NCBI RefSeq assembly: GCF_032716425.1
Contig: NZ_CP090420.1
Location: 682,001-746,000 of the forward strand
Length of the DNA stretch: 64,000 nucleotides
Direction: 5' to 3'
Origin: Pseudoalteromonas sp. N1230-9
GTDB lineage: Bacteria > Pseudomonadota > Gammaproteobacteria > Enterobacterales > Alteromonadaceae
The position numbers and the translations under genes are program-made. Every line of letters starts with the position of its first letter. The first letter of the stretch is position 1. Below the pieces are notes generated by a model. The model ran no database searches. It had not been told where the DNA came from and was given only the letters and a program-made list of their open reading frames with translations. This document shows, in pieces, positions 1 to 64,000 of the stretch.

Positions 1-803
1 CCGTAAATTTCTTTACCGTCACGGTACGCGCCAAATGCCCCTACTTTTTGACCAATTACAGCCATCATAGGTTGAGTCATTAATGTTTCGGCAAACGCGA
101 AAGCATCCCACGTGAGGGTTTTTTGTGCATGAGAAAATAACATACGTGTTGCGCCACCTTCGCTTTGACCACGCGATGTTTTGTAGTAATCGGTCGCTTC
201 GAAAACATCACGTTCAGTCAGGCCATTGTCGCGGGCAAATTCAATGCTTGGTGGGAGTAATTCGTTAACTTGTAAATCACCACCAAGTGCTTCGGCAGTC
301 CGTTGTGCTGCCATCGCTTCAAGTGCGCCGACTGGGTTAAACTCGGTGAATGCTTCTCTAAATAAACGACCCAAATTAACTGGTGTGATGCCCACAACGG
401 CTTTCACGCGCTTTTCAGTCAGTGCTGAGTTAAACACATAAGCACCACCACCACATACCCCAATGCTGCCAATACGCTCGTTATCGACATAAGGGAGTGT
501 CACTGCATAATCAATAACATGGCTAATATCTTCAACGCGTTGTGATGGATTTTCAATAAAGCGAGGTGTACCGCCAGATTGACCTTGATAGCTGGCATCG
601 AAGGCAATAACCACATAACCCGCTTCAGCAAGTGCTTTACCATATACACTACTCGAGGTTTGTTCTTTACAGCTACCAAATGGGTGAACACTGATCATGG
701 TTGGGTAGGTTTTTGACTCATCAAAATTAGCAGGTGTTAAAACAAGTGCTGAGATAGCCCATGCCATATCGTGGTTTTGAATACTAACTGTTTGAATGTT
801 CAT
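1..803 (-). CDS. Alpha/beta hydrolase, dienelactone-hydrolase-like (3' end off window)
   Basis: This leftward gene runs off the window, so only about 267 N-terminal codons are present. The start at 803 has an AGGAG ribosome site 6 bases upstream. The nucleophile elbow reads G-V-C-G-G (around 421-480), so cysteine stands where most alpha/beta hydrolases have serine, as in dienelactone hydrolase. A downstream T-Q-P-M-M-A-V-I-G strand matches the paralogues at 863-1777 and 4944-5864, and it resembles the 306-residue copy more closely. A cytoplasmic hydrolase is inferred because no signal peptide is seen. The substrate is unknown. It is the last visible member of the leftward hydrolase/dehydrogenase run. 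Confidence 0.8.
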   Translation of the reverse strand, partial: MNIQTVSIQNHDMAWAISALVLTPANFDESKTYPTMISVHPFGSCKEQTSSSVYGKALAEAGYVVIAFDASYQGQSGGTPRFIENPSQRVEDISHVIDYAVTLPYVDNERIGSIGVCGGGAYVFNSALTEKRVKAVVGITPVNLGRLFREAFTEFNPVGALEAMAAQRTAEALGGDLQVNELLPPSIEFARDNGLTERDVFEATDYYKTSRGQSEGGATRMLFSHAQKTLTWDAFAFAETLMTQPMMAVIGQKVGAFGAYRDGKEIY

Positions 804-827
804 GTTGTGCTCCTAAATACCTTTTAG

Positions 828-852
828 GTATGAGCCCTGTTTGGGCTCATAC
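828..852 (-). terminator. Intergenic stem-loop between two hydrolase genes
   Basis: A perfect 10-bp stem (828-837 pairing with 843-852, GTATGAGCCC arm) encloses a 5-base loop. No T-tract follows on either strand, so it may be an attenuator or an mRNA-stabilising hairpin instead of a full terminator. Confidence 0.45.
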
Positions 853-862
853 GTATTAATAA

Positions 863-1777
863 TTACAGATTGCTTGTAAAGAATGGGGCTAATACGCTGA
901 TGGCTTCAGTGATTTCACTTTCGCCATCATATAAATCCATGTGGTTTGCACCTTCAACGATGTGCATGTTTTTGCTGCTTGATGCAGCGCGCGCCATTAG
1001 GTCATCGCTCATCCACTTGCTGCCTGCATTGCTGCCGACAACGGTCAGTAATGGTTGCGTTAAAAATGCTTCAGCTTTAAAGAATGCATCATAAGTGATG
1101 ATTTGATTTAAGCTGCGTGCAGTCGCAAAACCCGGTGCAGTGCAATAAGCGGCGCGGTCTGTGTGATAGTACTCCCACGCTTGGCGAAGTTCTTCGTTTG
1201 GTGCATCTTCTTCTTTCAGCGGTGCCATTGGAATAGTCGCAATGTCGTTACCACTTGCATCCGATGTGCGAGAATCAGAGCCAGCTTGGATATATGGGAT
1301 AGCGTCGCTGTCTTTTACATTGTTATCCCAGCCATTACGGAACATTTGGCCAATATTTACCATGCTTACTGTGCCAACGGCTTTAATACGGCGGTCGTTA
1401 ATTGCAGCATTTGCGGTGTAACCTGCACCCGCACAGATACCCATTGCGCCAATGCGATCATTATCTACATAAGGTAAGGTCGTTAAGTAATCGATTACTG
1501 CACTCACATCCTCGGTACGAACATGTGGGTTTTCAAGTTGGCGTGGCTCACCAGTGCTTTCACCTTGGTAAGATGCATCGTACGCAATAGCGACAAAACC
1601 TTGCTCAGCTAGTTTACGTGCGTAAGTCCCTGCTGTTTGCTCTTTAACACCACCACCTGGGTGCGATACGACAACGGCTGGATAGCTTTTAGTTTCATCA
1701 AAATCAGCAGGTAAATTTAATAAACCAGCGATAGTAATATCTAAACCGTTAGTGTTTGGAAAAGTAACTTTGTTCAT
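863..1777 (-). CDS. Alpha/beta hydrolase, dienelactone-hydrolase-like
   Basis: A 304-residue protein starts at the ATG at 1777, preceded by GAGG about 9 bases upstream. The open frame extends upstream to 1948, but that stretch has no ribosome site and is not conserved in the paralogues. The nucleophile elbow is G-I-C-A-G followed by A-G-Y, again with cysteine at the serine position. A histidine near the C terminus lies in G-A-N-H-M-D-L-Y-D. It is the most divergent of the three hydrolase paralogues in this run. The function is probably ester, lactone or amide hydrolysis on an unknown small substrate. It lies 197 bases downstream of the alcohol dehydrogenase gene and 59 bases upstream of the next hydrolase. 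Confidence 0.85.
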   Translation of the reverse strand: MNKVTFPNTNGLDITIAGLLNLPADFDETKSYPAVVVSHPGGGVKEQTAGTYARKLAEQGFVAIAYDASYQGESTGEPRQLENPHVRTEDVSAVIDYLTTLPYVDNDRIGAMGICAGAGYTANAAINDRRIKAVGTVSMVNIGQMFRNGWDNNVKDSDAIPYIQAGSDSRTSDASGNDIATIPMAPLKEEDAPNEELRQAWEYYHTDRAAYCTAPGFATARSLNQIITYDAFFKAEAFLTQPLLTVVGSNAGSKWMSDDLMARAASSSKNMHIVEGANHMDLYDGESEITEAISVLAPFFTSNL

Positions 1778-1974
1778 GAGCGTATATCCTCGTTGGGTTA
1801 ATAAGTAAGGACAGAGACTATTCTCGATTGCAGAGCTATTTGCTTTGCGTCCTTCATTGAGATTAAGTATAGGAGTGGGCTGAAAAAAATGTTTGCCTAA
1901 AATGACAGGGTGTTTGTCTAAATTAACAATTAAGTAAAGCTCATACACCTTGTGAAATGGCTAAAATCATTTAT

Positions 1975-3027
1975 CTATTTAATAGAATTCATATCAACCA
2001 CAAAGCGATATTTAACGTCTGATTTTAATAATCTTTCATATGCCAAGTTAATGTCTTTTATATCTAACATCTCAATGTCTGCGGTCACATTGTGCTCACC
2101 ACAAAAATCAAGCATTTGCTGCGTTTCTTCAAGCCCACCAATCAATGAGCCTGTCAGAGTTTTTCCTCTGGCGATAAGTGCTGCTGTTTGTACCGTGGGC
2201 TCTAAAGCGCCGAAGAAACCAACTAATACCAACGCACCATCGGGCGCTAGCGTTTTAAGGTAAGGGTTAACGTCATGATTATAAGGAACAGTATCAATAA
2301 TTAGATCGAATGAGCTTTTCACTGACAGCATTTGCGACTCAGAGCTTGATATAACCACATGGTCAGCACCTAACCGATAAGCATCTTCCTCTTTCCCTTT
2401 TGAACGACTAAACAGGGTGACTTCTGCGCCCATAGCTTTAGCTAGTTTAATTCCCATGTGCCCAAGACCGCCAAGGCCGATAACCGCCACTTTTTTACCA
2501 GCGCTGATGTTCCAACGTTTTAATGGTGAATACATGGTAATACCCGCACACAATAAAGGTGCAGCGCCTGCAAGATTCAAGTTTTCGGGGATGCTTAAAA
2601 CAAATCGTTCAGACACAACGATTTTATCTGAGTAACCACCAAAAGTTAACGTGCCATCGTGCCTATCGCGGCTACCATAAGTTGGCACAAATTCATCGCA
2701 GTATTGCTCTTGATGATGCTCACATGAACCACATTCGCGGCATGAGTCAACTAAGCAGCCAACACCAACAGATTGGCCGACGATAAATTTTGTCACACCC
2801 TCGCCAACTTTCAGGACGCGACCAATGATTTCGTGACCAGGCACCATTGGGTATTCCTCTGGCCCCCAATCACCTCGTACATGATGGATATCTGTGTGGC
2901 AAATACCACAATATAATATTTCAATTTCAACGTCATCGGCTCGAAGATCACGTCTTTCAAATGAATAAGGAACCAGATCTGATTCTGATGAGTGGGCAGC
3001 ATACCCTTTAACTTGTGAAGGCATCAT
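1975..3027 (-). CDS. Zinc-dependent NAD(P) alcohol dehydrogenase (YahK/CAD type)
   Basis: A 350-residue medium-chain dehydrogenase that interconverts aldehydes and primary alcohols with NADP(H). Catalytic zinc ligands are visible as the G-I-C-H-T-D motif (C43) and G-H-E (H65-E66). The structural zinc cysteines C96, C99, C102 and C110 are all present. A Rossmann G-L-G-G-L-G-H-M-G motif follows near residue 185. This pattern is typical of the cinnamyl-alcohol-dehydrogenase/YahK branch. Two adjacent ATGs follow AAAGGAG, and the second (3024) has slightly better spacing. It is probably co-transcribed with the SDR genes upstream. The family assignment is firm and the substrate unknown. Confidence 0.9.
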   Translation of the reverse strand: MMPSQVKGYAAHSSESDLVPYSFERRDLRADDVEIEILYCGICHTDIHHVRGDWGPEEYPMVPGHEIIGRVLKVGEGVTKFIVGQSVGVGCLVDSCRECGSCEHHQEQYCDEFVPTYGSRDRHDGTLTFGGYSDKIVVSERFVLSIPENLNLAGAAPLLCAGITMYSPLKRWNISAGKKVAVIGLGGLGHMGIKLAKAMGAEVTLFSRSKGKEEDAYRLGADHVVISSSESQMLSVKSSFDLIIDTVPYNHDVNPYLKTLAPDGALVLVGFFGALEPTVQTAALIARGKTLTGSLIGGLEETQQMLDFCGEHNVTADIEMLDIKDINLAYERLLKSDVKYRFVVDMNSIK

Positions 3028-3067
3028 TTGCTCCTTTTATGTTTTAAATTTAACGCGAGAGTTTGCA

Positions 3068-3745
3068 TTAAATTATTTGCTGATTTGCTAATAAATTAAT
3101 CTGTTCGTTTTCGATGATGTGATTACTTGCTGGCGCCCTTAAAAGAGTTAACATTGCGCGCCCTACTTTTTGAGTATCCGTTATCATAGAAGGAAAAAGC
3201 GGCTGTAAAACTCGCATCGCCCATCCTGTATAGCGATAAAGTAATCGATATACTTTTGTTTTTGATTGCTCACCATTTTTAGGGATAATAAGTGCAGGGC
3301 GCAGCATATACGCATCCTTAAAGCCCATGTTCAACAGCGTATTTTCGGTTTTACCTTTAATTCGCGCCCAGGCTACATTTCCTTGCTCAGTAGAGTCTGT
3401 GCCTTTGCCCGACACATAGGTAAAGCTCATAGCTGGATTAGCATCAAGTAATGTTTTAGCAACAGCTAAAGGCAAAGTTTGATTCAAACTCTTATAAACA
3501 TCTTCACTACTGTCACCAATTGATGTACCTAAACAAAATAAGCAGGCATCATAGGGTATAAGCGTTTCTTTAATTTCACTTAAATCAAATAAGTTATTGC
3601 TCGAAATACTTATTAACTTAGGGTGTTGTAATGGCAGTTTACTGCGACCAACCACTAACACCTGCTCAACATCATTAGCATTAAGACACTCTCTTAAAAC
3701 CGCACTGCCAACCATGCCCGATGCGCCTATTATTACAATCTTCAT
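3068..3745 (-). CDS. NAD(P)-binding atypical SDR protein (HTATIP2-like)
   Basis: A 225-residue protein opening with the Rossmann motif G-A-S-G-M-V-G-S at residues 8-15, followed by a parallel alpha/beta pattern. A Y-V-S-G-K-G segment near residue 114 and K-G-K-T-E near residue 130 resemble the HTATIP2/YwnB-like NAD(P)-binding family. Such proteins are often annotated as NAD-dependent epimerase/dehydratase, but few have known substrates. It starts 25 bases downstream of the previous SDR gene and precedes the alcohol dehydrogenase, so a shared transcript is likely. Confidence 0.8.
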   Translation of the reverse strand: MKIVIIGASGMVGSAVLRECLNANDVEQVLVVGRSKLPLQHPKLISISSNNLFDLSEIKETLIPYDACLFCLGTSIGDSSEDVYKSLNQTLPLAVAKTLLDANPAMSFTYVSGKGTDSTEQGNVAWARIKGKTENTLLNMGFKDAYMLRPALIIPKNGEQSKTKVYRLLYRYTGWAMRVLQPLFPSMITDTQKVGRAMLTLLRAPASNHIIENEQINLLANQQII

Positions 3746-3770
3746 AGTATCCTCATGAACTCTTTATTCA

Positions 3771-4418
3771 CTAAGCTAGCTCGTAATCAAGTACAGGTTT
3801 ATCACCTTCTGAATTAGGTTTATTAACCCCTACGTTTTCGTGTGAATAAGTTGCTGGCGATTCAATAATTTGTGTGACTAATGCTGCAACGCTTTTACGC
3901 GAAACCACAGTGCCTTTAAATGGTTCATCACGTTGAGTTATTTCATAATCAACTTCATCATGATCAGTCAGCCAAGCTGCTCTTAAAATAGTGTAGTTGA
4001 GCGAAGATCCCTCAATTACATCGGCAGCTTGACGATAAGGCCCCAAATACTTGCCAATTTCATTTTCATTCCATTGGCCAAATTTTCCGGGCACTTCTTG
4101 ATAAATACCCAATGAATTTATAAAAATAAGACGGCTTATTTGAGCATCATTCATTGCCGCCACAATATTTTTTGCTTGCAAGTCAACTTCACCAGCTAGG
4201 TTTGCATACACAATGTCATGCCCTTTAATTACCTTCGCCAATCCTTTTTTATTCAGCACATCTCCAACAACCAACTGTGCATTACTTGGCAATTCATAAT
4301 CGAGTTTGTTTGCATCTCTTAGTAATAGAGTTTGCTTAATGTCAATATTATCAGCCAGCATAGACACGACCCATTTAGCTATCTGCCCGCTTGCACCTAA
4401 GATCAGAACTTTCTTCAT
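3771..4418 (-). CDS. NAD(P)H-binding atypical SDR protein (NmrA/YwnB-like)
   Basis: A 215-residue protein with the N-terminal dinucleotide motif G-A-S-G-Q-I-A-K after a hydrophobic first strand. F-I-N-S-L-G-I-Y near residue 97 and Y-T-I-L-R-A-A-W-L near residue 142 are typical of NmrA-like NAD(P)H-binding proteins, which act as redox sensors or reductases. No catalytic Y-x-x-x-K pair is evident, so enzymatic activity is not assured. The gene follows the STAS-like gene by 14 bases. Confidence 0.8.
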
Positions 4419-4432
4419 TTTTTAACTACCTT

Positions 4433-4855
4433 CTACAACTTAATAAGGTTATTTAGTGACTCGTCTGCCAACCATTTTTGAGCTGCAGAGTGAGAATTAA
4501 AAATGCGCCACAGATATGCAGTGCTAGGAGGTTGCATACTTGCTATTTGTTGGATGTGAGAGGTCCGTTTTACACTATTCACATAAGCGGTTTTTCGCAG
4601 ACCTAATTCAATCAACTTGGTTTTTTCGATAACACCCCGCGCTTGAAAATCAGGAGTGCCTAGCTCGAATTCAGACACATCAACTAACATTGAAAAATAC
4701 TTTTGTTTCGTCAATTTAATAGAGGAAAATAACTCATCCATAAGCGACATTTTCCCTTCTAAATTCCAAGCACCTCTTGCCTTTATTAAAATTATTCCGT
4801 TTTGAATTTGCAGACTATATTTGCCATGCGGTTTAAACTGACTTTGAATACACAT
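4433..4855 (-). CDS. Small STAS-like (SpoIIAA-like) protein
   Basis: A 140-residue protein starts at 4855, where AGGA lies 8 bases upstream. The longer frame to 4906 lacks a ribosome site. The sequence alternates short beta strands and helices: I-I-L-I-K-A-R-G-A-W-N-L-E-G, then S-M-L-V-D-V-S-E-F-E-L. This resembles the STAS/SpoIIAA-like fold found in many marine gammaproteobacterial small proteins. No catalytic residues are recognisable. It sits 88 bases downstream of the first hydrolase in the run. A regulatory or binding role is only a guess. Confidence 0.6.
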   Translation of the reverse strand: MCIQSQFKPHGKYSLQIQNGIILIKARGAWNLEGKMSLMDELFSSIKLTKQKYFSMLVDVSEFELGTPDFQARGVIEKTKLIELGLRKTAYVNSVKRTSHIQQIASMQPPSTAYLWRIFNSHSAAQKWLADESLNNLIKL

Positions 4856-4943
4856 CGTGAATTTCCTATAAGCTGCTAGCCCAAAACTCATCCAGAAAAT
4901 TAGCAACTAAAGCGCCGCACTTTTGTGAAGCGCTGTTAAGTCA

Positions 4944-5864
4944 TTACAGATTTGCTTGATAAAATGGAATTAACTTATCTAGAGCAATACCTACCGGCTC
5001 AGGCTTATCGTATAAGTCGTAATGAGACCAACCCTGAACCTCGACAAGCTCTTTGTTTTTAGATGCCGCTCGACCAATAATTTCGCAGCCATCTCGATAT
5101 GCCCCAAAAGCCCCCACTTGGTCACCTACAACCACCATCAATGGTTGTGTTAGTAAAACTTCAGCTAGATGAAATGCATCCCAGCCAACTGCAGCAGCTT
5201 GATGTGAATATAATGAACGGTTTACACCATTTGGTTTACGGCCACGATCTGAACGATAATATTCAGTAGCACCAAATAAATCTCTTTCTTCATAACCCAA
5301 GCGTTTAGCTTCTTCAGGTGATGGAGGCAAAAGATCATCAACTCGACGCTCTTCACCACGTGCTTCAGCTGTACGTTGGGCTGCCATCGCTTCTAAAGCA
5401 GCAATTGGGTCAAAACCACTGAAGCCTTCACGCATTAAACGACCATAGTTAGCACCCGTTACAGTTCCGACTACTTTGATGCGGCGTTCAGTCATTGCAG
5501 CATTGATGGCATAACCGCCACCACCACAAATACCCAATACACCAATACGGTTTTCATCAACATAAGGGAGTGTAACTAGGTAGTCAGTAACGACGCGGAA
5601 ATCTTCAACACGCTGAGTCGGATCTTCTATATAACGCGGCTCACCACCACTCGCGCCTTGATAGCTTGCATCAAATGCAATCACTACAAAGCCCGCTTTG
5701 GCTAATGCAGCTCCATATACTTCACCTGATGTCTGCTCTTTACAGCTACCGATTGGGTGTGCGCTAATAATTGCGGCATATTTTTTATCTTCAGAAAAAC
5801 CAGGTGGGTAATAAATATCCGCAGCGATATCCCAGAATTTGTTTTTTATCATTACACTTTTCAT
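4944..5864 (-). CDS. Alpha/beta hydrolase, dienelactone-hydrolase-like
   Basis: A 306-residue protein. The ATG at 5864 is preferred because AAGG lies 9 bases upstream, whereas the ATG at 5873 abuts the ribosome site. The nucleophile elbow G-I-C-G-G-G-G-Y carries cysteine in place of serine. The C-terminal histidine lies in G-W-S-H-Y-D-L-Y-D, and a V-V-G-D strand may supply an acid. It is the promoter-proximal gene of the leftward run and is divergent from the LysR gene at 6216, whose product is its probable regulator. Cytoplasmic hydrolysis of an unknown ester or lactone is inferred. Confidence 0.87.
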   Translation of the reverse strand: MKSVMIKNKFWDIAADIYYPPGFSEDKKYAAIISAHPIGSCKEQTSGEVYGAALAKAGFVVIAFDASYQGASGGEPRYIEDPTQRVEDFRVVTDYLVTLPYVDENRIGVLGICGGGGYAINAAMTERRIKVVGTVTGANYGRLMREGFSGFDPIAALEAMAAQRTAEARGEERRVDDLLPPSPEEAKRLGYEERDLFGATEYYRSDRGRKPNGVNRSLYSHQAAAVGWDAFHLAEVLLTQPLMVVVGDQVGAFGAYRDGCEIIGRAASKNKELVEVQGWSHYDLYDKPEPVGIALDKLIPFYQANL

Positions 5865-6215
5865 AATCGTCATCCTTATTAGTTCGACGTTAATCTGAAG
5901 CTAGATTCAAACTTCAGGTTAAAATTAAATATTAATTTGCATATTGCTAACTGAGATTAAAACCCTTTGCTACCTTCGTTTCAGTTTCAGCTGATGTGTT
6001 AAATATAGAGCTCATATTAGACTTGGACAAGAGTATAATAATGACTACAGTGTTAAGCATTAGTTTACAATAAGCAGTTTCACTTTTTAGTTAACCCTGC
6101 TTCTGATTTATTAAATTGATTTTTAAGACAATAAAATTGCTGGTTAATGAAGTAATCTATCCCTGATTAAAGCTTTTAACCTGTCTTCTACACTTAAAAT
6201 ATTGAGAAAGCGTTT
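5865..6215. promoter_or_regulatory. Divergent promoter region between hydrolase run and LysR gene
   Basis: This 351-base AT-rich stretch separates divergent genes and must hold both promoters. I could not fix a single convincing LysR box (T-N11-A) or sigma-70 pair by eye. There is no ORF with a ribosome site. Confidence 0.5.
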
Positions 6216-7136
6216 ATGGATCCTTCATTATTACCTTCACTATTATGGTTCGTTCGCATAGCGCAGATAAAAAGCTTTACCAAAGTCGCCAAAGAATATG
6301 GGATTACACGAGCGGCTTTATCACAAAACCTAAAAAGCCTTGAGCAAAAACTTGATACCACATTGATATTTAGAACAACCAGAGACATGTCACTTACTGA
6401 AGAAGGGCAACTGCTGTTAGACGCTATCTCCCCTGCTTTTGGGTCAATTGACCGCGCTGTTAGAAATTTAGGTCAAGCTCATGATGAGCCTTCTGGTTTA
6501 TTGCGGATAAATACCCCTAAAGTTGTGGCAAACTACTTAATTGAGCCACATATCAATGAGTTTCTCACTCGTTATCCAAAGCTGAAAATCGAATTGGTTA
6601 TGGATGATGGCTTAGCAAATATAATTGCAGAAGGGTGCGATGCAGGTATTCGATTAGGCGAATCACTGGCTGAACATGTTGTCGCAATTCCCATAACACC
6701 AATGCTTGAAATGTCAGTAGTGGGTACGCCCGAATATTTTGAACAATACGGCACACCACAATCACCTGCTGATTTAGTCAATCACAACTGCTTAGGATTC
6801 AGAAATGCAACCAGCCATGCATTATATTCTTGGGAGTTTACTTCCCCAGAGCCTAATGGCAGAGACTTAGAAGTTCAGCCAAATGGCAGGCTGATCACAA
6901 ATGATGACGAAGGAATGATACGCGCAGGCTTAAAGGGGATAGGCTTAATTCAGCACATTAATTTTGCAGTCCAAAAGCACATTGAAAATGGCAGTCTTAT
7001 TCGTGTTTTAGATCAGTGGTGCCCGCCTTTTACTGGCTTTTATCTTTATGTTCCATCAAGAGAAAACATGCCAGCAAAAACCCGAGCGTTTATCGACTTT
7101 CTAAAAGAAAAGAGGGAGCTGTTAAAATCTAGTTAG
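6216..7136 (+). CDS. LysR-family transcriptional regulator
   Basis: A 306-residue regulator with an N-terminal winged helix-turn-helix at about residues 4-62 (A-K-E-Y-G-I-T-R-A-A-L-S-Q-N is the helix-turn-helix core). A periplasmic-binding-like effector domain follows from about residue 90, starting with S-G-L-L-R-I-N-T-P. This layout is typical of the CrgA/DsdC-like subgroup. It is divergent from the hydrolase operon and is its likely regulator. Its last 8 bases overlap the convergent HlyD gene. Confidence 0.9.
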   Translation: MDPSLLPSLLWFVRIAQIKSFTKVAKEYGITRAALSQNLKSLEQKLDTTLIFRTTRDMSLTEEGQLLLDAISPAFGSIDRAVRNLGQAHDEPSGLLRINTPKVVANYLIEPHINEFLTRYPKLKIELVMDDGLANIIAEGCDAGIRLGESLAEHVVAIPITPMLEMSVVGTPEYFEQYGTPQSPADLVNHNCLGFRNATSHALYSWEFTSPEPNGRDLEVQPNGRLITNDDEGMIRAGLKGIGLIQHINFAVQKHIENGSLIRVLDQWCPPFTGFYLYVPSRENMPAKTRAFIDFLKEKRELLKSS

Positions 7137-8004
7137 TTTCATCCAACGAGACAGATACCGTTCTTCCAGCTATTAAGTTAAACTCTGGTGGAATACGGTC
7201 TATTTTTATCCTAACAGGAATTCGTTGTGCTAGTCGGATCCAGCTAAACGTAGGGTTAACATTTGCTAACATATTGTCTGAGGTGTTAGAAAGCTCGCTG
7301 TCACTAATACCTGCTGACAAACCTTCAACATGTCCATAAATTGGTTCTTTTTCACCCATAACAAAAATTGTTGCTTTTGCTCCATTACTAATTCGACTTA
7401 GCTTTGTCTCTTCAAAGTAACCTGAAACGTAGAAACTCTTTTGATCAATAAGAGCCATAATCGGAGAACCCGCTTTTGCAAAAGAACCTGGCCTCAGTGA
7501 AAAGTTAGTTACCACACCATCAACGGGTGAATATACATCTGCTCGATTTAGGTTTAATTCTGAAAGTGCTAACTCAGCTAACGACCGCTCCATATTAGCA
7601 CTTGCTAATGCAACAGCATCACGCTTGTCATCACGTAATTGCACTGAAACTGCAGTGCTTAAACGGTTATATCTCTCAAGTTCTCTTTGGGCTGAAAGTA
7701 AAGTTGCTTTCGATAACATAACAGTTGCCTTAGCCTTATCAACTTCATTTGATAAACGTGCCTTATCTAAGCTAAATAAAAGCGTGCCTTTGACTACAGA
7801 TTGATTATCATGGACATATACTTTTTCAACTCGTCCAGATACATCTGGAGCTAATTGGACTATGTCAGCTCTTATCTTGCCATCTCGCGTTTGCGGCGAA
7901 AAATGATAGTAAATATAGAGGTTCCATATAGTGATACCAGCTAACACCAGCGCACTAATAGTGAGTAATATTCTTAGGCTTGAAAAAATAAACTTGTTGC
8001 TCAT
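7129..8004 (-). CDS. HlyD/AaeA-type membrane fusion protein of efflux pump
   Basis: A 291-residue periplasmic adaptor. One N-terminal transmembrane helix (about residues 11-30) is followed by a biotinyl-lipoyl-like half (A-P-D-V-S-G-R-V-E-K-V-Y-V-H-D-N-Q-S-V-V near residue 48). A helical hairpin and a second lipoyl half (D-V-Y-S-P-V-D-G-V-V-T-N) come next. Length and order match AaeA/EmrA-like subunits, which link an inner-membrane transporter to an outer-membrane channel. The start overlaps the DUF1656 gene by 4 bases, implying translational coupling. No outer-membrane factor gene is in the operon. Confidence 0.88.
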   Translation of the reverse strand: MSNKFIFSSLRILLTISALVLAGITIWNLYIYYHFSPQTRDGKIRADIVQLAPDVSGRVEKVYVHDNQSVVKGTLLFSLDKARLSNEVDKAKATVMLSKATLLSAQRELERYNRLSTAVSVQLRDDKRDAVALASANMERSLAELALSELNLNRADVYSPVDGVVTNFSLRPGSFAKAGSPIMALIDQKSFYVSGYFEETKLSRISNGAKATIFVMGEKEPIYGHVEGLSAGISDSELSNTSDNMLANVNPTFSWIRLAQRIPVRIKIDRIPPEFNLIAGRTVSVSLDETN

Positions 8005-8231
8005 AATAAAAAACCTCCTTTTTGCGCTGATATACCAACAAATAGGTTAAAAATAATACCGACCAGTGAGATAAATATTGCTGTATCAAAGATAGGTTTG
8101 TGGGATATAAGTTTATAAATACCAATACGCTGCATTACCCTTGATAAAAAAATTCGTAGTAGAAATGCAGAAATTATACAAATCAGCATTGGAGAGACAT
8201 AAATACCAAAAATATCGATTTCATTAGGCAT
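8001..8231 (-). CDS. DUF1656 small membrane protein (AaeX-like)
   Basis: A 76-residue protein with two hydrophobic segments (about residues 8-27 and 48-68). It opens with E-I-D-I-F-G-I-Y-V-S-P, the hallmark N terminus of the DUF1656/AaeX family. Such proteins are encoded between FUSC transporters and HlyD adaptors and are presumed accessory subunits. It overlaps both neighbours (8 bases with FUSC, 4 with HlyD). Confidence 0.88.
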   Translation of the reverse strand: MPNEIDIFGIYVSPMLICIISAFLLRIFLSRVMQRIGIYKLISHKPIFDTAIFISLVGIIFNLFVGISAQKGGFLL

Positions 8232-10164
8232 GTGTTAGTTTCCAATTTGGTGAGTGCGGAAACATTGCTAACCGCAGTCCAGTTAATAGTCGTTGAACAT
8301 CTGATAAACCTTGTTCGTGAGAGATTTGTAGGCTCAAGTCAATTTGTTTTATCAGAGCAGAAGTAGTTGTATCATCTTGTCTATCGTACTTGGTCAATAA
8401 CAATAGCAATGGCTTTATAAACTGTAATTCAGAGCTTTCAGATGTAGCTTGACGTAATCGAGCGGCATAAACGTTAGCGCAAATGCCCGCAAGAACAATA
8501 AAATTTGTTTTCTCGATAGAAACCTCTAGTCTTGTAGCTTGTAACGCCATTCTATCTAAAGCACGAGTTGCATATTTTTGCACGGCAGGTTCATTAAATC
8601 GATAATGAAGGCTCAGCGCATCTTTCTTTTCGCGTTTTATTAGTTGCTCAATTGCATTTTGTGCTCCCCACCGGCGAAATGCAGAAGCAGCTACAAATGC
8701 AACGTGAACACCAACAAGAGATGCTATTGCATTTTCTAAAAAGTAATCAATATTGAATGGAGTATAGTGACTCTGAAGGTTAATAGTGCTAAGACTAAGT
8801 GCTAAAGCCAAAAGAGCTAATGGATTTTTAGATGCCCAAAGACCTATAGGCAACATGTACATAGCCATAACTATTAAAAAACCCGCGTAGTTATTAGCTA
8901 AAGGTAATAAAACATAACTAAGAAAAAATGCCATTAAAACTGAAATAAAAGTAAAACGCCCAAACTGTTTTATTGTGGTTCCTGGCTCATCAGCCGCTCC
9001 GAAGAAACCTATAGCAACTACACCGAGAAGCACTAAATTTGGGCCTTGCATCCAGCCAGTAAAATACCAGATGGAACAGAGAATTGAGTATGTCAGCGAA
9101 ATACCAGCAAACATTCTTACCATTAATCCAGTATCTCGAATTAGAGGCAATGCTTTAGCTTTCATAGCTGAGTTTATTGTTTCTTTATTTACTGAATGAC
9201 CATCTACTAATTGATTCAATTTCATCAACTCTAACCAATCATCTTTGTGTTGCAAAAGTAGCTGCTCTAGTTGCTTTAGAATCATTTTCTCCCAAGGGGA
9301 TGCTTGTATGTACACTGATGTTGGGATTTTTGAAAAATTAAGGCTCTGCTCGGTAGAGTTTAATAAAAGCCTGTTTTGAGGTTTTAGTATCTTTGCATGG
9401 GTTTCTTTCGATAACCCTGTCATTGCATGAGCAATCGCGGCGATACGTGGGATCAATCTTATAATACTTTTTTGTAATGCTATTAAAGCTTGTCTTGTTT
9501 GTTTATCAATAGAGAAGTCATATTTCATCGTGGAGACTGACTGAGAAAGGGATGACACATCATTCAACAACTTTATTCTATCTTGGTCTACGCTATGATC
9601 CGACAGAGCAAGAAAACTGTCTTCTCTCCATTTTGTAAGATCATTAATCCAATTGTCTTTTCGAGCTCTTAAAGTCGCTAACGATGAACCAGGCTGCCAG
9701 AATGAATCTACAAACATTATTGCTAAGATACCGATACATATTTCTAAAACCCTTGATGTGACCATTGGGAACATAGTTGAAGGTTGACCCATATACGCAA
9801 TGAGAACTAACATCATCGTGACACCTGCGAGCTGAAAGCTATAAGCTTTAGGTGTTCTGTCTGCAAAAGACATTGTGAGTATTAATGCTGAGATCAATCC
9901 TGTTAATGAGATAAGTAAAATAGGTTCATTGATAAATAAGGCAGACAATAATAGCGATAAAGCACCTGCGATAAGAGTACCTATTAAGCGATAAATTGCT
10001 CTCGCATAAAGTAAACCAGATAATGGATTTGCAAGTACAACGCAGGTAACTATTGACCAATAAGGATTAGACAAACCGATTTCTACAGCAAAAAAATAAG
10101 CGAGCATTGCTGATATATAAATTTTTACAGCATATGCTACTTGACTTTTAGTTGTACCATACAT
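8224..10164 (-). CDS. FUSC-family inner-membrane efflux transporter (AaeB-like)
   Basis: A 646-residue protein with the duplicated architecture of AaeB/FUSC transporters. A first cluster of about five to six transmembrane helices (residues 10-155) is followed by a cytoplasmic helical stretch, a second cluster (about 350-490) and a C-terminal cytoplasmic region. The motif N-P-Y-W-S-I-V-T-C-V-V-L near residue 33 is typical. The E. coli relative exports aromatic carboxylic acids such as p-hydroxybenzoate. The substrate here is inferred only by family. The stop and start codons of MarR and this gene share one base, so it is translationally coupled. Confidence 0.9.
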   Translation of the reverse strand: MYGTTKSQVAYAVKIYISAMLAYFFAVEIGLSNPYWSIVTCVVLANPLSGLLYARAIYRLIGTLIAGALSLLLSALFINEPILLISLTGLISALILTMSFADRTPKAYSFQLAGVTMMLVLIAYMGQPSTMFPMVTSRVLEICIGILAIMFVDSFWQPGSSLATLRARKDNWINDLTKWREDSFLALSDHSVDQDRIKLLNDVSSLSQSVSTMKYDFSIDKQTRQALIALQKSIIRLIPRIAAIAHAMTGLSKETHAKILKPQNRLLLNSTEQSLNFSKIPTSVYIQASPWEKMILKQLEQLLLQHKDDWLELMKLNQLVDGHSVNKETINSAMKAKALPLIRDTGLMVRMFAGISLTYSILCSIWYFTGWMQGPNLVLLGVVAIGFFGAADEPGTTIKQFGRFTFISVLMAFFLSYVLLPLANNYAGFLIVMAMYMLPIGLWASKNPLALLALALSLSTINLQSHYTPFNIDYFLENAIASLVGVHVAFVAASAFRRWGAQNAIEQLIKREKKDALSLHYRFNEPAVQKYATRALDRMALQATRLEVSIEKTNFIVLAGICANVYAARLRQATSESSELQFIKPLLLLLTKYDRQDDTTTSALIKQIDLSLQISHEQGLSDVQRLLTGLRLAMFPHSPNWKLTHA

Positions 10165-10622
10165 TAATTTTCAGCGCTGTTTGTATATTCATTGGCGCGT
10201 TTTTCAAACAAACGCAGTACTTCAGAAACTTTATGAATTAATTCAGGCTCAACATCCTTCATCAATTCTAATCGTAGCTCGTCCGCCAGCTGCTCAATTT
10301 CAACTGCTAGCTTCTTACCCTTTGGTAAAATATGTAGGATTTTTGATCTTCTATCCCCAGGCTCACATCGACGTTCGATGTATGCTTCAGATGAAGCTTG
10401 ATCTACTAATCTTACCAATGCGCCAGGATTAATACCCATTTCATCAGCCAGCAGCTTCTGATTCATCCCCTGTGAGTTTCGGTGAATTAAAACTATAACT
10501 GTAGTAAGTGACATCGAGATTCCATAATCTGCAATTACTTTACCTACAGCTCTTTTCCAAGCTCGCTGAACAGGTTGTAAGCTGCTTGTCAATTCATGTA
10601 ATAATTTGGTTTTATTTAACAT
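10164..10622 (-). CDS. MarR-family transcriptional regulator of the FUSC efflux operon
   Basis: A 152-residue winged-helix protein starting at the ATG at 10622; a GTG directly before it could also serve. The recognition region N-Q-K-L-L-A-D-E-M-G-I-N-P-G-A-L-V-R-L-V-D and the wing R-R-C-E-P-G-D-R-R-S-K are classic MarR features. As first gene of the operon, with an 18-bp palindrome at 10686-10703, it probably represses itself and the pump and is relieved by a pump substrate. Confidence 0.9.
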   Translation of the reverse strand: MLNKTKLLHELTSSLQPVQRAWKRAVGKVIADYGISMSLTTVIVLIHRNSQGMNQKLLADEMGINPGALVRLVDQASSEAYIERRCEPGDRRSKILHILPKGKKLAVEIEQLADELRLELMKDVEPELIHKVSEVLRLFEKRANEYTNSAEN

Positions 10623-10685
10623 CACAGTAATCTCGTTCTGAAAAACTTGTTAACTTTGATTCGATAAGTATACTCTACATTAATT

Positions 10686-10703
10686 TAATTGCCTAGGCAA
10701 TTA
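10686..10703. promoter_or_regulatory. Perfect 18-bp palindrome, probable MarR operator
   Basis: TAATTGCCTAGGCAATTA is its own reverse complement and lies 63 bases upstream of the marR-like start. Length and symmetry suit a MarR dimer. Assignment to this regulator is inferred from position. Confidence 0.7.
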
Positions 10704-11208
10704 TTGCCATTAAAATTGTTTTAGAAGCAATCCTTAGTGTTTCATTATGATAGAGGGTCTCAGTATACGAGTAAGCGATATCGTAAACTGTTAAAGCAGT
10801 TTGGTATGGGGGCCTTGTTGGAATAACGCTGTTGTGAAACGTGCTTTGGCAGTTTGAAAAATGATTGGTTGTTAAAAGTGGCTCAACCAACCTGTGACCA
10901 CATACAAAAGAATGTTGCTGAATATATAAAGTAATACAATCTTGAAATGTTGCACTTAGCTAATAACGACCAGTCACCAGTAGAGTATGAAAATTTTTAA
11001 GAAAAGTGTCTGACTAGAGTTGACCAGAACAAGCGCTAAGAGGGGAAATGCTGCACACTTAGACATGAAATCGTAACAGTAGCGAGTTTAGAAACCGAGT
11101 GATAGTATAACAAAGATTAGCATTTCTTCAGTACACATTGTAGGTTAAATGATGCTGTGAAGTTTAATCGGGTTCTTGAAGCCCTCAGCTCATTGATAGA
11201 GGAAAAGG
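10704..11208. other. 505-base intergenic stretch, no supported gene
   Basis: It lies between divergent regulators. A 65-codon frame at 10693-10890 on the minus strand has no ribosome site and low-complexity content, so I did not call it. The end carries a strong GAGGAAAAGG ribosome site for the response regulator. Confidence 0.5.
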
Positions 11209-11931
11209 ATGAATTTATCACCACAAGCCAACTCCAAAAAATCTATTTTCCTTGTTGAAGACGACTTAGCGTTATCCTGTTTAATCAGAGACTTTTTAGA
11301 GCGATATCAATTTAATGTGTCGGTGTTTTCTAATGGTGCGGAGGCTGCAAAGGAAATCTTACGCTGCCAACCTGACCTAGTTATCTTGGATATTATGCTT
11401 CCGGGGATGAATGGTTTGGATGTTTGCCGCCAGATCCGCAGTGAGTATCACGGTTTTATTATGATGCAAACTGCACTGGACGATGATATTGACCAAATGT
11501 TGGGCCTTGAGATAGGGGCTGATGACTACATAGTAAAACAAGTTCAACCTCGGTTACTCCTAACGAGAATTAATGCTTTACTTCGTCGTTCACAAAGAGC
11601 AAACCCATATCATCCTAATGACGAAGTTCATGCGGCTATAGAATGTGGCCCCTTAGTCATTAATTTGAGCAACCGCTCAGTCACATTAAATCGTCATTCA
11701 GTTGAACTCACGAGTGCAGAATTTGAACTATTGGTATTACTGGCTCGCTCAATAGGTAAGGTGGTGTCACGCGATGACATAATCCAGACAATTAGAGGAT
11801 TTGAATATGATGGATTAGACCGCTCTATTGATCGGCGCGTGTCAAGATTAAGAAAGAAACTACATATGTACCACCCTGAAGAGATGATAAAAACTGTGAG
11901 AGGACTGGGGTATCAGTTATGCGTATATTAG
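11209..11931 (+). CDS. OmpR-family response regulator (RstA-like)
   Basis: A 240-residue regulator. The receiver domain (about 12-125) has the acidic pair E17-D18-D19 and phosphoacceptor D61 in L-D-I-M-L-P-G-M-N-G. A C-terminal OmpR winged helix (about 145-240) contains L-T-S-A-E-F-E-L-L and V-R-G-L-G-Y-Q-L. In I-V-K-Q-V-Q-P-R-L-L-L the invariant lysine is followed by Q where most relatives have P. The start follows GAGGAAAAGG. It pairs with the kinase 12 bases downstream. RstA similarity is family-level only. Confidence 0.9.
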   Translation: MNLSPQANSKKSIFLVEDDLALSCLIRDFLERYQFNVSVFSNGAEAAKEILRCQPDLVILDIMLPGMNGLDVCRQIRSEYHGFIMMQTALDDDIDQMLGLEIGADDYIVKQVQPRLLLTRINALLRRSQRANPYHPNDEVHAAIECGPLVINLSNRSVTLNRHSVELTSAEFELLVLLARSIGKVVSRDDIIQTIRGFEYDGLDRSIDRRVSRLRKKLHMYHPEEMIKTVRGLGYQLCVY

Positions 11932-11943
11932 AGGGTATGGCGT

Positions 11944-13545
11944 ATGCTTAAATCGTTTGCAGGATTATGGTTGCTGGTGTTTGGTCCTCTATTCTTTCTT
12001 TTATATCCTAGCCAGTATAATCCGATAGTGCGATTTAATGAGCATATTGAAGGTCAGCGATTTATTCATATCTATCAAGGTACACTGAGGTTAATTGAGT
12101 CGCGATTAACGATTATTCCTGAATCTGAGAGGCAAAAAAGCATTGCTTCACTGGAGCAGAAATTTGGTTTTGATATTAGGCTTGTGCCTTTAACTAGTTT
12201 GTCTTTGAGTGATAAGCAAAAAGCACTTTTACAGCAAGGTGAAATACTATTCATTAATGCAGAGCCTGAAAGTCTTTTAAAAACAGTACCTCAAAGCGAT
12301 CAAGTCTTACAGTTTTTTACTGATGTTTCAGCAGAAGAAAAAATCAGACGCGGCGCTCAAGGGTCTATATACCTTCTTCAACAAGCATTTGAAAATACAC
12401 CTTCGCAGGACTGGCCGTCGCTTCTTGAGCAATTGTCGGTAACATTTTCTTTTGAGATGGAGATCATCGAACCTAACTTACTTAATCCCACATTGGATGA
12501 ACAACAACAAATTGAGCAAGATGGTTTTTTCTGGCGAGAAGAGCCTTCAGGGGATCTATCATTTTATGCTCAGCTACCAGCAAAAAAAGGGTATTTGAAC
12601 GCTAATTTGATACCAATGACTTCTGTGGATCTTTCAGTGGTACTGATATTGATAGTCGTGTTTGTACTGTTGATTTCTGTTTGTATGTTTTTATGGGTAT
12701 ACCCGTTATGGCGTGATCTTCGAAACCTGCTGGTTGCAGCATCGGAGTTTGGTAAAGGAAACCTACACAGTAGGGCGGAAGTATCAAAAATATCTGTTGT
12801 TGCTAGTTTAGGTAGTACATTTAATCAAATGGCGAAGAAAATAGAGCAGTTGCTTGAAGGCCAAAAAACACTCACTAATGCTATAGCGCATGACTTACGC
12901 ACTCCGTTATATCGAATTAGATTTGCGTTTGAGATGCTCGATGACTCAACGTCAAAAGAGCAAAATAACCAGTATCGACAAACGATTCTTAACAGCATTG
13001 ATGATGTTGAGCATTTGGTTAATCAAACACTACAGTTATCTCGGTACAGCAACAAAATACAATTAGCTAATTTTGCAAGTTATAACCTTTCTTCAATATT
13101 AGAGTGGGAATGCCACAATATTTTTCAGTTATATCCGACAATCCAACACACGTTAAATATCGAGCCTCAATGTCGAGATAAGCTCGCTTATGTTGATAAA
13201 ACTGCTATGCAGCGTGCAGTTAGCAACCTAGTCATCAATGCATGCAAATATGCTCACTCTCAGGTTGAAGTCGCCCTTGTATATAACCTACAAGCGGAGC
13301 AATTTACAATTGAGGTAAGCGATGATGGGCCAGGTATAAATGAGGCTGATCTGGAACGCATTTTTATGCCTTTTGAGCAGCTTAACAGCACAAGAGCAGA
13401 GTCAAATAATGGTTATGGCTTAGGGCTTGCGATTGTGAGTCAAATAGCTAGGTGGCATGGCGGCACTATTACTGCTGGGCGTTCTGCTTTAGGTGGTGCA
13501 CTATTTGTTTTTAACTTGCCATCTGAGCATAGATGCTCTGAGTGA
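11944..13545 (+). CDS. Sensor histidine kinase (RstB-like)
   Basis: A 533-residue inner-membrane kinase. Transmembrane helix 1 is at about residues 5-21, a periplasmic sensor loop follows to about 228, and helix 2 is at about 229-252. HAMP spans about 253-305. The HisKA box holds H316 in A-I-A-H-D-L-R-T-P-L-Y, and a C-terminal HATPase has N, G1 (D-D-G-P-G-I-N) and G2 (G-Y-G-L-G-L-A-I-V) boxes. The leucine/tyrosine after the phospho-box proline is as in RstB relatives. It is encoded 12 bases after the response regulator, in one operon. The signal is unknown. Confidence 0.9.
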   Translation: MLKSFAGLWLLVFGPLFFLLYPSQYNPIVRFNEHIEGQRFIHIYQGTLRLIESRLTIIPESERQKSIASLEQKFGFDIRLVPLTSLSLSDKQKALLQQGEILFINAEPESLLKTVPQSDQVLQFFTDVSAEEKIRRGAQGSIYLLQQAFENTPSQDWPSLLEQLSVTFSFEMEIIEPNLLNPTLDEQQQIEQDGFFWREEPSGDLSFYAQLPAKKGYLNANLIPMTSVDLSVVLILIVVFVLLISVCMFLWVYPLWRDLRNLLVAASEFGKGNLHSRAEVSKISVVASLGSTFNQMAKKIEQLLEGQKTLTNAIAHDLRTPLYRIRFAFEMLDDSTSKEQNNQYRQTILNSIDDVEHLVNQTLQLSRYSNKIQLANFASYNLSSILEWECHNIFQLYPTIQHTLNIEPQCRDKLAYVDKTAMQRAVSNLVINACKYAHSQVEVALVYNLQAEQFTIEVSDDGPGINEADLERIFMPFEQLNSTRAESNNGYGLGLAIVSQIARWHGGTITAGRSALGGALFVFNLPSEHRCSE

Positions 13546-13707
13546 GCTGTTAAGTAATGTGAGGTATAAAGAGGGGGCTGACGAATAAAACACTGTCCCA
13601 GTTTGTCACATTAAGCCTGTATTCTATTCGTTATACTGCTACTTGCTGGTTTTGATTTGTACATAGTATTAAACTTATCAAAACTCTTTTATACCAAGGA
13701 GCACAGT

Positions 13708-14187
13708 ATGACAATTGAACGCAAGTTGGCTCGCTTATTTAGGCTCGATCACGATGGTTGGGGTAGGCATGCAAACCCTTTAAGTGTGTGGTCTCGATAC
13801 AGCGTACAGCCTCTCTTTTTAGCTGCTATTTGGCTAAGAAATTACAGCATCACTTTGATGATAGTCGTTTTGATATTAGCTGTTGTTTGGACGTTTATTA
13901 ATCCCATTATTTTCTCAAAACCTAAAGATGCGTCTAGCTGGGCAACGAAAGCTGTGCTTGGCGAACAGGTATACTTAAACCGTGATCGCAGCAGCTTGCC
14001 TGAGCATCATCAAATACGACTGTATCAGATTCTGAAAATAACGGCTTTAGTGGGTGTTTTCATAAGTTTGTGGGGTGCATATAGCTTTAATATTACTCAC
14101 TGTATTTATGGGGTTTTAATAACTTATTTAGCTAAAAGCTGGTTTTTAGACCGCATGGTGTGGCTTTATACCAATTCGCTTAATTAA
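13708..14187 (+). CDS. Small membrane protein, DUF6653-like
   Basis: A 159-residue protein starts at 13708 with AAGGAG 6 bases upstream. The 51 bases before it are open but lack a ribosome site. The N terminus F-R-L-D-H-D-G-W-G-R-H-A-N-P-L-S-V-W-S-R resembles the W-x-R-H-A-N-P-x-S-x-W signature I associate with DUF6653. Two or three hydrophobic segments (about 32-65 and 108-140) follow. No function is known. The gene stands alone, 162 bases after the kinase. Confidence 0.65.
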   Translation: MTIERKLARLFRLDHDGWGRHANPLSVWSRYSVQPLFLAAIWLRNYSITLMIVVLILAVVWTFINPIIFSKPKDASSWATKAVLGEQVYLNRDRSSLPEHHQIRLYQILKITALVGVFISLWGAYSFNITHCIYGVLITYLAKSWFLDRMVWLYTNSLN

Positions 14188-14577
14188 GTAGTCTATTTTG
14201 AGGCAATAAAACCTCGTTGATAACAAGGCAAAAAGTTCGTTATTTAGTTGTTCTAAATGAGAAATTTTTAACGCAGGTAGCGACAGGCTTTATCCCTCAA
14301 AATGATTAAGTATTATTGCGGATTGGTATCACCATGACAACGTTGAAAAAGCACCTGCGAACAAACCCTGACACGTTTTAACGAGCACTGTCACAAACTG
14401 TCTTATTTCGACACATAACGACCCGATATTTACTACGCCATTTGATTATCATGCAGACAATTTAATCAATACTGGTTCGTTTTGCCATGAAATGGAAGCG
14501 ATGAGATTTATAGCTCATCGTAAGAAAATTTCTAGCGACTAATCACGAACTGGATAAACTGGCATTAAGAGGATGTT
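14188..14577. other. 390-base intergenic stretch with possible decayed coding remnant
   Basis: A short frame begins ATG-ACA-ACG at 14335 and stops after 15 codons. A different frame from about 14377 stays open for roughly 55 codons to a stop near 14540 and contains F-C-H-E-M-E-A-M-R-F-I-A-H-R-K-K. Together they could be a frameshifted small gene. No family was recognised. Confidence 0.3.
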
Positions 14578-16011
14578 ATGAAACTGAGTCGATTAGGTAC
14601 ACTAGCACTACCTGTTTTGTTTTTATTGGGAGGGTGTGATGAAAGTAGACTGTCTGAACCCGAGCAAGGTTATTGGGTATCCGAGCCTTATGGCTCTGCA
14701 CTTCATATCGTGGCAGATGCTGTTATGCATTATGAGTTTACACCAGACTACTGTTTACTTTCTAAAATTGAAACCTTAAGTAAAAGCGAGTTTTTAAGCC
14801 GTTATCAGATAGCAGACAACGAACTATTCAGCCCAACATACCTAGGCTTGTCGGTGGATGATAATGACTTTGGCATTGAGTACGAATCATCATCAAAACT
14901 GCCTGAAATATGTCGCCATGATATTTTTGATTTAACATCAGGGATTGATAACAACTCCCCCGAAGTGACATTAGAGATGTTTCTGCAAACCTTTTCACAA
15001 TACCATTATAGCTTTGAATCTGTGGGGGTGGATTGGACCGAGGTAGCCCAACAAGCTAGGTGGGCTGTATCAGAGCAAACCTCAAGAGCAGAGTTATTCG
15101 AAATAATGTCTGAGGCAATTAAGCCGTTGCAAAATGGACATGCTTTTATCTCAGACGGCGATAAAGTGGCCGTTTATCGCCAGTCAGAAAAGCCTATATT
15201 ATATGAGCGCTTACGAAACGAATTTCTTACTAAAAATGATTTAACGCCGCCGTTAACTATATCTCAAAATAGTGCCTTAGCAGAGTACATCAAAGAGAGT
15301 GAAGACCTCATTCAGGCTGCTATTTTAAGTAATTTATCCTCAGATACTTTATCATTTGCAGCTAATGACCACATTATTTGGGGGACACACGAAAAGTTAG
15401 GTTATCTGTTTATTGATAGCTTTAACGACTATACCGAAGAGAATAAGCACCCTGAAGCACTTGCTTTACTGCATAGCACAATGAAGCAAGTTATCGCTGA
15501 TTTCGAATCAACAGATGGTGTGATTATTGATTTAAGATTTAACGGTGGCGGCTATACTTATTTGGCAAAGGCACTCGCTGAGTATTTCATTGCCAGCCCA
15601 CAAACGGGCTACATTAAAAGTACTCGTTACGGAAATCAGTTTACCCCTGAGCAGTTTGTAACACTCACACCCGCAGCACACAATTATGGTAAACCCGTTG
15701 TAGTGCTGATAAGTAACACAACGGCTTCTGCTGCTGAGCTTGCAACTGTGATGCTTAGTACATCAGAAAAAGTGACATTAATAGGAGAGGCAACGCAAGG
15801 AATGTTATCGGGTAGTTTAATTAAATCACTACCGAATGGTTTTGTCTTTGGGTTGTCTAATCTGAAACAATTATCAAACCAGCGCGTGTTATACGAGCAA
15901 ACAGGTATCCCACCGATGATTCAAACGTCATTTTTTAACCTGCAAGATCGCGTAAGTGGCACAGATAAAGGTTTTGACGCAGCTGTAGAATGGCTTCTCT
16001 CTCAAGACTAG
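14578..16011 (+). CDS. S41-family peptidase, lipoprotein
   Basis: A 477-residue protein with a lipoprotein signal (lipobox L-L-G-G-C, C20). A helical N-terminal region is followed by a tricorn/C-terminal-processing-peptidase core. The strand G-V-I-I-D-L-R-F-N-G-G-G (about 315-326) and the nucleophile segment N-T-T-A-S-A-A-E-L (S384) are diagnostic of S41. No clear PDZ domain is visible, as in the IRBP/tricorn-like branch. It is likely anchored in the periplasm and may cleave peptides or damaged proteins. A GAGG ribosome site precedes the ATG. It abuts the end of the cassette array. Confidence 0.85.
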   Translation: MKLSRLGTLALPVLFLLGGCDESRLSEPEQGYWVSEPYGSALHIVADAVMHYEFTPDYCLLSKIETLSKSEFLSRYQIADNELFSPTYLGLSVDDNDFGIEYESSSKLPEICRHDIFDLTSGIDNNSPEVTLEMFLQTFSQYHYSFESVGVDWTEVAQQARWAVSEQTSRAELFEIMSEAIKPLQNGHAFISDGDKVAVYRQSEKPILYERLRNEFLTKNDLTPPLTISQNSALAEYIKESEDLIQAAILSNLSSDTLSFAANDHIIWGTHEKLGYLFIDSFNDYTEENKHPEALALLHSTMKQVIADFESTDGVIIDLRFNGGGYTYLAKALAEYFIASPQTGYIKSTRYGNQFTPEQFVTLTPAAHNYGKPVVVLISNTTASAAELATVMLSTSEKVTLIGEATQGMLSGSLIKSLPNGFVFGLSNLKQLSNQRVLYEQTGIPPMIQTSFFNLQDRVSGTDKGFDAAVEWLLSQD

Positions 16012-16022
16012 CGCTTATTATT

Positions 16023-16054
16023 AGAATACATTGAGTCGTTTCTCAATGTATTCT
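16023..16054 (+). terminator. Stem-loop downstream of S41 peptidase gene
   Basis: A perfect 13-bp stem (16023-16035 with 16042-16054) surrounds a 6-base loop, 11 bases after the stop codon. A second 7-bp hairpin follows at 16057-16076. The T-tract is weak. It also marks the left side of the integron-like array. Confidence 0.65.
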
Positions 16055-16120
16055 GGTTTACTGAAATGAGTAAACAGGTATACAACTCGTTTTTGTACAA
16101 AGACGTGTTGCTATCTCTAC

Positions 16121-16155
16121 GAGCGAAGCGAGCGCCTTGAGAGATTTTGTTAGAG
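16121..16155 (-). other. Partial attC site at end of cassette array
   Basis: On the minus strand, CTCTAAC at 16155-16149 is an inverse core containing the stop codon of the last cassette gene. It is followed by AAAATCTCTCAAGG, which looks like a left attC arm. No matching right arm or G-TTRRRY core was found before the hairpins at 16023-16076, so the site seems truncated. The inverse core differs by one base from the complement of this cassette's start core GTTAGAT. Confidence 0.45.
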
Positions 16156-16574
16156 TTTGTGGCGTAAATGATACTCATATTTGTCCTCTCCAATCTTTAC
16201 GAAGCCCAGAGAAAGGTATAAATTTAAAGCACGATTTTGTTTTAATACATTAATCTCTAATACTTTACACGTTGAGTGCTTGATAAACCAAGATAAGATA
16301 GCTTGTCCATACCCTTTGTTTTGTTGTTTAGGCATGATCTGAAGTTGATGAATTTTGCCTATACACCCATCTCTTCGTATTTTAGCATCCCTATTTTTAC
16401 ATCGCCGAAAAGTACAAAATACATACACTCAAAGTTCTCTTTTACCAATTCTAAATGATCGGCGATAGATAGGCTTACATTTGCTTTATCGAAATGTTCA
16501 CTCATGGTGTTTATTCTAAGTTCCAATAAAAAAGGAATATCGTCTTCTTTGACTTTGATAAAAGTGAAATCCAT
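16150..16574 (-). pseudogene. GNAT N-acetyltransferase broken by a -1 frameshift (cassette gene)
   Basis: Two overlapping minus-strand frames form one GNAT protein of about 141 residues. The first (16574 down) begins M-D-F-T-F-I-K-V-K-E-D-D and runs to I-G-M-L-K-Y. The second continues with R-R-D-G-C-I-G-K-I-H-Q-L-Q-I-M and the acetyl-CoA loop Q-N-K-G-Y-G-Q-A, ending N-L-Y-L-S-L-G-F. Adding one A to the run of four at 16380-16383 (T on the plus strand) restores the frame as M-L-K-I-R-R-D-G. A real mutation or a sequencing error are both possible. The stop codon lies inside the attC arm, as in neighbouring cassettes. Confidence 0.75.
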
Positions 16575-16588
16575 TTAAACCTCGAAAA

Positions 16589-16619
16589 ATCTAACAGTCC
16601 CGCTTGAACAGCTTATTAT
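16589..16619 (-). other. Truncated attC site between two GNAT cassettes
   Basis: The minus strand reads an inverse-core-like ACATAAT, a left arm AAGCTGTTCAAGCGGGAC, then directly the core GTTAGAT (16595-16589). The paired right arm is missing, leaving about 31 bases against about 100-128 in the intact sites. The preceding gene's stop codon (16618-16616) is embedded in it. Confidence 0.6.
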
Positions 16620-17086
16620 GTGCCGAGTACACACCTCATTTGCACAGAGTCCAAAACAACGCCATTTTGAGTTGTAAATTTACTAATGCCGTACTTTTTA
16701 AAACCATTACGCATATAAAAATTAACAGCATTTAAAGAAGCATCAAGATCTAAATATTGTAAGCCTGCTTTTTGAGCTTCGCTAAATATAAAGTTCAGCA
16801 TTTCTTGCCCAATGCCTTTACCTATATATGTAGGTAAAACAAATATAGAATTTAACTTTAGGTTTTTAATATTCAGTTCAGCAAAGCATACTACTTTTCC
16901 ATTACTGATTTTTACGAATTGATCATTACCTTTATTTGCGCTTTCGATAAAACGCTCAGCCCAAGGTTGACCAATCCAATCTAAAACTTGTGATGTTTCA
17001 TAGTTTCTAATGCAAAGTGCTTTGGCTGACTCTCTGAATACTAAGTCCATTTCTTCATAGTCTGATTTTTCTGCTTTTCGAATCAT
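16616..17086 (-). CDS. GNAT-family N-acetyltransferase (integron cassette gene)
   Basis: A 156-residue protein with the GNAT fold: M-I-R-K-A-E-K-S-D-Y-E-E-M at the start, the central strand L-N-S-I-F-V-L-P-T-Y-I-G, and acetyl-CoA loop K-G-I-G-Q-E-M-L. The ending L-N-A-V-N-F-Y-M-R-N-G-F-K-K-Y-G is typical of the YafP/ElaA-like branch. It transfers acetyl from acetyl-CoA to an unknown amine. Its cassette runs from the core at 17113-17107 to the truncated attC at 16589-16619. GNATs are common integron cargo. Only a short A-rich leader separates the core from the ATG. Confidence 0.85.
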   Translation of the reverse strand: MIRKAEKSDYEEMDLVFRESAKALCIRNYETSQVLDWIGQPWAERFIESANKGNDQFVKISNGKVVCFAELNIKNLKLNSIFVLPTYIGKGIGQEMLNFIFSEAQKAGLQYLDLDASLNAVNFYMRNGFKKYGISKFTTQNGVVLDSVQMRCVLGT

Positions 17087-17106
17087 TACTTAACTTTCCT
17101 TAAGGG

Positions 17107-17234
17107 ACCTAACACCCAAGTAAGGGGTGAACAACGCTACCACCTTACCTAAAGCATTGTGCCATAAACACTAAATTTGAAGAAGCAGCAAAAATGCTAA
17201 GCGTTGTGAATCCCTCTTGAGCAGTTTGTTATGT
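17107..17234 (-). other. attC recombination site (128 bp, Vibrio-repeat-like)
   Basis: On the minus strand it opens with the inverse core ACATAAC (17234-17228), which holds the stop codon of the upstream gene, and ends with the core GTTAGGT (17113-17107, matching GTTRRRY). The arms pair imperfectly: ACAACGC with GCGTTGT, AGGG with CCCT, CAAG with CTTG, with an unpaired middle. Length and the opening TAACAAACTGCTCAAGAGGG recall the Vibrio cholerae VCR family. Confidence 0.88.
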
Positions 17235-17603
17235 GGATGCTCCCACCAACACCAAAACGGTAATTGCACCAAACAGTATCCATGATAGGTGTTTTCCTTT
17301 TGATCCCAATAGGGCCGTCAGAAAGTGCACACCAAATGTAATAGCGATTATTTGGCCAACCAGTTGTTTACCAAACTCTGGCTGCACTAGAGCCACAACA
17401 ATGCCAGCTAGCCCCAACCAGGCAACTGAGGTTAAGTGCCATGCAAATCTCAACGTACGTTTAGTAAAATCATCGCTTCCCAAGATCTTTGGCAAGTTGT
17501 CACGCTTAAACAACCTAGAAAGGATAAAGCGTTCTCCGAGGTAAGAATGAGCAATAGATACAACCATTAGCAAGAAAGCTGCGAGATATAAAAGACTTTC
17601 CAT
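17229..17603 (-). CDS. Small membrane protein (integron cassette gene)
   Basis: A 124-residue protein. The ATG at 17603 is chosen because GGAGG lies 5 bases upstream; two earlier in-frame ATGs overlap the ribosome site itself. Four hydrophobic segments can be seen (about residues 3-20, 44-63, 72-92 and 101-122), with a basic loop R-L-F-K-R-D-N-L-P-K between the first two. I recognise no family. Its cassette spans 17113-17623: the start core GTTATGT and end inverse core ACATAAC are exact complements. The stop codon is within the attC arm. Confidence 0.78.
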   Translation of the reverse strand: MESLLYLAAFLLMVVSIAHSYLGERFILSRLFKRDNLPKILGSDDFTKRTLRFAWHLTSVAWLGLAGIVVALVQPEFGKQLVGQIIAITFGVHFLTALLGSKGKHLSWILFGAITVLVLVGAST

Positions 17604-17617
17604 TTTCTCCTCCATCC

Positions 17618-17663
17618 ACATAACATTTTAGTATTTATGCAACACGCTGTTTGAGTTGCATAA
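17618..17663 (-). other. Cassette start core GTTATGT with adjacent hairpin
   Basis: The minus strand carries GTTATGT at 17624-17618, just upstream of the membrane-protein gene. Its exact complement ends the same cassette at 17228-17234. A 9-bp stem (17635-17643 with 17655-17663, TTATGCAAC arm) lies immediately before it and may be part of the preceding, atypical attC, whose left arm would start near 17835 (ATAATAAACGCTGAGC). That gives about 215 bases, longer than usual for attC. Confidence 0.55.
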
Positions 17664-17987
17664 TCGCTTGTTGGACTGAGCCGCTACCAGCTCGGTGTGT
17701 CAGAGTTGGTGTTGTTTATGCTATGGCTTTACTTATAAAAAATAGGCTTTTTGGAGACTCTCACTTTCCTCGCTAATTTAATCAGCTTAGCTAGTGTTAA
17801 GTAAGCTTTCCCTGCATTGCTCAGCGTTTATTATGTATTCATTACACCTAAATTTTCATTAATAAGCAATTATATTTTTACGTACACGGAGGCCGCTAGT
17901 CCGAGCAATTAAGCGGGTTAACTAACTGATTTTAAGCAGCTACCTAGCTGCTCAACCGTTATGCTTTGAGTAAATCCCGTACTACGC

Positions 17988-18116
17988 TCAAATTCGACTC
18001 CAAAGCATTTTCTTTGAATGATTTTGGGAAGTCCACTTGGCGAAAAAAGGCAAAACTAAGCCATTATCTCTTTCACCTAGAAAGTCGTAGATAAATCCTA
18101 GATTATTGTCCTTCAA
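17988..18116 (-). CDS. Possible 42-residue ORF in a nearly gene-less cassette
   Basis: After the attC at 18123-18221, the frame from a TTG at 18116 encodes 42 residues, L-K-D-N-N-L-G-F-I-Y-D-F-L-G-E-R-D-N, then F-F-A-K-W-T-S-Q-N. The composition looks protein-like and the frame stays open upstream through the attC arm. There is no good ribosome site and no recognisable family. It may be a remnant of a cassette gene. The rest of this 505-base cassette (17624-18128) holds no other ORF, only an 8-bp-stem hairpin at 17935-17952. Confidence 0.25.
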   Translation of the reverse strand: MKDNNLGFIYDFLGERDNGLVLPFFAKWTSQNHSKKMLWSRI

Positions 18117-18122
18117 AATTTT

Positions 18123-18221
18123 GTCTAACGCCCTGTTAACAGGCAAAAAGTTGTTGGCTAAAATAGTGACGAAGGAACAAAAGCCAACAATTTTTTGTCC
18201 TCGTTTAACAGCTTGTTAGCT
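18123..18221 (-). other. attC recombination site (99 bp)
   Basis: The minus strand runs from inverse core AGCTAAC (18221-18215, containing the SMI1 gene stop) to core GTTAGAC (18129-18123, a full GTTRRRY match). The two arms pair strongly: CTGTTAA, AGG, CAAAAA and TTGTTGGCT all find complements in register. This is a textbook folded attC hairpin. Confidence 0.9.
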
Positions 18222-18839
18222 GCAATTATGGCCAGGCACATATTGCCAAGTAGGCGAACTAAACCAATTACCAGGATCAATTTCACTTTCTGGTTGAAGC
18301 CAATGTACACCATCCTCTAGCGCATCCTCTTGAAGAGAATATTTACCTGAAAGTAAATCAGATGTGAATTTTTCAATATAATTTTCTACTGAGTCAGCAA
18401 GTTTGAGAGCTACATTATGCTCATAGTCTATTAAAATTACTTGCCCATAAGTACCATTAATGTCGGGGTCGAGATCTACGCATATTAAACAGGAACCCGA
18501 ATCATCACCAATAGGAACCCTTAACTTTCCGAAGCTATAACCTGCTTTGATACCATCATCTGAATAGTTTAAATTAGTTTTATCATTAGGTAGTTCAAAT
18601 TTGGTAATTTGACTAATTGTTTGCTCTATTGAAATGAATGGCATGCCGTACACTAAATTAGCAAACATATCTGGATTTATTCCATTATACGTTTGATATA
18701 AAGTCCAAAGGCTTTCAGGTAAGTTTTTACCTACTAAAATCTCCAGTTCATTAATTTTATCTGTCGATGCAGGTTCTTGAAGCGCCTCTACAATTTTAGG
18801 TGCATGATTCGATAGCCATTCCGTTGCTTTTTCTAACAT
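18216..18839 (-). CDS. SMI1/KNR4 (SUKH) family protein (integron cassette gene)
   Basis: A 207-residue protein with SUKH-fold signatures: I-N-E-L-E-I-L-V-G-K-N-L-P-E-S-L near residue 29, L-Y-Q-T-Y-N-G-I-N-P near residue 47, and the acidic G-D-D-S-G-S-C-L-I-C-V-D-L-D-P near residue 119. Bacterial SUKH proteins often act as immunity proteins against polymorphic toxins, though many are orphans, and no toxin gene lies next to it. Its cassette spans 18129-18877, and the start core GTTAGCT and end inverse core AGCTAAC are exact complements. GGAG precedes the ATG. Confidence 0.85.
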   Translation of the reverse strand: MLEKATEWLSNHAPKIVEALQEPASTDKINELEILVGKNLPESLWTLYQTYNGINPDMFANLVYGMPFISIEQTISQITKFELPNDKTNLNYSDDGIKAGYSFGKLRVPIGDDSGSCLICVDLDPDINGTYGQVILIDYEHNVALKLADSVENYIEKFTSDLLSGKYSLQEDALEDGVHWLQPESEIDPGNWFSSPTWQYVPGHNCS

Positions 18840-18871
18840 ATATACTCTCCAGTTGAAACCAAATCTATTGC

Positions 18872-18878
18872 AGCTAAC
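18872..18878 (-). other. Core site at the 5' edge of the cassette array
   Basis: GTTAGCT on the minus strand lies 33 bases upstream of the SMI1-type gene and is the exact complement of that cassette's end core. A second GTTAGCT occurs 100 bases further up (18978-18972). The stretch between may be a half attC, an attI remnant or unrelated. No integrase gene lies upstream in the window. Confidence 0.55.
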
Positions 18879-19325
18879 AATTTAATAGTGCGCAAATTGC
18901 GCAAATTTCTACCACACAACTGCCCATCCTTATGATTACTACATTTTTATCAAATTAACTAACCTTTTACTAGCTAACAAAATATTTTTAGTTTGGTAAA
19001 GTGGTCTTACGATAAACATGCGCAAATTGCTCATTTTCCTGAATATAGGGGAAAGTTGTAAATTCTGAATATAAAAACCATATCAAAAGAAAATATTCAA
19101 TGTTTGCTGTTTGCTGTTTGCTTAAAGCCACCTTTAAATCAATTACGTTAACTCATTTTGGAACAGAAATGAGTTACTTCTTAATAACTGTTGCAGGCAC
19201 CAAAAATCTGTTTAGCTTCCATAAAAAGCATCTTACTTCCTTATCAAACAACTAAGCTCGGTAAATAATCGCTGATGCAGTAACTCTAGAACATCGGCCG
19301 AAGAAAATCCTTGGTACTTCTAAGG
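18879..19325. other. 447-base AT-rich stretch without genes
   Basis: It contains a short direct repeat GCGCAAATT at about 18891-18908 (recurring as GCGCAAATTGC near 19020) and a triple TGTTTGC run at about 19100-19122. No ORF with a ribosome site was found. It forms the boundary between the cassette array and the YfhL gene. Confidence 0.5.
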
Positions 19326-19339
19326 TTGATCTAGATCAA
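19326..19339 (+). promoter_or_regulatory. Consensus FNR-type binding site
   Basis: TTGATCTAGATCAA is a perfect match to TTGAT-N4-ATCAA and fully palindromic. Its centre is 41.5 bases upstream of the start point expected from the -10 box at 19362-19367, the class II activator position. This predicts oxygen-limitation control of the ferredoxin gene by an FNR/EtrA protein. Confidence 0.7.
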
Positions 19340-19361
19340 GGAAATTTCATTCGCTGCAATC

Positions 19362-19367
19362 TATATT
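19362..19367 (+). promoter_or_regulatory. Candidate -10 box for the ferredoxin promoter
   Basis: TATATT lies where an FNR site centred at -41.5 requires it. The predicted start near 19374 leaves a 75-base leader before the ATG at 19450. Confidence 0.5.
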
Positions 19368-19449
19368 ACGCGGCTGCAATTTCGTTGCGTCCGAAATCCA
19401 TAATGTGGATTTTAATGGCAATACTCATTATCGTGCTTAAAGGTGTGTC

Positions 19450-19704
19450 ATGGCATTACTCATCAATAACAAATGTATTAACTGTGATATGTGCGATCCT
19501 GAGTGTCCGAATGAGGCTATTTATATGGGCGCGAAGATTTATCAAATCGATCCTAATAAATGCACGGAGTGTGTTGGCCATTACGATAATCCGACTTGCG
19601 TGAGTGTTTGCCCAATCGATTGCATTAAACCTGATCCAAATCATCGAGAATCACTTGATGAACTTGCTGATAAGTACGTCAAACTCACTTCTCAAGCGTC
19701 TTAG
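19450..19704 (+). CDS. yfhL: YfhL-family 2[4Fe-4S] ferredoxin
   Basis: An 84-residue cytoplasmic ferredoxin. The first cluster motif is C-I-N-C-D-M-C-D-P-E-C-P (C9, C12, C15, C19). The second set has the spaced C-T-E-C-V-G-H-Y...C-V-S-V-C-P arrangement, with an insertion between the second and third cysteines as in the YfhL/Allochromatium vinosum type. It carries low-potential electrons. The partner is unknown. It stands alone behind an FNR-type promoter. Confidence 0.92.
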   Translation: MALLINNKCINCDMCDPECPNEAIYMGAKIYQIDPNKCTECVGHYDNPTCVSVCPIDCIKPDPNHRESLDELADKYVKLTSQAS

Positions 19705-19806
19705 TATTGTACACTCATTCTTTTTAATGATTTTAAAGTAGCAGCTTGCGCTAATTGTTCTACAATTCTAGGTACAACAATACGTTATTATTAATTAAGG
19801 TGTGTT

Positions 19807-21126
19807 ATGTGGTTTGGTAAGTCTTTAGAAGCTGAAATTGCAGCATTAAAAGCAGAGCTCTACCCGCTTAAAGATCTAACAGCAGGCATTGATGAAGAAA
19901 TGCTGGTTCTTAGGCTCAATGCTGATGGGGTTATGGCTTATATTAACCAAAACTTTTTAGATGAATTAGGCTACTCTCTTGAGCAGCTAATTAACTCTCC
20001 TTTTGAAAACATAATTACACCTCAATCTAAAAGTAGTGATCAATTTATAGCGCTAAAACGTGCAATTGATCGTCAAGAGCATGGCGTCGGTCATCTACAA
20101 ATAGCTCGATTCGATGGCAAGCTCGAATGGTTACGTTTAATTGCTCATCCAGTTCATACCGCAGAAGGGGAGCTGGACTATTTTGCGATTTACGGCACGG
20201 TGCTAACTGATGCAATTGCCAGTTCCCGTGAACAACGGGATGTTATTAATGCTATCTACCGTTCAATGGCCGTTATTGAGTTTGATCTAAATGGTAATGT
20301 ACTCAATGCGAATCAGCCTTTCTTAGCAGCCATGGGTTATAAAAAAGACGATATTGTAGGTAAACATCACAGTATGTTTTGTGAGCCCGAGGTCGCTAAC
20401 TCCGCAGAATATGAAGCATTTTGGCAGCGCCTAAGACGGGGGGAATTTATTGCTGAGCGTTTCAAGCGCGTTGACCGTTATGGTAATGACGTATGGCTTG
20501 AAGCGTCTTATAACCCTATTACGAATGATTTTGGTGAGTTGTATAAAGTAATGAAGTTTGCCACTGTCATTACTGATCAAGTGAACCGTGAGCATGCTAT
20601 TTCTCAAGCCGCAGAAATTGCTTATGGCACCTCAACAGAAACAGACAAGCTCGCCAAACAAGGTGCACACGTTTTACAAAGCACTATGGCTGTGATGGAT
20701 GAGCTTGCGCAGCAAATGGAGCAGGCAGCACAGGAAATCGCAGCGCTTGATGAGCAATCACAACAAATAGCCAATATTGTGCAAAGCATTAGTAGTATTG
20801 CTGAGCAAACCAATTTATTGGCGTTAAACGCCGCGATTGAAGCTGCTCGTGCCGGAGAGCAAGGGCGTGGTTTTGCTGTTGTGGCTGATGAAGTAAGGCA
20901 ATTGGCGTCTCGTACGTCTAAAGCAACAGAAGAAATTGTTGATGTCGTAAAAGACAATCAGTCTCTTACGCAAAATACCGTGCGAGTGATAGAGCAAGGT
21001 AAAGTTAAAGCTGAGCAGGGGCAAGTATTAGCCAATGAATCAGGAAAAGTCATGGAAGATATTCAGCAAGGAGCGCAGGAAGTTGTCGATGCCGTTGGGC
21101 AGTTTGCTAATCAACTAACAAGTTAA
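19807..21126 (+). CDS. Soluble PAS-PAS methyl-accepting chemotaxis protein (BdlA-like)
   Basis: A 439-residue receptor with no transmembrane helix. Two PAS domains (about 20-125 and 140-260) precede a short signalling domain. The hairpin tip [19 protein letters not shown] is intact, and E-V-R-Q-L-A-S-R-T follows. The second PAS contains G-K-H-H-S-M-F-C, a segment common to energy or redox sensors of the Aer/BdlA type, which may bind haem or flavin. It is cytoplasmic, and a role in energy taxis or biofilm dispersal is inferred from architecture. A close paralogue follows. Confidence 0.9.
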
Positions 21127-21324
21127 ATATGCGTATTTTTCTTTTTTATATTCAAATTGTTAAGTTAATTCTTATTTCGTCTTAAGAATTTTCCTATTAT
21201 CGCAAAAATAAGGATTTTACTGTAACGAATACGTTAAAGTAAGCATGCATATACTATTTTGCTATGTGCATGCCTATACATCAGACCAAGGTGTATTTTA
21301 TCTTACCTTAACGTGAAGAGTCCT

Positions 21325-22641
21325 ATGTTTTTTAGTCAATCATTAAAGAATAAAGTTACTGAATTAGACGATGAGTTGTTTACTGTTTCACAAGTAAAAA
21401 ATACGCTCGACAGTAAAATGCTTACTTTAGAATTAGATAAAAATGCACATATCTTGTCACTGAATGAACAAGCAACCGTTGAGCTAGGTTATGAAAAAAA
21501 TCAACTGATAGGCAAATCACTTCTTAGTTTAGTGCCTGAACTGGCAAGAACGACACGCCATTACCACAACTTTAAAAAAGCGCTTGATGATAAAGAGGCA
21601 TGGGTAGGTGCTGTACAGCTTGTAAATGCCCATAATGAACAAGCGTGGTTGCGGGTTATTTTGCATCCGGTTATTAATAGGCAGCAGCAGTTCCAGCAGT
21701 TTACTTTGCATGCCAGTGCACTTACCCGAACCATAGAAACATCAAGAGAAAACCAAGATTTAGTAAAAGCGATTCATCGCTCAATGGCGGTGATTGAGTT
21801 TGATTTATCTGGCCATGTAATTACTGCCAATGAGCAGTTTTTACAAGGCGTTGGCTACAAAAAACAAGAAATAGTGGGAAAACACCACAGTATTTTTTGC
21901 GAACCCGAGGAGGCAAACTCAGCAGACTACGCCGACTTTTGGAAAAAGCTTCAAAAGGGCGAGTTTATTGCGTCGCGCTTTAAACGCGTTAATAAATATG
22001 GTGAACCTGTCTGGCTTGAAGCAAGCTACAATCCTGTTTTTTGTGAGCAGGGGGAGCTTTATAAAATCGTAAAATTTGCAACAGTGATTACAGAGCTAAT
22101 TAATCGTGAAATAGCTGTATCTCAAGCTGCTGAAATTGCATATAACACCTCGACAGAAACTGACCAAATCGCTCATCAAGGCGCTGAGGTATTAGGTGAT
22201 ATGGTGAATGTAATGGACGAACTTGCAAAAAAAATGGAGCAAGCAGCAACGGAAATAGCAGCACTTGATAAGCAATCTCAGCATATAGCTAATATTGTAC
22301 AGAGCATCAGCAGTATCGCAGATCAAACTAATTTACTTGCTCTAAATGCGGCAATTGAAGCTGCAAGGGCCGGTGAGCAAGGCAGAGGCTTTGCGGTTGT
22401 TGCCGACGAAGTAAGGCAGCTAGCTTCACGCACTTCGAAAGCGACGGTTGAAATTGTTGATGTTGTACAGCAAAACAGGGCACTGACGCAAAATACGGTA
22501 GAGGTGATAGAGCAAGGAAAAAGTAAAGCTGAGCAGGGCTACAGCCTTGCGACTGAATCCGGAAAAGTGATGAGTGACATTCAAAACGGCGCGCAAAAAG
22601 TAGTGGATGCGGTTGGTCAGTTCGCTGACCAACTTAAATAG
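21325..22641 (+). CDS. Soluble PAS-PAS methyl-accepting chemotaxis protein (BdlA-like), tandem paralogue
   Basis: A 438-residue protein starts at 21325 (M-F-F-S-Q-S-L). The open frame upstream to 21259 has no matching segment in the paralogue. Domain order equals the preceding gene: PAS at about 20-125, PAS at about 140-260, then a methyl-accepting signalling domain with [15 protein letters not shown] and the ending V-V-D-A-V-G-Q-F-A. The second PAS and signalling halves are nearly alike between the copies, while the first PAS differs more. That suggests duplication followed by divergence in sensing. The 198-base gap may hold its own promoter. Confidence 0.9.
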
Positions 22642-22643
22642 TG

Positions 22644-22895
22644 TTACCTGTGCTTGTATTGGGTTTTGCAATAACCACGTAGAATATCAGGGTGGCGAAG
22701 TTTTATATGCTTACTTTGCCTCCCAGATACGCGTTTTCGCCAAAGTTTAAAACTTGAGTTTGTTAATTGCTCACGCATTAACGTGATAACGCTTTTTTCA
22801 TTTAAGCCAAACTGTTGGTTTATTGCTTCAAACGGAGTTCTGTCTTCCCACGCCATCTCTATAATACGAGATATTTCATGATCTAAGTGCTGCAT
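22644..22895 (-). CDS. DUF2805 (TIGR03643-like) small protein
   Basis: An 83-residue basic protein. The segment I-I-E-M-A-W-E-D-R-T-P-F-E-A-I-N, then F-G-L-N-E-K-S-V-I-T-L-M-R, and W-R-K-R-V-S-G-R-Q-S-K-H are signatures of this family, whose first half looks like a helix-turn-helix. Function is unknown. AAAGGAG precedes the ATG. It converges on the second chemoreceptor gene, with 2 bases between the stops. Confidence 0.85.
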   Translation of the reverse strand: MQHLDHEISRIIEMAWEDRTPFEAINQQFGLNEKSVITLMREQLTNSSFKLWRKRVSGRQSKHIKLRHPDILRGYCKTQYKHR

Positions 22896-22940
22896 TTCGG
22901 CTCCTTTTTGTAGCTTATACGTAGCTGCAGCGGATTTAGA

Positions 22941-23825
22941 TTATAAGATATCTTGTTGCCAGTGCTCTGCTAAAAAGTCGATGAACGCCCTCACTACATT
23001 TTGCTGGAAGTTACGTGATAAATACACCGCCCATAAGTGAGAGCCAATTGTTATGTGCTCTGGCAGTACTTTAACAAGTTCTCCCGATGCTAAATAGTCA
23101 TTAGCTAAGTCACAAGGCAAGTGAGCAACCCCCATCCCTTGTTTTGCTGCTTTTAAAAGTACGCCCATATCGTTGGCAACAATGTTGCCCTTAACAGTCA
23201 CTTTTTGTGTGTTATCGTCACGTTGAAATTGCCAAATAGTGTGTTTGTTATGAATAAGGCAATTGTGTGCAGTTAAGTCACTCGGCTCATGAATCGGTGG
23301 GTTCGCAGCTAAATAATCGTGTGATGCACACACTGCAGTTGCGATATACATGAGCTTGCGGGCAATAAGACCTTCATCGGGCTGGTGGATATAACGCAAA
23401 GCAATATCAACGCGGTCATCAACCAACTGCGATAAACTATCTGAAAGTAACAGTTCAAATCGCGTCTGTGGATGGCGCTTGGTAAACTCTTTAATGGCAT
23501 CAAACAGCTTATGTTGGCCAAGTCCAATGGGAGAGGCAACGCGAATAGTCCCCACCAATTCGTTGTTATGGCTATGCGCTCGGCTTTGTAAGTCAGACAC
23601 TTGATTTAGTATTTGCTGGCAATAGCTAAGGGCTTCTTCGCCTTGAACAGTTAAACTTACTTTTCGTGTTGTGCGATGAAATAACCTTAAACTTAGCCAC
23701 TTTTCAATATCTTGAATATGCCTAGAAACTTGTAACCGGCTCAAGCCTAAATGTTCAGCGGCCTGAGTAAAGCTGCCTGTACGGGCAACTTCGACAAAGC
23801 TAGTAATTGAATTGAGTTTGTCCAT
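22941..23825 (-). CDS. LysR-family transcriptional regulator
   Basis: A 294-residue regulator starts at the ATG at 23825; the frame extends to a TTG at 23846 with no advantage. An N-terminal winged helix (A-E-H-L-G-L-S-R-L-Q-V-S-R-H core) is followed by the effector domain from about residue 85. Layout and the L-F-H-R-T-T-R-K-V-S-L-T motif place it in the CrgA-like subgroup. It is divergent from the NAD(P)-binding gene at 23928 with about 100 bases between, so it most likely controls that gene. Confidence 0.9.
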   Translation of the reverse strand: MDKLNSITSFVEVARTGSFTQAAEHLGLSRLQVSRHIQDIEKWLSLRLFHRTTRKVSLTVQGEEALSYCQQILNQVSDLQSRAHSHNNELVGTIRVASPIGLGQHKLFDAIKEFTKRHPQTRFELLLSDSLSQLVDDRVDIALRYIHQPDEGLIARKLMYIATAVCASHDYLAANPPIHEPSDLTAHNCLIHNKHTIWQFQRDDNTQKVTVKGNIVANDMGVLLKAAKQGMGVAHLPCDLANDYLASGELVKVLPEHITIGSHLWAVYLSRNFQQNVVRAFIDFLAEHWQQDIL

Positions 23826-23927
23826 TGGTATCTTAAAGTGAAACAATGTGTATCTATATAGTGTATTTATCAGTAATTAGTGAACAAGTAAACTGCAATC
23901 ATTGAAACAAACAACGGAGAATTCCCC

Positions 23928-24557
23928 ATGAAATTAGCAGTTATTGGCGCAACAGGTTGGATTGGCAGTCACATTACATCAGAAGCAATCACACGTGGTC
24001 ATCAAGTAAATGTACTAGTAAGAGATGCAAGTAAAGTAACGCAAGATAACGTTACTGTGACTGAATTTGATTTAACAAAAGATGATATCGCAAGCGCAGC
24101 AGCGGGTAGCGATGTTGTTATTGCTGCAATTGGTGGTCGTGCTTTAGGTAACCATGAAATTGTTGCAAACACAGCAAAGCAATTACTAAACGCGCTTGCA
24201 GGTACTGGCACACGCATTTTATGGGTGGGCGGTGCAGGAAGCTTAGAAGTGGCACCCGGTGTAACACTGGTATCAAGCCCAGACTTTCCTGCTGAATACA
24301 AAGCAGAAGCCATTGCTCAAGGTGAAGCGCTTGATGTATTTAGAGTATCAACAACAGATACGCCGTGGACCTTTGTTTCACCCGCTGCGGTTATCTACCC
24401 TGGTGAGTCAGAAGGCCCATACCGTGTCGGTGGCGACAGCTTCTTTACTGATGCAAACGGCGAAAGCAAAATATCAGTCACCGACTATGCAAAAGCGATG
24501 CTTGATGAAGCACAGTCGGCAGCACATTTAAATCAACGTATTAGTATTGCTTACTAA
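23928..24557 (+). CDS. NAD(P)H-binding atypical SDR protein (YwnB-like)
   Basis: A 209-residue protein with dinucleotide motif G-A-T-G-W-I-G-S at residues 7-14. W-V-G-G-A-G-S-L near residue 99 and W-T-F-V-S-P-A-A-V-I-Y-P-G near residue 147 are typical of the NAD(P)H-binding YwnB/NmrA-like group. It may be a reductase or redox sensor. AACGGAG lies upstream of the ATG. Divergent LysR control is likely, as is common for this gene pair in Alteromonadales and Vibrionales (family knowledge, not seen here). Confidence 0.85.
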   Translation: MKLAVIGATGWIGSHITSEAITRGHQVNVLVRDASKVTQDNVTVTEFDLTKDDIASAAAGSDVVIAAIGGRALGNHEIVANTAKQLLNALAGTGTRILWVGGAGSLEVAPGVTLVSSPDFPAEYKAEAIAQGEALDVFRVSTTDTPWTFVSPAAVIYPGESEGPYRVGGDSFFTDANGESKISVTDYAKAMLDEAQSAAHLNQRISIAY

Positions 24558-24625
24558 TAACGAGCCTTTCTTCAGGCTCATAAAATGGTATTCTTGAGTG
24601 ATGTGTTAAGTTACCTATTTAATTT

Positions 24626-25648
24626 ATGAGCCTGTTATTTTCTGTTGCACTTGCAACCATACCTGCCTTACCTGAGCCCGTTGCTAACAACGCTGTTGCC
24701 AAAGTTGTTATTGATGAACACGCCTACTTTTTAAGCTTTATGGGCCTGAGCTCAGGCAAAGCACATACCGATGTTCACAATAAAGTGTGGGTCCTTAAAG
24801 TGGGCGATAATGCGTGGCAAGCAGCTAAAGCGGTGCCAAGTACATTGCCTCTTACTGGTCGCCTAGCGAGTACCGCAGTGGGTGTTGGTCAACATGCTTA
24901 TGTATTTGGTGGCTATACCGTTAGTGCCGACCATCAAGAAATCTCTACACCTGATGTATATCGCTATGATGTGCGCTCTGATTCATATACGCAGCTTGCC
25001 AATATGCCAGTGCCGGTGGATGACAGTGTGGCGCTTTCATATAAGCAGCGTTATATCTACTTAGTCAGTGGTTGGCATAACGATGGCAATGTTAACCTTG
25101 TTCAAGTTTATGATACGCAAACAGATACTTGGCAACAGGCTTCGCCCTTTTTAGGCCAACCGGTGTTTGGTCAAGCGGCGGCAATTAGTGGCAACACTAT
25201 TTTAGTGTGTGATGGCGTTAAAACACAGGCGAATGCAGATAAGCGTCGTTCATTTGCTGCGGTTGCACAGTGTTTAAAAGGCACAATTGATGCTAATAAC
25301 CCATTAAAAATAGATTGGCGTACCGTGCCACATCCAACAGGTGTTGCCCATTACCGTATGGCAGCAACCAGTTTCAATGGCGATATTTATATGATGGGCG
25401 GCTCTGATAACCCATATAACTACAATGGTATGGGATACGATGGTAAACCCGCGCCAGCGAGTGATCATGTTTGGCGCTTTGATGTTAATAAAAACACGTG
25501 GCAAGTGATGCCAAAAGCCGATACTGCGAGCATGGATCATCGAGGTTTATTAGAGCACCAAGGAAGCTTGTATCGTCTTGGTGGTATGGACAATAATCAA
25601 CAAGTGACAGCCGATGCACTTGGTTACAAGGTAAAGTTATCTCTATGA
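24626..25648 (+). CDS. Kelch-repeat protein (NanM-like beta-propeller)
   Basis: A 340-residue protein with repeated Kelch blades: H-A-Y-V-F-G-G-Y near 92, Y-I-Y-L-V-S-G-W near 147, D-I-Y-M-M-G-G near 252, and S-L-Y-R-L-G-G near 312, each followed by a V-W/Y-R-F-D-V strand. This matches the fold of N-acetylneuraminate epimerase NanM and other periplasmic galactose-oxidase-like propellers. The N terminus is hydrophobic and may be an export signal, but lacks a clear basic start. The ribosome site is weak. A stem-loop at 24562-24579 precedes it. It overlaps the sirtuin gene by 4 bases (ATGA). Neither sialic acid genes nor a substrate clue is present. Confidence 0.82.
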   Translation: MSLLFSVALATIPALPEPVANNAVAKVVIDEHAYFLSFMGLSSGKAHTDVHNKVWVLKVGDNAWQAAKAVPSTLPLTGRLASTAVGVGQHAYVFGGYTVSADHQEISTPDVYRYDVRSDSYTQLANMPVPVDDSVALSYKQRYIYLVSGWHNDGNVNLVQVYDTQTDTWQQASPFLGQPVFGQAAAISGNTILVCDGVKTQANADKRRSFAAVAQCLKGTIDANNPLKIDWRTVPHPTGVAHYRMAATSFNGDIYMMGGSDNPYNYNGMGYDGKPAPASDHVWRFDVNKNTWQVMPKADTASMDHRGLLEHQGSLYRLGGMDNNQQVTADALGYKVKLSL

Positions 25649-26364
25649 ATACACTCTATATTACTGGTGCGGGTGTGAGTGCCGCTAGCGGTATACCGAC
25701 CTTTCGTGGTGAAGATGGCTTTTGGACCATTGGTAGCAAAAATTATACGCCAATGGAAATGGCAACCCGTGCTATGTACGAAAACAACCCTCGCGAATTT
25801 TTAGCTTGGTATTATCATCGTTTTGCAACCTATCGCCATCACGGCCCTAATGAGGTACATCATTGGTTGAGTGATAAAAATCTCATTACGCAAAATATCG
25901 ATGGTCTTGATGGCAAAGCAGGTAATACTGATTTTATTGCTATTCATGGTCGCTTAGATCAAATGACACTGTTTCATCATCAAGGTGACGATGTGATGGC
26001 TTTTAACGCGCCGTGGGATAAAGTTAATGAAGACAATCTCCACAACTCCTTGCTTGAGGTGTTCAATATTAATAATGAAAGCCCGATGATTAACGAATCG
26101 TTTAAGCCTTACGTGTTGTTATTTGACGAATACTACACTGAGCTTTATCGTATTTCAGAGGCGCAACAGCGTATGCTCGATGCTGATAAAATCGTCTTTA
26201 TCGGCACCTCGTTTAGCGTCAATATTACGCAAATGGCACTCGACATTGCACGTAGTCGAGGCACACCAATAGAAGTGGTTGACCCCGATCCTACTCATGT
26301 ATTTCATTCTAATGTAACCTACCACAAGATGACTGCGCTTGAGTATGTTCAGCAGCAAGGGTAA
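25645..26364 (+). CDS. Sir2-family NAD-dependent protein lacking zinc cysteines
   Basis: A 239-residue protein with sirtuin NAD-site motifs: G-A-G-V-S-A-A-S-G-I-P-T-F-R (residues 8-21), T-Q-N-I-D-G-L-D near residue 86, the catalytic I-H-G near residue 103, and G-T-S-F-S-V near residue 191. The protein contains no cysteine at all, so the usual four-cysteine zinc module is absent. Some bacterial class U or atypical Sir2 proteins, including NAD-consuming ones, share this. Deacylase activity is therefore uncertain. It is translationally coupled to the Kelch gene. Confidence 0.85.
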   Translation: MNTLYITGAGVSAASGIPTFRGEDGFWTIGSKNYTPMEMATRAMYENNPREFLAWYYHRFATYRHHGPNEVHHWLSDKNLITQNIDGLDGKAGNTDFIAIHGRLDQMTLFHHQGDDVMAFNAPWDKVNEDNLHNSLLEVFNINNESPMINESFKPYVLLFDEYYTELYRISEAQQRMLDADKIVFIGTSFSVNITQMALDIARSRGTPIEVVDPDPTHVFHSNVTYHKMTALEYVQQQG

Positions 26365-26366
26365 AA

Positions 26367-26395
26367 AATAAGGCGCTTATATTAAGCGCCTTATT
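26367..26395. terminator. Bidirectional terminator between convergent genes
   Basis: A perfect 13-bp stem (26367-26379 with 26383-26395) with a TAT loop has A-rich and T-rich flanks on either side, so it can stop transcription from both the sirtuin and carboxylesterase genes. Confidence 0.85.
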
Positions 26396-26398
26396 TAA

Positions 26399-27991
26399 TT
26401 AATTTTCAGCTTTTGTTGCTGTGATGTTTAACCGTGCTTGTAAGGGGTCGGGTAAAAACTCTGCAGTCCCTGATTTGCTCATTTGCAGTATAAAAGATTC
26501 ATCAGTTTTATATGCTTGCCAAGTCGGTAACCCTGGGCCATTTGGTGTGCCTAATTTAATAAAGTTAGTCACATAACGGTGCATTATTTTAGCGGCTTGC
26601 TTATCTTGCTCTGTGGTGACATGCCCATATTTCGCTGCCACAGTATTAAAAAAGTACGGAATTTCGCTGGCGTGTTCTGCACCAGGTTTATCTAAGGTTT
26701 GCGCCACATAACCAAAACGATACAAAAAGGCATCTTTACCCATATCTGTCACACGTTTTGCAACGAACCTTGCTGGTTCTTGCATTAAAGTATCTTGACC
26801 AACTTGGTAATTGAGTAAAGGCAATGGCATTTGGTCATCTGCATCGTAAGTCATTTTTGCTTGTGTACTGTGCGGAGCAAAACTTGCGAATAGCGCCTCT
26901 TTTGAAGCAAAATTAGCAAAGCCTAAATCCATGTCTGTTGTGCCAACCATGGTCGCAACATGGCTAAATGTGCCTTTACTTAAGCGCGCTTCAGTGGCCG
27001 AATTGATGATTGTGCCATCTATAATTGGCCCGCCAACGTAGGTAGGCTCATCATCATTTTGTCGGTTTAATGTGCTCAGGTTGAGGTTATCAACCACGTC
27101 TTCGGCAGATAATTCACGTAGTGCAGCAAGGGCATTTTCATCACTGCCTAAAATGGTGTGTTGCTTGGCAAAGTTTTCGCCAATTTTTTCGGCGCTTAAT
27201 ACAGTGTCGTCATCACTTTTAAGTGGCAATTGCTTAAATAGCTCTCGTCCGCCTGCCGACATAATAATCGCTTGTTGGAATAAGCCATTAGCAGCAGGGG
27301 TTTGCATCATCGCATGCACCGATGCGCCACCAGCCGATTCACCCATGAGTGTCACTTTAGAAGCATCACCACCAAATTGAGCGATATTTTGTTTCACCCA
27401 CTCAAGGGCAGCAATTTGATCCATTAATGCGTAGTTGCCTAGTGCATCATTCTCAAAACGAGTAAGAGCAGGGTGTGCAAAAAAGCCAAATCGGCCTAAT
27501 CGGTAATTAAAGCTAACAAAAATAACGCCTTGTTTAGCAAAGCTTTCACCCGAGTAAACAGCGGGAGATGCGCCACCATTTACAAAGCCACCACCGTGTA
27601 TCCAAACCACAACAGGGTAGGGAGTATCGCTGTGTTTCGTGGGTTTAAATACATTTAAATAAAGGCAGTCTTCCGAAGGGGTTGTTGTAAGCGGCGCAGC
27701 ATCGCCTGTAAATGGCTTTTGCATACAGTCAGGGGCGTAATCGTTAAGTACTTTTACATCTTGCCACTTGGGCACAGGTTGCGGTGCTCGCCAGCGTAAA
27801 TCACCTACAGGGGGAGCGGCGTAAGGAATGCCTTTATAAGTTATTACGCGACCTTGTTGCTGTCCTTGGATTAATCCACCATTGACTTTGATATTGTTAC
27901 TTTTTGGTTGCTCTTGGCAGCCTTGTAAAAAAATAGCTGAGCTTAGTAAAACAGAAGCACACAGAATAGAGTTAAAAAAACGAGATGTCAT
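26399..27991 (-). CDS. Type B carboxylesterase, lipoprotein
   Basis: A 530-residue esterase starts at the ATG at 27991 (a GTG lies one codon earlier). A lipoprotein signal ends in L-Q-G-C (about C25). The oxyanion segment W-I-H-G-G-G-F is near residue 132, and the nucleophile elbow G-E-S-A-G-G (S about 219) follows A-S-K-V-T-L-M. The catalytic histidine is likely in A-E-H-A-S-E-I-P-Y. It hydrolyses carboxylic esters in the periplasm or at the outer membrane, with unknown substrate. It lies downstream of the TonB-receptor terminator, so it is probably its own unit. Confidence 0.9.
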   Translation of the reverse strand: MTSRFFNSILCASVLLSSAIFLQGCQEQPKSNNIKVNGGLIQGQQQGRVITYKGIPYAAPPVGDLRWRAPQPVPKWQDVKVLNDYAPDCMQKPFTGDAAPLTTTPSEDCLYLNVFKPTKHSDTPYPVVVWIHGGGFVNGGASPAVYSGESFAKQGVIFVSFNYRLGRFGFFAHPALTRFENDALGNYALMDQIAALEWVKQNIAQFGGDASKVTLMGESAGGASVHAMMQTPAANGLFQQAIIMSAGGRELFKQLPLKSDDDTVLSAEKIGENFAKQHTILGSDENALAALRELSAEDVVDNLNLSTLNRQNDDEPTYVGGPIIDGTIINSATEARLSKGTFSHVATMVGTTDMDLGFANFASKEALFASFAPHSTQAKMTYDADDQMPLPLLNYQVGQDTLMQEPARFVAKRVTDMGKDAFLYRFGYVAQTLDKPGAEHASEIPYFFNTVAAKYGHVTTEQDKQAAKIMHRYVTNFIKLGTPNGPGLPTWQAYKTDESFILQMSKSGTAEFLPDPLQARLNITATKAEN

Positions 27992-28055
27992 CACATAGCC
28001 TAGGTAGAACTGGTTAGGCTTATAATATTAACATATTCATACAGTAACAACGAGA

Positions 28056-28092
28056 AAACCAGTACAGCACCAAGGGGAGTCTGTACTGGTTT
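28056..28092 (-). terminator. Rho-independent terminator after the TonB receptor gene
   Basis: A perfect 12-bp stem (28056-28067 with 28081-28092) surrounds a 13-base loop. On the minus strand it is followed by a short TTTT run. It separates the receptor from the carboxylesterase. Confidence 0.75.
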
Positions 28093-28128
28093 AGTATTTG
28101 GCTAAACTACGCGGTGCGTTGTTCATTA

Positions 28129-28149
28129 AAAAGACTAAGTTAGTCTTTT
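28129..28149 (-). terminator. Stem-loop 38 bases after TonB receptor stop
   Basis: AAAAGACTAA and TTAGTCTTTT flank a single G. It is AT-rich and may be the first of two tandem terminators with 28056-28092, or an operator-like palindrome. Confidence 0.4.
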
Positions 28150-28186
28150 ATCACTTGGGCAGAAGTGAGCCAAATTTAGCTAACGC

Positions 28187-31126
28187 TTAAAAGCGTGTAC
28201 GAATACCTAATGTAATACGACGCTCAAAGATATTTTGAGTGATCACATTGTCTGACCACTGGGCGTATATATCTTCTTTTTCTTCGGTTAAATTGCTGAT
28301 CGACGTATAAATGCTCGTGTCTTCTGCAAATTCATAACCAGCATACATGTCATAATACAGTGTACTTTTAGTCCAAAACGGCACCACGCCTTCGCCCATA
28401 GCGGAGCTTAAGCTATCGAGACGGTCACTACGATAGTTCGCAGCTAAGCGAAGTTGTAATGGCCCTTTTTCATACCATAAAACAGCATTAGCTGATTTTT
28501 CAGAGTTGTCTTGGATTGGTAGACTTTTACCGTAAACATCGACGTTAGCGCTGTCACTCGGGGCATAGGTAAAGTTTAGAGATGTACCTAAACCATCAAA
28601 AGGTTCTGGCAAGAAGTCGAATGCTTGTTGATAGGTAACCTCAAAGCCTTTGATTTCACCACCTTCACCATTAATTTCGGTCGTTACAGGTACTTCGCGA
28701 CGAATTACGCCGTCAATGTCTGGCAGACCCAGCATTACAGTGCCACTTTCGACAAATGATTCTATATCCATTAAGAAAGCAGAAATACTTAATAAGCCAC
28801 TTTCATTAAAATACCACTCGGCAGATAAGTTATAGTTAGTTGCACGCCAAGGCTCTAAGTCTGGATTACCATTTTGCGTGCCTTGTACCGCAACGAGTAG
28901 ATCTGGGCTCACACCAAGTTCAGCTGCGAGGATATCACCTGCACGAGTACGACCAACACTGATGCCGCCTGCAAGTTTACCAATGTCTAGCGTTGTCATT
29001 GTTTTGCCGTAACCAGCACGTAGAATGAAATCTTCAGTGAGGTTTAAATTAAAGTTCATTGATGGTAAGAAGTCTGAATAATCACGACTTAACCATTTTT
29101 CACCTGTTTTTTCACTCGCGGTACATAATGAACATGGACGTGCTGAACCGAGTTGGTTTTGTAACATGTCGAGTTCTGTTTTGATGTATTGCGCACCAAT
29201 ATTTGCGGTGTAACTCATATCAGCCAACTCACCTGCAAAATTAAATTTAAAGTAAGCTGATTGGGTTTGCTCTTTTACTTTGTAAGTGCGTGATGGGTTA
29301 GCCAGTCGTTTATTGCCTGGGTAAATAGCATTTTGAAATGCCATAGGGTCATCCATTACTTTCGGATCGATAAGATAAAACCCTTGTCCTACACCACCTG
29401 GTCCAAAGTCATTTATTTGGTTTACCCAGCCGTCTGGTAAATCACTAAAATAGTTGGGATGACCAATAGTTAAATCACCACCCGCAACGCTGTTTTCACC
29501 ATCGCCATTGGTATCGCCTAAAGAGGCCCCAGAGTCTTTCCACATGACATCAGCGGTAATATCACCAGATGTAAATGGTGCCACTAAAATATACGTTTCG
29601 CGCTCTACATCGCGTTTTGATGTCCGTAATCCAAAATCGACGTTAGTGAGGTGGTCTGTTGAAAACTCATAACGGCCATCAAGTCTAGCAACATCAAGCG
29701 TTGCTTCTTCTTCGAAGTTATTTTCTGAGTAAGTTGATACTAGGTTATATTGATTGATATCGCTGCCAAAGCCTTCCTCAAAACCTAGGGTGATGTACTC
29801 GCCAGTACGAGAGAAATCAACCATGACAGGATCTGGGCCAACACCATTTGGGTTAACCGGTGTTGCGCCTGTGCCGTCGTTTCTAAGTAAGCCATGTTGT
29901 GCGCCAGAGGTTAAATAACCATGCGCTACATTTTCGGTATGACCGCGCTCGGCACTACCATGTATGTATCTGAACTCACCTGAAAGAGGGCCATCTCCTT
30001 GGTATTCAAAGAGTAAGCTTGCGTTAGTTGATTCACGATCATTGGTTAAGCTTTCTGAGTAAGCACTGACACGTCGTGCTTCTAATGTGGCGTCGTTAAC
30101 AGTGTAAATTTGTCCACCACGGTCGTTGTCGAGGCGTGGTATAAAGTTATCTGAATAAGCCCAAATCTCGCCGCGCGCATTATCGACCATCATCCCTTGT
30201 TTGCGATCCGCATCATCCATGTCGGTATAGAATATATCACCGGTAAAAGTCAGTGAATCAGACAACTGATATTGCACAGTGGTGTTTAAGCCGAGGCGAT
30301 CTCGCTCAGTTTCACGATGCATTACGCCATAAAAACGTTGACTGTAGTAACTGTCGTTTAAGTCTCCATCACCATTGAAATCTCGAGAAGTTTCATTTTG
30401 AATCTCGTTGGAGGTTAAAATCGTGCCATTACGGTAGTTAGCAAGTGTACTTTCATCATAAGCGGCAGTGAAAATAATACCAAATTTGTCATTGTTATAG
30501 CCCGCAAATGCCACTAATTTAGGATCGGTTTCTTCTGATAAGCTGCCGCGTGTCGCTTCGCCTGTAAATGAAAAAGTCGTGCCTTGTTCTAAGTCGAATG
30601 GGCGGCGAGTTTTTAGATCTAACGTGCCTGAAATACCACCTGCGAGAATATCGGCTTGGGGAGACTTGAGTACATCAATACCCGATAAAAGCGCAGCAGG
30701 TACGTCAGTGAAGTCAGGTTGAAGTGTTGTAATTGAGCCTGCACTTAAAAATTGTTCGCCATTTAACAGCGTTGTCACTTGCGGCATACCACGAACATTA
30801 ATCGTTGAGCCTTCGCCTGCTGAGCGACGAATTTGAATACCGGGTATACGTTGTAGAGTATCTGCAATGGTCACATCGGGTAATTTACCAATATCTTCTG
30901 CGGTGATTGAATCCATCACACCAGTACTAAAGCGTTTGTTATTAATATCTTGCTTGTTACTGGCTGCAATACCACGTACCTCGATGGTTTCTATTTCATC
31001 GTTTGTCAAATCACTTTGCTGCGCGGCTACTGTATTTAGGCCACTTAGCCCACAAATGACCGCTGCCACAGCCTTAGCCGTTATGCTTGGCGAGAGTGTA
31101 TGTTGGTGACGGGTTTTAGTTTTCAT
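28187..31126 (-). CDS. TonB-dependent outer-membrane receptor, chito-oligosaccharide type (inferred)
   Basis: A 979-residue receptor. A signal peptide (about 1-36, ending A-A-Q-Q) is followed by the plug domain (D-V-T-I-A-D-T-L-Q-R-I-P-G-I-Q-I, then N-V-R-G-M near residue 110). A long 22-strand-type barrel ends in the C-terminal phenylalanine R-I-T-L-G-I-R-T-R-F. Carbohydrate-uptake TonB receptors of marine Alteromonadales share this length and plug type. It is divergent from the catabolic operon at 31327. Import of oxidised chito-oligosaccharides is inferred from the neighbours, not from the sequence alone. Confidence 0.9.
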   Translation of the reverse strand: MKTKTRHQHTLSPSITAKAVAAVICGLSGLNTVAAQQSDLTNDEIETIEVRGIAASNKQDINNKRFSTGVMDSITAEDIGKLPDVTIADTLQRIPGIQIRRSAGEGSTINVRGMPQVTTLLNGEQFLSAGSITTLQPDFTDVPAALLSGIDVLKSPQADILAGGISGTLDLKTRRPFDLEQGTTFSFTGEATRGSLSEETDPKLVAFAGYNNDKFGIIFTAAYDESTLANYRNGTILTSNEIQNETSRDFNGDGDLNDSYYSQRFYGVMHRETERDRLGLNTTVQYQLSDSLTFTGDIFYTDMDDADRKQGMMVDNARGEIWAYSDNFIPRLDNDRGGQIYTVNDATLEARRVSAYSESLTNDRESTNASLLFEYQGDGPLSGEFRYIHGSAERGHTENVAHGYLTSGAQHGLLRNDGTGATPVNPNGVGPDPVMVDFSRTGEYITLGFEEGFGSDINQYNLVSTYSENNFEEEATLDVARLDGRYEFSTDHLTNVDFGLRTSKRDVERETYILVAPFTSGDITADVMWKDSGASLGDTNGDGENSVAGGDLTIGHPNYFSDLPDGWVNQINDFGPGGVGQGFYLIDPKVMDDPMAFQNAIYPGNKRLANPSRTYKVKEQTQSAYFKFNFAGELADMSYTANIGAQYIKTELDMLQNQLGSARPCSLCTASEKTGEKWLSRDYSDFLPSMNFNLNLTEDFILRAGYGKTMTTLDIGKLAGGISVGRTRAGDILAAELGVSPDLLVAVQGTQNGNPDLEPWRATNYNLSAEWYFNESGLLSISAFLMDIESFVESGTVMLGLPDIDGVIRREVPVTTEINGEGGEIKGFEVTYQQAFDFLPEPFDGLGTSLNFTYAPSDSANVDVYGKSLPIQDNSEKSANAVLWYEKGPLQLRLAANYRSDRLDSLSSAMGEGVVPFWTKSTLYYDMYAGYEFAEDTSIYTSISNLTEEKEDIYAQWSDNVITQNIFERRITLGIRTRF

Positions 31127-31173
31127 TTTAAACGTTCCTCATCCTGTATTTTTAAAGTTAATTATTATCTTCT

Positions 31174-31218
31174 GTTAATTTGTAACATGTATTGACTATC
31201 AATGTGTTATTAATTAAC
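31174..31218. promoter_or_regulatory. Imperfect palindrome in divergent promoter, candidate RpiR operator
   Basis: Nested arms are centred near 31197: GTTAAT with ATTAAC outside, TAACA with TGTTA next, and ATTGA-CTA-TCAAT in the middle. It lies between the TonB receptor and deaminase genes, where a shared operator for the MurR/RpiR-type regulator encoded at 32586 would be expected. Binding is inferred. Confidence 0.45.
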
Positions 31219-31326
31219 ATTAGATTTAACAGAATTGCAATACCCATTACATTAAATAAGTCACATTTTTTGTATGGTTTTTAATGAAAAGTAATTAACC
31301 AGCTGATTTATATAAAGAGTTTTTGA

Positions 31327-32574
31327 ATGAAAAAATTAAGCGTTGCAAACTTGGAAACCGTAAGCCGAGCCAATAAAGGACTCGGTAATGTTCAGCAGCT
31401 TCACAAATCAGGGTGGAACATTGCACAGCAAGATGTCAGTTTGCCATGTTTGTGTCTGTATGAATCACGCCTATTGAATAACATTAGCTGGATGGCTGAC
31501 TTTACCAACCAAAGCCATGTGTTATTTGCTCCGCATGGTAAAACAACCATGACACCTGCCATCTTTAAAAAACAATTAGCGGCTGGAGCATATGCAATTA
31601 CTGTGGCAACCACAGCTCAAGCTGTGGCAGCAGTAACGAGTGGCGCTGAGCGAGTTTTGATGGCTAATCAATTGGTTGGTCGGGCAAACTATCAACAGCT
31701 TGATGACTTACTCAGTAGCAATGAAATTGTATTTTATTGCTTGGTCGATAACCTTGATAACGTACGTATGCTTGGTGAGTATTTTGCTAATACTCAGCAC
31801 ACTATTCATGTACTGATTGAGCTTGGTGTTGCTGATGGCCGCTGTGGTGTGGTTAACAGTCAGTTATTGGCAGAGTTGATCGCAGAAATAGCAAAATTCG
31901 ATTCATTAGCTCTAGCGGGTATAGAGGTTTATGAAGGTGTGCTGGGCGATCCCCTTGCCGTGAGTCAATTTCTTGAGTATGCGGTTGCGACCTGCAAACA
32001 GCTTATTGCCGATAATGCGTTTGATACTAAGCAAGTGATGATCACCGCTGGTGGGTCGGCATACTACGATTTAGTGTGTGAGGCATTTCATCCTGATAAT
32101 TTAACCGAGAATATGATAGCCGTGTTGCGACCTGGTTGTTACGTCACTCACGATCAGGGAATTTATGAGCAAGCCCAACAGCAAATTTTAGCGCGCAATG
32201 AATTGGCATGCTCTTTAGGAAGTGAGCTGACATCTTGCTTAGAAATTTGGGCATATGTGCAGTCAATGCCAGAGGCGGGAAGGGCTATAATCGGCTTTGG
32301 TAAACGAGATGCAGCGTTTGATGCAGGGTTTCCAATCCCAACACTACATGTTGATCAGCAAGGGCAGATAAGCGCGGCAAATAGCAATTGGAAAATAGAA
32401 AAAATGATGGACCAGCATGCCATGATGAAAGTACCAAATGATACCACACTTCGGGTTGGTGACATGGTAGCCTTTGCTACCTCTCATCCGTGCTTAACAT
32501 TCGATAAGTGGCGCTACATCAACGTAATAGATGATAACTACAATGTGGTTGATGTCGTCGAGACTTATTTTTAG
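31327..32574 (+). CDS. PLP-dependent D-amino acid deaminase-like enzyme, candidate D-glucosaminate ammonia-lyase
   Basis: A 415-residue fold-type III PLP protein (alanine-racemase-like barrel, D-threonine aldolase/D-serine dehydratase relatives). The PLP lysine is K72 in F-A-P-H-G-K-T-T-M-T-P. The C-terminal S-H-P-C-L-T-F-D-K-W provides the H and C metal ligands typical of D-serine dehydratase-like enzymes. Here it most likely removes ammonia from 2-amino-2-deoxy-D-gluconate to yield 2-keto-3-deoxygluconate. This fits the reported Pseudoalteromonas chitin oxidation pathway and the downstream RidA and PfkB genes. Substrate is inferred from context. It is the first gene of the rightward operon. 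Confidence 0.85.
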   Translation: MKKLSVANLETVSRANKGLGNVQQLHKSGWNIAQQDVSLPCLCLYESRLLNNISWMADFTNQSHVLFAPHGKTTMTPAIFKKQLAAGAYAITVATTAQAVAAVTSGAERVLMANQLVGRANYQQLDDLLSSNEIVFYCLVDNLDNVRMLGEYFANTQHTIHVLIELGVADGRCGVVNSQLLAELIAEIAKFDSLALAGIEVYEGVLGDPLAVSQFLEYAVATCKQLIADNAFDTKQVMITAGGSAYYDLVCEAFHPDNLTENMIAVLRPGCYVTHDQGIYEQAQQQILARNELACSLGSELTSCLEIWAYVQSMPEAGRAIIGFGKRDAAFDAGFPIPTLHVDQQGQISAANSNWKIEKMMDQHAMMKVPNDTTLRVGDMVAFATSHPCLTFDKWRYINVIDDNYNVVDVVETYF

Positions 32575-32585
32575 GAGAAAGACGT

Positions 32586-33437
32586 TTGGATATAGTTTCA
32601 AGAATAAAAGAGCGCTTGGGTCATCTACGCCAATCAGAACAAGCTGTTGCTCAGTTAATTTTAGCTGATTTGCAATTTGCAGCCTCGGCAAGCATTAGTG
32701 ATTTGGCTGACAAAGCAAACGTGAGTCATGCATCAATTACACGGCTAGCGAAAGCGCTCGGTTGTAATAATGTCCGTGATATGAAGTTGCAGTTAGCGCA
32801 ATCTTTAGCGGTTGGTGAGCGTTTTATCACTGAAAATAACACTCAGCGTGAAGATATACCGGCAATTTATCAGGCCATTCATGACATTTTGGATGTCAAT
32901 GCAGGGCTAATTAATCAAACTGATGTAGAGCAAGCTGCTCATTACATTGCAAATAGTCGCCATAGTTTAATTTTTGGTGTGGGTGGAGGAAGCTCAGTGG
33001 TTGCGCAAGAGTGCCACAACCGATTATTCAGACTTGATATTTTAAGCAATGCTTACAGTGACCCTGTAATGATGCGCATGACTGCAGCAAGTGTCGATGT
33101 GAGTGATGTTGTGGTGGTTTTATCACTAACAGGCTATACCAAAGACTTAATTGATGCAGCGAATATCGCGAAAGATTATGGGGCAAAAGTGATTGCGATT
33201 TGCCCAGAGAGTGAACTTGCTAACACTGCCACTATTCATTTACCAATAAAAACAAATGAATCTGACTATATTTTCACACCAAGTACAGCGCGTTATGCCA
33301 TGTTAGCCGCAGTCGATGTGCTAGCAAGTGAAGTGGCAATTTTAACGCAGAAAAAATCACGCGAAAAACTACGTCGGATTAAACACGAGTTAGATGAATA
33401 TCGCCAAGGACCTGATCGCGCCCCATTAGGAGATTAA
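32586..33437 (+). CDS. MurR/RpiR-family transcriptional regulator
   Basis: A 283-residue regulator. The start is a TTG with AGGAG 8 bases upstream, 11 bases after the deaminase stop. An N-terminal RpiR helix-turn-helix (about 1-77, A-S-I-S-D-L-A-D-K-A-N-V-S-H-A-S-I-T-R) precedes a SIS sugar-phosphate-binding domain (about 110-250; I-F-G-V-G-G-G-S-S near residue 133, V-V-V-L-S-L-T-G near 178). It probably senses a sugar acid or phosphate of the pathway and controls both divergent units. Confidence 0.9.
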   Translation: MDIVSRIKERLGHLRQSEQAVAQLILADLQFAASASISDLADKANVSHASITRLAKALGCNNVRDMKLQLAQSLAVGERFITENNTQREDIPAIYQAIHDILDVNAGLINQTDVEQAAHYIANSRHSLIFGVGGGSSVVAQECHNRLFRLDILSNAYSDPVMMRMTAASVDVSDVVVVLSLTGYTKDLIDAANIAKDYGAKVIAICPESELANTATIHLPIKTNESDYIFTPSTARYAMLAAVDVLASEVAILTQKKSREKLRRIKHELDEYRQGPDRAPLGD

Positions 33438-33439
33438 TA

Positions 33440-34897
33440 ATGCACAGCAAAGACTCACAGCCTGTGGATACATTGATTCTAGGGGCGAAGGTATTTGATG
33501 GCCAAGGTAATGAAGCCTCAGTCACTGATGTAGCGATAAGCGATGATCGCATTATGGCAATTGGTAAGCTCAACGAATTGCCTGCTAAACAAGTTATAGA
33601 TGCAAAAGGGTTATGTTTAGCGCCTGGTTTTATTGATGTACATACCCATGATGACTTGGAAGTACTGCGTAATCCTAATATGGCAGCGAAGATCAGCCAA
33701 GGTGTCACAACGGTCATTACTGGAAATTGTGGGATCAGTGCAGCCCCTGCTGTGGTAAGTGAAGCAGCCCCAGATCCGATGAATTTATTGGGGGCACTCA
33801 GTGAATTTAAATTTGCCACCATGGCTGAGTATATTCACGCTTTGCAAGCAAGACCTGCAAATGTGAATGTAGCGGCTTTAGTGGGCCATACCACATTGCG
33901 TAATAATGTCATGGATGATCTTTTGCGAGGTGCAAATGACGCAGAGATTAAGCATATGTGTAAAGAGCTTGATGCTGCTCTTGCAGCTGGCGCGATTGGC
34001 TTGAGTACGGGGCTTGCTTATAAAAATGCGAATCAGGCCCCCAGTGATGAAGTTCAAGCCTTTGGCCCTGTTTTAAAAGCCCATGACGCTATCTATACAA
34101 CTCATTTGCGTACTGAGTTTGACGCTGTCATCGAGGCGATGGATGAAGCGTTTGCGATGGAGCAAGCTTTTGATATAAAAGTTATTATTTCACATTTGAA
34201 ATGCGCTGGTAAAAATAACTGGGGACGTGCGCCAGAGCTGATTAATCGGTTTTCAAGACAAGGTTCGCATTCTCGTTGCAGTTGCGATGCTTATCCTTAT
34301 GCAGCCAGTTCAAGCACTTTGGACTTAAAACAAGTGACCAGCGACTTCGAAATTTTTATAACGTGGTCAGATCCTCATCCCGAAATGGCGGAGCGTTCGC
34401 TGCAAGATATTGCAGATACATGGCAGTTGTCGTTACTTGAAAGTGCTAAGAAGCTGCAACCGGCTGGTGCTGTTTATCATGGGCTTGATGAGCAAGATGT
34501 GGCAATGATTCTAGCCTTTGAAAAAACCATGATTGGCTCCGATGGTCTGCCGTGTGATCCTCATCCGCATCCTCGTTTGTGGGGATCGTTTCCTCGTGTA
34601 TTAGGTAAGTACGCACGTGATGAGGGCATTTTCTCACTCACAACAGCAATACATAAGATGACAGGACTCAGCGCTCGTAATTACGGTTTAACTGACCGTG
34701 GTGAGATTAGCGTAGGAAAGTTTGCTGATTTGGTGCTTTTTGACAGCGATGCCATTTGCGATAACGCCACATTTATTGACTCTGAATTACCAGCATCAGG
34801 TATTCACAGAGTGTGGACCAATGGTCAACCAACCTTTATTGATGACCAAGTAGTGCCTGCATATTCGGGCAAGTTTTTAACTTCAACTGGAGAGTAA
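33440..34897 (+). CDS. D-aminoacylase (N-acyl-D-amino-acid deacylase), candidate GlcNAc1A deacetylase
   Basis: A 485-residue amidohydrolase. Zinc-site motifs are V-H-T-H-D-D (H68, H70), G-N-C-G-I-S (C97, the D-aminoacylase hallmark), I-S-H-L-K-C near residue 249, and I-G-S-D-G-L-P near residue 365. Family members remove the acyl group from N-acyl-D-amino acids. In this cluster the probable substrate is 2-acetamido-2-deoxy-D-gluconate, itself a D-amino acid derivative, giving acetate and glucosaminate. It starts 2 bases after the regulator stop and is followed after 1 base by RidA. Confidence 0.9.
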   Translation: MHSKDSQPVDTLILGAKVFDGQGNEASVTDVAISDDRIMAIGKLNELPAKQVIDAKGLCLAPGFIDVHTHDDLEVLRNPNMAAKISQGVTTVITGNCGISAAPAVVSEAAPDPMNLLGALSEFKFATMAEYIHALQARPANVNVAALVGHTTLRNNVMDDLLRGANDAEIKHMCKELDAALAAGAIGLSTGLAYKNANQAPSDEVQAFGPVLKAHDAIYTTHLRTEFDAVIEAMDEAFAMEQAFDIKVIISHLKCAGKNNWGRAPELINRFSRQGSHSRCSCDAYPYAASSSTLDLKQVTSDFEIFITWSDPHPEMAERSLQDIADTWQLSLLESAKKLQPAGAVYHGLDEQDVAMILAFEKTMIGSDGLPCDPHPHPRLWGSFPRVLGKYARDEGIFSLTTAIHKMTGLSARNYGLTDRGEISVGKFADLVLFDSDAICDNATFIDSELPASGIHRVWTNGQPTFIDDQVVPAYSGKFLTSTGE

Positions 34898-34898
34898 T

Positions 34899-35282
34899 AT
34901 GATTAAACGTATAGGAACAGAAGGCGGTACAGGCACCGGTGGGCAGCATTTACCTTTTGCACGAGCCATTGAAGCTGGCGGCTGGTTGATGGTGTCTGGG
35001 CAAACGCCAATGAAAGACGGTGAAGTGGTTGAAGGTGGCATTATCGATCAGTCTCGTTTAGCTATTCAAAACTGCATCGATATTATGGATGAAGCGGGTT
35101 ATGGCCTTGAACATGTTGCGCATGTCAAAGTGATTTTAACGGATGCGCGTTACTTTCAATCATTTAATAAGGTGTTCAAAGAGTTTTTTGGTGAGCACCC
35201 GCCTGCTCGAATTTGTGCCGTTGCAGACCTTGTTGTTGACTGCAAAGTTGAAGTCGATGTGACGTGTTATAAAGCCCCATAA
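34899..35282 (+). CDS. RidA-family enamine/imine deaminase
   Basis: A 127-residue YjgF/YER057c/UK114 protein. Motifs include W-L-M-V-S-G-Q-T-P near residue 28, the central N-C-I-D-I-M-D-E-A-G, and the C-terminal arginine in P-P-A-R-I-C-A-V (about R105) that anchors the substrate carboxylate. RidA hydrolyses reactive enamine/imine products of PLP ammonia-lyases, so it fits directly beside the deaminase, speeding release of the keto acid and ammonia. Confidence 0.92.
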   Translation: MIKRIGTEGGTGTGGQHLPFARAIEAGGWLMVSGQTPMKDGEVVEGGIIDQSRLAIQNCIDIMDEAGYGLEHVAHVKVILTDARYFQSFNKVFKEFFGEHPPARICAVADLVVDCKVEVDVTCYKAP

Positions 35283-35290
35283 ATTAAAAA

Positions 35291-35316
35291 AGTTCGACAG
35301 CCTAGGCTGTTGAACT
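35291..35316 (+). terminator. Stem-loop between RidA and symporter genes
   Basis: AGTTCGACAGCC pairs with GGCTGTTGAACT (one G-U pair) around a TA loop, 8 bases after the RidA stop. There is little T-tract, so it may only partly terminate and set different levels for the enzyme and transporter halves of the operon. Confidence 0.55.
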
Positions 35317-35404
35317 CATACATAAAAATAATTATAAGCACCAAAGCCGTGTAATAAGCATAAAGCAATGATAATAATTTGGCTGAGGTGAAGCAGGATG
35401 TTGT

Positions 35405-36853
35405 ATGAAGTGGCAATTACTAATGGCCTTTTTAGGCTACCTGATTTTTATGATCTGGTTTGGCTGGTGGGTAAGTCGGAATAGCAAAACCGGTGATGAC
35501 TTTTTACTAGGCGGACGAAACCTTCCTTTTATTTTAACCTTGGGTACAACCGTTGCGACTATGGTTGGTACGGGCTCCTCAATGGGGGCAGTTGGCTTTG
35601 CTTATAACAATGGCTGGGCGGGGATGATTTATGGGCTTGGTGGAGCATGCGGCATATTGCTGCTAGCAAAGCTATTTGCACCTGTCAGAAAGCATGAATT
35701 TATGACTATGAGCGAAGAGGTTTCTTTTTATGTAGGGGCTGATCCGCTTGTTAAGAATACTATCGCTATATTCATTTTTGTAGCCAGTATTGGCTGGCTT
35801 GGCGCCCATATTCTAGGTGGCGGAATGTATTTGGCTTGGTTAACGGGGTTATCACCACTGAGTGCTAAATTGTTCATTGCTCTTGGTTTTAGTATTTATG
35901 TGGTAATAGGTGGCTATGTTGCCGTTGTGTGGACAGACTCTATTCAAGCTCTAGTATTGTTTATTGGGTTTTTCTTGATGGCGGGTGTTGCGCTCTATCA
36001 AGCGGATGGTTTGATGGTGATCAACGAAGCACAACCTGTACTGAATCAAAGCTTTTTATCACTCGATAAAATAGGTGTTGTACATGGTATTTCGTTGTTT
36101 TTTGCAGTCTTGGTTGGCGTACTTGTTGCACCTTCATTTCGCCAACGAATATATTCTGGCAAGCATGTTAGCAGTATTCGTCAGTCATTTTATTTATCTG
36201 GCGCTTTATATCTGCTGTTTGCAATTGTACCTGCCATAATAGGTATGGCTGCATACAAACTCAACCCAACCCTTGAAAACAGTGCCTTTTCATTTCCTTA
36301 TATGGCCTTTGAGCTTCTTCCTTTTGGCTTGGCGGCGTTGGTAATAATTGCTGGGCTCTCAGCCACTATTTCAAGTGCCAGTTCCGATGCCATTGCGGCG
36401 GTAAGCGTATTGATTCGTGATATCTATATGCTGGTATTTAAACGGATGCCACATGCCAGTGAGGTCGTTTTGCTATCACGCATAGGTTTAGTGCTAACAA
36501 TTGGCACGGCGTTACTTTTGGCGTTACTTACTAACGATGTTATTGGTTACATCACCAATATGATTGCGACATTGATGTCGGGGTTGTGTGTTTGTGTGCT
36601 GCTTGGGCATTTTTGGCCCCGATTTAATTGGCAGGGCGCGATGACGGCATTATTAGTGTCATTTATTGTGTCAATGGCGGTAATTTTAACGCCACATTGG
36701 CAAGCCTATTGGAGTAACCCCATCATTCCAGCAACCTCTGCATCAATGCTACTTTGTATTATTGTTACCTTACTCACCCCAAAACAACGCTGCAGTAGCG
36801 AACAAGCATTAGCAATTTTAAATAAGCAAAGAGAGGCGATGCATCATGATTAA
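35405..36853 (+). CDS. Sodium:solute symporter (SSS family), candidate sugar-acid importer
   Basis: A 482-residue inner-membrane protein with about 12-13 hydrophobic helices. The start M-K-W-Q-L-L-M-A-F-L-G-Y-L and the SSS signature G-G-R-N-L-P-F-I-L-T-L-G-T-T-V-A-T near residue 37 are seen, plus G-L-S-A-T-I-S-S-A-S-S-D-A near residue 318, the region forming the sodium site. It probably imports the GH20 product GlcNAc1A from periplasm to cytoplasm. It overlaps the kinase gene by 8 bases. Confidence 0.88.
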   Translation: MKWQLLMAFLGYLIFMIWFGWWVSRNSKTGDDFLLGGRNLPFILTLGTTVATMVGTGSSMGAVGFAYNNGWAGMIYGLGGACGILLLAKLFAPVRKHEFMTMSEEVSFYVGADPLVKNTIAIFIFVASIGWLGAHILGGGMYLAWLTGLSPLSAKLFIALGFSIYVVIGGYVAVVWTDSIQALVLFIGFFLMAGVALYQADGLMVINEAQPVLNQSFLSLDKIGVVHGISLFFAVLVGVLVAPSFRQRIYSGKHVSSIRQSFYLSGALYLLFAIVPAIIGMAAYKLNPTLENSAFSFPYMAFELLPFGLAALVIIAGLSATISSASSDAIAAVSVLIRDIYMLVFKRMPHASEVVLLSRIGLVLTIGTALLLALLTNDVIGYITNMIATLMSGLCVCVLLGHFWPRFNWQGAMTALLVSFIVSMAVILTPHWQAYWSNPIIPATSASMLLCIIVTLLTPKQRCSSEQALAILNKQREAMHHD

Positions 36854-37766
36854 TGTGGCCTTCTTTGGCGAAGCAATGCAAGAGCTTGGCGGTGATAACC
36901 GCATTCGATTTGGTGGCGATGTTTATAACACTGCGGTGTATTTTAAGCGCTTACAATTAAAAAATACGAAGGTAAATTTTGTAACGGCGCTGGGCAGTGA
37001 TGAAGTAAGTGACGTTGCACGTTGCCTTTGGCAGGAGCAGGGCTTATCGCTTGACTACTTGCAAATAGCAGCGAATAAAACCCTTGGTAGCTACGGTATA
37101 ACAACCGATACAAAAGGAGAGCGTTATTTTAGTTACGAACGTGATGACAGCGCTGCCAAGCGGTATTTTTATTTAGATACACAACACAGGTTCGTTAATG
37201 CCTTGCGCGAAGGACATATAAGCCATTGTTATTTTTCAGCGATTAGTCTAGCTATTTTAGATACACCTAGCCGACAGTTATTGTTAGATGCATTGCATAC
37301 CTTTAAAACGGCAGGCGGCAAAGTGATTTTCGATAGTAATTATCGTTCTGTACTTTGGCGATCAGACGATGCTGTGGGTTACTTTAAAAAAGCATTCCAG
37401 CTTGCTGATTATTTGTTTGTTACCGATGATGATCATTATGGGGTGTTTGGTGAATGCACAGAGCAGCAGTTAGTCGCGTTTTATCAACAATATTCATCTG
37501 ACCTTGTTGTAATAAAGCAAGGGCTGGCAGATACACTGGTGCTTGAGCATGGAACATTGCAGCGCTTTCCAGTGACGCCTGTAACACTGGTTATAGATAC
37601 AACATCAGCTGGAGATGCTTTTAGTGCTGGCTTTTTAGCTGCATTTTTACACACTGGATCCATTACATACGCCGTAGATATTGCTCAGCAATTGGCGAGT
37701 CAAGTTATTGTTGCTAAAGGGGCGATAGTCGCAACCAGCATTCAATTAGAGCATAGTGAGGGTTAA
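36846..37766 (+). CDS. PfkB-family sugar kinase, probable 2-keto-3-deoxygluconate kinase
   Basis: A 306-residue ribokinase-like enzyme. The substrate-binding N-terminal part contains G-G-D-V-Y-N-T-A-V. The second PfkB signature D-T-T-S-A-G-D-A-F-S-A-G-F holds the catalytic base D257. Length and the G-E-A-M-Q-E-L opening match the KdgK branch. It would phosphorylate 2-keto-3-deoxygluconate to KDPG, which Eda (not in the window) splits to pyruvate and glyceraldehyde 3-phosphate. Confidence 0.88.
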   Translation: MINVAFFGEAMQELGGDNRIRFGGDVYNTAVYFKRLQLKNTKVNFVTALGSDEVSDVARCLWQEQGLSLDYLQIAANKTLGSYGITTDTKGERYFSYERDDSAAKRYFYLDTQHRFVNALREGHISHCYFSAISLAILDTPSRQLLLDALHTFKTAGGKVIFDSNYRSVLWRSDDAVGYFKKAFQLADYLFVTDDDHYGVFGECTEQQLVAFYQQYSSDLVVIKQGLADTLVLEHGTLQRFPVTPVTLVIDTTSAGDAFSAGFLAAFLHTGSITYAVDIAQQLASQVIVAKGAIVATSIQLEHSEG

Positions 37767-37769
37767 ACC

Positions 37770-40088
37770 ATGTTATTTATTTTACGCGTTGTATTTTGTA
37801 GCCTTTGGGTACTAAGTGTTGCGCATGCTAAATCATTACCTTTAATGCCGATGCCTGCAAGTATCACAGAACATGAAGGCAAGTTTCAATTAGATCAAAA
37901 AAACTTAACTGTCTATTTAGCCGAGAAATACCGAGACCCTAGTGAAGGGTTATTTGAGCACTCTGCGTTTTTTCAGCAGTTTGCCAAGGTCAATTGGGCA
38001 GAAGAAAATAAAGCACAGCTGGTTATCGACGTTGATAACTGGTTACCCGCAGTCCCTACTTTAGGAGTGGATGAAAGCTACCAGTTGAGTATTAGTTCGC
38101 AAGGTATTTTACTCAAGAGCGCGACTCAGTTTGGTATGCTCCGAGGATTTAGTACTTTGTCGCAGTTAGTGTTTTCAACAAAGCAGCCTTACTTACTGAG
38201 TGCGATCAAAATTGATGATACGCCAGCATACCCGTGGCGAGGACTACTATTTGATAGCGTTAGACACTTTTTACCAATTGCAGATGTAAAGCGTACCCTT
38301 AGAGGGCTTGCTTTAGCAAAAATGAATGTATTTCATTGGCACCTCACAGATGATCAGGGCTGGCGTATAGCGCTTAAAAGTTACCCTAAGTTACATCAAC
38401 ACGCTTCGGATGGGCTTTATTACACACAGCAGCAGATTAAAGACGTGGTTAGCTATGCCGCACAGTTAGGTATTCGAGTGGTGCCGGAGTTTGATGTGCC
38501 AGGGCATGCGAGCAGTATTGTGCTTGCTTACCCTGAGCTCGGCAGTGGCACAACTCCTACGTCGATAGAGCGCCACTGGGGGGTATTTAGACCCTTATTA
38601 GACCCTAGTAATCCAAAAGTGTATACATTTGTAGAGGACGTGATAAAAGAGCTAACGGAGTTATTTCCCGACGCTTATTTACACATCGGTGGTGACGAAG
38701 TGGATGCGCGTGACTGGCAAGAAAATAAAAAAATACAAGCGTTTATGGCTGAGCACGACTTACCAGATAGTCACGCATTACATGCTTATTTTAATCAACG
38801 TGTTGCTAAAATCTTAGCTAAATATAATCGCAAAATGATTGGTTGGGATGAAGTACTACATCCAACACTACCTAAGCAAACATTAGTGCAGTCTTGGCGT
38901 GGTCATCATTCTCTTGCTGCCATTCAAAAGGCGGGCTTTGATGGTTTATTATCCAGTGGTTTTTACATCGATCAGCCACAATGGACAAATTACCATTATC
39001 GTAATCACCCTGAACCTGTAAAGCGTGACCCGTTAACCGCAAGCAACATTTTAAGCCGCGCACAGTTCACTCTAACACGCCTTAAGGGCAGTGCTGTTAC
39101 CGGCGACATAAGTGTATTTACAACTGCCGATTCAGAGCTTGCCGCTTTAGTTACTATAACAGGCAAAGGGGCGTTTATAACAAAAAATGTGAAACAACGA
39201 GCGGCAGGGTTCGAAGTATTAATTGATACATGGATGGGGCCTACGATGCTGGTTGTTGCGACTAACAAAGTGAGTAACTTACCAGCATTTGTTGGCAATA
39301 CCCCGTATGACTTACAGACTACACCTGATGAGAAACCCAGCATTCAAGTGCTTAATCAAACATTACACGATACATTGCAGGTTAAAAAGTCTGGCGAGGT
39401 ATTGGGCGGTGAGGCAACAATATGGGCGGAGCTAGTCACGACAGATACCATAGATACACGCCTTTGGCCACGCGTTTATGCTATTGCTGAGCGTTTTTGG
39501 TCACCCAAGAGTATGACCGATGAGCGAGATATGTATCGCCGTTTAGCGATTATGGATGAATTTGCTATACAACATGGTAGTAAACATAAGGCGCAATTTA
39601 TTTCTCGTCTTGAAAACGTGTTAGCTGATAATGCCAATCAGGCTAATATCAATACACTACTAACATTTAGTACGTTTATTGAGCCTGCACATTATTATAC
39701 TTTGCACCATTTAGCCTATTTGAGAAATGAATATCACCATGATGCGCCACTTGATAAGCTTGTAGATGTACTCCCTGTTGAAAGTTTGCAGCTACGTGCG
39801 TTTAATTATCAAGTTGAAGACTTTCGACAGCAATGCGCTACAGAGTTAAAAGAAACGTTGCAGTCACAAGTCAGCCGTTGGAGAGAATTTATAATCGACC
39901 AGCAAAAGGTTATTGAATCAATTCCTGAGTGGCAACAGGCTTACAAGCAAATAGAGGTATCTTTTAACACGAGTGATGTTCAACCTATTGCGAATAATAA
40001 TGGCACTATTGCTCATGTTATCGCCTCATTGAATCATTACAAAGAAGCAAGCAAGCATTGCGAAAGTATGAAAAAGAGTCACTTTTGA
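37770..40088 (+). CDS. GH20 beta-N-acetylhexosaminidase with an insertion in the catalytic domain
   Basis: A 772-residue exported enzyme with a signal peptide (about 1-20, ending A-H-A). A GH20b domain (about 24-150) precedes the catalytic barrel. The catalytic pair D309-E310 lies in H-I-G-G-D-E-V-D, and the substrate strand V-L-G-G-E-A-T-I-W-A-E near residue 543 is intact. About 145 residues separate F-Y-I-D-Q-P (398) from V-L-G-G-E-A, against roughly 35-50 in typical relatives. This implies an inserted, strand-rich module. It probably acts in the periplasm on oxidised chito-oligosaccharides, releasing GlcNAc and GlcNAc1A. It is the last gene of the operon, 3 bases after the kinase. Confidence 0.9.
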   Translation: MLFILRVVFCSLWVLSVAHAKSLPLMPMPASITEHEGKFQLDQKNLTVYLAEKYRDPSEGLFEHSAFFQQFAKVNWAEENKAQLVIDVDNWLPAVPTLGVDESYQLSISSQGILLKSATQFGMLRGFSTLSQLVFSTKQPYLLSAIKIDDTPAYPWRGLLFDSVRHFLPIADVKRTLRGLALAKMNVFHWHLTDDQGWRIALKSYPKLHQHASDGLYYTQQQIKDVVSYAAQLGIRVVPEFDVPGHASSIVLAYPELGSGTTPTSIERHWGVFRPLLDPSNPKVYTFVEDVIKELTELFPDAYLHIGGDEVDARDWQENKKIQAFMAEHDLPDSHALHAYFNQRVAKILAKYNRKMIGWDEVLHPTLPKQTLVQSWRGHHSLAAIQKAGFDGLLSSGFYIDQPQWTNYHYRNHPEPVKRDPLTASNILSRAQFTLTRLKGSAVTGDISVFTTADSELAALVTITGKGAFITKNVKQRAAGFEVLIDTWMGPTMLVVATNKVSNLPAFVGNTPYDLQTTPDEKPSIQVLNQTLHDTLQVKKSGEVLGGEATIWAELVTTDTIDTRLWPRVYAIAERFWSPKSMTDERDMYRRLAIMDEFAIQHGSKHKAQFISRLENVLADNANQANINTLLTFSTFIEPAHYYTLHHLAYLRNEYHHDAPLDKLVDVLPVESLQLRAFNYQVEDFRQQCATELKETLQSQVSRWREFIIDQQKVIESIPEWQQAYKQIEVSFNTSDVQPIANNNGTIAHVIASLNHYKEASKHCESMKKSHF

Positions 40089-40148
40089 TATTTATTCCCA
40101 TGCTTTATTGCTAATCTAAGGGCACAGCTTTTAAATGTTAAGGTGTGT

Positions 40149-40760
40149 ATGTTAGATAAAGTATTGCATGATTTTTTAGTTATTTGGGCCACAATTGACC
40201 CAATAGGCACGATGGCACTGTTTGCTGCTCTAACGGCTAAATTACCTGCTAAAAAGCGGCGTAAAACAGCCTTTAAAACGGTGGGGTATGCTGCCATTGT
40301 GCTTATAGGAGCCATTGTTATTGGCCAATTACTATTGAGTGCAATGGGCATTAGCTTGTTATCATTTCAGGTTGCAGGTGGCATCATTTTATTTTTATTT
40401 GGCCTGCAAATGATATTTGCTGATGATTCTTCACAGGGCGATATTGAACCGCAACATGATATTTCCGTTTTTCCTTTAGCTATTCCTGCAACGGCTTCAC
40501 CAGGAGCAATATTGGCAGTTATCTTAATAACGGATAACCATATATACACCATAAAAGAGCAAGTTATAACGGCGCTAAATATGTTAGGGGTGTTGTTAAT
40601 AACGCTTGTATTGTTATTACTCAGTGGTCGCATTTTAAAATTAATAGGCACTGGCGGTGCGTCAATCTTAACACGTATTATGGGGTTGATTTTGGCCGCT
40701 TTGTCTGTTGAATTTGTTATGGAAGCATTGGGAGTAGCGAAGTGGATTGCAAGTAATTAA
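40149..40760 (+). CDS. MarC-family integral membrane protein
   Basis: A 203-residue protein with six hydrophobic helices. The ATG at 40149 has AAGG 6 bases upstream; an in-frame GTG lies two codons earlier. The motif T-I-D-P-I-G-T-M-A-L-F near residue 16 and a second P-L-A-I-P-A-T-A-S-P-G-A near residue 116 are MarC signatures. Despite the family name, a link to antibiotic resistance is not established. It is probably unrelated to the chitin cluster. Confidence 0.9.
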   Translation: MLDKVLHDFLVIWATIDPIGTMALFAALTAKLPAKKRRKTAFKTVGYAAIVLIGAIVIGQLLLSAMGISLLSFQVAGGIILFLFGLQMIFADDSSQGDIEPQHDISVFPLAIPATASPGAILAVILITDNHIYTIKEQVITALNMLGVLLITLVLLLLSGRILKLIGTGGASILTRIMGLILAALSVEFVMEALGVAKWIASN

Positions 40761-40779
40761 GCCCGCATAGCGGGCTTAA
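40757..40779. terminator. Bidirectional terminator between MarC and DUF4382 genes
   Basis: A 10-bp perfect stem TTAAGCCCGC with an ATA loop lies between two convergent genes. It overlaps the MarC stop codon. Confidence 0.85.
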
Positions 40780-40795
40780 TTTGCAAGCTGTAATA

Positions 40796-41794
40796 TTATT
40801 CAGATACAGTGAATGAAACTTCTAAATCGTCGCCAGAAGTGACTGTTATAGGTTTAACCTGATAAAGAGTGAAAGCCTCGTCTTGCGCTTCTGCATCATC
40901 AATATGTGCTGCACATGTGTATGCTAATTGATAATCACCAGGTTGTACGAATGCAAGCTCAAACTCAAATTGATTGTCATCACTATCGAATACGACATCA
41001 GCTGTTGCAAGCGGGGCATCAGCAGGGGTCTCATCTTCATTTTCTTCGTAGTTATCCATTGGTACTTCTACGTCGCTGCTGTATAGGTAAACAGCATGAC
41101 CAAACGAGCCATCTTCAAGAGCGATATCGATGTTATCTGTTTCGCAGTTAGCGATTAATACGTCGCTTACTGTACCTTCAATATCTTCAGACTCAGCAAG
41201 GTTTTCTAGGCGTACACCACGAGGTTTTAAGAAAATCTCGTCACTATTTTGTGGATCAACCAATGACTTTTTAAGATCAAATTCCATTACAAAATCGTTA
41301 CCAGCTTGGTTAAGTGTAAAACCATCTAGCTGGATTTCGCCTACACCATCGTTGCCTTTGCGCTTTACAACCAGTGGGGCAATGCTGTCATCTTCATATA
41401 CAACATGTGAAGTCATCGTTAGGTTATTGCTGTCACCATTGATTACATCAGCACGGATCCATTGATAGTCGCCAGCGGGTACTTCTTCATCATCAAGTAG
41501 TGAGAAAACATCATCGCCAGTGTAATCGAGTAAGTTAACCATCTCTGGTAGTGTGTCATCACTCTCTTCACGAGTCTCAAATGTAAAATCTTCACCGCCT
41601 TGGCTTCTCAGTGTGATTGAATCAAAGACAACGTTAACCGCTTTTAAACCTGTTACAGGCGCATCCGATACACCTAGTGTGAACTGAGCTGTTTGAGGTG
41701 TTGGATCTGGCGTGTCGTTATCGTCGTTATCTGAGCCACAACCTACAAGTGCAAATAAAATAGCGCTGCTTAATAAAGTTGTTTTGAAGTTCAT
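40796..41794 (-). CDS. DUF4382-domain lipoprotein
   Basis: A 332-residue lipoprotein: signal with lipobox A-L-V-G-C (C19), an acidic linker (S-D-N-D-D-N-D-T-P-D), then the DUF4382 domain starting F-T-L-G-V-S-D-A-P-V near residue 39 with V-N-V-V-F-D-S-I-T-L. Highly acidic overall, as is common for surface or periplasmic proteins of marine bacteria. Function is unknown, and an adhesion or metal-binding role would be a guess. GGGATC lies upstream of the ATG. Confidence 0.85.
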   Translation of the reverse strand: MNFKTTLLSSAILFALVGCGSDNDDNDTPDPTPQTAQFTLGVSDAPVTGLKAVNVVFDSITLRSQGGEDFTFETREESDDTLPEMVNLLDYTGDDVFSLLDDEEVPAGDYQWIRADVINGDSNNLTMTSHVVYEDDSIAPLVVKRKGNDGVGEIQLDGFTLNQAGNDFVMEFDLKKSLVDPQNSDEIFLKPRGVRLENLAESEDIEGTVSDVLIANCETDNIDIALEDGSFGHAVYLYSSDVEVPMDNYEENEDETPADAPLATADVVFDSDDNQFEFELAFVQPGDYQLAYTCAAHIDDAEAQDEAFTLYQVKPITVTSGDDLEVSFTVSE

Positions 41795-41901
41795 GATTGA
41801 TCCCTTTTGTGTTCTAAATGTTGCATTAAGTGTAATGAATTAAACTTAATGCAACTTGAACTTAAGAAAAATTACTTTTCAGCTGAAAAGTGTGACCTAA
41901 C

Positions 41902-43590
41902 CTAAGCCTTATAACGGCTAACGTTCTGCTCCAATTGAGTGGCTGTATCAGTAAGCTCGTGCATATAAGAGGTTGCTACATCAGTATCACTGGCCGTCTT
42001 ATTTGCAATTTCAACAATAGTTGTCATGTTTTGGTTTATCGCTTCAGAGACCGATGTTTGCTCTTCAGCTGCGGTGGCTATCTGTGCATTTTGCGATGTA
42101 ATCGTGTTAACCGAGTGCAACACTTCATTTAAAGCTTTTTCTACTTCACTTGCTTCAGAAACACTGGTTGCGCTACCACTCTTTATTGCCTGCATTATAC
42201 TTGTAACCGTTGTTGTACCTTGCTGAACTTGTTCAATCATGCTTTCAATTTCATGGGTACTGTCTTGGGTGCGTTTTGCAAGCGTGCGAACTTCATCAGC
42301 TACTACTGCAAAGCCACGACCAGCTTCGCCTGCGCGTGCTGATTCAATTGCTGCATTGAGTGCTAATAGATTTGTTTGCTCAGCAATATTTCTGATCACA
42401 TCAAGCACACTGCCTATTTGACTTGATTGTTGATTGAGCTGGTCAACCGCATTCGCCCCTTCGTCGACTTGTTTAGCAAGTCCGTTGATCACTTTTATAG
42501 CAATAAGAAGCTGATTATTAGCTTGTTTTACCAAGTGATCAGCATGTTCAGCCGCAGTTGATGCTTCTTGAGCGCTACGTGCAACTTCCATTGACGCTGC
42601 CGACATTTCGTTGATAGCGGTTGCAACTTGCTCACTTTCTTCATGTTGACGATTAATACCTGTGTGCATATTAGCAAGTAGCTCATTGAGCTTGAGTGAG
42701 GCGTGATTCATCGATTGTGATGATTGGCGAATATCGATGACCATTTTGCCGACATCATCAGCAAAGCGATTGAATGAACTACCAAGCTGGCCAAGCTCAT
42801 CAGTTCTTTTTTCCATGAGTCGTCGAGTGAGGTCACCATCCCCCTGAGAAATGTCATTCATGGCAAGCACAGTTGTATGTAGCGGACTTGTGATACTGCG
42901 AGATACCACAACGGCAATCGCGGCTGTTACAGCAACAGCAAGCACCGAGGCAATAATGGTGTTTACAAATGCATTATCAATCGCGTCATTAACTCTTGTT
43001 TCTGTGCTGGCAACTTGTTGCTCAAGGCCGCTTATCCAAAATCCGGTACCTAACACCCAATTCCATTTAGGGATAAGTGCGGCGTAGCCAAGTTTAGGAC
43101 TAATAACACCTTGGGTATTTTTCCATGCATACTCGACGAAGCCACCCCCGTCTTTCGCTGATGAAATGAGCTCTCGAATTAAATAAACCCCATTGGGATC
43201 TTTAAAATCGTAGAGATTTTTACCTTCTAATGATGCATTTACACCATGGGCAACACTGACACCTTGTAGGTCATAAACAAACACATAGCCGGTATCGCCG
43301 GCATCATCGAAGCGTAAGTTTCTAAGAATATCTTTAGCCTGAGCTTGTAATTGTTGAGTATTTGTACCGTTATCCTGCGCTACTAAGTGAGAGATAGAGC
43401 TCATGGCAATTTTTTGGTAATTACTCACTTCTGCTTTGCGATCATTTTTCATTTGTGAAGCAAAGCTTTCCACTGTTTGAGCACCACTATTCTTTGACTG
43501 CACATAGTTATAAATAGTGAGCATAATAGCAATGAGTAAAGGTGGAAGAAGGGCAAGAAGCAGTACCCTTTGCTGAATTGATAGCGCCAT
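41902..43590 (-). CDS. Methyl-accepting chemotaxis protein with sCache_2 sensor
   Basis: A 562-residue transmembrane receptor. Helix 1 is at about residues 7-27. A single-Cache periplasmic domain contains [15 protein letters not shown] near residue 100 and G-T-G-F-W-I-S-G near residue 180. Helix 2 is at about 207-228, followed by HAMP, then a signalling domain with tip [15 protein letters not shown]. sCache_2 receptors usually detect small organic acids; the ligand here is unknown. AAGGAG precedes the ATG. It is a monocistronic leftward gene. Confidence 0.92.
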
Positions 43591-43684
43591 TAATTTCTCC
43601 TTATAGAATTCTTACTACTAGTGTAGTGGGTTTATAGAATTTTATAAGTCGACTTTATGGCTATATTCACCTGAATTGACTAAA

Positions 43685-44194
43685 TTAAGCGACTTGTTTG
43701 TAAAAATACACAGTCGCATCAAATTCGCCTGTTGAACTTTTAGCAAACCCAGGGATTGTGCCTGCTTCTATGTAGCTTAGCTTTCGATAAAGATGTGATG
43801 CGGTATCGCCAAGTCGTGTGTCTAGGACAAGCAAAGCTAGACCTAACACCTGTGCATCTGTTTCAAGGCTATTCATAAGTTGTTTTGCAATTCCTTTGCC
43901 CTGATAATCACTATGTACCATCAGCTTTTCAACTTCACCTCGATGGCTACCATTCGCCTTTGCACATAAAGAAAGCTGCACAGAGCCGATTACATCTTCA
44001 CCATCGAAAGCAAGGTATAAACGACGATAAGGAGTGGCTAAATCGGCATCGACTGCTTGCCAGTAGTCATGTGCCGACTGTAATGATAACGGGGCAATAA
44101 AGCCGACTGATGCGCCATTGGCGACGCTATCAATCAGCAATGCATTAAGTGATTTAGATACCCCTTTAATAGAGTGTACTGCTTTAATTTTCAT
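43685..44194 (-). CDS. GNAT-family N-acetyltransferase
   Basis: A 169-residue protein with GNAT strand V-E-K-L-M-V-H-S-D-Y-Q-G-K-G-I-A-K-Q (acetyl-CoA loop at about 96-101) and the C-terminal L-Y-R-K-L-S-Y-I-E-A-G-T-I-P. This ending is typical of acetyltransferases acting on small amines. It lies 3 bases downstream of astB and is probably co-transcribed, which might hint at an amino acid substrate. Confidence 0.88.
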   Translation of the reverse strand: MKIKAVHSIKGVSKSLNALLIDSVANGASVGFIAPLSLQSAHDYWQAVDADLATPYRRLYLAFDGEDVIGSVQLSLCAKANGSHRGEVEKLMVHSDYQGKGIAKQLMNSLETDAQVLGLALLVLDTRLGDTASHLYRKLSYIEAGTIPGFAKSSTGEFDATVYFYKQVA

Positions 44195-44197
44195 TAT

Positions 44198-45541
44198 TTA
44201 TTCTTGTTGAAATGGATACACAGAGCCTAAGTTAAGCACGCTGGTTAGCTCATCAAGTGCCTGATAGCTTTCGGTTAAAAGCATTGGATCGGCAAAGTCG
44301 TCACTACTTAAAGAGTCACGGTAATGCTTATTCGCCCAACTCACTAGTTGGTTATATTTTTCTTCGCTAAATCGTACAGCCGGATTGACCGCTGCCAGCT
44401 CATCCGAATTGAGTGCAACACGTAAGCGTAAACAAGCAGGGCCACCGCCATTTTGCATACTTTGGCGTAAGTCAAAAAAGCGTACTTGTTGAACTGGGTT
44501 ATCTGCAACAATCATTTCTTGAATGTAATCGTGAACGGCTTGATTGCGCTGACACTCTTTAGGTGCAACCAGCATCATACTGTTATCACTTAAGGTAATT
44601 AACTGGCTATTAAATAGGTAGCTGCTAACAGCATCTGTAATGCTTACTTTATTGGTCGGCACTTCAATAATATGTAGCGGCTTATTGCCAAGGTAGGCTT
44701 GTTTAATCTGTTTTAGCGTATCAGCTTGATGCAAAAACGCTTGTTCATGGCATAAAAGTACATTGCCATTGGCTACCGCAATCACGTCGTTATGAAACAC
44801 GCCTTGGTCTATGACATCAGGATTTTGTTGAATAAATAACTGATTTTCAGGCTTTAGTTGATGTAAGCGGGCAATGGCTTGCGATGCTTCAAGAGATTGT
44901 CTTGCTGGAAATTTTACAGGCTTTGGAAGGGCGCTATTAAAGCTACTTGCCCCATAAACAAAGATCTCAAGCCCTGTATCTGCGTGGCTGTCGCATAATC
45001 GATTATGGTTTGCAGCACCTTCATCACCAAAAAAGCCTTGCTCAGGTAAGTGCGTATGATGGCTAAAGTAACGCTCATCGTTAAACATGGCTTTTAACAA
45101 CGCGGATGTTGTTATTGGCTCTAACGAACGATGAAACTTATTATTTAAGTTTGCAGCCGTAAAGTGCACTTTGCCATCAAGGGTATCAACTGAAGGTGAG
45201 ATAGTGCCAGCATTGGCTGTCCACATTGCCGATGCACTGTAACAAGCTCGCAGTAAAACAGGGTCGGCTTTAAATGCTTTTTCAATAATTTGGCTATCAG
45301 TGCCTGTAAAACCTAAGCGTTTTAGCACGTTAATGTCGGGGCGAGCATGAGGTGCAAAAATACCTTGCTCAAGTCCTAATTCGTGCATCGCCTTCATTTT
45401 TTCAAGGCCTTGTAGCACCGCCTCTTTTGGGTTTGAATGCGAAGAGGCGTGACTTAGTGAAGCGACATTGCCATACGATAATCCCGCGTAATTGTGAGTA
45501 GGCCCCACTAAGCCATCAAAGTTTACTTCTACTGCGTGCAT
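44198..45541 (-). CDS. astB: N-succinylarginine dihydrolase AstB
   Basis: A 447-residue enzyme of the arginine succinyltransferase pathway, hydrolysing N2-succinylarginine to N2-succinylornithine, two ammonia and CO2. Diagnostic segments: V-N-F-D-G-L-V-G-P-T-H-N-Y-A-G-L at the N terminus, F-F-G-D-E-G-A-A-N-H near residue 164, and N-G-G-G-P-A-C-L-R-L-R-V with catalytic C370. Length matches the family. No other ast genes are adjacent in this window, so the pathway is split in this genome. Confidence 0.95.
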   Translation of the reverse strand: MHAVEVNFDGLVGPTHNYAGLSYGNVASLSHASSHSNPKEAVLQGLEKMKAMHELGLEQGIFAPHARPDINVLKRLGFTGTDSQIIEKAFKADPVLLRACYSASAMWTANAGTISPSVDTLDGKVHFTAANLNNKFHRSLEPITTSALLKAMFNDERYFSHHTHLPEQGFFGDEGAANHNRLCDSHADTGLEIFVYGASSFNSALPKPVKFPARQSLEASQAIARLHQLKPENQLFIQQNPDVIDQGVFHNDVIAVANGNVLLCHEQAFLHQADTLKQIKQAYLGNKPLHIIEVPTNKVSITDAVSSYLFNSQLITLSDNSMMLVAPKECQRNQAVHDYIQEMIVADNPVQQVRFFDLRQSMQNGGGPACLRLRVALNSDELAAVNPAVRFSEEKYNQLVSWANKHYRDSLSSDDFADPMLLTESYQALDELTSVLNLGSVYPFQQE

Positions 45542-45589
45542 ACTTAATCCATCATTGTTGTGCGTGTATTTTAACCATACAGAAGTTAT

Positions 45590-45820
45590 TTAGCTGAAGC
45601 TAGCTAACTCCATTTCTACATTACGTAGGTTTTGCTTAAGACGTTTTTGAGTAGCAATTAAATACGCCTTTTGCTTGTTTAGCTTTGTCTGTTGCTGCCT
45701 TAATGCTTTGTAAATAGCTCTTTTAGGGATGTCGTATTGTTCTGCTGCTTCGGTGATTGTAAGTTGATGTACAGAAACCTTTTTTAATGCTTCGATAAAT
45801 GCGGGATCATTATTTAACAT
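45590..45820 (-). CDS. Small helix-turn-helix protein with coiled coil, unknown function
   Basis: A 76-residue protein starts at 45820 with GGAG 7 bases upstream; the frame extends to 45865 but that part overlaps another ORF. T-I-T-E-A-A-E-Q-Y-D-I-P-K-R-A-I-Y-K-A-L reads as a helix-turn-helix (about 22-42), followed by a charged helix (K-L-N-K-Q-K-A-Y-L-I-A-T-Q-K-R-L-K-Q-N) that may form a coiled coil. Family not recognised. Its start is embedded in the end of the 39-codon ORF at 45810-45929, so the two are likely translationally coupled. Confidence 0.65.
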   Translation of the reverse strand: MLNNDPAFIEALKKVSVHQLTITEAAEQYDIPKRAIYKALRQQQTKLNKQKAYLIATQKRLKQNLRNVEMELASFS

Positions 45821-45929
45821 AGCGACGCTCCAAATCAGCAACATTATGCGGATCGTGTGCTTCATGAATATGCCATGTGCTGATATCTAATCGCCAAAGT
45901 AGATAAAGAGTGTGAAAAAAGTTAGTCAC
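45810..45929 (-). CDS. 39-residue ORF coupled to the helix-turn-helix gene
   Basis: A GTG at 45929 with a strong AAGGAG 6 bases upstream opens a 39-codon frame: M-T-N-F-F-H-T-L-Y-L-L-W-R-L-D-I-S-T, ending N-V-A-D-L-E-R-R-Y-V-K. The D-L-E-R-R ending resembles the short DUF3563-type proteins, but this is weak. The stop overlaps the next start by 11 bases. Function is unknown. Confidence 0.5.
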   Translation of the reverse strand: MTNFFHTLYLLWRLDISTWHIHEAHDPHNVADLERRYVK

Positions 45930-46130
45930 GTTAGTCTCCTTGTTAGTGCCAGTTCATACTCAATATTGGAAGATCTGTGCCAAACCTTTATTAAATTTAA
46001 ATGTATTAAAAATCAATCGGTTAATGTTTTACGGCTAGAGCGTCCCTACAAACAGGCACTAAAATAGTGAAAGGTAAGTGCTGTAATGCACTTTAATGAT
46101 GCGTGCTTGTATTATTGTTTGAGGAAATAT

Positions 46131-46268
46131 GCGATGTGAAATCGCTGCTACATGCTTGCGCCTTGTAGGAATGTCTTTAGTCATGAACTATTAACCACCA
46201 CACAAAGGTAAAACCCTTGGACGTAGGCGTGAAACTTGTTTCGCGCGCCAAGCAAGCGCGACGCCTAC
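46131..46268. repeat. Dispersed hairpin-rich repeat, copy 1
   Basis: Three small inverted repeats in a row: GCGAT-GTGAA-ATCGC, the imperfect TGTCTTTAGTCA, and GTAGGCGT...ACGCCTAC (46223-46268). A second copy lies at 52555-52716 with the shared 20-base segment GGACGTAGGCGTGAAACTTG. It ends 7 bases before the stop of the dehydrogenase gene, so it could also act as its terminator. The remaining 200 bases up to 45930 hold no gene. Confidence 0.75.
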
Positions 46269-46275
46269 ATGCTAG

Positions 46276-47289
46276 TTACTCAAATCCTTCCAAAACAAGC
46301 TTTCCGCGAGCTTTGTGAGACTCTAAAATCCCATGGGCTTTAATAAGGTTTGCTACGTTTATCTTACCTAAATGCTCACCCAATGTTGTTTTGATTGTGC
46401 CGTTATCAACTAAGCTAGCAAGCTCTGAAAGAAGCTGGTGCTGAGCAATCATATCATCGGTTTGGAACATTGAGCGGGTATACATAAACTCCCAATGCAA
46501 CGAAATACTCTTACGCTTTAACTTTAAAATATCAAAGCTTGCAGGGTCGTCGATCAGTGCCAATTTACCTTGTGGCTTGATCACTTCCATAATGCTATCA
46601 AGGTGTTGGTCGGTGTGCGTTAAGCTCACTACGTAATCAAATTCATTCAGGTCGGCCGCAAGACGTTGCTCGTTAAGGCTTTTGCTATGATCAAGCACAT
46701 GATCAACACCTAAATCTTTAAGCCAGTTGGCGCTTTCTTCTCGTGCGGCGGTACCAACTACGGTTAAATTGGTAAGCTGTTTAGCAAGCTGAACTAAAAT
46801 TGAGCCTACACCACCTGCGGCACCTATCACTAATACAGAGGCTGGCTTATTGTTTTTAGATTTTTCAATCTGTAAACGGTCAAACAATAACTCCCACGCA
46901 GTAATACTGGTTAATGGCAAGGCGGCTGCTTCACTATTACTCAGGCTTGTTGGTGCAAGACCGACAATGCGTTCATCAACAAGTTGCAGCTCAGCATTAC
47001 TGCCCTGGCGCGTTAAGTCGCCAGCATAAAACACACGATCACCTACATTAAATAACGATACGTTGTCGCCAACAGCTTTAACTGTTCCTACAGCGTCCCA
47101 GCCAATAACTTTGTAGCCAGTGTCTGGTGACACATTAGCGCGAATTTTAGTATCAACGGGGTTAACTGAAATTGCTTCTACGGCTACAAGAATGTCGTGA
47201 CCTGTCGCAACGGGATCAGGTAATTCAATCGCTTGTAATGATGAGTCCGACAACGTTGGGGTTGCTGTTGTGTATCCAAATGCTTTCAT
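46276..47289 (-). CDS. Zinc-type alcohol dehydrogenase-like protein (quinone oxidoreductase/ZADH branch)
   Basis: A 337-residue medium-chain reductase that lacks zinc ligands. It starts M-K-A-F-G-Y-T-T, has G-W-D-A-V-G-T-V near residue 63, and an NADPH site V-I-G-A-A-G-G-V-G-S near residue 152. Members reduce quinones or enones with NADPH, and zinc-free sites are normal for the branch. It lies upstream of and divergent from nothing obvious; the OhrR gene 93 bases upstream shares its strand, so co-transcription is possible. Confidence 0.88.
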   Translation of the reverse strand: MKAFGYTTATPTLSDSSLQAIELPDPVATGHDILVAVEAISVNPVDTKIRANVSPDTGYKVIGWDAVGTVKAVGDNVSLFNVGDRVFYAGDLTRQGSNAELQLVDERIVGLAPTSLSNSEAAALPLTSITAWELLFDRLQIEKSKNNKPASVLVIGAAGGVGSILVQLAKQLTNLTVVGTAAREESANWLKDLGVDHVLDHSKSLNEQRLAADLNEFDYVVSLTHTDQHLDSIMEVIKPQGKLALIDDPASFDILKLKRKSISLHWEFMYTRSMFQTDDMIAQHQLLSELASLVDNGTIKTTLGEHLGKINVANLIKAHGILESHKARGKLVLEGFE

Positions 47290-47382
47290 GATGGTGTCCG
47301 TATTGATGAGTTTTAAACACTATAGCGCATCTAGTTTTATTAAAAAGCGGTGTAATCCAAATTCACTTTCAAATAATTTTTG

Positions 47383-47814
47383 TTAATTAAGATCACTATT
47401 TACTAAATCGAGTAACTCAATCAGTTGCAGTGCTTGTTGTTCGTTAATGCTTGGGAAGCGACAACGAATTTGCGACGGTATCTCAGCGGCTTGATCTTGC
47501 ATCGCCTTGCCTTTGGCTTCGAGCTGCACCAGTCGTTTGCGTTTATCTTGGCTATCTTTAGTGATCGACAACAATGCTTTATCGCTCATTTTTTTCAAAA
47601 TTTGCGTCATCGCACCACCATCAATGGCGGTTTTTTCAAGTAATTCAGCAATGCTGATCTGATCTTTTTCCCACAGCGCCATCATTACGACGTATTGCGG
47701 GTAGGTTAAATCTAATAGGTTGAGAGAATCTCTATACGCACGGGCAATCCCATTCGATGCCATATATAAGCGGTGGCATAGCTGGTTATCTAATTTTAGT
47801 TGTGGGTACTTCAT
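47383..47814 (-). CDS. ohrR: OhrR-type MarR regulator of organic hydroperoxide resistance
   Basis: A 143-residue winged-helix repressor. The N terminus L-D-N-Q-L-C-H-R-L-Y carries C13, Y17 and Y27. Their spacing equals that of C15, Y19 and Y29 in Bacillus subtilis OhrR, where the cysteine is oxidised by organic peroxides. L-T-Y-P-Q-Y-V-V-M-M-A-L-W-E and D-K-R-K-R-L-V-Q-L are also typical. It is divergent from ohr, with a 26-bp palindrome between them. Confidence 0.92.
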   Translation of the reverse strand: MKYPQLKLDNQLCHRLYMASNGIARAYRDSLNLLDLTYPQYVVMMALWEKDQISIAELLEKTAIDGGAMTQILKKMSDKALLSITKDSQDKRKRLVQLEAKGKAMQDQAAEIPSQIRCRFPSINEQQALQLIELLDLVNSDLN

Positions 47815-47888
47815 ACTCGATCCTCAAAATTCAATACGTGTATTTTAATTTGCATACAAAGTATTTGCAATCCCGAAAAAGCTGATCT

Positions 47889-47914
47889 AATATATTTTGC
47901 ATGCAAAATATATT
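47889..47914. promoter_or_regulatory. Perfect 26-bp palindrome, probable OhrR operator
   Basis: The sequence centred on TTTTGCATGCAAAA is fully symmetric over 26 bases, 23 bases upstream of the ohr start. A second, imperfect site (TTTGCATACAAAGTATTTGCAA, counting 47854-47872) lies nearer ohrR. OhrR binding at both is inferred from position and AT-rich symmetry. Confidence 0.75.
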
Positions 47915-47937
47915 TTCACTCAATTAGGAGAGTAATC

Positions 47938-48366
47938 ATGAAAGAACTACAAAGCGTCGCATACACAGCAAAAGCAACAGCAACAGGTGGTCGTGAAGGC
48001 ACAGCAAAATCAGATGATGGTCGTCTAGATGTGGCACTATCAACACCAAAAGGGCTAGGTGGTGATGATGGTCAAGGTACAAACCCTGAGCAGTTATTTG
48101 CAGCAGGTTACGCGGCTTGTTTTATCGGTGCATTAAAGTTAGTGGCTGGCCAAGCAAAAATTAAATTACCAGCTGATACTCACATTAACTCTGAAGTATC
48201 AATTGGTCCTATCGAGGGTGGTTTTGGTATCGCTGTTAAGCTTGCGGTATCGGTAGGTGATCTTGATAAAGACACCGCTCTTGCACTGGTTAATAAAGCG
48301 CACGAAGTATGCCCATACTCAAACGCAACGCGTGGTAACATTGCTGTCGAATTATCAGTGATCTAA
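47938..48366 (+). CDS. ohr: Organic hydroperoxide reductase Ohr
   Basis: A 142-residue OsmC-superfamily peroxidase. The start at 47938 follows AGGAG. Catalytic features: R19 in G-G-R-E, E51 in N-P-E-Q-L-F-A, peroxidatic C61 in Y-A-A-C-F-I-G-A-L, and the resolving cysteine in A-H-E-V-C-P-Y-S-N-A-T-R-G-N. It reduces organic hydroperoxides using lipoyl-protein thiols in the cytoplasm. OhrR should repress it until oxidised. A strong terminator follows at 48386. Confidence 0.95.
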   Translation: MKELQSVAYTAKATATGGREGTAKSDDGRLDVALSTPKGLGGDDGQGTNPEQLFAAGYAACFIGALKLVAGQAKIKLPADTHINSEVSIGPIEGGFGIAVKLAVSVGDLDKDTALALVNKAHEVCPYSNATRGNIAVELSVI

Positions 48367-48385
48367 TTGCTCTATACCAAAATAG

Positions 48386-48410
48386 GCCGTGCTTTATGCA
48401 CGGCTTTTTT
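48386..48410 (+). terminator. Rho-independent terminator of ohr, overlapping the 3' end of the convergent gene
   Basis: GCCGTGC-TTTAT-GCACGGC is followed by six T. The stop codon of the GMC oxidoreductase gene (48396-48394) lies in its loop, so the last codons of that gene double as terminator. Confidence 0.88.
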
Positions 48411-50127
48411 GCTTTTCAGCAATCGATTTTGCTAAATCACCTGAACCAGTAAGCGCTGATACTAGGCCTTCGCGTGGTTCACTAAATTGTATTGGCTTAA
48501 TCATGCTTGCTCTGGCTGCATCGAATACCGGTATTTGGCTCATCGCGTATTCCGACAAGGCGGTAATGGTTAATGATGGGTTTACCCCTAAATTACCCGG
48601 TATGATTGAGCCGTCAATAACACGTAGGTTTTGATAGCCGAACACTTCGCCTGAGCTATCAACTACGCCGTTAGAAGCATCAGTCCCCATGGCGACTCCA
48701 CTCATTATATGCGCCGTCATTGGGGCACCAAAGAGCACTTCAGATAAGGCTGAGCCTGGCACGCCACCGAGTTTCTCGGCGTAGAGTTTGGTTGCTTCTT
48801 CTGCTTTTGGAAAACTAACACTAAGCGGCGTGTCATTGTCTTTTTGCACCGCAGTAATGCCGTTTTTAAATAATCGATACCATTTACGTCGCCATTCTAG
48901 GTGAATAAACGCCTCGGATTTTTGCATCACCAAAAAGAGAATTGAGCTGCGGGCTTTGCCTTTTGGCCGCAATACTTTGGCTGTTTTTATTGGATGACGC
49001 AGTGTATTCACTAAAAACTTAGCAATACGCTTGAGGCCTTTTCCAGTCACCATAGGAACGTAAGGTAAATATAGCCATGTGCCATCGGCGCCTTCTCTAA
49101 AGCGGCAAATTTCAATATTGGTGTCTTTGTCGACCGAAATAAATGAGCTGATCGCAACACCATCATCAACTTTTTTAGTGGTGTTGTTCGCGGTGGTGAG
49201 GGTTTCTGAATTAGTGCGAATTTGCTGACCAAGCCAAGCTGAAATATTGGACAATGTTTTGTCTTTATCGCGCATTTTTAAAAGCAAAGGCACGGTGCCC
49301 ATAACCCCTGCGCTTAGCACAACGCCACGTGTTGTTAGCGTATAAACATGGCTATTGCGATGACTGGTATCTTTAATCTTAATTTTGTATCCGGCGCTGC
49401 CATCTGCATTAATCGGGGTGATTTTGATTACTTCAGAGCTGGGTCTTATCTCTACGCCATTGCGCTCGGCAAAGTACAGATAGTTTTTCATCAAGGTGTT
49501 TTTGGCATTATGGCGACAACCAATCATGCAGCTACCACAGTAATGGCAGGTATTTCGCCTTGGACCATCACCATTAAAGTATGGGTCGGGTAGCTCTTTG
49601 TTATAGGCTTCGCCTGGTTTTGCAAAAAGCACCCCGGTGTTCACGGTTTTGAACGAGTCACCTTGACCCATCTGCTCAGCAATGTCTTTTAGTGTGTGAT
49701 CGGCAACATTGGTATAGGTATTTTTGGCACTGCCTAACATCCTCTGTGCAAGGCCATAGTAGGGCATTAGGCTTTCTTTCCAGTCTGACTTTATGCGTGT
49801 CCATGCTGGAGATTGAAACACTTCATCATCAGGAATAAGGTGCACATTGGCATAAATTTGTGAGCCACCGCCAACACCCACACCATGCAGCACAGTGACT
49901 TTGCTGGTAAACGAAAATTGAATGCAACCTTTTAGGCCAATTTCTGGCTGCCACATATAGTTTTTGATATCTAGGTTGGTTTTTGGAAACGCTTTATCGT
50001 CGCGCCTTAGGCCTTTTTCGAGTACTAAAACCCGATTGCCTTTTTCGCTTAGGCGAAGCGCACTCACAGAGCCACCAAATCCAGAGCCTATTATAATTTG
50101 GTCAAAATCAAATGTGTGTTGCTGCAT
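48394..50127 (-). CDS. GMC-family oxidoreductase (cholesterol-oxidase-like)
   Basis: A 577-residue flavoprotein starts at the ATG at 50127 with AGG 8 bases upstream (a GTG three codons earlier is less likely). FAD motif I-I-I-G-S-G-F-G-G-S-V near residue 12, L-H-G-V-G-V-G-G-G-S-Q-I-Y-A-N near residue 83, a C-H-Y-C-G-S-C-M-I-G-C cysteine cluster near residue 190, and the C-terminal N-L-G-V-N-P-S-L-T-I-T are present. The cysteine cluster is usual in the bacterial cholesterol-oxidase-like branch. It oxidises an alcohol, substrate unknown. No signal peptide was found. Confidence 0.88.
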   Translation of the reverse strand: MQQHTFDFDQIIIGSGFGGSVSALRLSEKGNRVLVLEKGLRRDDKAFPKTNLDIKNYMWQPEIGLKGCIQFSFTSKVTVLHGVGVGGGSQIYANVHLIPDDEVFQSPAWTRIKSDWKESLMPYYGLAQRMLGSAKNTYTNVADHTLKDIAEQMGQGDSFKTVNTGVLFAKPGEAYNKELPDPYFNGDGPRRNTCHYCGSCMIGCRHNAKNTLMKNYLYFAERNGVEIRPSSEVIKITPINADGSAGYKIKIKDTSHRNSHVYTLTTRGVVLSAGVMGTVPLLLKMRDKDKTLSNISAWLGQQIRTNSETLTTANNTTKKVDDGVAISSFISVDKDTNIEICRFREGADGTWLYLPYVPMVTGKGLKRIAKFLVNTLRHPIKTAKVLRPKGKARSSILFLVMQKSEAFIHLEWRRKWYRLFKNGITAVQKDNDTPLSVSFPKAEEATKLYAEKLGGVPGSALSEVLFGAPMTAHIMSGVAMGTDASNGVVDSSGEVFGYQNLRVIDGSIIPGNLGVNPSLTITALSEYAMSQIPVFDAARASMIKPIQFSEPREGLVSALTGSGDLAKSIAEKQKSRA

Positions 50128-50389
50128 TATTATCACCTAGTGGCGTTTATTATTATGTGCTTATAACTTAGAACGTTTCTGGGTAAAAGATAGAACGTAA
50201 TTTGAAAAAATTAAATAACCATCTAAATATAGTTAATTAATTGTGCTAAGACGTTTCGGCAGAAACAGAGTAAAGCAATTTTCATGGACTGATGGCTCTT
50301 AAATTCATACTTTTTTTCTATTCGTCCCTCTGTTGTCATGCAAATGGTCTAAACTATTAGCAAACCAACAATAAAAATGGGAAAAATCG

Positions 50390-52513
50390 ATGCGGCAGTT
50401 AGCATTAGCAAAGAAATTATTATGGCTTACCGTAGGCAGTATTTTCACTACTGTGTTTGTTCTATCGAGTGTTTTATGGTGGCAGTTATCAAGCAGTAAC
50501 CAACAGTTATCAGCACAATCAGAAAAGCTGATTGTTGCTGAAGTTGAAGACAAACTCGCCTCTAATGCAGCAGCCTATGGTGAGCAAGTTGCTGGGTTTA
50601 TTAACGAAGCGTATCGTGTGCCGTACTCTTATGCGGCGATGTTGGGTGATGAAAAAGCTGCAAGTACTCTAACGCGTGAAGCTGTTGTGGAGTTAAACCG
50701 CTCATTGCTTGAAAAAAACACCTTACTGTCGTCTATTTATACTCAATTTGAGCGTAATGGGTTTGACAACCGCGATGCAAATTTTATCAGCGGTTATGAT
50801 CACTCAGTTGCAGGGGCGGGGACGCTTGAAATTTATTTTACCCGTAATCGTGATGGTGCTATTGAACAGCAAGTTGTTGAAGATGCAGAAGAAAAATACG
50901 TAGATACACTCAATGAATTTGGTCAACGGGAAGCTGAATGGTACCTGTGTGTGAAAGACACGAAAGTCCCTTGCATTATGGAGCCATACCTTTACGAAAT
51001 TTCGCCTGGGTACTCAGAAATGATGACTTCTCTAACTGTTCCAATTCTTAGAGGTGAAAAGTTTATAGGCGTTGCAGGTGTTGATTTAACCCTTCCTGTT
51101 TTCCAAAAAATGACCGAAAAGTTGTCAAAAGAGCTGTATAACGGCAAAGCCCGGGTTACTTTATTAAGCTCGCTTGATTTAGTCGTTGGCAGTAGTCATT
51201 ACAAAGACAAGCTTGGCAGACCTTTAAAAGAAGCTGTGCCAAAAAATATGCTTGAAAACTACAATAAGTTAAAAAAGCAAAGTGGTATTTTTAAGGTGGG
51301 CGCAGAGTATTTGGTTAATTATCCAATCACCATTAAGCTTGCAAACACACAGTGGAATTTATTAATAGAAGTGCCAGCAGAGCTTGCTCTTGAAGGCCCG
51401 CAAGCACTTGCTAATACGATGAGTGAAAATGCAAATACGTTAGGCGGTTTAATCCTGGTTACAGGACTAATCATTGCTGGTGCCGCATTTTTGATTATGC
51501 TGTTAGTGATAAGAACGATTGTTGCGCCACTGCAACAAATTCAACAACGGGTCGATAATCTTGCCAGTGCTGAAGGTGACTTAACGCAAACTTTGCATGT
51601 CGAGACCCACGAGGAGCTTATTGCATTGGCTACAGGTTTTAATGCGTTTCTTACCAAACTACGAACACTGATTAGCGAGCTAAAAAACGTATCAACTCAA
51701 ACAAAGCAACAGGCAGAGCTTGCAACCAGTGTTGCCGTTGATACCAAACATAATGTTCAAGCTCAGTTCCAAGAAATTGAGAGCGTCGTAACTGCAATGA
51801 ATGAGATGAGCGCGACTGCACTGGAAGTAGCGAGAGCTTCTGAGCAGTCAGCTCAACAAGCTGATGAAATTAACGGTTTAGTGGTCAGCAGTGAGTCAAG
51901 CTTATCGTCTGCGGTAACACAAGTTAAAACAATGTCGAGCGAGATAAAAGAAGCTAATCAAGCCGTTGAAAAAGTAGCGGCGCGAAGTAACGACATTACA
52001 CAAATTCTAGACGTGATCAGAACAATTGCAGAGCAAACTAACTTGCTTGCGCTTAATGCAGCTATTGAAGCGGCAAGGGCAGGGGAGCAAGGCCGTGGTT
52101 TTGCTGTGGTTGCCGATGAAGTGAGGGCGCTTGCATCTAAAACACGAGCTTCAACGGATGATATCAGTGGTCTAATCGACAGCTTGCAGCTTGAAGTGGG
52201 CAATGCCTCTAAAGTTATTGAGCAAGGGGTTGTGAGAGCTCAAACTGCGGTGGATGAAACCTCGGTCGCTTTTGATGCGCTGCATGAAGTTGTGGTAAAA
52301 GTTGATGAAATTACACAACAAATTACCCATATAGCAACGGCAGCAGAAGAGCAAAGCTCAGTCACAGAAGAAATTAACCGTAACCTTACGTTAATTTCGG
52401 ATGCTGCATCGCAATTAGCCGAGCTATCAACACAAGCTGGAGATGGTAGTCAAACGCTTAATGCACTCGTTGCACAGCAAGATGATGAATTGAATAAGTT
52501 GAAGACGAAATAG
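50390..52513 (+). CDS. Methyl-accepting chemotaxis protein with dCache_1 sensor
   Basis: A 707-residue receptor. Transmembrane helix 1 (about 12-32), a large periplasmic double-Cache region (about 40-345; [18 protein letters not shown] near 215), helix 2 (about 352-376), HAMP, and a signalling domain with tip [15 protein letters not shown] near residue 545. Amino acids are common ligands of dCache_1 receptors; the ligand here is not determinable. The gene stands alone. Confidence 0.92.
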
Positions 52514-52554
52514 CTCTAAGGAGCCAGTTGCGAGATACGAGTTCGAGATAAAGC

Positions 52555-52716
52555 GCGATGTAAAATCGCTGTTACGAACTCGTACCTCATTTCTAGTAAC
52601 CCGTTTATAGCATCTCGCAGGAATGACTTTAGTCATGAATGATTAATCACAACGCAAAAGTAAAACCTTGGACGTAGGCGTGAAACTTGTTTCGCGCGAC
52701 AGGCAAGCGTGATGCT
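52555..52716. repeat. Dispersed hairpin-rich repeat, copy 2
   Basis: It repeats copy 1 (46131-46268) in the same order: GCGATGTAAAATCGC, the perfect ATGACTTTAGTCAT, then GGACGTAGGCGTGAAACTTG. About 30 extra bases lie between the first two hairpins, where CGAACTCGTA pairs with TACGAGTTCG at 52536-52545. The third hairpin's right arm has decayed. It follows the chemoreceptor stop by 42 bases. Confidence 0.75.
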
Positions 52717-53018
52717 TGTTTTCTCCGACCTAATAACGTCGCTGTTTGCTATTCATACAATTTATTAGACTAATAGATAATGTGCTTTAAAAGTAAACCG
52801 TAACTTATTGTTTGTCTGCCTTTTTATAAATTATACATTAAAAAGCTATTTTATTTCATTGGTTTAACTTTTCTTTCTTAATGTTCTACATTTTAAAACT
52901 GCCTTTTTACAAATTCATACCCTACCTTTTGCCTAATCGTGTTTTATACCTCACTGCTTTACCCTAAATGCAGAATAAAAACTCACACAATTTTCAAGAT
53001 TAAGTAGTAGGAGAAGTC
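52717..53018. other. 302-base AT-rich leader of the DUF3360 gene
   Basis: No ORF with a ribosome site is present. Pyrimidine-rich stretches (52850-52960) precede an AGGAG ribosome site. The promoter could not be fixed by eye. Confidence 0.45.
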
Positions 53019-54518
53019 ATGAATAAGACGCAGCATCAAGCATCAACTGCGCCTGCTGAGCTCGACCAGCAAAGCTACAAAGCACTCCACAAACCTAGCA
53101 GCGAATTTTCAAGCCGCGATGAATACCTCGAGAATGAACTGCAAATCATGCAACCTAAGCGTTGGCGACCAAACTTACCCTTTCGGGATTATCGTTTTGA
53201 GTTAGAAGATTCAATCCCTGCGATGGCAGGTACTATTGGTAAAGTGGTGATGGTGGGGGCAATTGCTGCCACATTTGCAGCTCCGCTTGGCCTTGGCGAA
53301 GCATTTATTTTAGAAAACGTTCGCTACGAGCTATTAATTGTTTCTATATTTATCTTATTGTTTTCAGGATTCTTTTTACCTACAGCAAACTTGGCTGGTA
53401 CGCATGGGCCGCTGATCCCTTTAATACCTATCGTGGTTGCTGCGGGAGGGCATCCTATGGCGTTTGGATTACTGATCGGGGCATTTGGTTTATTGCTCGC
53501 ACTCAGTAAAGGAGGCAGTTTACTGGCGGGCTTAACAAGCCGTGGTGTGTGTGGGGGATTACTGCTTTACCTAGGCTTTATCGGTACAATTTCACAGGTT
53601 AAAAAGCTGTTTGCATGGGCTGAGGGCATCGATATGACTCACATTGCCTTTATTGTGATTTTATCGACTATTGTTTTGTATGCACTGCTTGAACATTACA
53701 AAAAGCGTTGGTTAGCCGTACCGTTAAGTTGTTTGCTGGGTGGTTTAATCGCTTTTTTACTGGGTGCTCCGTTTGAATTTAAAACAGCCCCAGGGTTGCC
53801 TAATATGAACCCGATGTATTGGTGGGGTGAAAATACCGGTTGGATGCTAGGTTTACCAACACTTGAGAGCTTTGTAGTGGTATTGCCATTCGCGGTGCTG
53901 GCGGTTGCGATGTGGTCACCTGACTTTTTGGGGCATCAGGTGTTTCAAAAAATCAGTTACCCTGAGCGCACCGAAAAGGTACAAATGAATATAGACGATA
54001 CAATGTTTAGCGCCTCAATTCGTCAAACCTTTGGTTCGTTGTTAGGAGGTTCAAACTTTACCTCGTCATGGGGAACTTACATTGTGCCAGCAGCCATCGC
54101 GAAGCGACCGATACCTGCTGGTGCGGTGTTGACGGCTTTATTTTGCATCATCGCAGGTATTTGGGGATACCCAATGGATTTAGCAATTTGGCAACCGGTA
54201 TTATGTGTTGCACTTATTGTCGGAGTATTTATTCCATTACTTGAAGCTGGTATGGAAATGACGCGAGAAGGCAAAACCACCCAGTCAGCAGCAATTGTGG
54301 TGTTTTCTTCTGCTTTAGTGAACCCTGCGTTTGGTTGGTCACTGACTATGTTATTGGATAACTTGGGTTTGATTGGCTGTAAAGAACGTAGCTCTGAGTT
54401 GACTCCAATGAGTCGTTGGATTATTCCACTGGTAATGTTCGTCATTTTAACTGGTGTGATGGCTATTGTGGGTATGCTGCCAGGTATTCCAGCGTTAATG
54501 GCTGATTTTAGACATTAA
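53019..54518 (+). CDS. DUF3360 family membrane protein, putative permease
   Basis: A 499-residue inner-membrane protein with a polar N terminus of about 70 residues holding N-E-L-Q-I-M-Q-P-K-R-W-R-P-N-L-P-F-R-D-Y, a family hallmark. About 10-12 helices follow, including F-L-P-T-A-N-L-A-G-T-H-G-P-L-I-P-L near 122. Distant likeness to SulP/xanthine-type permeases has been suggested for the family. The substrate is unknown. The segment G-S-N-F-T-S-S-W-G-T-Y near residue 346 may line the transport site. Confidence 0.88.
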   Translation: MNKTQHQASTAPAELDQQSYKALHKPSSEFSSRDEYLENELQIMQPKRWRPNLPFRDYRFELEDSIPAMAGTIGKVVMVGAIAATFAAPLGLGEAFILENVRYELLIVSIFILLFSGFFLPTANLAGTHGPLIPLIPIVVAAGGHPMAFGLLIGAFGLLLALSKGGSLLAGLTSRGVCGGLLLYLGFIGTISQVKKLFAWAEGIDMTHIAFIVILSTIVLYALLEHYKKRWLAVPLSCLLGGLIAFLLGAPFEFKTAPGLPNMNPMYWWGENTGWMLGLPTLESFVVVLPFAVLAVAMWSPDFLGHQVFQKISYPERTEKVQMNIDDTMFSASIRQTFGSLLGGSNFTSSWGTYIVPAAIAKRPIPAGAVLTALFCIIAGIWGYPMDLAIWQPVLCVALIVGVFIPLLEAGMEMTREGKTTQSAAIVVFSSALVNPAFGWSLTMLLDNLGLIGCKERSSELTPMSRWIIPLVMFVILTGVMAIVGMLPGIPALMADFRH

Positions 54519-54523
54519 TTTTA

Positions 54524-54547
54524 AGGGCAAGGCGAGTGTCTTGCCCT
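54524..54547. terminator. Stem-loop between DUF3360 and TetR genes
   Basis: AGGGCAAG pairs with CTTGCCCT around an 8-base loop between convergent genes. T-tracts are poor on the plus strand, moderate on the minus strand. Confidence 0.6.
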
Positions 54548-54558
54548 AACTTGCTTAG

Positions 54559-55140
54559 TTAAAAATCTTTAATTAATTTAAACATCATGTTCACTAATTC
54601 ATTGCTTATCGTGTGTGAGTGAGGCCTGTGCATGTAGCTTCTAAGGCCTGTAAATTGGATTTGGAACAAGCGCGCATATTCTAGCGGTGCATGGTTTGTT
54701 GCTAGTTCGTTTTGTTTTTGCGCAGTGTCAAAAATATGTGTTAAGTAACATTCAAACTGTTGCAGTAGATCATTCGTTAAGTTTTTAAGTAGTGGTTGTG
54801 AGTGGTCAAATTCAGCATTTGCTTTAATTAGCATACATATTTCACAACCGGGTTCTGAATCATTCAATACAGCCTGAACAAAAGAGTGCAACCCTTCAAG
54901 TATGCTATCACTACTTGATAAGTGCTTGGCAAGTAATGTTTTAAGTTGTTCAGCGTAGTCCTTAAGTGCTTCACTATATAAGCCTTCTTTTGAGCCAAAG
55001 GCAGCATAAATACTCCCTGGGCGCATATCAACAGTGGTTTGTAAATCCCGCGTTGAGGTGGCCGAAAAGCCTTTTTGCCAAAATAGAATCCCCGCCTTAT
55101 TTATTACCTTTTCTCGGTCGAACTTAACTTTATTTACCAT
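54559..55140 (-). CDS. TetR-family transcriptional regulator
   Basis: A 193-residue regulator. The helix-turn-helix at about 27-47 (F-S-A-T-S-T-R-D-L-Q-T-T-V-D-M-R-P-G-S-I-Y) is classic TetR, followed by G-S-K-E-G-L-Y. The ligand domain contains C-E-I-C-M-L-I near residue 100, in a subgroup I associate with electrophile sensing. It is divergent from the AhpD-like gene, with two 16-bp operator-like sites between. Confidence 0.9.
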   Translation of the reverse strand: MVNKVKFDREKVINKAGILFWQKGFSATSTRDLQTTVDMRPGSIYAAFGSKEGLYSEALKDYAEQLKTLLAKHLSSSDSILEGLHSFVQAVLNDSEPGCEICMLIKANAEFDHSQPLLKNLTNDLLQQFECYLTHIFDTAQKQNELATNHAPLEYARLFQIQFTGLRSYMHRPHSHTISNELVNMMFKLIKDF

Positions 55141-55153
55141 CTTTTACACCAAT

Positions 55154-55192
55154 TTGAGCACTTGTTCAATTTTAACTTGAGCGAGTGCTCAA
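55154..55192. promoter_or_regulatory. Two 16-bp TetR operator-like sites
   Basis: TTGAGCACTTGTTCAA (55154-55169) and TTGAGCGAGTGCTCAA (55177-55192) share TTGAGC-N4-GYTCAA arms and are spaced 23 bases start to start. They lie 14 and 37 bases upstream of the TetR start. Binding by this TetR is inferred. Confidence 0.65.
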
Positions 55193-55241
55193 AAACAACT
55201 AGGCTATGCACTCATAATTTAAAAAAGACTAAGGAGAACAC

Positions 55242-55784
55242 ATGTCAAACTTTACGTTACATACTAAAGATACCGCTCCAGATGAGGCTAAGTCACTTCT
55301 AGATAATTCAGTTTCTGCGTTTGGGATGATCCCTAACTTGCATGCTGTAATGGCTGAAGCACCAACATTACTTGAGGGATATCAAGTGTTGCATGAGCTA
55401 TTCCAAAAAACATCATTCACCGCTGAGGAGCTAACGGTTGTATGGCAAACGATTAATGTAGAACATGATTGTCATTATTGTGTGCCAGCACATAGTGCAA
55501 TAGCGGCAAGTATGAAAGTTGATCAAGCAATTGTGGATGCACTTGTTAATAAAACCCCTTTGGCGAGTGCTAAGCTCGAGATCCTTCGTGGTACTACATT
55601 AGCGATGACGCGAAATCGAGGAGTTATTGATAAAGAGCAACTAGACGCTTTTTTTGATGCGGGTTATTCGAATCAGCAGTTATTAGAAATTGTATTAGGC
55701 TTATCGCAAAAAGTGATGAGTAACTATACCAACCATCTTGCTAACACTGAGATTGATGAACCTTTTAAAAAGTTTGCAAAATAG
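55242..55784 (+). CDS. Carboxymuconolactone decarboxylase/AhpD-like protein
   Basis: A 180-residue all-helical protein with the AhpD-type redox motif H-D-C-H-Y-C-V-P-A-H-S (C-x-x-C at about residues 83-86, histidine 4 after). Such proteins act as thiol peroxidases or disulphide reductants. The start follows AAGGAG. Divergent TetR control fits an inducible detoxification gene. Confidence 0.9.
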   Translation: MSNFTLHTKDTAPDEAKSLLDNSVSAFGMIPNLHAVMAEAPTLLEGYQVLHELFQKTSFTAEELTVVWQTINVEHDCHYCVPAHSAIAASMKVDQAIVDALVNKTPLASAKLEILRGTTLAMTRNRGVIDKEQLDAFFDAGYSNQQLLEIVLGLSQKVMSNYTNHLANTEIDEPFKKFAK

Positions 55785-55791
55785 CGTTTAC

Positions 55792-55829
55792 TGAGCACGG
55801 CTTAGGTTTACTCGCTTAGACCGTGCTCA
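55792..55829. terminator. Stem-loop between AhpD-like gene and convergent envelope gene
   Basis: A 9-bp stem (TGAGCACGG with CCGTGCTCA) encloses a 20-base loop between convergent genes. T-tracts are weak. Confidence 0.55.
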
Positions 55830-55839
55830 AACTGAGTGA

Positions 55840-56364
55840 TTATTTAAACTTCACCTCTTTATTACTTCGGGTATAGATGCGCTTTTCAGGTTTTGTCCAT
55901 TGACCTTTCTTTAAGTATGACGTTGAAACAATAAAGCTGTTATCTTTATACTCACTCGTCGATTTTACTTTCGTGATACCTTCTTGACTGCCAGTCACAT
56001 TTTCGTAAGCAACAAATTGAGTAGGACTGAGGACGTTCATCGTTCCTTTTGTGTAAAACCCTGCGGTCGTGAAATAATAAAATACCAGAGACTGCTTGTT
56101 ATTATCCCAGAAAATCATCGACTCGCCGCCATATTCACCTTCATTTATTGAATGAATGGTTTTTATTGCCATACCGTTGAGTGCGCGTTGCCATGTACTT
56201 ACATCCTGTACAGCTGGCTTACCTTGTGCAACATCAAAGTCAGCTTGCCATGTGCCTAAATAAGGTTTAAAAACTTGCAAATGTTCTGATAGCTGCGGCT
56301 CTGCCGAAAATACCGAAAAAGTACACAAGCACATTGATAGTAAAAGCGATTTTAGATGTGCCAT
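55840..56364 (-). CDS. DUF1579-like exported protein
   Basis: A 174-residue protein with a signal peptide (about 1-20, ending F-S-A). The mature part opens with F-K-P-Y-L-G-T-W-Q-A-D-F-D, then W-D-N-N-K-Q-S-L-V-F-Y-Y, resembling DUF1579/lipocalin-like exported proteins. No function is known. GAGG lies 8 bases upstream of the ATG, and only 4 bases separate this start from an ATG of the divergent frame, which argues for a later start in that gene. Confidence 0.7.
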   Translation of the reverse strand: MAHLKSLLLSMCLCTFSVFSAEPQLSEHLQVFKPYLGTWQADFDVAQGKPAVQDVSTWQRALNGMAIKTIHSINEGEYGGESMIFWDNNKQSLVFYYFTTAGFYTKGTMNVLSPTQFVAYENVTGSQEGITKVKSTSEYKDNSFIVSTSYLKKGQWTKPEKRIYTRSNKEVKFK

Positions 56365-56413
56365 AATAATGCCTCGTTTAGTTATAATTTTGTCTAGTAT
56401 AGGTGATAATTCT

Positions 56414-56773
56414 TTGATTAAGAAAGCACTAACGTTTTTTGCCGTTTGTTTTTTACTATTTTTATGGGTTGTATCTTGGCAGCTAAATCTATCTTACTTG
56501 ATTGCTGGTATTTACTCGGGAGTAAGTCTGATAACCTTTTTGGTGTATGGCTGGGATAAACGTTTAGCAGTTGAACACGGTGAGAATGTGATTAGAGTCC
56601 CTGAGCGTACCTTGCATATTTTAGGTGTTTTCGGTGGTTGGCCAGGCTCATTACTTGCTCAGCAATGGTTAAGGCATAAATCTAAAAAGCGCCGTTTTAT
56701 CTTTGTGCTTTGGCTCACAATTATTGCAAATGGATGTGCTTTATCATTGTTGTATTATTTGCAATATATGTAG
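56414..56773 (+). CDS. DUF1294 family membrane protein
   Basis: About 119 residues from a TTG at 56414, which has AGG 10 bases upstream; the frame also has an ATG at 56369 without a ribosome site. Three or four helices and the motif Y-G-W-D-K-R-L-A-V, then R-V-P-E-R-T-L-H-I-L-G-V-F-G-G-W-P-G, are DUF1294 hallmarks. Function unknown. The start choice is uncertain. Confidence 0.8.
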   Translation: MIKKALTFFAVCFLLFLWVVSWQLNLSYLIAGIYSGVSLITFLVYGWDKRLAVEHGENVIRVPERTLHILGVFGGWPGSLLAQQWLRHKSKKRRFIFVLWLTIIANGCALSLLYYLQYM

Positions 56774-56784
56774 TAGGGCATAAA

Positions 56785-56807
56785 AAAGGAAAGCTGAGCT
56801 TTCCTTT
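56785..56807. terminator. Bidirectional terminator between DUF1294 and PEGA genes
   Basis: AAAGGAAAGC-TGA-GCTTTCCTTT is a perfect 10-bp stem between convergent genes, with A-rich and T-rich flanks. Confidence 0.8.
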
Positions 56808-56832
56808 ATGGTTGTTAAAAAGTAACGATACG

Positions 56833-57183
56833 TTATTGTGCTGATTCAGTTGCTGGGACGCTATCAAGCTCAACAGTTAATACAGTCTTCTTATTTACTT
56901 CGACCCATTTACGATAAGTTAAGTAGCCAGGTTTGCTTACCTCAATATCGTATTTACCTTCATCAAGCTCAATACCGTCTTGGTAAACAGGCTTAATATT
57001 CATAATACGCACACGCGCATCGTCAGGTGTTGTGATAACAGTTAAAGAGGTTGCTGTCTCTTCTGCTACAATGGCTGTCGCCACTGGCTCTACTACAGGC
57101 TCGGGTTCAGGAGCAACTTCGGTAGAGGTTGTCGAACAACCTGTTAAAAATAACATGACACATAACGTACTTAACTTTTTCAT
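56833..57183 (-). CDS. PEGA-domain lipoprotein
   Basis: A 116-residue lipoprotein starts at 57183 with GGAG 6 bases upstream. Lipobox F-L-T-G-C (C15), a P/E/V-rich linker (E-P-E-P-V-V-E-P-V), then a PEGA-like beta domain (V-I-T-T-P-D-D-A-R-V near residue 55; K-Y-D-I-E-V-S-K-P-G-Y near residue 83). PEGA domains are cell-surface beta modules. It lies 129 bases downstream of the Ser/Thr kinase gene on the same strand, so the two may be linked, as PEGA proteins often accompany kinases. Confidence 0.8.
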   Translation of the reverse strand: MKKLSTLCVMLFLTGCSTTSTEVAPEPEPVVEPVATAIVAEETATSLTVITTPDDARVRIMNIKPVYQDGIELDEGKYDIEVSKPGYLTYRKWVEVNKKTVLTVELDSVPATESAQ

Positions 57184-57312
57184 AACTACTCCATATTCTG
57201 TTGTATTGACGTTGACTGCATAGACTAAAATTAAATGTAACAACAAGGAAAACCAGCACGTGAGATGTGCAAATTGAGTCTTCCTTGACGTTTGGCTAAT
57301 TTATAAATAGCG

Positions 57313-59274
57313 CTAAATTGTATTCTCTAAACTTTTTCTTATTACTTCACTTCGTTCGACTAATTTTTCCGCGGTTCTATACATTTTGCGTTTCATTAGT
57401 TGACTTGCCATAGAAATATATTTGCTCGCAATTTCATCTTTAATTAATAAGATTGGCTCAAAGGTCTCTGGGAAAATCTCAGCTTGTTTAGAAAATGCTT
57501 CATCGAACTCCATTAGCTCTTTATAGTCTTCTATTTCAGCTAAACGAGTTTTAAAGCCTTCTAGTTTTTCATGATAAAAAATAAGCGCATCTTCAGAAGG
57601 GTAGCTTGCTGATTGGCCGTTACTTACTTTATTGTTGTAGTTAATAAGCGCAGTCATTGCTGACTCTTTCTTCCTAAGTGCAATAAGCAGAGGTTGAAGG
57701 TTATCAGCATTTTTAAATGCGAGCTCACCAACATTTAACAGTGTTTTTTGCATCGCGAAGTCGTCGTTTTCAATCGCATCCATTACAGCTAATTTATAAA
57801 CATTTTCGTACTCTTCGCTTGGCTTATATTGGTAATTTAGGTCAATAATTGAAAGCTGCTTAATTAAGTTTTCAATACTATTTTCGCCACCTTCATCATA
57901 TCTACCTTGTGCAAGCAGCACATCTAAGCGGTAGCTTAAATCTGAGATAATAGATTGTCTTTCTGTTAGTAGACTATCAAGCTTGCTAGCTAATAATTGT
58001 GAATCTGGGTAATACACCCGTGCCTCATTATAAATGTCTATCGCTTTATCATAGTCTTTTGTATTAAGTGACGTGCGAGCTAAGTTGTCGACTCGTTGCT
58101 CAAACCTACCAACAATTTTGTTTTGATGAACTTTTAAAAGACCTTCTTTTAAAACATTATATTGTGGAGGTATTTCATCTAATCGTTGAGGTAACTCATC
58201 GCCGCCCCAAGTCATCCATGCCTCTAGCTGTTCAACTTTAGCAACTGAGTTCTTGAAGTTAGCATCCAATGTTGTTTGCTGCTCTTTAACCGAGTTGATG
58301 TAGAAAAAGCTACCAGCAATAATAATGAAATAACATGCAACATGCGCAAGTAAAGGAACTCTGCTTTTAGTTAGTTCATTATTTAGTTCGGCTAAAGAAT
58401 CAGCTCTTTTGGCTTCATCAAGTTGTAAGCATCTTTTTAATTTTGCCCAGAGAAAGGCTGAACAATTGCTTGGTTTTTTAACTGTGGTGTCTTTGCTAAC
58501 TGTGTTAGAGGCTTTTCTGTTATAAGGATGTTTGCTTGTTAAAAGCTCGTACGCGATACAGCCTAAAGAGAAAATATCGTCTTTCTTAGTGGCTTCTTTA
58601 CCATTTAGCTGTGCAGGACTTGCATAGGTCGGGGTGTAACCAGTACTGGTTGGTTTGTCATCATTTAGGCTAGGTGCTGCATATAGATCTTCATGGCTAT
58701 GGGTTTTTGCAATCCCAAAATCTAAAATCTTTAGATTGCCCTGAGAGTCAAACATAACATTAGATGGTTTAAGGTCATTGTGAATGATCCCTTTTGCATG
58801 CGCGTATGACAATGCATCAATAAGCTGTTTTAAAATAGGCTTAGCACGCTTTTGAGTGAGTCCATTAGGTTTATTTCTTTTTATTAGCTGTTCTAATGTT
58901 TCACCTTCAACCCACTCCATAACAACAAAGTGGTGTGATTCATCTGAAGACGCAGAGAATACTTTTACAATATTTGGATGAGATAAAGAACGAGTTTTGA
59001 CTGTTTCGTCTTTTAGAAGCGAAATGGCTTCCTCTGAGTCACAAAGCTCCTCATGTAAAACTTTTATCGCTACAAAGTTATCTTGATGGGTGCTTGTTTC
59101 TAAGTGAATGTCGCGGGCACGGTATATGTGGCCCATACCACCTTCGCCTATTAACTCTTCAATTAGATATCGTTGGGCTAACTTCTTACCAATAAGATGA
59201 AGTTTATTTGAATTTTGGCTTTTGCCTTTAGTTTCAATTGAAGCAATGCGTGTTTTATCGTTATCGGTCGTCAT
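57313..59274 (-). CDS. Transmembrane Ser/Thr protein kinase, type VI secretion-associated (PpkA-like)
   Basis: A 653-residue kinase. P-loop G-E-G-G-M-G at 43-48, lysine K71, catalytic loop H-N-D-L-K-P-S-N at 165-172 (asparagine replaces the usual arginine of H-R-D), and D-F-G at 185-187. One transmembrane helix at about 307-328 precedes a C-terminal helical, TPR-like periplasmic region. In other type VI loci PpkA phosphorylates the FHA protein and triggers assembly. Divergent position next to TagH supports that. The non-RD loop suggests activation without arginine-dependent loop phosphorylation. AGGA lies upstream of the ATG. Confidence 0.9.
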   Translation of the reverse strand: MTTDNDKTRIASIETKGKSQNSNKLHLIGKKLAQRYLIEELIGEGGMGHIYRARDIHLETSTHQDNFVAIKVLHEELCDSEEAISLLKDETVKTRSLSHPNIVKVFSASSDESHHFVVMEWVEGETLEQLIKRNKPNGLTQKRAKPILKQLIDALSYAHAKGIIHNDLKPSNVMFDSQGNLKILDFGIAKTHSHEDLYAAPSLNDDKPTSTGYTPTYASPAQLNGKEATKKDDIFSLGCIAYELLTSKHPYNRKASNTVSKDTTVKKPSNCSAFLWAKLKRCLQLDEAKRADSLAELNNELTKSRVPLLAHVACYFIIIAGSFFYINSVKEQQTTLDANFKNSVAKVEQLEAWMTWGGDELPQRLDEIPPQYNVLKEGLLKVHQNKIVGRFEQRVDNLARTSLNTKDYDKAIDIYNEARVYYPDSQLLASKLDSLLTERQSIISDLSYRLDVLLAQGRYDEGGENSIENLIKQLSIIDLNYQYKPSEEYENVYKLAVMDAIENDDFAMQKTLLNVGELAFKNADNLQPLLIALRKKESAMTALINYNNKVSNGQSASYPSEDALIFYHEKLEGFKTRLAEIEDYKELMEFDEAFSKQAEIFPETFEPILLIKDEIASKYISMASQLMKRKMYRTAEKLVERSEVIRKSLENTI

Positions 59275-59476
59275 TTAAATTCCTTTTTTGAAATCAACAT
59301 TCCTGTTTGATTGGTGTGTATTTTACAAAAAACAAAATAATAAGCAATCATTCAGCTAGTATAAATAAACAAGGAACTATGTTGTTTAACTATTTTTGAG
59401 TTATTTTTATTAGATAGAACGCCTATTGTTTAGTTTTATGAAATAATTAAATTGGTTTTTTGTATATTAGACAGCG

Positions 59477-59506
59477 TTGACTTTGGTTAACGAAGTATTT
59501 TATTCT
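59477..59506 (+). promoter_or_regulatory. Candidate sigma-70 promoter for the type VI cluster
   Basis: TTGACT and TATTCT are separated by 18 bases and end 35 bases before the tagH start. No sigma-54 element was seen in the 267-base divergent region. Confidence 0.35.
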
Positions 59507-59541
59507 ATTAGAATGTTTAGATTTATGGGACTAACAATCAA

Positions 59542-60831
59542 ATGGAAGTGGTTTTAAATGTTACCAGCTATCATAGACTTTCACCTGAGATTGAGGCTAC
59601 AAAAACAGTAGAACAGGAATTAACTTTTGGCCGCTCTGATCAATGTGATTGGCATCTACCTGATCCTGAAAAGGTCATCTCTGGTCAACACGGTAAAGTT
59701 GTCAAAGAAGCAGATGGCTTCTACGTTTATGATTACTCTACGAATGGTTTATTTATCAACTATTCTGTTTCACCGCTGGGTAAGGAAAATAAACATTTGC
59801 TATCGGATGGTGACGTACTATCCATTGGGGATTTTCAAATTGAAGCTAAGTTGTCTAATCAGCTTCAAAAGCAAAGCTCACATCAATCAGCTGCTGCCTT
59901 TAGTCAGCCCAATCCGTCAGTAGAGAACTATAACCAGAATAATGACGTGGCTAATTCTTCGTTAAATAATGAATTTACTAATGGCATGGATGAAGCGATG
60001 ATTGCGCCTTCTTTCCAGCAACCGCAAGCACCTATTTCAGAGCCTGTTAACAGTAGCCCATTAAGCCAACCAATCCCTGAAGACTGGGATGAAATAGCGT
60101 TTATGGGTTCAAGTAACGAAGTAGCAAGTGAAAGTAGTCAACATTTGGCTAGTCCACCTATTACTGAACCGCCTGTGCAAGTTCAACAAAAGCCAGCTCA
60201 GCCTCGCGCTACTCAACCTGCTAAAGCACCTAAACCTGTTACTGGCAATGGTGATTCGCCTTTAGTTGCTGCTTTTTTAGAGGGCTTGGGAGTGAATAGT
60301 GAACTTGCGAATGAATTAAACGATGAACGTGTTTGGGCACAAATGGGCGAGAGCTTGAGACACTTTTTAGTTGGCTCTATGGATTTAATTCGCCAACGTT
60401 CATTACTGAAAAATCAACTCAAGTTGAATCACACGACATTTCAGGTTGAACAAAATAACCCTTTGAAATTCTCTGCTACGCTTGACGATGCTATTCAAAA
60501 CTTATTTATTCGTAAAAGTTCAAGCTACTTACAGGCAAATAAAGCCGTTCAAGAGAGCTTTATCGACACCAAAGCTCATGAAAAAGGGCTGTTAGCAGGT
60601 GCCACCGGCGCGCTTTCTGGTGCATTAGAGCAATTATCTCCTGATGGTATCAAGCAGCAAGTGCGTAACAAAGAGAGTATTTTAAATTACTTACCAACTT
60701 ATTCTGACTCATCGAGTTGGGATATATATCAAAAATTACACGCTGAAATTATTGAAGATGTTGAAACAAAAGGTGTATTAGCATTATCTGAAGAATTTTT
60801 GCGAGCTTACAATAATCACAGTAAAGCGTGA
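59542..60831 (+). CDS. tagH: Type VI secretion FHA-domain protein TagH
   Basis: A 429-residue protein. The FHA domain (about 5-95) shows L-T-F-G-R-S-D-Q-C-D-W and S-G-Q-H-G-K-V, the phosphothreonine-binding strands. A low-complexity Q/S/P-rich linker (about 105-230) leads to the TagH C-terminal domain (about 235-425). It recognises phosphorylated partners in kinase-triggered type VI assembly. The ribosome site is weak. Confidence 0.9.
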   Translation: MEVVLNVTSYHRLSPEIEATKTVEQELTFGRSDQCDWHLPDPEKVISGQHGKVVKEADGFYVYDYSTNGLFINYSVSPLGKENKHLLSDGDVLSIGDFQIEAKLSNQLQKQSSHQSAAAFSQPNPSVENYNQNNDVANSSLNNEFTNGMDEAMIAPSFQQPQAPISEPVNSSPLSQPIPEDWDEIAFMGSSNEVASESSQHLASPPITEPPVQVQQKPAQPRATQPAKAPKPVTGNGDSPLVAAFLEGLGVNSELANELNDERVWAQMGESLRHFLVGSMDLIRQRSLLKNQLKLNHTTFQVEQNNPLKFSATLDDAIQNLFIRKSSSYLQANKAVQESFIDTKAHEKGLLAGATGALSGALEQLSPDGIKQQVRNKESILNYLPTYSDSSSWDIYQKLHAEIIEDVETKGVLALSEEFLRAYNNHSKA

Positions 60832-60848
60832 TATAAGGGAATAAAAGC

Positions 60849-61304
60849 ATGTTAAAGTCCAAACTTACTTTTGCTGGAGCTCTATTAGTTTTTTTAGTTG
60901 GCTGCTCAACGGTTAATAAATTTGTACCACCGTCAACTGATCTAAATATTAATGTTGCCGCTGACGTAAACCCTGATATTTCAGGACGTCCTTCTCCTGT
61001 AGTTTTAAAAGTGTTTGAACTTAGTTCGCGAACTATTTTTGATACGCAAGACTTTTTTAGTCTTTATGATACACCAGAAGAAATTTTAGGACCTGACCTC
61101 CTAAAGAAGGATGAGTTAGAGTTACAGCCAGGGTCTAAGCTCGAGTATAAAATGAGCTTAAATAGAAACACACGATTCATTGGTGTTGTATTGGCGTACA
61201 GAGATATTGAAAAAGCACGTTGGCGTTCAGTTATTGAAGTAGATCCAACAGGTTATGACGATATCGATGTGAATGTAGAGTCGCTAGCGACTTACATGAG
61301 ATGA
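60849..61304 (+). CDS. tssJ: Type VI secretion lipoprotein TssJ
   Basis: A 151-residue outer-membrane lipoprotein with lipobox F-L-V-G-C (C19). The SciN/TssJ fold is seen as P-V-V-L-K-V-F-E-L and F-F-S-L-Y-D-T-P-E-E-I-L-G. It anchors the TssM/TssL membrane complex to the outer membrane. Seventeen bases separate it from tagH. Confidence 0.93.
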   Translation: MLKSKLTFAGALLVFLVGCSTVNKFVPPSTDLNINVAADVNPDISGRPSPVVLKVFELSSRTIFDTQDFFSLYDTPEEILGPDLLKKDELELQPGSKLEYKMSLNRNTRFIGVVLAYRDIEKARWRSVIEVDPTGYDDIDVNVESLATYMR

Positions 61305-61319
61305 TTAAAAGGAATTAAA

Positions 61320-62648
61320 ATGAGTGATTACACGCGGGTCGCATGGACAGAGGGCATGTTTTTAAGGCCCCAACATTTCCAGCAAGCAGACAAGCATACC
61401 TTCAGCACGATTAGGAAAATTATAGAAGCGAATGTTGCTGACTCGTGGGGCGTTGTTGATATCGATATTGACACAGGCTTATTGGTAACAGGGCAGTTCG
61501 CTGTTGATAGTCTAACGGCTGTTACCTCTGATTTGTGTCCAATCAACATGCCAAGTAATGAGCAGTTGCCTGCTCCGCTTGTGGTGCCAAAAAATACCTA
61601 CAATGAAATTGTATGTTTAGCTGTTCCAGCATTGAAAAGCAGTGGTATAAATTTAGCGACTGAAGAAGATGAGCTAGTTACACGATATCGAATTGCCGAT
61701 TTATCGATTAGTGATGATAACTTAGGCTCTCAAGCGCAAGAAGTTATCCAGGTGGCACAGCTTCATAGCAAACTAATGTTAATGTCTGATGATACAGCCG
61801 GTTATGTAACATTGCCCCTTGCGCGTATTAGTGAAGTAACGAACGAGGGGGCGATTAAGCTTGACTCTAAATACGTTCCGCCATGCTTGCAAGTTACTCA
61901 TTGTAAACCGTTAATTGGACTTGTAAGAGAGATTGGCAGTTTGATAAAACAGCGCGCTGAAAGTATCTCTGGAAGATTATGTCAAGGGTATGCTGGCAGT
62001 GCGTCTGTGGCTGACTTCATCATGCTTCAAACACTTAACAAATACGACGCTGTTTTTGAAAGCTTATTAAGTCATTCTCACGTTCATCCAAGAGCATTTT
62101 ACACGCGCTTAATTGAGATGGCTGGCGAACTTGCGACATTTAGTGCGGCCAATAAGCGTGTGCCCGTCTTGCCTAAGTATGATCATGCAAATTTACAGTT
62201 CGTCTTTTCTGAGGTTGTAAGCTTCTTGTATCAATCTCTGAGTCAAGTTATTGAACAAACTGCAACCGAAATTAAGCTTGAACAAAGCAAGTTTGGTATT
62301 TCTTTTGGCGCCTTAAAAGATAAAAGTATTCTTGATTCGTCTCAGTTTGTGCTTGCAGTTAAAGCCAGTGTGCCGCATGAAGAATTACGTAAACTACTAC
62401 CTTCACAAATTAAGATAGGTAGTGTGGAGACTATTCGTGACTTGGTAAATAACCAAATACCAGGGATTTCGATTAATAGTCTGCCAACAGCACCGCGTCA
62501 GGTTCCGTATCATGCGGGCTATCATTACTTTGAACTGAACAAACAAAGTGAACATTGGAATAAGCTAAAATCAAGCGGTGGGATTGCAATTCACTTGTCC
62601 GGTAACTATCCGGATCTTAACTTGGTTTTATGGGCTATTAGAAGCTAA
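61320..62648 (+). CDS. tssK: Type VI secretion baseplate protein TssK
   Basis: A 442-residue protein with the TssK N terminus V-A-W-T-E-G-M-F-L-R-P-Q-H-F-Q-Q and the C-terminal Y-F-E-L-N-K-Q-S-E-H-W. It links the baseplate to the membrane complex. AAGGAATTAAA precedes the ATG. Confidence 0.95.
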   Translation: MSDYTRVAWTEGMFLRPQHFQQADKHTFSTIRKIIEANVADSWGVVDIDIDTGLLVTGQFAVDSLTAVTSDLCPINMPSNEQLPAPLVVPKNTYNEIVCLAVPALKSSGINLATEEDELVTRYRIADLSISDDNLGSQAQEVIQVAQLHSKLMLMSDDTAGYVTLPLARISEVTNEGAIKLDSKYVPPCLQVTHCKPLIGLVREIGSLIKQRAESISGRLCQGYAGSASVADFIMLQTLNKYDAVFESLLSHSHVHPRAFYTRLIEMAGELATFSAANKRVPVLPKYDHANLQFVFSEVVSFLYQSLSQVIEQTATEIKLEQSKFGISFGALKDKSILDSSQFVLAVKASVPHEELRKLLPSQIKIGSVETIRDLVNNQIPGISINSLPTAPRQVPYHAGYHYFELNKQSEHWNKLKSSGGIAIHLSGNYPDLNLVLWAIRS

Positions 62649-62663
62649 CAGAGGGAAGTTTCA

Positions 62664-63944
62664 ATGGATGAAACAATAATTAAACCACGTCCAGGCCGTT
62701 TGAGCCGAGGCATGGAGGATGCAAATACTTCAAAATCGCATTCAGATAAAACAGTCGTATCACTGAGCCAATCTGAAAGTGGAAGTGCGCCTTTAAATAA
62801 TATTTCAATATTCAAAAATGGCTTGCTTGAAGCCGCTAATGACTGTTTTTCTTTAGTGATTTTCATCAACCAATCTTCGGAAGTTGAAAATTTAGCGGCC
62901 TTGAAGCACCGAGCCATTGAGTCGATTAAACGTTTTGAAAGTACTTTGCGTGCCAAATCTATCGATTTGTCAGTGATAAATAATGCCCGCTATTGTTTGT
63001 GTGCTGCACTGGATGAAGCTGCGTTAAATGCTAAGTGGAGCTCACTGGAGTGGGCAGAAGAAAGTTTACTATCAACATTCCACAAAGAGACGTTTGGCGG
63101 AGAATACTTTTTCACTCTGCTAGATGATGCCTTGCTACACCCTGAAGCAAACAAAGAATTTTTAGAACTACAGTACCACTGTTTAAATTTAGGTTTTAAA
63201 GGTAAGTATCGGGTTGATACCGGCGGCGATAGTAAGATAGATGATTATCGAAATCGCGTATATCACATTTTAAATCAACTAGATGGACCTCAAAGTAAAT
63301 ACCTAACTCCGTCTTGGAAGAGCCGTGTTGCAGCCGGTATGGAGTTAAGAAACCAGATCCCACTTTGGGTCGTTGTATCTGTTTTGACCCTACTCACATT
63401 GGCCGTGTATTTATTTTTTAATATGCGTTTGAATGAAAAAGTGGCGACGACAACGGATAATTTAAATTTAGTACATCCTATTTCATCTTCACAAACCGAA
63501 GACACGAAAGATACACAGCTTGATCTACTAACGCAGTTAATGCACACCGAAATACAACGTGGTGTAGTTAGTATTGAGCGTCAATCGGATCGAATTAGAA
63601 TTACCATTAATAACGAAAGCCTCTTTAATGTTGGTGAAGCGTCGTTACGTCCTTCATTCCAACCAATATTAGAAAAGCTTGCGCTGAGCCTTGAGGGCAC
63701 AAAAGGTAAAATTTTAATAACAGGTCACACTGATGACAGTCCAATAAGTACCAACCAGTACCCCTCAAATTGGCATCTGTCATTAGCAAGAGCAACGCAA
63801 GTTGCAAACTCTATGGCCAAAAATACAGGCTTAATGGGTAGGTTATGGCCAGAAGGAAGAGGTTCTGCGGAGCCCTTGGTGAGTAATGCCGATTCAAATC
63901 AGAAAGCATTGAATCGCAGAATTGAAATCGACTTACTTTTTTAA
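62664..63944 (+). CDS. tssL: Type VI secretion protein TssL (DotU) fused to an OmpA-like domain
   Basis: A 426-residue inner-membrane protein. The DotU domain spans about 50-225 (Y-C-L-C-A-A-L-D-E-A, F-G-G-E-Y-F-F). One transmembrane helix lies at about 232-252. The C-terminal OmpA/MotB peptidoglycan-binding domain (about 310-426) holds T-G-H-T-D-D and N-W-H-L-S-L-A-R-A, with a final N-R-R-I-E-I. This extended TssL both anchors the complex and grips the cell wall. GAGGGAAG lies upstream. Confidence 0.95.
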   Translation: MDETIIKPRPGRLSRGMEDANTSKSHSDKTVVSLSQSESGSAPLNNISIFKNGLLEAANDCFSLVIFINQSSEVENLAALKHRAIESIKRFESTLRAKSIDLSVINNARYCLCAALDEAALNAKWSSLEWAEESLLSTFHKETFGGEYFFTLLDDALLHPEANKEFLELQYHCLNLGFKGKYRVDTGGDSKIDDYRNRVYHILNQLDGPQSKYLTPSWKSRVAAGMELRNQIPLWVVVSVLTLLTLAVYLFFNMRLNEKVATTTDNLNLVHPISSSQTEDTKDTQLDLLTQLMHTEIQRGVVSIERQSDRIRITINNESLFNVGEASLRPSFQPILEKLALSLEGTKGKILITGHTDDSPISTNQYPSNWHLSLARATQVANSMAKNTGLMGRLWPEGRGSAEPLVSNADSNQKALNRRIEIDLLF

Positions 63945-63954
63945 TGGAGTTGCA

Positions 63955-64000
63955 ATGAGTTTTATTCAAAAGTGCAAGCGTGCTATGTACGCGCTTACCT
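63955..64000 (+). CDS. tssM: Start of the type VI protein TssM (cut by window edge)
   Basis: Only 15 codons (M-S-F-I-Q-K-C-K-R-A-M-Y-A-L-T) are present, after GGAG. Assignment to TssM (IcmF) rests on gene order: tssJ-K-L is usually followed by tssM. Confidence 0.55.
   Translation, partial: MSFIQKCKRAMYALT

Follow-up and report, generated by a model that had tools for sequence, protein, structure and literature searches.

An orphan attI at the head of a decayed mosaic integron array, probably filled in trans, in Pseudoalteromonas sp. N1230-9

How does a run of integron cassettes come to lie far from any integrase? The question is raised by a window of 64,000 nucleotides from Pseudoalteromonas sp. 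N1230-9 (contig NZ_CP090420.1, positions 682,001 to 746,000; "window" means this whole stretch), in which the original prediction, made from the letters alone, saw four to five leftward cassettes at 16121 to 18878 and no integrase. We found at the head of the array an attI region of which copies without the integrase gene are scattered as repeats, and we consider it probable that window positions 16121-19110 are a decayed mosaic cassette array in which a trans-acting integrase placed the cassettes behind this orphan attI.

Anatomy of the array

The cassette genes do run leftward, on the minus strand, and a family search returned no integron-integrase match within the window; the label CALIN (cassettes without a neighbouring integrase) was rightly applied. 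Of the four to five cassettes, two have a complete attC, two more have a truncated one, and the fifth is a remnant cut short at the end of an insertion sequence (IS); the span needs extension, the array proper reaching 18877 and its attI head about 19110. Both the orphan attI (18878-19110) and the right end of an IS91-family element (17625-17960) had been overlooked. From right to left the features are:

19150..19175, no strand: candidate palindrome at the right edge of the array, just beyond attI, similar to that at the left edge (read from the sequence)
18878..19110, minus: orphan attI region with no intI adjoining; the G of its core (G^TTAGC) is at 18878 (repeat copies; homology to congener G028)
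18129..18877, minus: SMI1/KNR4 (SUKH-1) gene cassette (attC 18123-18220; 14-nt complementary ends; Pfam PF09346, 55 bits)
17961..18128, minus: start of a further cassette, cut by the IS end (between the attC core G^TT at 18129 and the limit of IS homology)
17625..17960, minus: IS91-family right-end remnant, abutting the next core site (303-bp query matches across the genus)
17113..17623, minus: cassette encoding a membrane-type protein of 130 aa (Vibrio-like attC at 17107-17235)
16595..17112, minus: GNAT acetyltransferase cassette (Pfam GNAT, 47 bits; attC reduced to its first part)
16121..16594, minus: frameshifted GNAT cassette (overlapping ORFs 16359-16574 and 16150-16428; truncated attC at its left end)
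16083..16110, no strand: imperfect palindrome bordering the array on its left (inverted repeat I1; G057 has a similar motif at this edge)

Covariance models placed both full attC sites within two bases of where they had been predicted. A first model (R1), built from the six attC of the host's own integron and the window site at 18123, gave 95 bits for 18123-18220 (minus), which belongs to its training set, and 27.8 bits (E 9e-5) for 17107-17233 (minus), which does not; it matched nothing at E≤1 in 120 kb taken from nearby on the replicon (L009, L010 and L012-L015). Retrained on 76 matches, both window sites included, the second model (R2) scored the two at 97 and 55 bits, respectively; its other two window matches were an opposite-strand shadow of the 18123 site and one of 14 bits at E 0.87, and the 120 kb control yielded one weak match (E 0.076). 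With two full sites by model, the array holds the minimum of two attC expected of a CALIN, and neither model matched an attC in the GNAT cassette at 16595-17112. None of its 200 shuffles folded as well as the 18123 site (z −4.3 to −4.6); the 17107 site did not fold better than its own (z −1.3 to −1.5). In the SMI1 attC, the inverse core pairs over 14 nt, without a mismatch, with the start of its own cassette (18213-18226 with 18867-18880), and the membrane-protein cassette shows the same pairing.

The cassettes appear to be of mixed origin. The SMI1 attC is of the type found in the resident integron of this genome, and the SMI1 protein has a 93% identical relative in Paraglaciecola; its SUKH-1 match makes it possible that SMI1 is a lone immunity gene. 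The 17107 site resembles attC-like DNA in plasmids, with 112 matching records (70 from Vibrio, 25 from Pseudomonas, 6 from Shewanella, 3 from Pseudoalteromonas and 8 from others), and among the best 15 of these 14 are from Vibrio and 13 are 75-94.5% identical to the site. The 130-aa protein, which has no Pfam match, has an 86% identical relative in Vibrio amylolyticus; R2 found no attC at the locus of that relative (among the 16 of 41 loci listed), so that the case for a Vibrio origin consists of attC resemblance and protein identity. The left part is decaying, as its truncated attC and a second GNAT gene split by a frameshift show (the GNAT match is in ORF 16150-16428, which overlaps ORF 16359-16574), and a 52-aa ORF fragment (17988-18146) in the cut cassette start has no Pfam match. 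An Rfam search of the window gave no match at the gathering score; GcvB (E 0.029) and Arthropod 7SK (E 4.4) matches in the array lay far under it and were taken as chance. A promoter scan found 12 sites, with 11.4 expected, and no terminator-like sites.

An attI region without its integrase gene

Genome-wide, seven integron-integrase matches were found at E≤0.001, all outside the window, and only that at C2:633531-634478 exceeded the family cut-off; the nearest integron integrase lies about 64 kb left of the array, and tblastn found no intI in the 14-24 kb stretch of the window. The resident integron, with six model-detected attC (C2:635022-638868, plus strand), is followed directly by long, ordinary-looking ORFs. 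One could envision the window array (C2:698.1-700.9k, minus strand) as a tail of this integron relocated by rearrangement, the two sharing a replicon and the SMI1 attC being of the resident type, but the array is about 60 kb away in opposite orientation and carries at its head its own attI, of a different type. We regard relocation as highly improbable, and the suggestion in the original prediction that the array is the tail of a sedentary chromosomal integron does not hold.

The identity of the head is given by comparison with G028, in which the region matching window bases 18878-19110 adjoins an intact intI: the two are 78% identical over query positions 24-236, and the far end of the G028 copy is 29 bases from that gene. 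The window flank is homologous to what separates an intI from the cassette that follows it, and its core reads ATTAAATTG^TTAGC, followed by the SMI1 cassette. The stretch to the right of SMI1 had also been considered a second IS end, a reading abandoned once the G028 copy was found adjoining intI. That the array is an ordinary CALIN whose cassettes entered a chance GTT (attG-type integration), its resemblance to attI being coincidental, would accord with the CALINs and off-site integration documented in PMC12444791; however, the 236-bp flank is 83-90% identical to four other array heads of this genome, besides its likeness to the G028 attI, and coincidence is scarcely credible.

Copies of this attI number at least five in this genome, each with a same-strand attC within about 1 kb downstream, and at least one copy occurs in 32 of 108 same-genus genomes. 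Twenty-eight loci extend to the core, which reads GTTA in 24; an IS sits there in 3, and among the remaining 25 (G028 included) an inverse core or attC lies downstream in 20, the cassette signature being absent at 5. An empty element, attI plus tail, was found in none of the 108 genomes by one pattern with at most 3 mismatches, a single pattern that does not prove absence.

An intI adjoins the attI at only one of 30 loci examined, and the window copy, being without one, does not form a complete integron. A complete second integron may have stood here and lost its intI by deletion, the attI being left in place, with the same happening separately elsewhere. The conserved stretch does extend, as it does in G028 (alignment A4), from roughly where intI starts up to the core, and decayed intI genes, partial or with stops, account for several matches in the genus. 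Against this, the copies have a common 5' limit: for most pairs, similarity stops about 225-300 nt from the core and the DNA past that point is unrelated. No intI remnant was seen within the flanks covered of the other 29 copies or in the 14-24 kb stretch of the window. We consider repeated deletion rather unlikely and favor the reading that the window attI belongs to a scattered family of copies lacking an integrase. Loss of a LexA-type operator, which we take the motif CTG-N10-CAG to represent, was rejected as a mark of the orphan copies; it holds for 8 of 9 aligned, and the G066 copy retains the motif.

The first cassettes behind one such copy differ between strains. At this orphan attI, the two strains of this species, G000 and G102, are 96% identical up to the core, past which G000 has about 960 bp with two cassettes and G102 about 750 bp with one other cassette, and they are again 97% identical from a common cassette onward. 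No such change is seen at a second orphan-attI array, which is 99% identical between the two strains. An integron integrase acting in trans would account for host-type and Vibrio-like cassettes behind the window attI. The intI of this genome has a premature in-frame TGA and an attI that differs from the orphan type, that of G102 is partial with an in-frame TGA, and no intact integrase was seen in either of the two strains of this species, so that integration must be past or the work of an enzyme since lost.

An IS91-family right end at a core site

Queried with 303 bp, the repeat within the array was found in 66 of the 108 same-genus genomes, and 12 of 14 plasmid records matching its end are from Pseudoalteromonas. 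Full copies encode a tyrosine recombinase and a Y2/IS91 transposase (in L220, PF04986 at 173 bits and Zn_Tnp_IS91 at 94 bits), placing the element in the IS91 family; the window piece has no transposase gene. Interpretation of 17612-17914 as an attC or attI was rejected, since the repeat is the right end of this element and what it matches in 31 intI loci is short and weak (E 0.099 or worse). The IS ends abut GTTA in 83 of 92 cases in the genus, a fixed target as in IS91 with the GTT assignable to either IS or target; a cassette signature follows the end in 57 of 92 and is absent in 35, so that targeting of core sites is not absolute.

The IS end reads AAATACTAAAATG^TTA, much like attI, and GTT stands at both junctions, so that the junctions themselves give no direction. 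An alternative to core-site choice by the IS is that its end acts as a recombination site where cassettes are docked by the integrase. In seven loci, however, the IS begins exactly at the attI core (L218, L219, L223, L224, L225, L246 and L250); in five of these GTTA follows the IS, as insertion into attI predicts; and three G080 copies share 83-87 bp extra beyond the IS left end, such as rolling-circle overshoot might leave. Docking at the IS end seems to us unlikely, and we prefer that the element entered a core site inside the array, probably by targeting, and later shrank to its right end.

A tentative extension, to which we give somewhat less than even chances, is that Pseudoalteromonas has a multi-platform integron system. 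In it, an attI-only element of about 250 bp would have been copied widely, each copy forming a docking site of its own that any integrase in the cell fills in trans, and an IS91-family element homing to core sites may have spread attI by such overshoot, being repeatedly found directly downstream of orphan attI.

Relation to known systems

Stray attI copies in this genome and its relatives may help to explain cassette arrays far from any integrase. If many CALINs are headed by orphan attI of kinds that annotation ignores, part of them would be satellite platforms of a trans-acting integrase, and the interpretation of cassette arrays would change accordingly; through an IS91-family element strongly biased to core sites, mobile DNA would have one more way to reshape integrons. 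CALINs scattered without a nearby integrase are described in Shewanella and Xanthomonas (PMC9229058, PMC12444791). The window array resembles them in its attC cassettes, but its head is an attI region found repeatedly at scattered places, a combination of which we found no description in the literature searched. With a sedentary chromosomal integron it shares attI, leftward cassettes and host-type attC, but it lacks intI, and several such platforms occur per genome. In the Delta-attI cassettes of mobile integrons (PMC12901181), an attI without its own intI likewise takes part in arrays; there the attI piece replaces a cassette attC, whereas here it heads the array. The IS91 family, which includes the IS91-like ISShvi3 next to an attC in Shewanella (PMC9229058), shares with the present IS a Y2 transposase with a zinc-binding domain and an end at an attC; what differs here is that the bias to core sites shows across many copies and extends to attI cores. 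The IS1111-attC elements are likewise insertion sequences targeting integron recombination sites, with a transposase of a different family.

Anatomy of the array and its locus in relatives

The genome comprises 4.63 Mb in two contigs, and the array lies on C2 (899,511 bp; window at C2:682001-746000). Its anatomy is observed directly.

Features of the array (window positions, all on the reverse strand)
18878-19110, -: orphan attI (a docking site without adjoining intI), head of the array
18129-18877, -: SMI1/KNR4 cassette with full attC
between the SMI1 cassette and the IS91-family end, -: further cassette, start only, 168 bp
17625-17960, -: right end of an IS91-family element
17113-17623, -: membrane-type-protein cassette with full attC
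16595-17112, -: GNAT cassette, attC truncated
left limit about 16121, -: GNAT cassette, frameshifted, attC truncated

The array is a CALIN, as originally predicted, with a left half in decay (truncated attC sites and a frameshifted GNAT). The start of the SMI1 cassette is an exact 14-nt complement of the inverse core of its own attC, and such end complementarity is a property of a circularising cassette. This attC is alignable with those of the host's own integron, and the attC of the membrane-protein cassette has similar DNA in 112 plasmid records, including 70 from Vibrio, 25 from Pseudomonas and 3 from Pseudoalteromonas. Judged by protein similarity, relatives of the cargo point to other genera: Paraglaciecola for SMI1 (93% identical), Vibrio amylolyticus for the membrane-type protein (86%) and a gammaproteobacterial MAG for GNAT (83%). 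A palindromic motif of the type AACTC..TTTG.CC..GAGTT lies on both sides of the array (16083-16110 and 19150-19175), and related repeats occur in this genome where the resident integron (C2:638891-638929) and another orphan-attI array (C1:2028215-2028268) end.

Were this ordinary conserved chromosome, the same gene order and spacers would be expected in all relatives, and the relatives do not show this. In the closest species (G057), both flanks are kept at 94–95% identity, but between them lie a short IS91-family end and then, at the core site, a different cassette, encoding 178 aa with no Pfam match and carrying an attC of 34 bits under R2, a covariance model retrained on 76 hits including both window sites. 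The S41-peptidase gene on the window array's left side is disrupted in G057 (C24:205868-206601). G060, G012, G058 and G076 also gave attC hits (E<=0.01) no more than 8 kb from yfhL; the stretches fetched from G055, G025, G078, G071 and G049 gave none at that threshold. In G012 and G058, yfhL is adjoined by a gene pair (L109 6341-10089; L110 3854-7611) encoding 552 aa, with a weak phage-integrase match, and 528 aa, with no Pfam match; these genes may belong to a further integrating element located here.

Orphan attI sites and the integrases available

The 236-base stretch that runs up to the first base of the SMI1 cassette was found in at least 32 of 108 same-genus genomes (E<=1e-8) and in at least 5 copies in this genome, with seven candidates scored per genome. 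It is an attI region, since the match in G028 (78% identical) terminates 29 bases from an intact intI. Among 30 loci from 30 genomes, with flanks of up to 1.5 kb, G028 was the only one in which intI adjoined the copy; recombinase matches at 28–29% identity in L244, L246 and L250 are the IS91-family element's own. The core was reached in 28 of the 30: 24 had GTTA, three had the IS91-family element and one was altered. Downstream of the 25 IS-free core-reaching loci, G028 included, the exact 11-nt inverse core was present in 17, an attC in 18 and either in 20; an attC lay upstream in 3. Each of this genome's five copies is followed by an attC on the same strand within ~1 kb. Homology among copies mostly starts ~225–300 nt from the core, the DNA beyond being unrelated; a few pairs homologous for 1.2 kb may be one site in two genomes. 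The palindrome CTG-N10-CAG, which we take to be a LexA motif, is kept in G028 and absent from eight of nine aligned orphan copies, being present in G066.

A single integrase in the genome exceeds the family cut-off (C2:633531-634478, reverse strand), and it contains an in-frame TGA. To its right, on the forward strand, the resident integron has six attC sites by model (C2:635022-638868) and one more probable short site by eye; it is directed away from the array in the window, with ~59 kb between that array and its last attC, and the resident attI has no more than the final bases preceding the core in common with the window attI. Genome-wide, R2 gave at least 25 hits at E<=0.001, one of them an opposite-strand shadow, with 150 of 1530 candidates scored. 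Among genomes carrying attI-like copies, four (G001, G003, G072 and G085) had no integron integrase exceeding the cut-off. The complete-looking genome G069 has seven integron-integrase matches, mostly halves of broken genes. That orphan attI sites function in trans is inferred, as is the route by which they spread.

An IS91-family element at the same core sites

Of 108 genomes, 66, ours among them, carry matches to a 303-bp query (17612-17914), with six candidates scored per genome. A full copy, ~2.3 kb, encodes a tyrosine recombinase and a Y2/IS91 transposase. Ninety loci (30 and 60 more, from listed places) yielded 92 right ends, 83 of them adjoined by GTTA. Model R1, built from six host integron attC and a window site and trained on none of these loci save the window copy, found an attC (E<=0.001, any position) in 42 of the 90. 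With R2, whose training set contains hits from these loci, an attC lay downstream on the same strand at 45 of 92 ends and upstream at 4; an attC or exact inverse core lay downstream at 57, and neither at 35. The 11-nt inverse core was found at 36 of 79 usable ends versus 1 of 1168 control GTTA sites, and at 33 of 69 once similar downstream sequences were dropped; when starts were swapped among copies, the mean was 1.4 of 79 (maximum 6). In seven loci (L218, L219, L223, L224, L225, L246 and L250) the element starts exactly at an attI core. Three copies in G080 have a common 83–87 extra bp past the left end. A common tail approximating TTACYGMATWAATACTC closes the arrays in L213 and L216 (3' ends), L215 and L106; it is similar to the final bases of the IS right end.

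Cassette change within the species and known systems

At one locus (C2:332k here, C11:504k in G102, a second strain of the species), identity is 96% up to the attI core; there follow ~960 bp with two cassettes in our genome and ~750 bp with one other cassette in G102, and 97% identity resumes from a shared cassette onward. A further break occurs at a second attI, whose core is altered in our genome and intact in G102. Another orphan-attI array is 99% identical between the strains; of these two loci, cassettes at orphan attI have therefore changed at one. In G102 the window locus includes yfhL; the 16 kb covered there gave no hit to an attC and contained none of the left flank. In-frame stops in intI of both strains, partial in G102 (C11:629059-629910), count against present-day activity.

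The interest beyond a plain CALIN lies in the orphan attI and its dispersal, and in an IS91-family element that shows a bias towards these core sites too. We found no description of dispersed attI without integrase in open-licence PMC literature, the scope of the search. An IS91-like element beside attC, and CALINs, are described in Shewanella (PMC9229058), CALINs at a distance from intI in Xanthomonas (PMC12444791), and delta-attI cassettes in PMC12901181; cassette expression has been reviewed (PMC8876359), and IS1111-attC elements are named in the reference lists of PMC9229058 and PMC12444791.
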